Source of the DNA: a virus
Virus record (IMG/VR): IMGVR_UViG_3300017782_000266
Coordinates: 1 to 21,721 of that record
Reading direction: 5' to 3' (one strand)
Length of the DNA stretch: 21,721 nucleotides
The notes beneath the pieces are model-generated. The model made no database searches, had not been told where the DNA came from, and saw only the letters and a program-made list of their open reading frames with translations. Positions 1 to 21,721 of this stretch are shown here, one piece after another. The number at the start of each line of letters is the position of its first letter. Within the stretch, counting starts at the first letter, position 1. Position numbers and translations under genes: made by a program.

Positions 1-429
1 ATTATCGTTCTGAGAATAGTCAGCAAAAGCCAATCCAATAGACGGCATTTTAGATGAATCAGATGCGTCAGCCTTGGCAACGGCGATTCTGTTTTGACCG
101 TTGTTAAAGCCAGTGATGTACAGTGGATCGCCCTTAGATACTGCCTCATCAAACCTTACCTCAAGAGTAACTCTGTCTGCGTAATCCCACTCTGTGTCGT
201 AGTCAGTTCCGCTTATTTTTCTAAGCAATTGAAATTGATCTCCACCCGCAGGTACACCTTGTCCGTCAGCACCGTCAACACCATCGACACCAGCTAGTCC
301 CTGAGGTCCAGTAGCACCAGTCTCACCAGTATCCCCTTTTGGACCCTTACTCGTTACAGTAATAGGGGAGTCCGCAGGTGCTGTGATTTCTACCGAGTAA
401 CCATCTTGATTTGTTACTGTAATGCTCAT
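1..429 (-). CDS. Collagen-like tail fibre/appendage protein (partial, C-terminus cut by window edge)
   Basis: The frame is open from an ATG at 429 to the window edge: 143 codons with no stop. After a 26-residue beta-rich start comes a run of Gly-X-Y triplets (about residues 27-53, e.g. GPKGDTGETGATGPQG). A segment with LLRKISGTDYDTEWDY follows, a pattern I associate with phage tail and baseplate proteins, then a beta-rich region. Short collagen-like repeats are typical of trimeric phage fibres, where they form a stalk between an attachment domain and a distal domain. The start overlaps the stop of the upstream gene by 4 bases (ATGA), so the two are probably translationally coupled. The collagen-like repeat is certain; the fibre role is inferred from the repeat and the virion-gene context. 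Confidence 0.75.
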   Translation of the reverse strand, partial: MSITVTNQDGYSVEITAPADSPITVTSKGPKGDTGETGATGPQGLAGVDGVDGADGQGVPAGGDQFQLLRKISGTDYDTEWDYADRVTLEVRFDEAVSKGDPLYITGFNNGQNRIAVAKADASDSSKMPSIGLAFADYSQNDN

Positions 430-896
430 CGACCAGTATTGGTTTGCGTAGCCTCTGAGATGTCTTGATTTACCCTAAAGCCACCTCTTAAGATTGTGGT
501 GTGCACATCAACCCCCGTAACAGCGTTTGGCTTGATCTGCTGTAAGTCGTAGATGTAGCTACCAGCTGGAACCTCTCTCATGGTGGCTGCAGTTGCAGTG
601 ATCGTAACGTTGCCGCTATCATCGACAACAAACTCCTCAAAGCTTCTCTCTTGACCCTTAGCATCAACAGCTCTAGATCCTACCCCCTTGGTGCCCAGAA
701 TCAATCCAGAAGCCCCCTTAGCTGTTGCCGAGGTACCACCAGTTCTAACCTGCATAACGAAGCTGTAGTTGTCCGTCACGAGTGGTAGGGCTACGCCATC
801 TGAATCCTTAAGAGTTACAGTCAGAGAAAAGGTATCTCCCAATCTACATGTAATGTCAAGCTTTTCGCTTACGTCTAAGTTTACCTTCTTTGCCAT
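426..896 (-). CDS. Putative virion (baseplate/tail-associated) protein, 156 aa
   Basis: This 156-residue protein begins MAKKVNLDVSEKLDITCRLG. It is predicted to be mostly beta-strand: a first segment GDTFSLTVTLKDSDG, then YSFVMQVRT and VDDSGNVTITATAATM, and a late segment SYIYDLQQ. This alternation resembles the N-terminal beta domain of phage upper-baseplate proteins, in which a short strand pair is followed by a 'ytf.lqvr' strand. The start lies one base after the portal stop, and the stop overlaps the start of the collagen-like gene by 4 bases. The position between portal and fibre supports a structural role. The exact function is not recognisable. Confidence 0.6.
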   Translation of the reverse strand: MAKKVNLDVSEKLDITCRLGDTFSLTVTLKDSDGVALPLVTDNYSFVMQVRTGGTSATAKGASGLILGTKGVGSRAVDAKGQERSFEEFVVDDSGNVTITATAATMREVPAGSYIYDLQQIKPNAVTGVDVHTTILRGGFRVNQDISEATQTNTGR

Positions 897-897
897 T

Positions 898-3306
898 TTA
901 GATCATAGGTATTTGAGGTTCCTTACCCTTTCTCTTGTCGATAAGCTTGGCCTGTTCTTCAGCCTGCTTCTTAACTCTATCGTCCTTCTTGGTTTCTTTG
1001 AACACCTCAATCTTCTCCTTAAACTCTTGATCGTCAGTCTTGAATCCGAGGGTGGCTTGAGCTCTGATAAGTTCAATCTCTCTTCTGTACTGATGTCTAA
1101 CTTCTTCAAGCTGCATCTCCATCTGAGTCTTAAGCTGCATCTTCTGCTGTTCCATCTGAAACTCAGTCTGCATACGCTGCTGCTCAGCCTGAGCTGCTGC
1201 CTGTTGAGCTTGCTGTGCCTGTTGAGCTTGCATTTGAGAGTTCTGCTGAGCTTGCTCTTGCTGCTCCTTCATTCTCTTCTTTCGTCTAGCAATGAGAAGG
1301 CGTTCGGCTTGATTGACGTCCTTGAGACTTCTGATAGCCATGGCGTCTTCCAGGTCGATCTGTTGTTGAGCCAGTGATTGCTGAATGTTCTGTTCGAGAT
1401 ATACTTTCTCTTGATCCTCCATCTCCTTCTTGATCATCACCCCGAAGTTGTACATAGGGAGATCTGAGAATCCAGAAAGAGCAGACATGTTCTCCTTACC
1501 GATCGCATTCTGATAGATCTGCATAAGGATAGATTCAGGCGGGATGATCTGAAGACATCTCACGATGTCCTGACACACTTGCTTGAACAGAATCGTAGAA
1601 GCATTTGTGATGTCGTACGTAGCGTTATTCCCAGCTGCGATAGCTTGCTGCTGCACACCGACGAGCGTGTCCCCTTTCGGAGTAGACGCATCCATCATCT
1701 CGTTAATCCCCGTAGTGTCACGGATCATCTTGAGATAGTGGTTATACAGAGTGATTAGCTCATTGATGTTGCGGATGCTGTTGGGTATCTGCTGAATAGG
1801 AGCCCCTTGGAATCCACCCTCTGAGTTCTTGCTTCTGTAGTAGAACACACCCGTTTGCTCGTAGATGTCGTGCAGCTCAAGCGGCTGCAACTCCCCACCC
1901 TTACCGAGCTGAACGTTCTCAAGTCCTTCAATGTCAATGATCAAGCCATCAGGCTTAGCCTTAGCGATGGACTGCTGGATCTTGAGGTGAGTGATCTGGA
2001 GCATGTCCGCAAACCCGATGCACCCCTCCACCATGCTCTTGGGCATCATATCCCTCAAGTTGGTTGCAACGACAGAGTAAGACATGCGAGCCCTAGTCAC
2101 ATCGTGCATGTTTCTTGGGACGTTCGTCTTAAGCCCATAGTTGACTAGGTAGTCACAGTCTAGGACAAGCATACCTCCATATACAGAGGAGATCTCCATC
2201 TTGTGAGGGGTGCGTTCGTACACACCCTTGTTGGACTTCTCCTTGTACTCGTAACCTTCGTAATAGAAACCAGTGTTCCCGTACTGATTCTCCTTCTCCT
2301 CGAAGTACATGCAGTCCACTGAGATGAACTCAAAGTCCAAAACGTCAACCATATACTCCTCATAACCATATACGTTCCTACCGAGCGTGTCGTCGTAGTA
2401 AACCTGGTTGAGCTTATTGTAGTCGCTGTTGTGGTGCTTAGACTTCTGAGCTATCTTCTTGTACTCTTCATCAGTAAGTTCATCACCAGCGATACGCTTC
2501 AGCTCTTGAATGGATATGGTTCTGATGTGACCAGCGTACACCATGTCCGAGAAGTTCGGATCGTCTGTAGAGCTATGGATAAACTTAACAGGGTCTACGT
2601 AAGAGGTCTTAATCCCGTACGTAGGGTCGTTGTCTCTCTTGACAACAGCCATACCTAAGGCGACCAAATCCTGAACACATCTTCTGTAGATGTTGTCAGA
2701 GAAGTCGTTCCACTCAAGAGTCAGGTTCGTAGCGATCTGCCCAGCAACCTCAGCATCTGTCTTAATGTTTGTGTCGATAAGAATCTCTGCCTCCTCCATA
2801 GTGTCAGGAAGATTGTCTGGGTCTTGGTCGAGAACCAATCCACCAGTCATCTCCTTAAGGGCCTTGAGCTGATCCTTCATCTGGACCTGGTTCATGATCC
2901 GCTGCTTCTGCTTATTCTTAGCAGAAGTAGATATTGGATCGATGGCCTCCAGGTTTGGGTACGGTGATCTAGAGAGAATCTTGTTCACTACGATACGAGC
3001 GAACTTAGGGAGGATAGGGACTGGGGTGTAGTCCAGGTTGATCAGAGATCCATCCCCGTTATTGGGGTCTAGAGACGTCAGGATCTGCTTATAGATCGTG
3101 GTGTCCTGTACGCCATTGGCGTAGTCTCTATTCTTCTCAAATGTCTTAGCTCTCTTCTTGTAAAGAGATTGCTCGTCCTGAATCTTTCCCCACTGATTCT
3201 CAATAGCCTTCGCGTACTTCATCCCATAGTCCTGAGACATCTTGGTCTCCCGTGAGGCTAGAGGATCGGGAAAGTTCTTTGAATACTTCCTAGTGTTATT
3301 ATACAT
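898..3306 (-). CDS. Portal protein
   Basis: An 802-residue protein directly downstream of the large terminase, the usual portal position. The N-terminal half has portal-like features: a charged helical start, DYTPVPILPKFARIVVNKIL (about residues 90-110), then a mixed alpha/beta core with YVDPVKFIHSSTDDPNFSDM and the segment MIRDTTGINEMMD, which is typical of portal families. The last ~150 residues form a long Gln/Ala/Glu/Lys-rich coiled coil with runs of QQAQQ, then a charged tail. It would fit a P22-type extended portal barrel reaching into the capsid. Portals form the dodecameric DNA gateway at one capsid vertex. The length is at the high end for the family. A TATATTTG box lies 29 bases upstream of the start. 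Confidence 0.88.
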   Translation of the reverse strand: MYNNTRKYSKNFPDPLASRETKMSQDYGMKYAKAIENQWGKIQDEQSLYKKRAKTFEKNRDYANGVQDTTIYKQILTSLDPNNGDGSLINLDYTPVPILPKFARIVVNKILSRSPYPNLEAIDPISTSAKNKQKQRIMNQVQMKDQLKALKEMTGGLVLDQDPDNLPDTMEEAEILIDTNIKTDAEVAGQIATNLTLEWNDFSDNIYRRCVQDLVALGMAVVKRDNDPTYGIKTSYVDPVKFIHSSTDDPNFSDMVYAGHIRTISIQELKRIAGDELTDEEYKKIAQKSKHHNSDYNKLNQVYYDDTLGRNVYGYEEYMVDVLDFEFISVDCMYFEEKENQYGNTGFYYEGYEYKEKSNKGVYERTPHKMEISSVYGGMLVLDCDYLVNYGLKTNVPRNMHDVTRARMSYSVVATNLRDMMPKSMVEGCIGFADMLQITHLKIQQSIAKAKPDGLIIDIEGLENVQLGKGGELQPLELHDIYEQTGVFYYRSKNSEGGFQGAPIQQIPNSIRNINELITLYNHYLKMIRDTTGINEMMDASTPKGDTLVGVQQQAIAAGNNATYDITNASTILFKQVCQDIVRCLQIIPPESILMQIYQNAIGKENMSALSGFSDLPMYNFGVMIKKEMEDQEKVYLEQNIQQSLAQQQIDLEDAMAIRSLKDVNQAERLLIARRKKRMKEQQEQAQQNSQMQAQQAQQAQQAAAQAEQQRMQTEFQMEQQKMQLKTQMEMQLEEVRHQYRREIELIRAQATLGFKTDDQEFKEKIEVFKETKKDDRVKKQAEEQAKLIDKRKGKEPQIPMI

Positions 3307-3335
3307 TCCGCGAAGTCATGAATTGCATGCAGTTG

Positions 3336-3343
3336 CAAATATA
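3336..3343 (-). promoter_or_regulatory. Bacteroidota-type -7 box (TATATTTG) before the portal gene
   Basis: On the minus strand the 52-base gap between terminase and portal contains CTATATTTGC, a perfect match to the TAnnTTTG consensus of Bacteroidota housekeeping promoters. The upstream -33 element is weak: TTC with a 21-base spacer instead of TTG. The same ten-base form, CTAT(A/C)TTTGC, occurs in two other minus-strand gaps (12675 and 14556). Transcription would start about 20-25 bases before the portal ATG. Confidence 0.55.
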
Positions 3344-3358
3344 GTGGAAATCCTATGT

Positions 3359-5455
3359 TTACTTGAACCTCCGCAAGAAGACCCTTTCAGAGAAGTCTGA
3401 TGGTGGTCTTTTGGGTTTCGCCTTCTGAGCTCCTAGGAGAGCCAGCCCAGAACTAATCGTAAGGTCAAACTTAGTTCTGTTGTCGATCTTGTACCCAATC
3501 CAGTCCTCAAGAGTTCGATTAAAGTACATCTTCCCATGCTCCCCAGTCTCCCTGTTTATGCCTACGTGATCGTGGATGTATGATTCGATGGCGTGAGCGT
3601 GAGACTGAATCACATCCTGAGAGTTGGAGGGAATACCCTTGGTCTTAGTTCTGGCGCTACCACCGCTAGTGAGGTGCTCAGGTCTATCCATTAAGTAGCC
3701 GTCGTAACCTCTTGATTCAAAGTACCTTGCGATACCGTACTTGTTGTTTTCAATTAAGATTGGGTACCCGTAGAAGAATGCTGCCTTAAGCACGTCCTCG
3801 TAGAAAATCTTAGCTAGAGGCGGACGGGATGCATACTCAACCACAAACATGTTCGATGGGTGCTCCATGTGAAACTTGTTGTAGAGATGTAGCGCTCCCT
3901 TCGACCCCCGTCCGTCGACGGTGGCATCAAGGTCGTAGGAGTCAACCCCGCCTACCCCCAGCTCTGCATTCGGTGCAACGAGCTTTCCTCGCTGTTCAAT
4001 CTTTTGATTCCTTAGTTCAGCAGGCGGCATCCATGCAACCCTAAACCTACCCTTGGGGTCTGGGTCGAATAGAACCTCAGTGTCCTGCTCTCCGTTCTTC
4101 CAAACGAAGTTTCCCCGTACCACAGGGTTAGGGAAGAGTTCGTCATTGTACTGTATCTGTTCGTAGATCTGGCCGATGTTGAACAGACTCCCGTCGATAC
4201 TATCTCTGAACGCCTCGTCTGTACTGAACGGAAACTGTCGGGTTACCTCGTTGAGTTCTGAGGGGTCTCCTTTAAGACTCTCCCTTTCGTTCTTAAGATA
4301 CGTTTTAGCCCCGATAGTAATACTATCCCCATCAAGCCCGTCCACAGGGCTATCAGGATCGTCAACGATGGGTCGACCGTGTCGGTCAAAAAATCCTTCA
4401 AGTGATTCATGGGCTGGTATGAATAGTCGGTAGAGACCAGATCTAGTCCTACCGTTTGCGTTTCTTTCTTCTGGATTGGAGTCCTCCCAAAGGTCTTTGT
4501 ACTCCCTCCCCCCTTTGTCCATGGGGTTTACAGTGGAGCCGACCAAAGCCTTCCCTACGATCTTTCTACCCACGATAAGACATGTGCGCTGGATTCTCCA
4601 AGCGTCACGAATGTCTGTAGGTTTCTCCCACTTGCCAGCCTCGTCTAGATACAGGATGTGAAGCTTCTCACCATCGTATGCATTGTTGGTGGTGTTCTTC
4701 CAGTTGATCAGCGTATTAAGAGCCTCGCCTGTCTGCGTAGTCTTATTGTTCTTCGTGATTCTCTTAGACGGCTCGCGAAAAGCCAGCTCCATGCGCGGAT
4801 TGGTCGTTCCATCCTGAATGGGTTTGAAGAAGAAGGGGTAGTGCCTGAACATCTGCACAACCTTCTTCATGAATATATTCTCCTGGGCGTCCTTACCAGT
4901 CTTTGACTGTATCCCCAAGAGCTTGTCTTTGACCTGTGTGGCTTCGTCTAGAAGCACAGCAGAGCAGATGTTAGTGTATCCGCTCCGCCTACATTTAGTA
5001 TACAGCTGCCCGATACATCGGGGGTCCGCCTCACACGCAGCCAAATGTACGAAAATATCCCTTTGGAAATCTAGGTAGTCTGGTGAACCAATATCCATCT
5101 TGGTCCACTGAAGCATCATGTAGTGCCTGCCCGTAATATACGTAGGCCTGCCCGCGTTGTAAAACCAAAAGCCCTCACGACGACGACGAAACTCCTCCTC
5201 GATATATGGACGGAACTTCTCACGGAACTCTCTAGGCGACTCGGCCCACTCATCCATACTCTTAATCCGAAGCAGCTCCTTTGGCATAGGAAGCCTCTCC
5301 CACAACTGCAGGTCGTTTGGACGTCCATATCCTTCAATCTCCTCTTCGGGAGGCTGAGCGGGAAGTGCAATGTCAAGATCCCCAATCCGAACAATCTCTC
5401 CCTCCGTACCGTTGGGACAAATCTGGATAATATATTCATCAGTAGACTTGGCCAT
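3359..5455 (-). CDS. terL: Terminase large subunit (packaging ATPase and nuclease)
   Basis: A 698-residue protein with the two-domain terminase layout. The ATPase half has an adenine-pocket-like stretch (NAGRPTYITGRHYMMLQW, ~100-117), a divergent Walker A KCRRSGYT (154-161), Walker B LHILYLDEAG with D271-E272, and a coupling motif GSTVN (306-310). The nuclease half has an RNase H-like acidic segment VGGVDSYDLDATVDG (about 501-515), a second acidic site near LIENNKYG (567-574) and NSQDVIQSHAHAIESYI (611-627). The Walker A places Lys first and Tyr where Lys is usual, much like lambda gpA (KSARVGYS). The motor drives DNA through the portal encoded just downstream and cuts concatemers. The start overlaps the upstream 67-aa gene by 17 bases. 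No small terminase subunit was recognised nearby. Confidence 0.93.
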   Translation of the reverse strand: MAKSTDEYIIQICPNGTEGEIVRIGDLDIALPAQPPEEEIEGYGRPNDLQLWERLPMPKELLRIKSMDEWAESPREFREKFRPYIEEEFRRRREGFWFYNAGRPTYITGRHYMMLQWTKMDIGSPDYLDFQRDIFVHLAACEADPRCIGQLYTKCRRSGYTNICSAVLLDEATQVKDKLLGIQSKTGKDAQENIFMKKVVQMFRHYPFFFKPIQDGTTNPRMELAFREPSKRITKNNKTTQTGEALNTLINWKNTTNNAYDGEKLHILYLDEAGKWEKPTDIRDAWRIQRTCLIVGRKIVGKALVGSTVNPMDKGGREYKDLWEDSNPEERNANGRTRSGLYRLFIPAHESLEGFFDRHGRPIVDDPDSPVDGLDGDSITIGAKTYLKNERESLKGDPSELNEVTRQFPFSTDEAFRDSIDGSLFNIGQIYEQIQYNDELFPNPVVRGNFVWKNGEQDTEVLFDPDPKGRFRVAWMPPAELRNQKIEQRGKLVAPNAELGVGGVDSYDLDATVDGRGSKGALHLYNKFHMEHPSNMFVVEYASRPPLAKIFYEDVLKAAFFYGYPILIENNKYGIARYFESRGYDGYLMDRPEHLTSGGSARTKTKGIPSNSQDVIQSHAHAIESYIHDHVGINRETGEHGKMYFNRTLEDWIGYKIDNRTKFDLTISSGLALLGAQKAKPKRPPSDFSERVFLRRFK

Positions 5456-5642
5456 ACCGATTGCTCCTGAAGCTAGGGGCTCCAGACTTTGGATCTTTTA
5501 ACTCCATGTACTTACCACATGGACATTTAACATCATGGACAACCTTTCCGTCTACCATCTTGATAGACGCCTTGTCTCTTGATTCTTCGTGCTCTGAACA
5601 CGGACATACATACTTAGCCATAAGACATTGATATTCAGTCAT
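5439..5642 (-). CDS. Small zinc-ribbon-like protein, 67 aa
   Basis: This short gene overlaps the terminase start by 17 bases. It has two cysteine knuckles, CPCSEHEESR (residues 13-22) and CPCGKYM (about 40-46), separated by a strand-rich VDGKVVHDV segment. This is the geometry of a zinc ribbon. The ATG at 5642 lies only two bases past the 3' end of tRNA-Arg, so any ribosome-binding sequence would be inside the tRNA. The internal ATG at 5621 (MAKYVCPC) is therefore an attractive alternative start, giving 60 residues. Function unknown. A role as small terminase subunit or transcription factor is possible by position, but nothing in the sequence proves it. Confidence 0.6.
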   Translation of the reverse strand: MTEYQCLMAKYVCPCSEHEESRDKASIKMVDGKVVHDVKCPCGKYMELKDPKSGAPSFRSNRYGQVY

Positions 5643-5644
5643 TG

Positions 5645-5716
5645 TACCCCCACCTGGAATCGAACCAAGATTACCGCTTTAGAAGAGCGGAGTTTTATCC
5701 GTTAAACTATAGGGGC
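5645..5716 (-). tRNA. tRNA-Arg (anticodon UCU)
   Basis: A complete cloverleaf reads on the minus strand. The acceptor is GCCCCTA with TGGGGGT (two G-U pairs). The D stem is GTTT/AAAC with GG in the loop. The anticodon stem is CCGCT/AGCGG around loop CTTCTAA, which places TCT at 34-36. The variable loop is four bases, and the T arm is CTTGG-TTCGATT-CCAGG. The discriminator is A and no CCA is encoded. It would decode AGA (and AGG by wobble) arginine codons. It sits between the HNH gene and the 67-aa gene, in the same orientation. Confidence 0.92.
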
Positions 5717-5721
5717 AGTAG

Positions 5722-6069
5722 TTATTTCTTTTTCCTCCTTTCGTAGGTCTTTCTTCTATGACAGTTAGCGCATCTGACGTCACACTTCCTGATCTCGTTC
5801 TTTATAGCTTCTATGCTGTAAGAGTTGTTAACCATGTCGGCGACGTTCTTGATCTTCTTACCTCTGACGTGATCGAACTCAAGGACTATAGGGTCTGACT
5901 CTCCGCAATCAACGCAGTCGAAAAGAACCTTAACCCTACGAACAAACTCTCTCGCCCACTTCCTTCTACTCCTATTACGCTTCAAGCTTCTTTCTTTGTA
6001 AAGAGCCTTGTAGCGCTGATAGTGATCCTTGCTAGCCCTGCTTTGATCTTCCTTGCTTTTGTAAGCCAT
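5722..6069 (-). CDS. HNH endonuclease (probable free-standing homing endonuclease)
   Basis: A 115-residue protein with a very basic N-terminal half (residues 1-45, Lys/Arg-rich, probably DNA-contacting), then a compact HNH domain. Zinc knuckles are C52-x2-C55 (CVDC) and C100-x2-C103 (CANCH). The central FDH at 65-67 precedes RGKKIKNVADMV, and the final N102-x-H104 lies in RCANCHRRKT. This arrangement is standard for small phage HNH nucleases, which nick or cut DNA. It lies between two tRNA-type sequences and close to the terminase, a common insertion context for mobile endonucleases. It could also be a packaging-associated HNH protein, since such proteins are often encoded beside terL. No intron boundaries are visible. 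Confidence 0.85.
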   Translation of the reverse strand: MAYKSKEDQSRASKDHYQRYKALYKERSLKRNRSRRKWAREFVRRVKVLFDCVDCGESDPIVLEFDHVRGKKIKNVADMVNNSYSIEAIKNEIRKCDVRCANCHRRKTYERRKKK

Positions 6070-6071
6070 AG

Positions 6072-6203
6072 TTAACGACCCTGACCTCTGTTAGCCTTCA
6101 CGTAGTTCTTAGACCTCTTTTGCTTAGAGTACTTGGTTTTAGCGTGCACACCCTTTCTTCGCACGCGCTTGGACTTGTAACCTGATTGTTGAACTTTAGC
6201 CAT
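6072..6203 (-). CDS. Very small basic protein, 43 aa
   Basis: A 43-codon frame from the ATG at 6203, ending two bases before the HNH start. It is extremely basic (KSKRVRRKGVHAKTKYSKQK, then SKNYVKANRGQGR). The pattern (R/K)RKGVHAKTK...SKNYxK...RGQGR resembles small unknown proteins I associate with phages of Bacteroidota, often near packaging genes. It has no hydrophobic segment or cysteines and is likely to bind nucleic acid or be disordered. It may be a DNA-associated head protein or nucleic-acid chaperone; no function can be assigned from sequence. Confidence 0.65.
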   Translation of the reverse strand: MAKVQQSGYKSKRVRRKGVHAKTKYSKQKRSKNYVKANRGQGR

Positions 6204-6216
6204 GATATTAAATTTG

Positions 6217-6293
6217 TCCGCAAGGTGGGACTTGAACCCACATGTAACCAGTTACCCTTTCAACAAGGTATAAGCTTGAGGGGATACTTGCGG
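6217..6293 (-). tRNA. Abnormal tRNA-like sequence, anticodon uncertain
   Basis: The ends are convincing: a perfect 7-bp acceptor CCGCAAG/CTTGCGG, a perfect 5-bp T stem GTGGG/CCCAC with canonical loop TTCAAGT, and discriminator A. The interior is odd. No normal D arm or GG pair can be drawn in the 16 bases after the acceptor. The best anticodon stem, TACCT/GGGTA, encloses eight bases (TGTTGAAA) instead of seven. It is followed by a small GTAAC/GTTAC hairpin like a class II variable arm. UGA (Ser) is one possible anticodon; an alternative stem CAAG/CTTG would present UAU. It may be a divergent tRNA, a decaying one, or a tRNA-like regulatory RNA. Confidence 0.55.
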
Positions 6294-6300
6294 TGTAAAG

Positions 6301-6591
6301 TTACTTAGAGAATCGTTCCGCGAACCCCCCTGAGTAATCTTTTTCTTGTTCTATCTCTCCGCTTTGTTTCAGATCCCTTACCATCTGCTCAAGCCTTTGC
6401 CTCTCAACAAGCAGTTCTTTGGCGTCTACGGCGGTCTGTTTGATGGACTGAAGCTCAGCCTTTCTGGAGGAACCTCCAGCATCTGGGTCTACAGGCTTCT
6501 TGATCTCTTCGATCATGTTGTTGATGGCGATCTCCATGCTGTGCATGAGCTTCTCCGCAGCATCAATCGTTGTGAACTTCTTCCTCGACAT
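6301..6591 (-). CDS. Hypothetical helical protein, 96 aa
   Basis: I place the start at the ATG at 6591 (MSRKKFTTIDAAEKLMHSM) because a longer reading frame would run far into the GroES-like gene upstream. Even so the two overlap by 29 bases. The protein is almost entirely predicted helix, with a heptad-like charged stretch (residues ~48-80, e.g. AKELLVERQRLEQMVRDLKQ). This suggests a short coiled-coil dimer. It may be a head-assembly or scaffold-like accessory, but there is no recognisable family signature. Confidence 0.6.
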   Translation of the reverse strand: MSRKKFTTIDAAEKLMHSMEIAINNMIEEIKKPVDPDAGGSSRKAELQSIKQTAVDAKELLVERQRLEQMVRDLKQSGEIEQEKDYSGGFAERFSK

Positions 6592-7165
6592 AAAGCAAAT
6601 CTTCAGCTCTGGTTCTGTAGTACTCCTTACCGTCAATCTTAAGTCTGTAGTCACGGTTCTTTGCGAACCCAACAACAGCCCCTGCAGACAACCCCATGTA
6701 GTCGGTCTCCTCATTGCCGTAGACAAGTCTGCCCTTAGTCGGCAGCTTCTCTTCTAGCTCCACCATGTCGATAAGATCTGACGGGAACTCCTCCTCTTCT
6801 TCTACAGCTTCGAGCAAGGTCCACCCACCAAGGGTCTTAATCTCACCTGTGTCTTGACACTTGAATGCAATGGCTTGTGAGTTGATGGCCTCGGGGTCGT
6901 ACTTAACAATATAGTGGTCGTCCTCACCTGTGAGCGGCTGGCCACCCTGCATAACCACAAGGTGGTGGAAGTACAGAGTATCCCCTGGCTTGACTCCTGT
7001 GTTGTACTTAAATGGGGCTGCGACTACAGGACCTTCGTTGACCCTGTACTCAAACTCCCCCATCTCAAATCGAGTGTCTATGTACAGTTCTAGACCACTG
7101 TCAGTTTTGATCGTGTCGTTGATGAGCTTCTTCAGCTCGACGACAAAGAAGTTGAACGTTTTCAT
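6563..7165 (-). CDS. GroES/Cpn10-like co-chaperonin
   Basis: A 200-residue, mainly beta protein. Its first strand block is FNFFVVELKKLINDTIKTDS. A central segment, NEGPVVAAPFKYNTGVKPGD then TLYFHHLVV, matches the 'G.Vvavg.....v..GD.V.f' core of GroES. A mobile-loop-like stretch (QPLTGEDDHY) follows, and the C-terminal part has GAVVGFAKNRDYRLKIDGKE and then YYRTRAEDLLYVEEE, matching the final 'D.LYV' strands. It is about twice GroES length, with an acidic insert (EAVEEEEEFPSDLIDMVELE). Phage Cpn10-like proteins (for example T4 gp31) replace host GroES during folding of the major capsid protein. The late-gene location fits. The family call is by pattern and was not aligned. Confidence 0.68.
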   Translation of the reverse strand: MKTFNFFVVELKKLINDTIKTDSGLELYIDTRFEMGEFEYRVNEGPVVAAPFKYNTGVKPGDTLYFHHLVVMQGGQPLTGEDDHYIVKYDPEAINSQAIAFKCQDTGEIKTLGGWTLLEAVEEEEEFPSDLIDMVELEEKLPTKGRLVYGNEETDYMGLSAGAVVGFAKNRDYRLKIDGKEYYRTRAEDLLYVEEEVHND

Positions 7166-7188
7166 TATATAGTGTATTGAATTTCATG

Positions 7189-7344
7189 TCACTTATAAGG
7201 GAAGAGCTTGTTTAGTTTCTCTTGCCTCTTCTTGCATCCGCAGTCCTTAACTGTGGACTTAACAACCTTCTGAACGCCCGTCACCTCCAGGAACCTAGCT
7301 ATGCTATCTCCCACCCCCTTAGGAATCTTCTTCTCTTTACTCAC
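7189..7344 (-). CDS. Small Cys-containing protein, 51 aa (GTG start)
   Basis: The reading frame starts with GTG at 7344, one base after the stop of the previous gene, and ends at TGA 7191-7189. The sequence begins VSKEKKIPKGVGDSIARFLE, continues VTGVQKVVKSTV, and ends KDCGCKKRQEKLNKLFPYK. The DCGCxxRxEKLNxLFPY tail resembles small unknown proteins I associate with phages of Bacteroidota, which supports a real gene despite its size. There are only two cysteines (CGC). They could coordinate a metal in a dimer, but that is speculation. Confidence 0.65.
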   Translation of the reverse strand: MSKEKKIPKGVGDSIARFLEVTGVQKVVKSTVKDCGCKKRQEKLNKLFPYK

Positions 7345-7345
7345 G

Positions 7346-7663
7346 TTAGTACCCCGATCCTGTTCCAGTGTTAGACGAAGGCCTTGCCGAAGGTCTGCGT
7401 CTAGACCTAGCCTGATTCGATCTCTGAGGCGTGGATGGGGCTGACGTAATGTTAGAGGATTCGTTGCGCATACCCTTCTGAATAATACCGACCTTACGAG
7501 CTATCACCTCATTAACTGGGGTTAGTGGGCGATGTGGATTCTTAGTATGCCTCTCCCCCTCCATAGCCCCTTCTCTTACGTGTACATGATACGGTCCAGA
7601 GTAAGGTCTGCCGTCTGGGAGAACGAACTCAGATCCATCAGTCGTAAGGTTGTCTCTAGTCAT
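7346..7663 (-). CDS. Virion-associated-like hypothetical protein, 105 aa
   Basis: I start the gene at the ATG at 7663, which overlaps the stop of the upstream gene by 4 bases (ATGA). The upstream in-frame ATG at 7717 would force a 55-base overlap. The N-terminal half carries SEFVLPDGRPYSGPYHVHVR, then GAMEGERHTKNPHRPLTPV. This is a 'Y.G.YH.H...G..M.G..H....H..L' pattern that I associate with structural proteins of marine phages. The C-terminal half is low-complexity, rich in Ser, Arg, Pro and Gly (SRRRPSARPSSNTGTGSGY), and probably disordered. It may be a minor head or neck component. Confidence 0.65.
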   Translation of the reverse strand: MTRDNLTTDGSEFVLPDGRPYSGPYHVHVREGAMEGERHTKNPHRPLTPVNEVIARKVGIIQKGMRNESSNITSAPSTPQRSNQARSRRRPSARPSSNTGTGSGY

Positions 7664-7899
7664 CAGAAGTTTAGATCGAATTCCACCAAGCACGGCATCT
7701 CGTCTATGGCCTTCCATAGAACCTGACCGTCCTCCCTCTTAATATATACAAGATATCTTTTCATCTTGTGTCTGTGAAGATGTTCGTCATCGAGCACGAT
7801 GGCAGAGACGTTACCGTCCCCCACCCTCATACCGACATAGTAAGCCATCCCATCCTTTGGGTTCTGACCTATGACGATCTTCCTGATAAGTCCCTCCAT
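7663..7899 (-). CDS. Hypothetical protein, 78 aa
   Basis: A small beta-rich protein. Its strands alternate with turns: RKIVIGQNPKDGMAYYVGMR, then NVSAIVLDDEHLHRHKMKRY and LVYIKREDGQVLWKAIDEMP. It has no cysteines or hydrophobic segment. It starts one base after the preceding gene's stop and its own stop overlaps the next gene by 4 bases, so it is a coupled member of the late operon. No family recognised. The HLHRHK stretch could bind metal, but nothing confirms it. Confidence 0.6.
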   Translation of the reverse strand: MEGLIRKIVIGQNPKDGMAYYVGMRVGDGNVSAIVLDDEHLHRHKMKRYLVYIKREDGQVLWKAIDEMPCLVEFDLNF

Positions 7900-7900
7900 T

Positions 7901-8203
7901 TTAGTTTAGTGATATACCCAATCCATCAAGAAGGTCATCGAGGTCTGGTCCTTCGCTACCCTTATCTGACGGAATGAATGTTTCCTCCACAAAGTTAAGG
8001 ACACTTAGCATTTCATCCTCGCTGTCCATGTTGTAACTGTATATCGCTCTGAGTCTTTTTTCGTCTGGGTCTTCCTCGTCATCTTCTACAAGACCAGTAA
8101 CCATAAGAGATAGTACCTCATCGCGTACCCCATACTTTTCTATGACTCGCTCCATTTCGAAAGCAAGTCTCTGTATCTCTAGCAAGAAGCCCTCTTTGTC
8201 CAT
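7901..8203 (-). CDS. Acidic hypothetical protein, 100 aa
   Basis: The ATG at 8203 (MDKEGFLLEIQRLAFEMERV) is chosen because upstream in-frame starts would lie inside the oppositely oriented winged-helix gene at 8216. The protein is helical at the N-terminus (residues 1-45) and then strongly acidic (VEDDEEDPDEKR, later PDLDDLLDGLG). A middle motif, RAIYSYNMDSEDEMLSVLNF, suggests a small alpha/beta fold. It is coupled closely to the following gene (one-base gap). No family recognised. Its start lies inside the promoter-like box of the divergent gene. Confidence 0.6.
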   Translation of the reverse strand: MDKEGFLLEIQRLAFEMERVIEKYGVRDEVLSLMVTGLVEDDEEDPDEKRLRAIYSYNMDSEDEMLSVLNFVEETFIPSDKGSEGPDLDDLLDGLGISLN

Positions 8204-8210
8204 ATCTTTG
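8203..8210 (+). promoter_or_regulatory. TATCTTTG box 5 nt before the winged-helix gene
   Basis: The plus strand reads TATCTTTG, a perfect TAnnTTTG -7 match, followed by five bases and the ATG at 8216. Such a short distance implies a nearly leaderless transcript. The same box and spacing recur on the minus strand at 12675 and 14556. No clear TTG at -33 was found. The box overlaps the start codon of the divergent minus-strand gene. Confidence 0.5.
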
Positions 8211-8215
8211 GTTTT

Positions 8216-8674
8216 ATGGCGATTAGGAAGGGTTCCAAGAAGCGTCTCTTCAGGGAGTTCTCCCCTCTTGATCAAAGGTACGTCAAAAGGAACTACCTCA
8301 AACATCTTCAAAGGGTGACGAGAGAGTTCTGTTTGAAAAGAGATCTCTTCGAGAGAGAGCTTATGTTTCTGCTTTGGGCATACGATCTTGAGTTCTTTAC
8401 GATCAAGCACGCTGCAGAGGACATGGGTAAGAGTGCTGCACCTATGGCTCAGAAGACGCTATATCCGCTCATGAAGGAGGGGTACATCTATAAACATTTT
8501 GACAAGCTCACCCCGTCAGACAAGAGGGAGGATCATTTGTTCAGAGATGAAACCAAGCATAACTACAGAGTGAGGTATGCTATCACGCAGAAGGCAAGGT
8601 TGTTGGTGCAGGACTTCTACAGGAGCCTAGAGTCTCAGATATCACTTGGGAACCAGCCGTCGCCGTCCATGTAA
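8216..8674 (+). CDS. Winged-helix DNA-binding regulator (MarR-like)
   Basis: A 152-residue basic protein. The central part reads as a winged helix: helix RELMFLLWAYDLEFFTIKHA, then AEDMGKSAAPMAQKTLYPLM as the helix-turn-recognition-helix. The strand and wing pair is KEGYIYKHFDKLTPSDKRED into KHNYRVRYAITQKARLLVQD. This is close to the layout of MarR/PadR regulators, where a two-stranded wing ends with 'y.lT.kg'. It is the only plus-strand gene inside the minus-strand block and has its own TATCTTTG box. Its last 40 bases are antisense to the end of the next minus-strand gene. It is a good candidate for a regulator of the late operon or of the early-to-late switch. Confidence 0.75.
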   Translation: MAIRKGSKKRLFREFSPLDQRYVKRNYLKHLQRVTREFCLKRDLFERELMFLLWAYDLEFFTIKHAAEDMGKSAAPMAQKTLYPLMKEGYIYKHFDKLTPSDKREDHLFRDETKHNYRVRYAITQKARLLVQDFYRSLESQISLGNQPSPSM

Positions 8675-9030
8675 GATTGACTGACATAAGAGAACGAAGT
8701 GGGTAGGATGTCCCCAACGTTTATCTCAACGCCGTGATTACTGTTAAGTTTGGTTGTGACAGCCGTCTTCTTCTGAGTGGTATACTCTGGCATAGAGTCG
8801 AATAACTCAGCTGTGTCTAGTGAGGCGTGGGGTTTGATCTTGTCAGTAGAGGAGATAGTGAGAGCTGATCTGCCATCGGAGTGTGTGACACACCCACAGA
8901 ATTTGTTAGTGACATCATCCTGAGCTCTTATAGACCTAGGTCTTTGGATAGTCCATAAGGCCTGAGAGATCTCCTCGCACCTCTCCTCAGAGGTTTTGGA
9001 ATCGGTAGATTGGACTATGATATAGCTCAT
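8635..9030 (-). CDS. Hypothetical protein, 131 aa
   Basis: A 131-residue protein that starts by a 4-base ATGA overlap with the preceding appendage gene, so the two are probably coupled. Sequence features: MSYIIVQSTDSKTSEERCEE, then a strand-rich middle (NKFCGCVTHSDGRSALTISS) and a Ser/Thr/Asn-rich end finishing YMDGDGWFPSDI. It has no transmembrane segment. It may be a partner of the appendage protein, such as a chaperone or a tail component, but this rests only on coupling. Its 3' end overlaps the winged-helix gene tail to tail. Confidence 0.55.
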   Translation of the reverse strand: MSYIIVQSTDSKTSEERCEEISQALWTIQRPRSIRAQDDVTNKFCGCVTHSDGRSALTISSTDKIKPHASLDTAELFDSMPEYTTQKKTAVTTKLNSNHGVEINVGDILPTSFSYVSQSYMDGDGWFPSDI

Positions 9031-9902
9031 GGGTAGATGGAGTAGAAGTCGTTGATATTGGTTTCGATGCCCGATTCGTTAGCATTATATGAGGGATAGA
9101 TAATACTCTCCTGTACTTTTTTTGCCCCTCCCGCAGTTAGTGCTGGGTGTTTTCCAATGAAGTAAGCGTTTGCCGTTCCTGTGCCTTCTGGATCTGTATT
9201 CGTTCCAACCGATGCGCCGTTCAGCCTCGCGTGCCTTGTTGTGCCGTCATACGTTCCTCCTTGCAAAATTTGTGTGTCTACATCGATGTTCCCACCAACT
9301 GCAATCTCAAACCCATCGCCTTGACAATGGTATCTAATGTCGTTCCCGCTGCTATTTGTTCCAATCATAACACCCCTCGTCGAGCCTCCAATTTGAACTC
9401 CTGCGGCGTATTGGTTTCCAATGTTGCGGATAGCGTAGCTACCAACTACATATAACTCATTCTCCAAAACCGAGTTGAAATCTGTGGCGCTACTACTGAA
9501 AAGCCCGTCTGACTGATCCAAAAATTCCGCAGCAGGCTTGCCGTTCAACGTAACCACGCCCGTCGCGCTGTCGTAAATCTGCGGCTGACTGCCTGATGTC
9601 GTCTGCGTCGCGTCGTTTGAGCCCGCTTGGTCATACCAAGTCGTTACGAAACCGTTCGTGCCTGAGCAGAACGTAGTAAGCGCAGCTGTATCTAGTTCGT
9701 TGTTGACAAACCCGATGTCTTGCTCTGCGTCATCAGACTCTCTGCGAACCCTTATAGCGCTTCCTGTGTAATCATTCGTTAGCTTACGTAGACTATACGC
9801 TGCAGCAGCTCCAGAATAATCGTCTAGCAGTCCTGAGAAGGAAGCGGGAGACTCAAGACCTGAAGGACTTGCTTTCGTTAAAGATAATCCTAGTCCTAGC
9901 AT
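9027..9902 (-). CDS. Phage appendage protein with arabinofuranosidase/LamG-like beta-sandwich
   Basis: A 291-residue protein. After a short leader the sequence reads YSGAAAAYSLRKLTNDYTGS, AIRVRRESDDAEQDIGFVNN, ELDTAALTTFCSGTNGFVTT and WYDQAGSNDATQTTSGSQPQ. This is the characteristic 'AYSLR..Y.GsairvRr.sd..eqdIGF' followed by 'fvttWYDQsG..nda.Q' pattern of alpha-L-arabinofuranosidase B-like/concanavalin-like domains, which are frequent in marine phage tail proteins. The rest is beta-rich, with NGKPAAEFLDQSDGLF and ARLNGASVG, and ends INDFYSIYP like LamG-type sandwiches. Its likely role is carbohydrate binding or hydrolysis at the host surface. Enzymatic activity cannot be judged from these motifs. 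Confidence 0.75.
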   Translation of the reverse strand: MLGLGLSLTKASPSGLESPASFSGLLDDYSGAAAAYSLRKLTNDYTGSAIRVRRESDDAEQDIGFVNNELDTAALTTFCSGTNGFVTTWYDQAGSNDATQTTSGSQPQIYDSATGVVTLNGKPAAEFLDQSDGLFSSSATDFNSVLENELYVVGSYAIRNIGNQYAAGVQIGGSTRGVMIGTNSSGNDIRYHCQGDGFEIAVGGNIDVDTQILQGGTYDGTTRHARLNGASVGTNTDPEGTGTANAYFIGKHPALTAGGAKKVQESIIYPSYNANESGIETNINDFYSIYP

Positions 9903-9903
9903 G

Positions 9904-10380
9904 TTAAAGAGCTTTGAACATTACTTCGTAGTAAACCTTTCCTTGATCGTCTCTACAAGCTTTGAGGCAGCGACCACGATTAAGGCCATCGTAAACGAAA
10001 GACACATGAACCCAGTCAGGATTATTCTGATCACCAAACTCCCAAATGAGTTGATCAAACTCCACGTTCTCCCTGATGCATTCAAAGATCTCTGAGTTAG
10101 TGCATCCTCCAAATACGTCGGCATCCAAGTCGAGCGCACGTCCCTCCACGTGCTGACTACGAACTGAGCCACCGATCGCCTTGTTGAGCTCAGGCGAGCG
10201 ATACCCGCTCGACACGTGTATAGGAACTCCGAGACAGTCCCTAACAGGTTGAAATACATTGACCGCAGTCTGTCTAAGATTTTCTGTAACCCACTCATCT
10301 GGTTCATTATTGATCCCTAGTCTCTTTGCCGTGAGGCTTTTTGTACACTCCGCGAGTGATAGATTTTCGGACAGCTTCAT
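9904..10380 (-). CDS. Endolysin, peptidase M15 family (D-Ala-D-Ala-type)
   Basis: A 158-residue protein with the full M15A signature. SSGYRSPELNKAIGG (57-71) is followed by SQHVEGRALDLDAD, with zinc ligands H77 and D84. A later WVHVSF gives the third ligand H125, and E114 (LIWEFG) is a likely catalytic acid. Proteins of this kind cleave peptidoglycan cross-links or stem peptides and are common endolysins of Gram-negative phages. No signal peptide is visible, so release probably depends on a holin not identified here. The gene ends one base before the appendage gene start. A possible 49-aa frame overlaps its first 74 bases. Confidence 0.88.
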   Translation of the reverse strand: MKLSENLSLAECTKSLTAKRLGINNEPDEWVTENLRQTAVNVFQPVRDCLGVPIHVSSGYRSPELNKAIGGSVRSQHVEGRALDLDADVFGGCTNSEIFECIRENVEFDQLIWEFGDQNNPDWVHVSFVYDGLNRGRCLKACRDDQGKVYYEVMFKAL

Positions 10381-10456
10381 TATTTAGTCTTCGCTTCTCG
10401 TTCTGTACGGAAGGGTCTTTTCTTTTCTTCTTCGGGTTGAAGTAGTGCTTGTTCAT
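10307..10456 (-). CDS. Possible very small basic protein, 49 aa (overlaps endolysin start)
   Basis: A 49-codon frame begins at the ATG at 10456 and ends at 10309-10307. It reads MNKHYFNPKKKRKDPSVQNE, then KRRLNNEAVRKSITRGVYKK. It is highly basic and has no hydrophobic stretch, so it would not be a holin. Against it, 74 bases overlap the endolysin in another frame, more than at any other junction here. For it, the first 75 bases are otherwise non-coding and the composition resembles the other small basic proteins of this genome. A TATTTTCG near-match to the -7 box lies upstream at 10533-10526. Treat as tentative. Confidence 0.35.
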   Translation of the reverse strand: MNKHYFNPKKKRKDPSVQNEKRRLNNEAVRKSITRGVYKKPHGKETRDQ

Positions 10457-10482
10457 TCACACTCGTTAACAGCCGATATTTG
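10455..10482 (+). promoter_or_regulatory. Candidate promoter/operator of the exported-protein cassette
   Basis: Positions 10455-10471 read ATTCACACTCGTTAACA. The same 17-nt sequence with one change occurs at 15302-15318, upstream of the early block. In both places it lies 80-90 bases before a plus-strand start codon. Just after it, 10475-10482 reads GATATTTG, a seven-of-eight match to TAnnTTTG, with TTC 20 bases upstream. GTTAAC inside it is palindromic and could be bound by a dimeric protein. Confidence 0.5.
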
Positions 10483-10559
10483 GAAAAGTCGAATCTTCAT
10501 CCTATCATCGTATCAGAATCAATCACGAAAATACAAACAAACACTTAAAACAAACCACC

Positions 10560-11090
10560 ATGAATACCTTCATTAACCTCACCCTTCGGGTCTTGCGTTG
10601 GACTGCAATCTCTGTGTTCGCTTTCTTCGCTTCTATCTTCGCACTGGCGTTCACCTTCGACTGCTCTATGGATCGACTGCTTAACCGAGTGTCAGTTTCG
10701 TTTGTGCAGTCTGTGCGATCAGACATGCCGATCCAAGTGCTCAATGTAGATCGCGTGGTAGGGTTGAATATCGCAGACTTCGACAGCGTACTGACTACTG
10801 GGGAAATCTACGACTACGACGTAGAGCGTGACATTCACATCTTTAGAGAACAACCTGACAGCGTCATGAGCTTTTACATTGAGATGCCTGGGGTATACGT
10901 TGTTTCAACGGCTGGACCTCAGGGAGAGAACGAACCATTCATCCTTCTGTTCGACGAGGACTGGGTTCAGCAGTGCATCGCAAACAATCAAGTGGTTACA
11001 AACGATATCGGCAGCTATGTAACGGCGCCTGGATATGAGTTAGACGCATCAGGTGATCAGCCTGTGTATCGATGCTCTGACATTCAATAA
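10560..11090 (+). CDS. Membrane-anchored exported protein, 176 aa (cassette protein 1)
   Basis: The N-terminus carries one strong hydrophobic segment (about residues 9-33, RWTAISVFAFFASIFALAFTF) after a positively charged start, an uncleaved signal anchor or signal peptide. The remaining ~140 residues would be periplasmic and are beta-rich, with PDSVMSFYIEMPGVYVV and EPFILLFDEDWVQQC. It ends in a Cys-containing tail, YRCSDIQ. The same order of motifs appears in the next gene, so the two look like diverged paralogues. The leader is A/C-rich with no Shine-Dalgarno sequence. No family recognised. A plus-strand exported protein within a late minus-strand region suggests a moron-type accessory, perhaps acting at the host envelope (superinfection exclusion is a guess). 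Confidence 0.75.
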   Translation: MNTFINLTLRVLRWTAISVFAFFASIFALAFTFDCSMDRLLNRVSVSFVQSVRSDMPIQVLNVDRVVGLNIADFDSVLTTGEIYDYDVERDIHIFREQPDSVMSFYIEMPGVYVVSTAGPQGENEPFILLFDEDWVQQCIANNQVVTNDIGSYVTAPGYELDASGDQPVYRCSDIQ

Positions 11091-11105
11091 TCTGACATTC
11101 AATAA
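11076..11105 (+). repeat. Perfect 15-bp tandem duplication spanning the stop codon
   Basis: TCTGACATTCAATAA occurs twice back to back (11076-11090 and 11091-11105). The first copy encodes the last four residues (SDIQ) and the stop. The second repeats them in frame after the stop. Immediately after, ATAAAAAGAAAAGCC (11102-11116) leads into the next ATG, and the same 15 bases recur at 11643-11657 after the second gene. Confidence 0.9.
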
Positions 11106-11116
11106 AAAGAAAAGCC

Positions 11117-11632
11117 ATGCGTAACCTTATTACAGCAGCCGCCCTCCTGATCATGAGTGCAACTTCTTTCTCTCAATCGCTTAACGACATCCTTAGTGGG
11201 AAGGTTGAGGTGAGCGCAGAGACAGCTCTTAAGCATAGCGTTCTCGAAGCTATGATCCCAGATGTCGGCACTCCAGACCAAGTGGCTGTATTTAAGGTTA
11301 ATGGTATCGACGTAGACTTCCCTTACTGTGGTGAGGGGGTTCTTCCTATGGACCTTATGACTTACGAAGAAGCAGACTTTGAGATGTACGCTACATTCCG
11401 AGCCCCTTCAGATACTGTTTTCTGCCCCTTCTATGAAAAGGGTACATACCTGATCATGTGCTTCGATGCAGATATGAACGCGCTGGGTAAGGGATTAGTA
11501 ATCATGATGAACGACAACTTTATCGATGCGGGCCTGTCTCAGGGGTTCTACGGTGTCGACGGTAGCGTGGTCTACTCAAACAACCCTATGCGTATCGCTA
11601 GGCAGCAGGCAGAGTTCCTTTGCTTCAACTGA
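11117..11632 (+). CDS. Exported protein with signal peptide, 171 aa (cassette protein 2)
   Basis: It begins MRNLITAAALLIMSATSFSQ, a typical cleavable signal peptide with a cut expected near residue 19-20 (SFS-QS). The mature part is about 150 residues, beta-rich, with five cysteines (including FPYCGEG, VFCPFYEKGTYLIMCF and a near-terminal FLCFN) that could form disulfides in the periplasm. It shares a motif order with the previous protein: a V-rich strand, an acidic stretch, PSDTVxxxFYxxGTYLI, then LVIMMNDNFIDAG and a terminal Cys. It is probably a diverged tandem paralogue. It is followed by a strong terminator, which closes a two-gene transcription unit. No known family recognised. Confidence 0.77.
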   Translation: MRNLITAAALLIMSATSFSQSLNDILSGKVEVSAETALKHSVLEAMIPDVGTPDQVAVFKVNGIDVDFPYCGEGVLPMDLMTYEEADFEMYATFRAPSDTVFCPFYEKGTYLIMCFDADMNALGKGLVIMMNDNFIDAGLSQGFYGVDGSVVYSNNPMRIARQQAEFLCFN

Positions 11633-11651
11633 ACCAACCTCCATAAAAAGA

Positions 11652-11673
11652 AAAGCCCCCGCAAGGGGGCTTT
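11652..11673. terminator. Bidirectional intrinsic terminator
   Basis: A perfect 9-bp hairpin, AAAGCCCCC-GCAA-GGGGGCTTT, has a stable GNRA-type tetraloop. It is followed by TTTCTTATTT on the plus strand, and on the minus strand by a U-rich run (CTTTTCTTTTTAT). It lies between convergent genes ending at 11632 (plus) and 11706 (minus) and can stop transcription from both sides. Confidence 0.92.
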
Positions 11674-11705
11674 CTTATTTCATCAATAGCAGACTTCTTG
11701 TTTGC

Positions 11706-12218
11706 TTATCTGTTTTCTCTCGCTCTTCTGAGAGCGTCTCTCTCTTCGTTAGTCATGCGCGCTCGATCATAAGCGGCAGCAGCATCTCTAAATGGAGTTT
11801 TCTGAACACTAGCTGGCAGGTATGTGTAATCCGCACCGAGCTCATCAAAGAACTCACCAACGGCGGCACCCGCAGCGTCAAGCTTGCCTGCCTGCCCGCT
11901 ACGCTGTCTTTCTTGGTCTGCTTGCACCTCTTTAAAGAATCCCTGCTCATATCTTTCACCAAGATCTCCCTCGCCTTGGAACATGTTGAGCAAGCCCATT
12001 CCGATAGCAGAGGCGTCGTCGTACATCTGCTGAATTCGGCTATCATCAGCGAACTGGCCGCTACTTTGGTACTTCTTGATCCTAGCCTTACCCTTCTCCT
12101 TAAAGTACTCAAGGAGTTGTGGTGGCATTTTGCCAGACTTAGCGTACTCGTTCATACCGCCTTGGGCGTATTCGTCGTTCATACCGCCAGCGCGGTACAT
12201 GTCTCTTACTGTTTTCAT
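11706..12218 (-). CDS. Hypothetical virion-associated protein, 170 aa
   Basis: The protein starts MKTVRDMYRAGGMNDEYAQG, then GMNEYAKSGKMPPQLLEYFK. The 'y..GGM..yaqGGm......g..pp.lleyfk' opening resembles minor proteins I associate with marine phage virion gene clusters. The rest is helical and charged (KGKARIKKYQSSGQ, GKLDAAGAAVGEFFDELGAD). It has no cysteines or membrane segment. The start overlaps the preceding gene's stop by 4 bases. The terminator at 11652-11673 closes its transcript. It is a plausible internal head or tail component; function unknown. Confidence 0.62.
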   Translation of the reverse strand: MKTVRDMYRAGGMNDEYAQGGMNEYAKSGKMPPQLLEYFKEKGKARIKKYQSSGQFADDSRIQQMYDDASAIGMGLLNMFQGEGDLGERYEQGFFKEVQADQERQRSGQAGKLDAAGAAVGEFFDELGADYTYLPASVQKTPFRDAAAAYDRARMTNEERDALRRARENR

Positions 12219-12670
12219 GATGTTGCTACAAAGTATTCTGCTGTGATGTCAGCAGAACTAGAGTCTACCGAAATCTTGTTGATGTTTGCGAAATTAATGG
12301 TTACCGTACCATCTGCGGTAACGGCTGGTGTTGTTGATGTCTGAGTTGCGTCCATACCCTGATCAAAGAAGATGACGCTACCTCCTGTCGTAACCTTGAC
12401 AGCGTACTCCTCATCAGTTCCGACCACCCTCACGTGTAAGTCATCGCTACCAGAAAGGTGAGAGATACGGAGGTACTTAAGAGCACCATCGATAAACTGA
12501 CCGTTCCCTGCTGCTGAGTCGAACTTGATAATATCCATCTCAGTCGACGTAGCGACAAACACCCTAGTGTCAATGGTGTTGACACCAGTGATGGTAGATG
12601 TTCTAGTCTGACCGAAGTCCCTCCCGTTGAGAGTTACCTTCTCGTCAATCTGTACGCTCATTGTCGCCAT
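12215..12670 (-). CDS. Putative minor structural protein, 151 aa
   Basis: A beta-rich, Thr/Ser/Val-rich, acidic protein. Visible strands include NTIDTRVFVATSTEMDIIKF, DLHVRVVGTDEEYAVKVTTG, GTVTINFANINKISVDSSSA and a final ITAEYFVATS. This composition is typical of small phage decoration or tail proteins. Two starts are possible: ATG 12670 (MATMSVQ) and ATG 12661 (MSVQ). A TATCTTTG box ends only four bases before 12670. If that box is the promoter, 12661 leaves room for a ~10-base leader, whereas 12670 would be almost leaderless. No family recognised. Confidence 0.65.
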   Translation of the reverse strand: MATMSVQIDEKVTLNGRDFGQTRTSTITGVNTIDTRVFVATSTEMDIIKFDSAAGNGQFIDGALKYLRISHLSGSDDLHVRVVGTDEEYAVKVTTGGSVIFFDQGMDATQTSTTPAVTADGTVTINFANINKISVDSSSADITAEYFVATS

Positions 12671-12674
12671 AGGG

Positions 12675-12682
12675 CAAAGATA
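12675..12682 (-). promoter_or_regulatory. TATCTTTG box 4 nt before a structural gene
   Basis: The minus strand of the 30-base gap reads ACTATCTTTGCCCTATG. TATCTTTG fits TAnnTTTG exactly, and the ten bases CTATCTTTGC equal those at 14556 and differ by one from those before the portal. No TTG at a proper distance is present; the nearest is 24 bases upstream of the box. Confidence 0.55.
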
Positions 12683-12700
12683 GTAAAGCTGTTTTAATTG

Positions 12701-13657
12701 TTACATCAAGAATGGATCGTACACACTAGCAGCTGTATAGCTAGGTTGAGCTATAGGTGGTGGCATGGTAAATGGCTGCTGAGGTTGGTAGCCTGGTACT
12801 TGAAATCCAGGAGTCTGTCCAAAGTTAAACTGAGGGGTTTGTGCAGCGTTCATCTGCTGCTGCATCATAGCCATCTGCTGCTGCATCTGTGCTACTCTAG
12901 GGTCTGGTTGAAACCCACCTTGAGCCCCACCAGACATAGCGTTGTCTATAGCCCCCATAGCTGCCTTCTTGCCAGCCTGCTTAAGCCCAGCCTTAATACC
13001 TGTAGTTGCGGCGGTTGTACCAGCCGTTCCTGCTGCTGCGGTTCCAGCGCCTGCCGCGCCAGCAGCCCCCGTAGCTCCACCAGAAGCGATCACCCCAGGA
13101 GCGCCCGCACCTAGTATGCCACTCCCAGCTCCAGCACTAACCCCTGCCATTCCAGATCCAGAGGTAGCTGTAAGAACACCAGTCGAAGCGCCAGTGGCTG
13201 CCCCAGTACCACCTGTGGCGGCGGCAGTCCCCGCTCCTGCAGCCCCTGCTCCCCCAGCACCGAGTATAGCACCACCAGTACCAGCAACAGCTGCGGCTGT
13301 AAGCGCTATCTCAGCAACGTTCTCCGTCCTTTCCTTCCTTACATCCTTGAAGTACTGCTCGATATCTTGCTCTCTACGAGTAAGTTCCTTGTACTCACCA
13401 CCTCTCATCTGAACCTCAGAGGGGTCAATCCCCTTTCTCTCAGCCTTTCTAAGAGCTCTACGGTTTAGCCTCTTCTGCTTATGGACATCTCTTTTGTACT
13501 CTCTGAAGTCCTTACCCTTCAGATCACCACCTGCAGCCCGTGTAACAGCCGCCTGCTGACCCTCAGTCTCAAATACCTTCTCCTTAGTGTTACCCCACCC
13601 CTTGAACTTATCCTCACCAGTGATGGTGTTCGTATCCTTCTTTGTGAATATGCCCAT
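12701..13657 (-). CDS. Ala/Gly-rich putative ejection (internal virion) protein
   Basis: A 318-residue protein in three parts. Residues 1-112 are very basic and helical (YKRDVHKQKRLNRRALRKAE). Residues ~113-220 are a long low-complexity Ala/Gly/Thr stretch (LTAAAVAGTGGAILGAGGAG and similar), hydrophobic enough to insert into membranes. The C-terminal part is Gln/Met/Pro-rich (AQMQQQMAMMQQQMNAA, then YQPQQPFTMPPPI). Such small-residue transmembrane-like segments occur in phage ejection proteins that form channels across the cell envelope. The neighbouring virion lysozyme (5-base gap) supports this role. Sequence similarity alone would be unreliable because of the low complexity. Confidence 0.68.
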   Translation of the reverse strand: MGIFTKKDTNTITGEDKFKGWGNTKEKVFETEGQQAAVTRAAGGDLKGKDFREYKRDVHKQKRLNRRALRKAERKGIDPSEVQMRGGEYKELTRREQDIEQYFKDVRKERTENVAEIALTAAAVAGTGGAILGAGGAGAAGAGTAAATGGTGAATGASTGVLTATSGSGMAGVSAGAGSGILGAGAPGVIASGGATGAAGAAGAGTAAAGTAGTTAATTGIKAGLKQAGKKAAMGAIDNAMSGGAQGGFQPDPRVAQMQQQMAMMQQQMNAAQTPQFNFGQTPGFQVPGYQPQQPFTMPPPIAQPSYTAASVYDPFLM

Positions 13658-13662
13658 GCTGT

Positions 13663-14550
13663 TTACTGATTGTAATACCCGTAGAACTTTTCTTGATAGT
13701 CAGGGAAGGTTAGGTTCTTACCCTTAAGGTTTTCTGGACGACCATCTCTAATCGTGTTCCCAAGATACTGTCTAGATCCTTGTCTCCCCTTAAGGTGACG
13801 CATAAGAAGCAGATCCATATCAGAGAACTTGTCGTTAAACCCAGGAATCTGTGGGGAATACTCTGCTCTGACGTCAGCTACATCTTTCAGGTAAGCGTTC
13901 CCCCCAGCCACAGGCTCAGTAAGCGCCTTCCTCATAACCTTGTTCTGAAGATCCTCATCCATCATGTACTGCTCCTTAGTCATCCCAGCTACCATAGGAT
14001 CATCCTTCAACAGATTCCAAAGGAACTGATGACCTCCGACAGCTGAAGAGGTTGGGTTCTGAGCTCTATAGTTCAGTCCTGACTCTACACCAGCGAGTGC
14101 CCTCACGAAGGCTGTTGTATCCATCCCTGCCTTGTACGCCTCTTCTGCTACATTGATCGGCTGCCCTATAGACACCTCAGTAGTGGACACTTCATAGATA
14201 GGGTCCTTGTCAGCTTCAGCAGACATCGCCTTAAACTCCTTGGACTCATAGAACGCATTGTACGCATCCTCGTCAGTGGGGTACATGGTTGTGTTCCTGA
14301 ACCTCATAGGGAGGGAGTTTCTACCGCTACCTTGGTACACAGGAAACTCAGTAACAGTCTTCCCACTGAATCTGTACTCCCCACCAGGTTTCATGTGCCT
14401 CACATCCCCCTTATCACTCACACCGATCACATCGTGATCAACACCCTTCATAGAGATCTTGTTTGAGGGTATGACATTGAAGTCATTGAACTTGTCTTTG
14501 CTATCCCTGCGGTAGCCAGTCCTAGTAACGTTTCCCTTGAGTGCTCTCAT
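13663..14550 (-). CDS. Virion-associated lysozyme/transglycosylase-like protein
   Basis: A 295-residue protein. Residues ~25-70 carry IPSNKISMKGVDHDVIGVSD and MKPGGEYRFSGKTVTEFP, a segment I associate with structural proteins of marine and crAss-like phages. The second half has a lysozyme-like core: AFVRALAGVESGLNYRAQNP, then TSSAVGGHQFLWNLLKDDP. This fits the 'i..vESg.n..A....saaGl.Qf' motif of soluble lytic transglycosylases with E156 as catalytic acid. A final stretch has LMRHLKGRQGSRQYL. Its likely role is to open peptidoglycan during DNA entry, together with the adjacent ejection protein. A TATCTTTG box ends five bases before the ATG. Confidence 0.72.
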   Translation of the reverse strand: MRALKGNVTRTGYRRDSKDKFNDFNVIPSNKISMKGVDHDVIGVSDKGDVRHMKPGGEYRFSGKTVTEFPVYQGSGRNSLPMRFRNTTMYPTDEDAYNAFYESKEFKAMSAEADKDPIYEVSTTEVSIGQPINVAEEAYKAGMDTTAFVRALAGVESGLNYRAQNPTSSAVGGHQFLWNLLKDDPMVAGMTKEQYMMDEDLQNKVMRKALTEPVAGGNAYLKDVADVRAEYSPQIPGFNDKFSDMDLLLMRHLKGRQGSRQYLGNTIRDGRPENLKGKNLTFPDYQEKFYGYYNQ

Positions 14551-14555
14551 ACACG

Positions 14556-14563
14556 CAAAGATA
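14556..14563 (-). promoter_or_regulatory. TATCTTTG box 5 nt before the virion lysozyme gene
   Basis: In the 15-base gap the minus strand reads CTATCTTTGCGTGT followed by the ATG at 14550. It is a perfect TAnnTTTG match and shares ten identical bases (CTATCTTTGC) with the site at 12675. No -33 TTG is visible in the upstream gene. It suggests an internal late promoter giving a near-leaderless transcript. Confidence 0.55.
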
Positions 14564-14565
14564 GA

Positions 14566-14691
14566 TTACTTCTTCTTAGCCTTTCTGTTCATAGACAGCG
14601 CTATGGCCACGGCCTGCTTCAAGGGTTTACCCTCGCGGACCAGCAGCCTGATCTTGTCAGACACCTTCTTGTTGTGTTTGGTTTTAGACAT
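14566..14691 (-). CDS. Small basic protein, 41 aa
   Basis: The start is the ATG at 14691 (MSKTKHNKKVSDKIRLLVRE), giving 41 residues. An upstream in-frame ATG would add 36 Cys/Ser-rich residues that look non-coding. The C-terminal GKPLKQAVAIALSMNRKAKK fits the 'GKp.kQAvAIALs...' motif of small phage and bacterial basic proteins, so the gene is credible. It is the first gene of the second minus-strand late unit. Its function is unknown; a small helix with a basic tail suggests nucleic-acid binding. Confidence 0.7.
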   Translation of the reverse strand: MSKTKHNKKVSDKIRLLVREGKPLKQAVAIALSMNRKAKKK

Positions 14692-14706
14692 AGCAATCCT
14701 CTTACA

Positions 14707-14739
14707 TAAACATATAACAGATTCTCTGTGTTCACACAA
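14707..14739 (-). promoter_or_regulatory. Candidate late promoter (TTG-N22-TATGTTTA)
   Basis: The minus strand carries TTG (14739-14737), a 22-base spacer and TATGTTTA (14714-14707), a seven-of-eight match to TAnnTTTG. It ends 15 bases before the ATG at 14691. A second candidate further up pairs a TTG in the GTCAAGGTT box with TACCTTCG 20 bases later, also one mismatch. Either could drive the minus-strand unit that begins with the 41-aa gene. Confidence 0.35.
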
Positions 14740-14804
14740 AGACCATCTGAGAAGTTTAGACCCCTCTGATCTGCTTGATGATTGCGAAGGTATAAACAAA
14801 AATC

Positions 14805-14899
14805 TTAAAAGTCAAGGTTGAATTGAAAGTTTAATCAACACAGCCTAACTGATTGTTTATCATGAGATTAGAATATCCGCATTAAAGTCAAGGTTCAAC
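14805..14899 (+). repeat. Direct repeat pair TTAAA(A)GTCAAGGTT(G/C)AA
   Basis: Copies lie at 14805-14822 and 14883-14899. They differ by one inserted A and one G/C change and are 78 bases apart. The second copy sits inside the ATCCGC/GCGGAT inverted repeat. On the minus strand each gives AACCTTGACTTT, so they could be iteron-like protein sites or -33-type elements. Confidence 0.6.
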
Positions 14900-15257
14900 A
14901 GCGGATCTGGAAAAAGATGCGAGAAATGTTTGGGTAGGGGATTATCGTGCTACATAGACGTGACCTAGCGCACACCGAAACGGAATCTGTGACCCCCCTC
15001 CCCTGCATATGGTGGCCGTTTGCGCACAACATTTAGCGTTTTGTGTAACGTGTTGACGCACAGGGCGTTGACCTAGGTTACTTGTACAAAGCATTCAACA
15101 GAGACGTGCTCTTCCCACACATACACAAGGCAGTAACAAACCCTCCCCAATCCTCCATACCTCAAACCCAAGCGCGGCAGGTATACGCACCAACCGACAT
15201 TCAGGCCACCACGGGAACCTGTCAGCAACCCCACCCAACCACCACGTCTTGATCCCC

Positions 15258-15323
15258 ATGCTCAAACTTTTTTTCGCTCTGTGTCTCAGTCATACTGCGG
15301 GATTCACATTCGTTAACATTTGA
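15258..15323 (+). CDS. Possible 21-aa hydrophobic micro-ORF
   Basis: The frame ATG 15258 to TGA 15323 would encode MLKLFFALCLSHTAGFTFVN plus one residue, a signal-peptide-like hydrophobic peptide. It follows a C/A-rich stretch resembling the leaders of the early genes. However, its end contains the conserved GTTAAC element at 15302-15318, which argues that this DNA is regulatory. It is short enough to arise by chance. Confidence 0.18.
   Translation: MLKLFFALCLSHTAGFTFVNI
15302..15318 (+). promoter_or_regulatory. Second copy of the 17-nt ATTCACA(C/T)TCGTTAACA element
   Basis: ATTCACATTCGTTAACA matches 10455-10471 at 16 of 17 bases. It lies 80 bases before the ATG at 15398, close to the 89-base distance at the exported-protein cassette. 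The following bases, TTGAAAACTTGACACGTATTTG, offer only imperfect -33/-7 matches. It probably marks the main early promoter or operator. Confidence 0.5.
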
Positions 15324-15397
15324 AAACTTGACACGTATTTGTTCCCCTCACGATGTTTGTACCGAATCATTCATCAAACCATTCAAACCACATACAC

Positions 15398-15556
15398 ATG
15401 AAAGCGACAATCGTATTCAACACCCAAGACAAACCACGTGGATGGAAAGTCACCAAGTGCTTCTCTGACCCACGTCACATGAAGAACTACATCAAATGCA
15501 TTGAGCGCAAAGGTGAGTTCACCTACGACGAACACTACGTCCACCCAACCACATAA
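15398..15556 (+). CDS. Early hypothetical protein, 52 aa
   Basis: I choose the ATG at 15398 (MKATIVFNTQDKPRGWKVTK). It follows a G-free C/A-rich leader like those of the next genes. Starting at 15353 would add a His/Asn-rich stretch (NHSSNHSNHIH) that looks like translated leader. The small protein is basic, with strands KATIVFNT and GWKVTKCF followed by a helix RHMKNYIKCI and an aromatic/His-rich end (YDEHYVHP). It is the first gene of the plus-strand block and therefore probably expressed immediately after infection. No family recognised. Confidence 0.65.
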   Translation: MKATIVFNTQDKPRGWKVTKCFSDPRHMKNYIKCIERKGEFTYDEHYVHPTT

Positions 15557-15571
15557 ACCCACACACAATGA
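15547..15571 (+). repeat. C/A-rich leader repeat (copy 1; copy 2 at 16433-16457)
   Basis: Twenty-five bases ending in CACACACAATGA, including the start codon, are identical at 15547-15571 and 16433-16457. A shorter companion repeat, CTGACACAATAACCCC, which includes the stop codon of the previous gene, occurs at 15834-15849 and 16672-16687. A relative, ACACAATAACCCC, lies near 17670. Related C/A-rich, nearly G-free leaders precede at least nine starts from 15398 to 18350. Confidence 0.85.
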
Positions 15572-15837
15572 ACATCGACAACATCATGAACATCCATACC
15601 TGTGTTGACATCGCAGGTCTGACCGACGATTTGGTCAACGTGAACTTCGCCATCATCCTCGGCAACGAGATAGAAATCAAGGAGATGTTGTACTGGGAGT
15701 TTGATTTCGAGTACGACATCGAGGACATGATTGAGGACATCGAAGAACTCATCCCCTTCGCGGCAGTAGTCGGCAACGGCACGGACCTGTTCGTGCTCAA
15801 CGCAGACACCACGCCAGAAGATTTTGTCATCTGCTGA
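15568..15837 (+). CDS. Acidic early protein, 89 aa
   Basis: The ATG at 15568 sits at the end of the 25-base repeated leader. The 89-residue product is very acidic with alternating strands and helices: VNVNFAIILGNEIEIKEMLY, then WEFDFEYDIEDMIEDIEELI, FAAVVGNGTDLFVLNADTTP and a terminal Cys (FVIC). Its strong negative charge would suit a DNA mimic or host-protein inhibitor, functions common among early phage proteins, but this is only inference. The stop lies in the repeated CTGACACAATAACCCC motif. Confidence 0.7.
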   Translation: MNIDNIMNIHTCVDIAGLTDDLVNVNFAIILGNEIEIKEMLYWEFDFEYDIEDMIEDIEELIPFAAVVGNGTDLFVLNADTTPEDFVIC

Positions 15838-15871
15838 CACAATAACCCCAAACCCTCAACGTTATATAGAC

Positions 15872-16234
15872 ATGAAGTACGCACGATACGACTCCCTGAC
15901 AGGCCAAGGCATGACACGATACGACTCCCTGACAGGCCAAGGCATGACACGATACGACTCCCTGACAGGCCAAGGCATGAACGCAGGATACTGCATCTGC
16001 GATGGCGATGCATACGCGGCAACCGATGAGACTCTGTTGATTCAACTCATGGCCATCGAATCCATCGGTGAATCCGAAGTGGTCTCCGAATACTTGGAAC
16101 GTCTCTACGAGGACGGAATGTACTACTACACCACGTGGGAGGACGATGACGATGCGGACGACGAGCCAACCCAAGAGGAACTCAATCAAGTGCGCCAAGC
16201 AATGTTCAACCTGTTCAGAACCGACAACAAGTAA
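15872..16234 (+). CDS. Early protein with triplicated N-terminal RYDSLTGQGM motif, 120 aa
   Basis: The start at ATG 15872 (MKYARYDSLTGQGM) follows a C/A-rich leader; an earlier in-frame ATG lies inside the previous gene. Three perfect 11-residue repeats (RYDSLTGQGMT/N) precede NAGYCICDGDAYAATDETLL, a helical middle and YYYTTWEDDDDADDEPTQ. A widespread small phage protein family shows the order 'D.TGkGMn.Gy...dg..y' followed by 'YYTeWe' near the end, and this gene fits. In that family the G-x-G-M-N segment normally occurs once, so the extra copies look like a recent 33-bp expansion. Each unit contains an in-frame ATG that could act as an alternative start. Function of the family is unknown. 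Confidence 0.72.
   Translation: MKYARYDSLTGQGMTRYDSLTGQGMTRYDSLTGQGMNAGYCICDGDAYAATDETLLIQLMAIESIGESEVVSEYLERLYEDGMYYYTTWEDDDDADDEPTQEELNQVRQAMFNLFRTDNK
15884..15982 (+). repeat. 33-bp in-frame tandem repeat, three copies
   Basis: Units start at 15884, 15917 and 15950, each beginning CGATACGACTCCCTGACAGG. They are identical except in the last bases of the third copy, where the sequence passes into AACGCA. The length of 33 keeps the reading frame and adds eleven residues per unit. Near-perfect identity suggests recent slippage or recombination. Confidence 0.95.
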
Positions 16235-16245
16235 ACCCCAACACC

Positions 16246-16431
16246 ATGACACACACAAAGAACTACAAAGCGCAGATGCGAGACGCAAGAATGTACGAAG
16301 GTGGCGAAGGTGCCGCATTCATCCGATGCGCAGTTGAATGGATGGACAGACAACCAGAGTTCCACCATGACAACCTGACACCGATACAAATCCTGAACGC
16401 ATACTCCGCTTACTTAAAAGAGCACGAATAA
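16246..16431 (+). CDS. Early hypothetical protein, 61 aa
   Basis: It begins MTHTKNYKAQMRDARMYEGG after the leader AAACCCCAACACC. The product is mainly helical: a charged first helix, then GEGAAFIRCAVEWMDRQPEF and a last helix LTPIQILNAYSAYLKEHE. No cysteine pair or hydrophobic segment is present. It is separated from the upstream gene by 11 bases and followed by the second copy of the 25-base leader repeat. No family recognised. Confidence 0.65.
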   Translation: MTHTKNYKAQMRDARMYEGGEGAAFIRCAVEWMDRQPEFHHDNLTPIQILNAYSAYLKEHE

Positions 16432-16453
16432 CAACCACATAAACCCACACACA

Positions 16454-16675
16454 ATGAGAATCTACACATCAACCAATGACGCGCTGGACTTCTGCAAGTC
16501 CTGCTTCCCCAAGGACGAGGACAAGGCCTACGACAAGTACGGCACGCTCGGAGACGGACCAGACGATAGAGGCAACTGCTTCGCTTACGACGAGGAGCAC
16601 CCTGAATACGAAGACAGCGACAACCCGTACGAGTGCGAGTGCTGTGGCAAGACCTTAACCAACGAGGACGACTGA
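16454..16675 (+). CDS. Small acidic protein with two Cys knuckles, 73 aa
   Basis: The ATG at 16454 ends the second copy of the repeated leader. The protein has CKSC at residues 14-17 and CECC at about 61-64 (YECECCGKTL), which could bind one zinc ion as a split treble-clef or ribbon. The middle is acidic (DGPDDRGNCFAYDEEHPEYE). The overall look is of a small zinc-binding protein that interacts with another protein or nucleic acid. Its stop lies in the second CTGACACAATAACCCC motif. Confidence 0.68.
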   Translation: MRIYTSTNDALDFCKSCFPKDEDKAYDKYGTLGDGPDDRGNCFAYDEEHPEYEDSDNPYECECCGKTLTNEDD

Positions 16676-16703
16676 CACAATAACCCCCCAAACCCCACAC
16701 ACA

Positions 16704-16826
16704 ATGACTGCCATGACAACCTTCCTGATGTGCGCCCAAATGTCCCTCGCATGGGGCATCATCCTCACGGGCATCGGACACCTCATCACCTTCTCTCTGG
16801 ACTACATCGAATCCAAGCAAACATGA
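16704..16826 (+). CDS. Single-span small membrane protein, 40 aa
   Basis: The reading frame starts at ATG 16704 at the end of a C/A-rich leader (CCCCACACACA) and encodes MTAMTTFLMCAQMSLAWGII, then LTGIGHLITFSLDYIESKQT. Residues ~7-31 are hydrophobic enough for one transmembrane helix, and the tail is polar. The stop overlaps the next ATG (ATGA). Although it is only 40 codons, the leader and coupling support it. It may act on the host envelope; function unknown. Confidence 0.6.
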   Translation: MTAMTTFLMCAQMSLAWGIILTGIGHLITFSLDYIESKQT

Positions 16827-16978
16827 CCCACGAACAAGTACGCCAAGCACTAGCGCGGGCACAAGAAAAATATCACCACGAACGCAATAAGCAGAATCTG
16901 TCTGCGTTGAACAAGTGGAAGCACTACTACAACATCTCTCTCATCAACATCTCAATCAGTAAACTCAAGGAATCATGA
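16823..16978 (+). CDS. Helical early protein, 51 aa
   Basis: It starts at ATG 16823 in a 4-base overlap with the membrane protein gene, and its stop overlaps the next gene by 4 bases. The sequence is MTHEQVRQALARAQEKYHHE, then RNKQNLSALNKWKHYYNISL and a short end INISISKLKES. It is probably one long amphipathic helix pair. The opening MTHEQV resembles the MTHEEV opening of the following gene. No family recognised. Confidence 0.6.
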   Translation: MTHEQVRQALARAQEKYHHERNKQNLSALNKWKHYYNISLINISISKLKES

Positions 16979-17241
16979 CACACGAAGAAGTAACCAAGAA
17001 CATCAATGCACAACCTGTTGGACGCGCCACGTTGGTGGTGAACGACAGGTGCGCAGACCCAAGCAACTACCTGTACAAACTGAACTACCTCGCACTCCAT
17101 GTGCCGCAAGTAGTCAGGAGTTTTGCCATCGACATCACCTTTGCGGACGATGCATCCAATAGACTCCCCATCCAACCATTCAGTAGCGAGAGAGCAAGGA
17201 ACTTGGTAGACAAGTACTACGACCACCAACGCAACCTGTAA
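16975..17241 (+). CDS. Early hypothetical protein, 88 aa
   Basis: It is translationally coupled to the gene before it (ATGA). It starts MTHEEVTKNINAQPVGRATL, continues VVNDRCADPSNYLYKLNYLA and LHVPQVVRSFAIDITFADDA, and ends with helix ERARNLVDKYYDHQRN. It looks like a compact alpha/beta domain. The only cysteine is C26. No known motif. A new C/A-rich leader follows its stop. Confidence 0.65.
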   Translation: MTHEEVTKNINAQPVGRATLVVNDRCADPSNYLYKLNYLALHVPQVVRSFAIDITFADDASNRLPIQPFSSERARNLVDKYYDHQRNL

Positions 17242-17262
17242 CCCCTAAACCACCACAATACA

Positions 17263-17430
17263 ATGTCAGTATCAATCATCCTCCGTGACGGCGAATCCAT
17301 CCAAGACGCGATGGTGCGAGCCAAGACCAACATCCTGAAGCAGAAGGCGGCAACTCGATCCGACCAAGCGCTGAACCTGTCGATGGACGAACTCAACGCA
17401 ATGTTCAACTCCACAAACGCACAATCATGA
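17263..17430 (+). CDS. Early hypothetical protein, 55 aa
   Basis: The ATG at 17263 follows leader AAACCACCACAATACA. It encodes MSVSIILRDGESIQDAMVRA, then KTNILKQKAATRSDQALNLS and MDELNAMFNSTNAQS. It is a short strand followed by basic helices. The stop overlaps the next ATG by 4 bases. No family recognised. A ribbon-helix-helix-like fold (strand, helix, helix) is conceivable but not demonstrable. Confidence 0.6.
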   Translation: MSVSIILRDGESIQDAMVRAKTNILKQKAATRSDQALNLSMDELNAMFNSTNAQS

Positions 17431-17642
17431 CTATCCCCAACCCCTTCCTCGACTGCACCCTGCCTGAATTGGTGGAGGCATGGAAAGTATTCTCCGCACC
17501 ACGCAAGGACGGAACATTAGACCACGAAGCTATGGAGTGGGTCAGCGAAGCAGTGGACGAGAAGCTATACCTGCAAGCATCAATCATCCCAAACCCATTG
17601 GGTGCAGGCAGTATCAACATCGTATTCCTCATGGAACTATGA
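17427..17642 (+). CDS. Early hypothetical protein, 71 aa
   Basis: Coupled to the preceding gene by an ATGA overlap. It reads MTIPNPFLDCTLPELVEAWK, then VFSAPRKDGTLDHEAMEWVS and EAVDEKLYLQASIIPNPLGA, with a hydrophobic end SINIVFLMEL. It is mostly helical with a final strand. An 85-base gap follows, containing TTTGTTAACACTAATTGG and two C/A-rich segments, so a transcription start may lie there. No family recognised. Confidence 0.62.
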   Translation: MTIPNPFLDCTLPELVEAWKVFSAPRKDGTLDHEAMEWVSEAVDEKLYLQASIIPNPLGAGSINIVFLMEL

Positions 17643-17727
17643 TTTGTTAACACTAATTGGCAAACCCAACACAATAACCCCAGAACAACATCGTTCTAAT
17701 ACCATAACCCCTTAAACCCAATACACC

Positions 17728-17907
17728 ATGGCTAAGCCCAAGCACGTAAGCACATTAGAAGTTGTCATCCATGTCTACCACGAAGACAAGCATGGAGCCG
17801 ACATCAACAACGATGAGGTTGTCAAGCAACTCAAGCAAATGACCAAGGACGTTAATGACTACGGCTACGGAGCGTTGATGGAAGTAACCTACACAGAAGA
17901 GACATGA
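17728..17907 (+). CDS. Early hypothetical protein, 59 aa
   Basis: The ATG at 17728 follows a long C/A-rich leader (CCTTAAACCCAATACACC). The product MAKPKHVSTLEVVIHVYHED, then KHGADINNDEVVKQLKQMTK, ends with GYGALMEVTYTEET. Its strand-helix-strand order suggests a small beta-alpha-beta domain. The stop overlaps the next ATG by 4 bases. No family recognised. Confidence 0.62.
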   Translation: MAKPKHVSTLEVVIHVYHEDKHGADINNDEVVKQLKQMTKDVNDYGYGALMEVTYTEET

Positions 17908-18065
17908 ACAAGACCTACACAATCTGGAACGAGATAGACCATCGCGTCTACGAAGGAACACCAGACTTCAAGACACGAGAGGAAGCAAGAGAGTGGTGGG
18001 AGAAGAACGATGGTCGTCCATCGAGCATCATCATCAAGCGAGCAACATTCAACACAGACAAATGA
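17904..18065 (+). CDS. Early hypothetical protein, 53 aa (possible paralogue of next gene)
   Basis: Coupled at both ends by ATGA overlaps. It reads MNKTYTIWNEIDHRVYEGTP, DFKTREEAREWWEKNDGRPS and a strand SIIIKRATF. The order 'MNK..Y.I.WNE ... R..AREWW ... strand' also appears in the following gene (MNKKEKHCYIFGWNEGGWNS, then RSARKQARERW), which suggests a tandem duplication followed by divergence. Function unknown. Confidence 0.62.
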   Translation: MNKTYTIWNEIDHRVYEGTPDFKTREEAREWWEKNDGRPSSIIIKRATFNTDK

Positions 18066-18274
18066 ACAAGAAAGAAAAACACTGCTACATCTTCGGTTGG
18101 AACGAAGGTGGTTGGAACTCCGAGTGGGCAACCAACATTCGATCCGCTCGCAAACAGGCACGAGAGCGTTGGGCTGACCAACGTGAACCTATCCTGACCA
18201 TCAACGAGGAATCCTTTAAGCGCGTGACGATGGCAGAACTCCAGAGAATCATGAACACCGATGGGTTCAACTAA
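18062..18274 (+). CDS. Early hypothetical protein, 70 aa (possible paralogue of previous gene)
   Basis: The start at ATG 18062 overlaps the preceding stop; an earlier in-frame ATG would lie deep within that gene. It reads MNKKEKHCYIFGWNEGGWNS, EWATNIRSARKQARERWADQ, REPILTINEESFKRVTMAEL and a short end. The Y-x-x-x-W-N-E start and the basic helix ending ARERW parallel the previous gene. The stop is followed by a 75-base gap with TGTTAAA repeated at 18276 and 18285. Confidence 0.65.
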   Translation: MNKKEKHCYIFGWNEGGWNSEWATNIRSARKQARERWADQREPILTINEESFKRVTMAELQRIMNTDGFN

Positions 18275-18349
18275 ATGTTAAAAGTGTTAAATGTCTTGTG
18301 ACAACGAAACACATCCCCCATCTTGCATACACATACAAACCCCAACACA

Positions 18350-18877
18350 ATGAATTCAGCACAAGAATCAAAGAACGAACTCGAAGCGGCTATCCGCTAC
18401 GCAGAGAACGCTATCTCCTCTGCCAACAAAACCATCGAGTCGATGGAGTTCCGTCAAGAGATGGCGAAGAAGCAACACGTCGAGCAGGCAGGTCGTGAAG
18501 AGACGCTGACCAAGCAGGTGCAGGAACTCGAAGAGCGCAACGACGGACTCAATGCTCAAGTTGCTGACCTCAATGTCGAATTGCAACGACAACAAGGCCT
18601 CGGTCAGGGTTACTACGACAACATGATGACGTTCAAAGAGGAGCGGGATATGCTAGAGAAAAACGTCAAGTACTTGCGTGACGAGAACGAACGACTGAAG
18701 CGCGAGAAGGAGGCATCAAGCGGACCATGCGGATGCCAAGCATACCGCGACCTTGAAGAAAAGGTTGGCGAACTGAAAGAGGACGTGAAAGACCAACGCG
18801 AATTCGACAACGAGGTGCGTGACGCGGTGGAGGAGTTCATTGAGAAACTCGGAACCATTGGATTCGAAGGGGCATGA
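18350..18877 (+). CDS. Coiled-coil protein, 175 aa
   Basis: I choose ATG 18350 because it follows the leader ACAAACCCCAACACA; an upstream ATG at 18323 would translate the leader itself (MHTHTNPNT). The protein is almost wholly charged helix with heptad spacing (TLTKQVQELEERNDGLNAQV, ERDMLEKNVKYLRDENERLK, LEEKVGELKEDVKDQREF). A short break at ASSGPCGCQAYR contains a CGC that could bind metal or form a disulfide. It is probably a parallel coiled-coil dimer, perhaps a scaffold or host-interaction factor. Its stop overlaps the Fis-type HTH gene. Coiled-coil similarity searches alone would not give function. Confidence 0.7.
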   Translation: MNSAQESKNELEAAIRYAENAISSANKTIESMEFRQEMAKKQHVEQAGREETLTKQVQELEERNDGLNAQVADLNVELQRQQGLGQGYYDNMMTFKEERDMLEKNVKYLRDENERLKREKEASSGPCGCQAYRDLEEKVGELKEDVKDQREFDNEVRDAVEEFIEKLGTIGFEGA

Positions 18878-19002
18878 TAACAAAAGAGATGGTCGAGAAG
18901 GTGCTCGAAGAATCTTGCGGCAACAGGAGACTGACTGCATCCAGACTATTCATCACCGAACGACACCTGTACAGACTACTGAAAAAACACAACCTTAAAT
19001 GA
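18874..19002 (+). CDS. Minimal Fis-type helix-turn-helix protein, 42 aa
   Basis: A 42-residue product: MITKEMVEKVLEESCGNRRL, then TASRLFITERHLYRLLKKHN and two more residues. It matches the Fis-family DNA-binding helices ('.al.e..Gn...aA..L.is..tLyr.lk..gi') with the Gly-Asn turn, Ala-x-x-Leu and Leu-Tyr-Arg positions in place. Here the domain is alone, without the dimerisation or AAA+ parts seen in typical members. ATGA overlaps at both ends show coupling to the coiled-coil gene before it and a helical gene after it. It may dimerise through those partners. A DNA-binding regulator or nucleoid-type role is likely. Confidence 0.7.
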   Translation: MITKEMVEKVLEESCGNRRLTASRLFITERHLYRLLKKHNLK

Positions 19003-19166
19003 GCAGTTTACTGGAACACAACATCAAGCACCTTGAAGCACGGATCGAGGTCATGACAGAGAAGTACGAAGCAGATCCGTGTTGGATGAACGAGACACTA
19101 CTTGAATGTATGCTGAAGGACTACGAAGCAAAGCAACGACTACTAATCAAAGAACAATCAACATGA
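18999..19166 (+). CDS. Helical hypothetical protein, 55 aa
   Basis: Coupled by ATGA overlaps on both sides. The sequence MSSLLEHNIKHLEARIEVMT, EKYEADPCWMNETLLECMLK, DYEAKQRLLIKEQST forms two charged helices joined by a Pro-Cys-Trp turn, an antiparallel hairpin. It probably works as a small dimer or partner of its neighbours. No family recognised. Confidence 0.6.
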   Translation: MSSLLEHNIKHLEARIEVMTEKYEADPCWMNETLLECMLKDYEAKQRLLIKEQST

Positions 19167-19378
19167 ATCGAAAGTTAGCCAAATCAGACAAGTTCAAGAT
19201 TTTCTTGGAGATGCGCAAAGACCCAACGTCTATGTGGTATCACCCCGACTCTGAACTATTGGAGGAGGCGCAGTTCATTAAAAACCTACACAGACATCAC
19301 CCGCGCATTCACAGACTCCTCGTGGACGCACTTAACAGAACAGAATACAATTTACATGAAAGACGAACAAGAATCTAA
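19163..19378 (+). CDS. Basic hypothetical protein, 71 aa
   Basis: The start at ATG 19163 overlaps the previous stop by 4 bases. It reads MNRKLAKSDKFKIFLEMRKD, PTSMWYHPDSELLEEAQFIK, NLHRHHPRIHRLLVDALNRT and a basic end. It is predicted helical, rich in His and Arg. The gene ends 23 bases inside the next one in another frame. No family recognised. Confidence 0.6.
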   Translation: MNRKLAKSDKFKIFLEMRKDPTSMWYHPDSELLEEAQFIKNLHRHHPRIHRLLVDALNRTEYNLHERRTRI

Positions 19379-19535
19379 GATGAAATGCCTCGACGCGCTT
19401 ACCTGCATCAACGCATTCATGTATCACTACAAAGCACAGGATAGCAAGGAGGACTTGCTTGAGCGTATGTCATCGGTGTATGCCTTGTGCGATAACTACG
19501 GACTAGTCCCAAAGGGGAACGTGTTTAACTCTTAA
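19356..19535 (+). CDS. Hypothetical protein, 59 aa
   Basis: The start at ATG 19356 gives MKDEQESKMKCLDALTCINA, FMYHYKAQDSKEDLLERMSS, VYALCDNYGLVPKGNVFNS. An alternative start at 19380 would remove the 22-base overlap and the first eight residues. The product is helical with three cysteines. It is the last of the long run of tiny coupled genes; an AT-rich 12-base gap precedes the next, larger gene. Confidence 0.58.
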   Translation: MKDEQESKMKCLDALTCINAFMYHYKAQDSKEDLLERMSSVYALCDNYGLVPKGNVFNS

Positions 19536-19547
19536 TTTATTTTTACC

Positions 19548-20081
19548 ATGCCAAAAACAAAGGGCGCAATCAACTGGAAACTACAGGAGGTTGAAAAGGT
19601 CATGCGCATGACGCGCAACAAGAAGAAGTTGTCAGTATCTGACCCAGACTTCACAAATCTATGCAACGAACTTGGTCGATCCGAGGGCAGTGTTCGTCAC
19701 ATTGTACGTCAGGTTCGTCGAGGAACAAACTCTCTGCTTCAGACGTCAGAGGGTCTAAAGAAACTCAACAAGTACGTCGAAGGCAAGACATCCAAGCGAA
19801 CCTTCAAGGACCGCGTCAAGGATGCCGTAAAAACCTTCAAGACGAACGAGAGTACCATCAGTCTGTCCATGCACAAGCAGTTGATGGACAAACGTACCAA
19901 GTCTCTCAACAACAAGGCCATGGAGATGGTGGTGTTGGCTCATGCTTGGGGTTACAATCAGGGTGTGGCTGACTATCGAGGCAAGTTCCTTGAGTCTGTC
20001 AGTCAACTCAACAAGGGGATCCCTGACGCCGACAACGAAGTAGTAACTCAAACATCGAAGATTCTGTTTAGTAATGGCTGA
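19548..20081 (+). CDS. Putative DNA-binding protein with helix-turn-helix, 177 aa
   Basis: The basic N-terminal region has DFTNLCNELGRSEGSVRHIV then RQVRRGTNSLL (about residues 34-64), a helix-turn-helix pattern with Leu-Gly-Arg at the turn and a basic recognition helix. The middle is Lys/Thr-rich (TSKRTFKDRVKDAVKTFKTN). The C-terminal half has helices MVVLAHAWGYNQGVADYRGK. The leader is AT-rich (TTAATTTATTTTTACC), unlike the C/A-rich leaders upstream. It is followed by the DnaA-like gene with an 8-base overlap. It may be a replication or transcription regulator; family not recognised. Confidence 0.65.
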   Translation: MPKTKGAINWKLQEVEKVMRMTRNKKKLSVSDPDFTNLCNELGRSEGSVRHIVRQVRRGTNSLLQTSEGLKKLNKYVEGKTSKRTFKDRVKDAVKTFKTNESTISLSMHKQLMDKRTKSLNNKAMEMVVLAHAWGYNQGVADYRGKFLESVSQLNKGIPDADNEVVTQTSKILFSNG

Positions 20082-20592
20082 GTACAAACCAACTTGGATG
20101 AAAGAAGTGTCGGCTGAAACGATTGCTGAGGTTGACGAGGTCGTGTCTGAGGCACAGGTTTTAGTCGCAAATTTTCTATGCATCGAGGAGTTCGATGTGA
20201 AGGAAAGGCACGACACAGGTAAGTCATCCCTACCTGAGGCCCTTGTCATTAAACTGACGTGCGGATTCTTCTGGTATCGAGTACACAAGTACACCGAGAT
20301 TGAGAAGCGATTCATACTCACTACTTACTTCGGAATCGTAAGAGCAACCTTGAACCACCACATGCGTGACGTTATGTCTATCATCTCAGGCAATGACACG
20401 AGGCAGAACGACATGGTCAAATGCTTCAATCACGTATGGCCCTTGATGAAGGACATCGGAATCAAGATGAATGTAGAGGGATGGATCAAGAGCAATGAGA
20501 TGAGAGTGCGCTTCATCGATCGACAGATCAAGATGATGGAAGACAGAAAGAAACAAATTCTAAATAAAAAACATGAAACAACACAGGTTTAA
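20074..20592 (+). CDS. DnaA domain IV-like helix-turn-helix protein, 172 aa
   Basis: Residues ~50-110 read SSLPEALVIKLTCGFFWYRV, HKYTEIEKRFILTTYFGIVR, ATLNHHMRDVMSIISGND. The layout of a first helix with aromatic residues, a short linker with K-Y-T, then F-x-x-R-(A/D)-T-x-x-H-H resembles the DnaA C-terminal domain, whose recognition helix carries D-H-(S/T)-T-V. Here R90-A-T-L-N-H-H takes that place. The C-terminal third is a charged helix (RFIDRQIKMMEDRKKQI). The gene lies next to recombination genes, which fits replication. The similarity is weak and could be a generic helix-turn-helix. Confidence 0.48.
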   Translation: MAEYKPTWMKEVSAETIAEVDEVVSEAQVLVANFLCIEEFDVKERHDTGKSSLPEALVIKLTCGFFWYRVHKYTEIEKRFILTTYFGIVRATLNHHMRDVMSIISGNDTRQNDMVKCFNHVWPLMKDIGIKMNVEGWIKSNEMRVRFIDRQIKMMEDRKKQILNKKHETTQV

Positions 20593-21127
20593 GACCACCA
20601 ACATTAAAGGAAAGCAGTACGTTGAAGTCAACGAGCGCATCAAGTTTTTTCGTCAAGAAACTCAGTATAAAAACTGGGGAATCGTCACTGACTTTCCAGT
20701 GCTTGACTCAGACCAAGCCATGTGCCGTTGCTCAATCGTCACCCCTGAGGGTGCTGTGGTCGCTCAAGGTCACGCTCACGAGGAACGCTCCGCTTCTAAC
20801 ATTAACAAGACTAGCTATGTCGAAAACTGCGAAACATCTGCAATCGGAAGGGCGCTGGGAATTCTCGGAATCGGAATCGACACGTCAGTTGCGTCAGCTA
20901 ATGAAGTCGAGGATGCCATTGCCAAGCAACAAGCCCTCGTTGATAATCCACAGGTTCAAAAGCTCTCCAAGAAGCTTGATGCCCCTGTCGAAAATATCAT
21001 GGACAAGGCAGTTGGTTACATCAAGTCTCAGACTGACAAGCAGAAAGCCTTCAAAGCAATCACCAAGAAGTATGGTGAGCAGTTGAGCGAGAAGCAGGTA
21101 GCAGGACTTCAAAAGTTTGTACGATGA
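20573..21127 (+). CDS. Single-strand annealing/ERF-like recombination protein, 184 aa
   Basis: The core reads VNERIKFFRQETQYKNWGIV, a strand MCRCSIVTPEGAVVAQGHAH, then SNINKTSYVENCETSAIGRA and LGILGIGIDTSVASANEVED. The 'ENCETSAIGRALg.lGig....iASa.Ev' block is a hallmark of phage proteins of the ERF/Rad52-like single-strand annealing or ssDNA-binding type. The C-terminal half is a Lys/Gln-rich helical tail. The gene is followed, after a small membrane protein gene, by a RecE-like nuclease. An exonuclease plus annealing protein is the standard phage recombination pair. The start overlaps the previous gene by 20 bases. I rate the family as probable and the exact subfamily as unknown. Confidence 0.62.
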   Translation: MKQHRFKTTNIKGKQYVEVNERIKFFRQETQYKNWGIVTDFPVLDSDQAMCRCSIVTPEGAVVAQGHAHEERSASNINKTSYVENCETSAIGRALGILGIGIDTSVASANEVEDAIAKQQALVDNPQVQKLSKKLDAPVENIMDKAVGYIKSQTDKQKAFKAITKKYGEQLSEKQVAGLQKFVR

Positions 21128-21282
21128 AGAAAGCACTATTGATTGCAGCCGTTGTGTCGATGACCCTGTCGTTGACCCTATGGTTTACAGGAAGCCAGAT
21201 GGCTGGTTTGTACGTTGGGATCTGGTGTCCCACTATTCTGGGTCTTGATTCATTCATTGGAAAGGTAGAAGACAAGGCATGA
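21124..21282 (+). CDS. Small membrane protein, 52 aa
   Basis: The ATG at 21124 overlaps the stop of the annealing-protein gene, and the stop overlaps the nuclease start (both ATGA). It reads MKKALLIAAVVSMTLSLTLW, then FTGSQMAGLYVGIWCPTILG and LDSFIGKVEDKA. There are two hydrophobic segments (~3-21 and ~26-43) around a short turn, a likely helical hairpin in the inner membrane. The 'GLYVGIWCPTIL' segment resembles small phage membrane proteins with a 'G.w.P.il..G' motif. Its position inside a recombination module is odd. Function unknown. Confidence 0.65.
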   Translation: MKKALLIAAVVSMTLSLTLWFTGSQMAGLYVGIWCPTILGLDSFIGKVEDKA

Positions 21283-21721
21283 GTATGCGTGAACTTCTGG
21301 AGGAGAGAGTGGGTAAACCCCACCTCTCTTACTCCTCCCTCAAGTACGCTCTCGGAGACATGCGTCTATGGGAACTTTACATGCGAGGGAAGCTGAAGAA
21401 GGAAAGCGAAGCTCTATCTTTCGGATCGCTTTACGACCTGCTACTCTTTGAACCTCACAAGTTTGCTGACCATTACTATACTCTTGACGACTCCGATATT
21501 GTTGGTTCTATTGGTGGCCGTAGCCCTCGAAGTACGAAGCGATATAAGGAGTGGGTGGCAGAAGCCTCGCAGACTGCACAGAACGCAGGGAAGAAGCTCG
21601 CACCGCAAGCCGACGTCAAGAAGGCGCACGAAATGATCGAGCGTTTGAAGGACTCAGGTCTGTACGACAAGAGATTCGCAGGTGGGCAATATCAGGTTGA
21701 GTTCAACGTTGATCTTGATGG
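21279..21721 (+). CDS. PD-(D/E)XK exonuclease (RecE/DUF3799-like), partial at right edge
   Basis: The frame is open from ATG 21279 to the window end (147 codons). An ATG two codons later is also possible. The N-terminus reads MSMRELLEERVGKPHLSYSS, LKYALGDMRLWELYMRGKLK, then ESEALSFGSLYDLLLFEPHK and FADHYYTL. The 'lSyS.l........y......k..s.al.fGsl.D.lLfeP..f...y' pattern is typical of the exonuclease VIII-like branch of the PD-(D/E)XK superfamily. The catalytic D...ExK residues are expected further on, outside the window. It probably resects double-stranded ends to feed the annealing protein two genes upstream. Confidence 0.75.
   Translation, partial: MSMRELLEERVGKPHLSYSSLKYALGDMRLWELYMRGKLKKESEALSFGSLYDLLLFEPHKFADHYYTLDDSDIVGSIGGRSPRSTKRYKEWVAEASQTAQNAGKKLAPQADVKKAHEMIERLKDSGLYDKRFAGGQYQVEFNVDLD

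Follow-up and report, generated by a model that had tools for sequence, protein, structure and literature searches.

Morons are optional phage genes that carry a promoter-like element and a terminator and lie amid, or against, conserved late genes; their products are small membrane or exported proteins, and their base composition usually, although not strictly, differs from that of the flanks. In acr-aca loci, a conserved promoter stands before a changing set of small genes of unknown origin, whose products are cytoplasmic and which are linked to an HTH regulator. Phages of marine Bacteroidota are abundant, and to our knowledge few exclusion systems have been described in them. In other phages, T4 Imm and Sp, P22 SieA and the Ltp lipoproteins are small proteins of the membrane, periplasm or cell surface that prevent a second phage from entering (PMC11436027, PMC10883804, PMC3952083). 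A moron-type example is gp15 of the temperate phage HK97, which PMC11436027, citing Cumby et al. 2012, gives as a superinfection exclusion protein.

The locus analysed here lies in a virus record of 21.7 kb (21,721 nucleotides), the whole of which is referred to as the window. Its terminase shares 48% identity with the one from an uncultured Caudoviricetes genome, and with those of Flavobacterium phages about 41%. The minus strand holds the late genes and the plus strand, from position 15353, the early genes, and the late half is broken by two plus-strand genes, A and B (Table 1), which fill what is termed the slot below. Like a moron, the slot combines optional presence with a promoter-like element, a terminator and small membrane or exported products, and it is placed amid late genes; it differs in that divergent phages use one fixed site and one conserved element for at least seven families of cargo. 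The G+C content of A and B is 48.4%, against 48.1% for the window, so there is no compositional sign of foreign origin. Judged by its anatomy, and with a promoter that is putative, the cassette would be a moron, base composition being the only one of the features examined that departs from the type. With acr-aca loci the slot shares the combination of one promoter (putative in the slot) with many cargo, but its cargo is predicted to be exported, and it has no linked HTH regulator, as a nearby wHTH-like gene is uncoupled from occupancy. The cargo resembles T4 Imm and Sp, P22 SieA and Ltp in being small and, by prediction, envelope-directed; however, the family libraries gave no sequence similarity to these proteins, and therefore the cassette is not assignable to a known exclusion family. 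Moreover, Ltp proteins are lipoproteins, whereas the signal-peptide cargo of the slot is predicted to be cut by signal peptidase I.

Table 1. Features of the cassette and its surroundings, in window positions
Feature	Position	Strand	Remarks
Small core gene, wHTH-like by eye	8216..8674	+	other plus-strand gene of the late half
M15 peptidase (endolysin)	9904..10380	-	PF08291, E = 1e-18; phrog_894 endolysin; adjoins the slot in most, not all, phages
Divergent intergenic region between minus-strand M15 operon and plus-strand cassette	10457..10559		35.9% GC
Promoter-like element, TTTG-N20-TATCATCGTATCAG	10479..10516	+	conserved in relatives; found only in the slot
Gene A, 176 aa	10560..11090	+	N-terminal membrane anchor and predicted beta-rich extracytoplasmic domain; codon score, dN/dS; same-slot relatives L001 (82%), L108 (23%)
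18-bp direct repeat flanking B, left copy (TCAATAAAAAGAAAAGCC)	11099..11116	+	L001, whose slot holds A only, has one copy
Gene B, 171 aa	11117..11632	+	signal peptide ending SFS|Q, predicted beta-rich domain; same-slot relatives L005, L006, L007, L092, L099, L112
18-bp direct repeat flanking B, right copy	11640..11657	+	extends into the left arm of the terminator
Bidirectional rho-independent terminator	11651..11674		shared end of cassette and opposing late operon; scores on both strands; RNA fold z = -4.8

The two genes and their products

A and B both score as coding under a codon model built from core genes, in agreement with a preliminary description of this DNA that had placed two plus-strand genes between minus-strand late blocks, and comparison with relatives indicates purifying selection on both (dN/dS of about 0.11-0.13). 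Both products had been described as exported, which applies to B with its predicted signal peptide; A is instead predicted to keep a long hydrophobic N-terminal anchor that has no cleavage site. The beta-rich character ascribed to them agrees with the predicted models, whose confidence is low (mean pLDDT 48.5 for A and 59.1 for B). No known family had been recognised in either protein, and searches of A, B and the other cargo against Pfam, PHROGs, NCBIfam and PADLOC likewise gave no usable match. The PDB, searched by sequence with the family profiles, returned no match, and Foldseek with the B and A models gave none at E <= 0.001, these models being too weak to trust. The B profile found no match in one genome per GTDB species; against phage records, A had no match and B two weak partial ones only (E = 0.3).

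The two proteins had also been regarded as paralogues sharing an ordered motif. BLASTP detects no similarity between them (11.5 bits), whereas a comparison of profiles with members added (hhalign) aligns A 94-147 to B 92-147 with P = 0.0025, shuffled decoys equalling the scores of the best members one to four times per ~3000. The low-confidence models have matching strand order and one helix in the C-terminal half. When relatives are included, the motif is reduced to G-x-Y, the hydrophobic strand that follows and one Asp, since the proposed 'terminal Cys' and 'D-S/T-V' are missing from the more distant members. From profiles and models together, A and B may be very distant homologues, and they are not clear paralogues.

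Occupancy of the slot and exchange of its cargo

Related contigs were gathered with the neighbouring M15 endolysin as the sole bait, and the interval from the endolysin to the next structural gene was examined. Among the 41 closest loci selected in this way, 17 are occupied by a plus-strand gene for an exported or anchored product, 19 are empty and 5 end too early, the hydrophobicity filter of this count missing one cargo family (C, below) that was recognised separately. All 17 occupied loci contain the element, and the 19 empty ones have neither the element nor a comparable plus-strand gene; A and B, whose variable occurrence was thus checked, do not belong to a core that all relatives share. 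The slot extends beyond this cassette and takes two states, the cassette being a case of the occupied one. It is a single fixed genomic position, with the endolysin/receptor-binding block on one side and the internal structural genes on the other; this architecture is well supported. The phage family that carries the slot is marine and probably infects Bacteroidota, and its members are of podovirus type and kin to Flavobacterium phages. Within the window, an unannotated basic ORF of 49 aa (MNKHYFNPKKKRKDPSVQNEKRRLNN..., 10307-10456, minus strand) overlaps the start of the M15 gene, and a similar reading frame is found in the relative L027.

The endolysin is not a constant companion of the slot. 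Four of the nine slots among the 18 stretches returned by an element-only scan (terminase 67-68% identical) belong to phages without a detected M15 homologue; when such a homologue was searched for in the phages L117, L122, L125 and L127, two records over 50 kb among them, none was found, and element and exported cargo are present. The idea of a strict endolysin partner is weakened by these phages, and position, not the endolysin, is therefore the constant part.

With four core proteins used for a tree, part of which are absent at some of its 42 tips, the slot state must have changed at least 17 times. How the cargo changes can be followed in pairs of relatives. Up to +69 from the start of the element, just short of the start codon, L015 matches L024 over 7411 bp with 95.5% identity; beyond this point they carry unrelated cargo (family C versus family D). 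Identity breaks at +60 to +61 in the pairs L112/L090 and L094/L099, seven codons into the signal peptide in L091/L005, and about at its end in L125/L127. The B genes of the window and L005 align from one base ahead of the start codon through the stop codon, at 89.7% nucleotide identity and with unalignable flanks, in backbones whose TerL and portal proteins share 73% and 64% of their amino acids; L007 has a closer backbone (terminase 85%), yet its B is only 41% identical to that of the window. The breakpoints show that the mature exported protein is swapped by recombination, with the element, the leader and, in several cargo, the signal peptide staying in place. Conserved promoter-like element, terminator, optional presence and horizontal exchange together uphold the earlier view of a self-contained, moron-like cassette.

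The terminator, noted before as strong and bidirectional, scores as such on both strands, and a perfect-stem terminator hairpin lies 3' of 21 of the 23 cargo genes. The two 18-bp repeat copies around B are 94% identical and represent sequence around the terminator's left arm. In L001, whose terminase is 97% identical to that of the window, A stands alone and one repeat copy follows it. These sequences are most simply read as an addition of B behind A at the 18-bp repeat; the window slot holds two cargo genes, B having presumably been stacked there, at the left arm of the terminator.

At least seven cargo sequence families were distinguished, none with an assigned function, and all cargo have predicted signal peptides or anchors. 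Family A (window, L001, L108) is anchored and has no signal-peptidase site, as is the case for the commonest one, D, of 55-59 aa with a single hydrophobic segment or anchor. Family B occurs in the window, L005, L006 and L007, with distant members in L092, L099 and L112; C (115-117 aa) in L015, L046 and L114; E (112 aa), which resembles carboxypeptidase regulatory-like domains with E = 2e-4, below the curated cut-off, in L091; and F (111 aa) in L106. The families G (L117, L127) and H (L125), of 110-113 aa, are weakly related to each other. In Bacteroidetes, a Q-rule describes a glutamine after the signal peptidase cleavage site (PMC5837995). A Q directly follows the predicted site in all signal-peptide cargo examined (in L092 by eye, ILA|Q), which agrees with a Bacteroidota host and favours processing of these cargo by signal peptidase I, speaking against lipoproteins. 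The B-carrying phage L006 encodes a second exported protein outside the slot (8033-8677, minus strand), of 214 aa with a signal peptide ending in LLAQ.

The promoter-like element

The upstream element of the cassette, also mentioned in the preliminary description, could be delimited more precisely (Table 1). Across occupied slots its general form is TTTG-N20/21-TAnnATnnnATCAG, every copy having a spacing of 20 bp or 21 bp; for the L014 group the element was tested by its core, AATGAGATCAGC. It occurs once per record in 16 of 16 records, a reversed control pattern giving 0. IMG/VR was scanned as a whole with two forms of the element and no gene reference, returning 27 and 18 stretches, some of them near-copies of each other, and slots were found in 22 of the 27 and 9 of the 18 matches. 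These include L095, counted through its cargo and structural neighbour because the endolysin lies outside the examined stretch, and L131, counted since it and L007 are one contig.

Bacteroidetes promoters have the form TTTG / TAnnTTTG (PMC6847099), and the element is close to them in spacing and in the -33 box, with no more than a partial likeness in the -7 box. A sigma-70 scan of the region gave no more sites than chance, as expected for Bacteroidota. A general early promoter was considered and rejected, because the extended element is found nowhere else in the 16 records. In many copies the spacer that separates the boxes contains a short inverted repeat (GGAG...CTCC), a possible regulator site; its mean length, 4.15, is only a little above the 3.2 of shuffles. 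The wHTH-like gene, for which a library search gave no match, was considered as a slot-specific regulator; it is found in empty-slot phages and is missing from its usual place in the occupied L014 group. As its presence does not track occupancy, it was rejected in this role.

Possible functions of the cargo

In the proposed model, the likeliest of the readings considered although we hold the balance for it to be even, the product exported from this occupied, moron-type cargo slot would exclude competing phages. The host RNA polymerase would transcribe the cassette outside the late programme; B would leave through Sec, be cleaved by signal peptidase I and act in the periplasm or beyond, while A would be held in the inner membrane by its anchor with its domain outside. 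Envelope action against competing phages, which we infer and which the preliminary description had also suggested alongside changes of the host surface, would then amount to superinfection exclusion, the cargo hindering adsorption or DNA entry of rival phages, and the diversity and swapping of cargo would be an outcome of competition between phages. Against this model stand the lack of any usable similarity to known exclusion proteins in Pfam, PHROGs, NCBIfam and PADLOC, the backbone-like G+C of A and B, the partial likeness of the -7 box to Bacteroidetes promoters, the position next to the endolysin in most phages, where a part in lysis would also fit, and the fact that a virulent phage benefits from exclusion only within its own infection cycle.

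It could also be argued that the exported cargo controls the adjacent lysis enzymes, as a periplasmic antiholin or endolysin inhibitor, given that the slot adjoins the M15 endolysin in most phages, that such regulators are exported or anchored too, and that family D has the size of small lysis regulators. Such a control of lysis timing is unlikely, since the endolysin is kept beside an empty slot in 19 of 36 resolved loci, nearly the same endolysin is paired with at least seven unrelated cargo families, and L117, L122, L125 and L127 have element and exported cargo with no homologue found of the M15 type, the type that was sought. An improbable alternative to the same degree is that the cargo blocks an envelope-located host defence and not other phages. 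Small unrelated proteins swapped fast at one promoter-like element recall anti-CRISPR loci, and export would direct them to envelope targets; however, empty slots are as frequent as occupied ones, and the cargo has no PADLOC match, a weak point as that library holds mainly defence proteins.

Small, exported and predicted beta-rich proteins might instead change how the infected cell adheres, takes up nutrients or resists stress and leave other phages unaffected, and the weak likeness of the L091 cargo to carboxypeptidase regulatory-like domains points in this direction. This conditioning of the host envelope explains exchange at the promoter-like element between near-identical phages less readily than antagonism does, and we consider it quite unlikely. 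A role of A and B in the virion structure or in periplasmic assembly, as their location in the late half might suggest, is highly improbable, because they lie on the strand opposite the virion genes with a separate terminator, and slot genes are missing in about half of the relatives.

Returning to exclusion, an extended version seems possible rather than probable: the conserved, regulated promoter, leader and signal peptide would form a docking site for recombination, where divergent phages trade mature exported effector domains and so share a rapidly reshuffled envelope arsenal against rival phages. If the products do exclude phages, the slot would be a record of which phages compete. The near-identical L015 and L024, with their different cargo, make the function directly testable, and the 38-39-bp element alone retrieves envelope-directed, uncharacterised proteins from viral metagenomes, which provides a rule for finding effectors.

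Some further features of the window were recorded. On the minus strand, the product of 9027-9902, which is strongly divergent among relatives and includes an arabinofuranosidase-B-like stretch (PF09206, E = 4.7e-10), is probably a receptor-binding or tail protein; 6563-7165 encodes a GroES-like co-chaperonin of the phage (phrog_13932), and a tRNA-Arg (tct) at 5644-5716 adjoins the terminase gene. On the plus strand, an early ORF at 15824-16234 has RYDSLTGQGM three times in tandem near its start.
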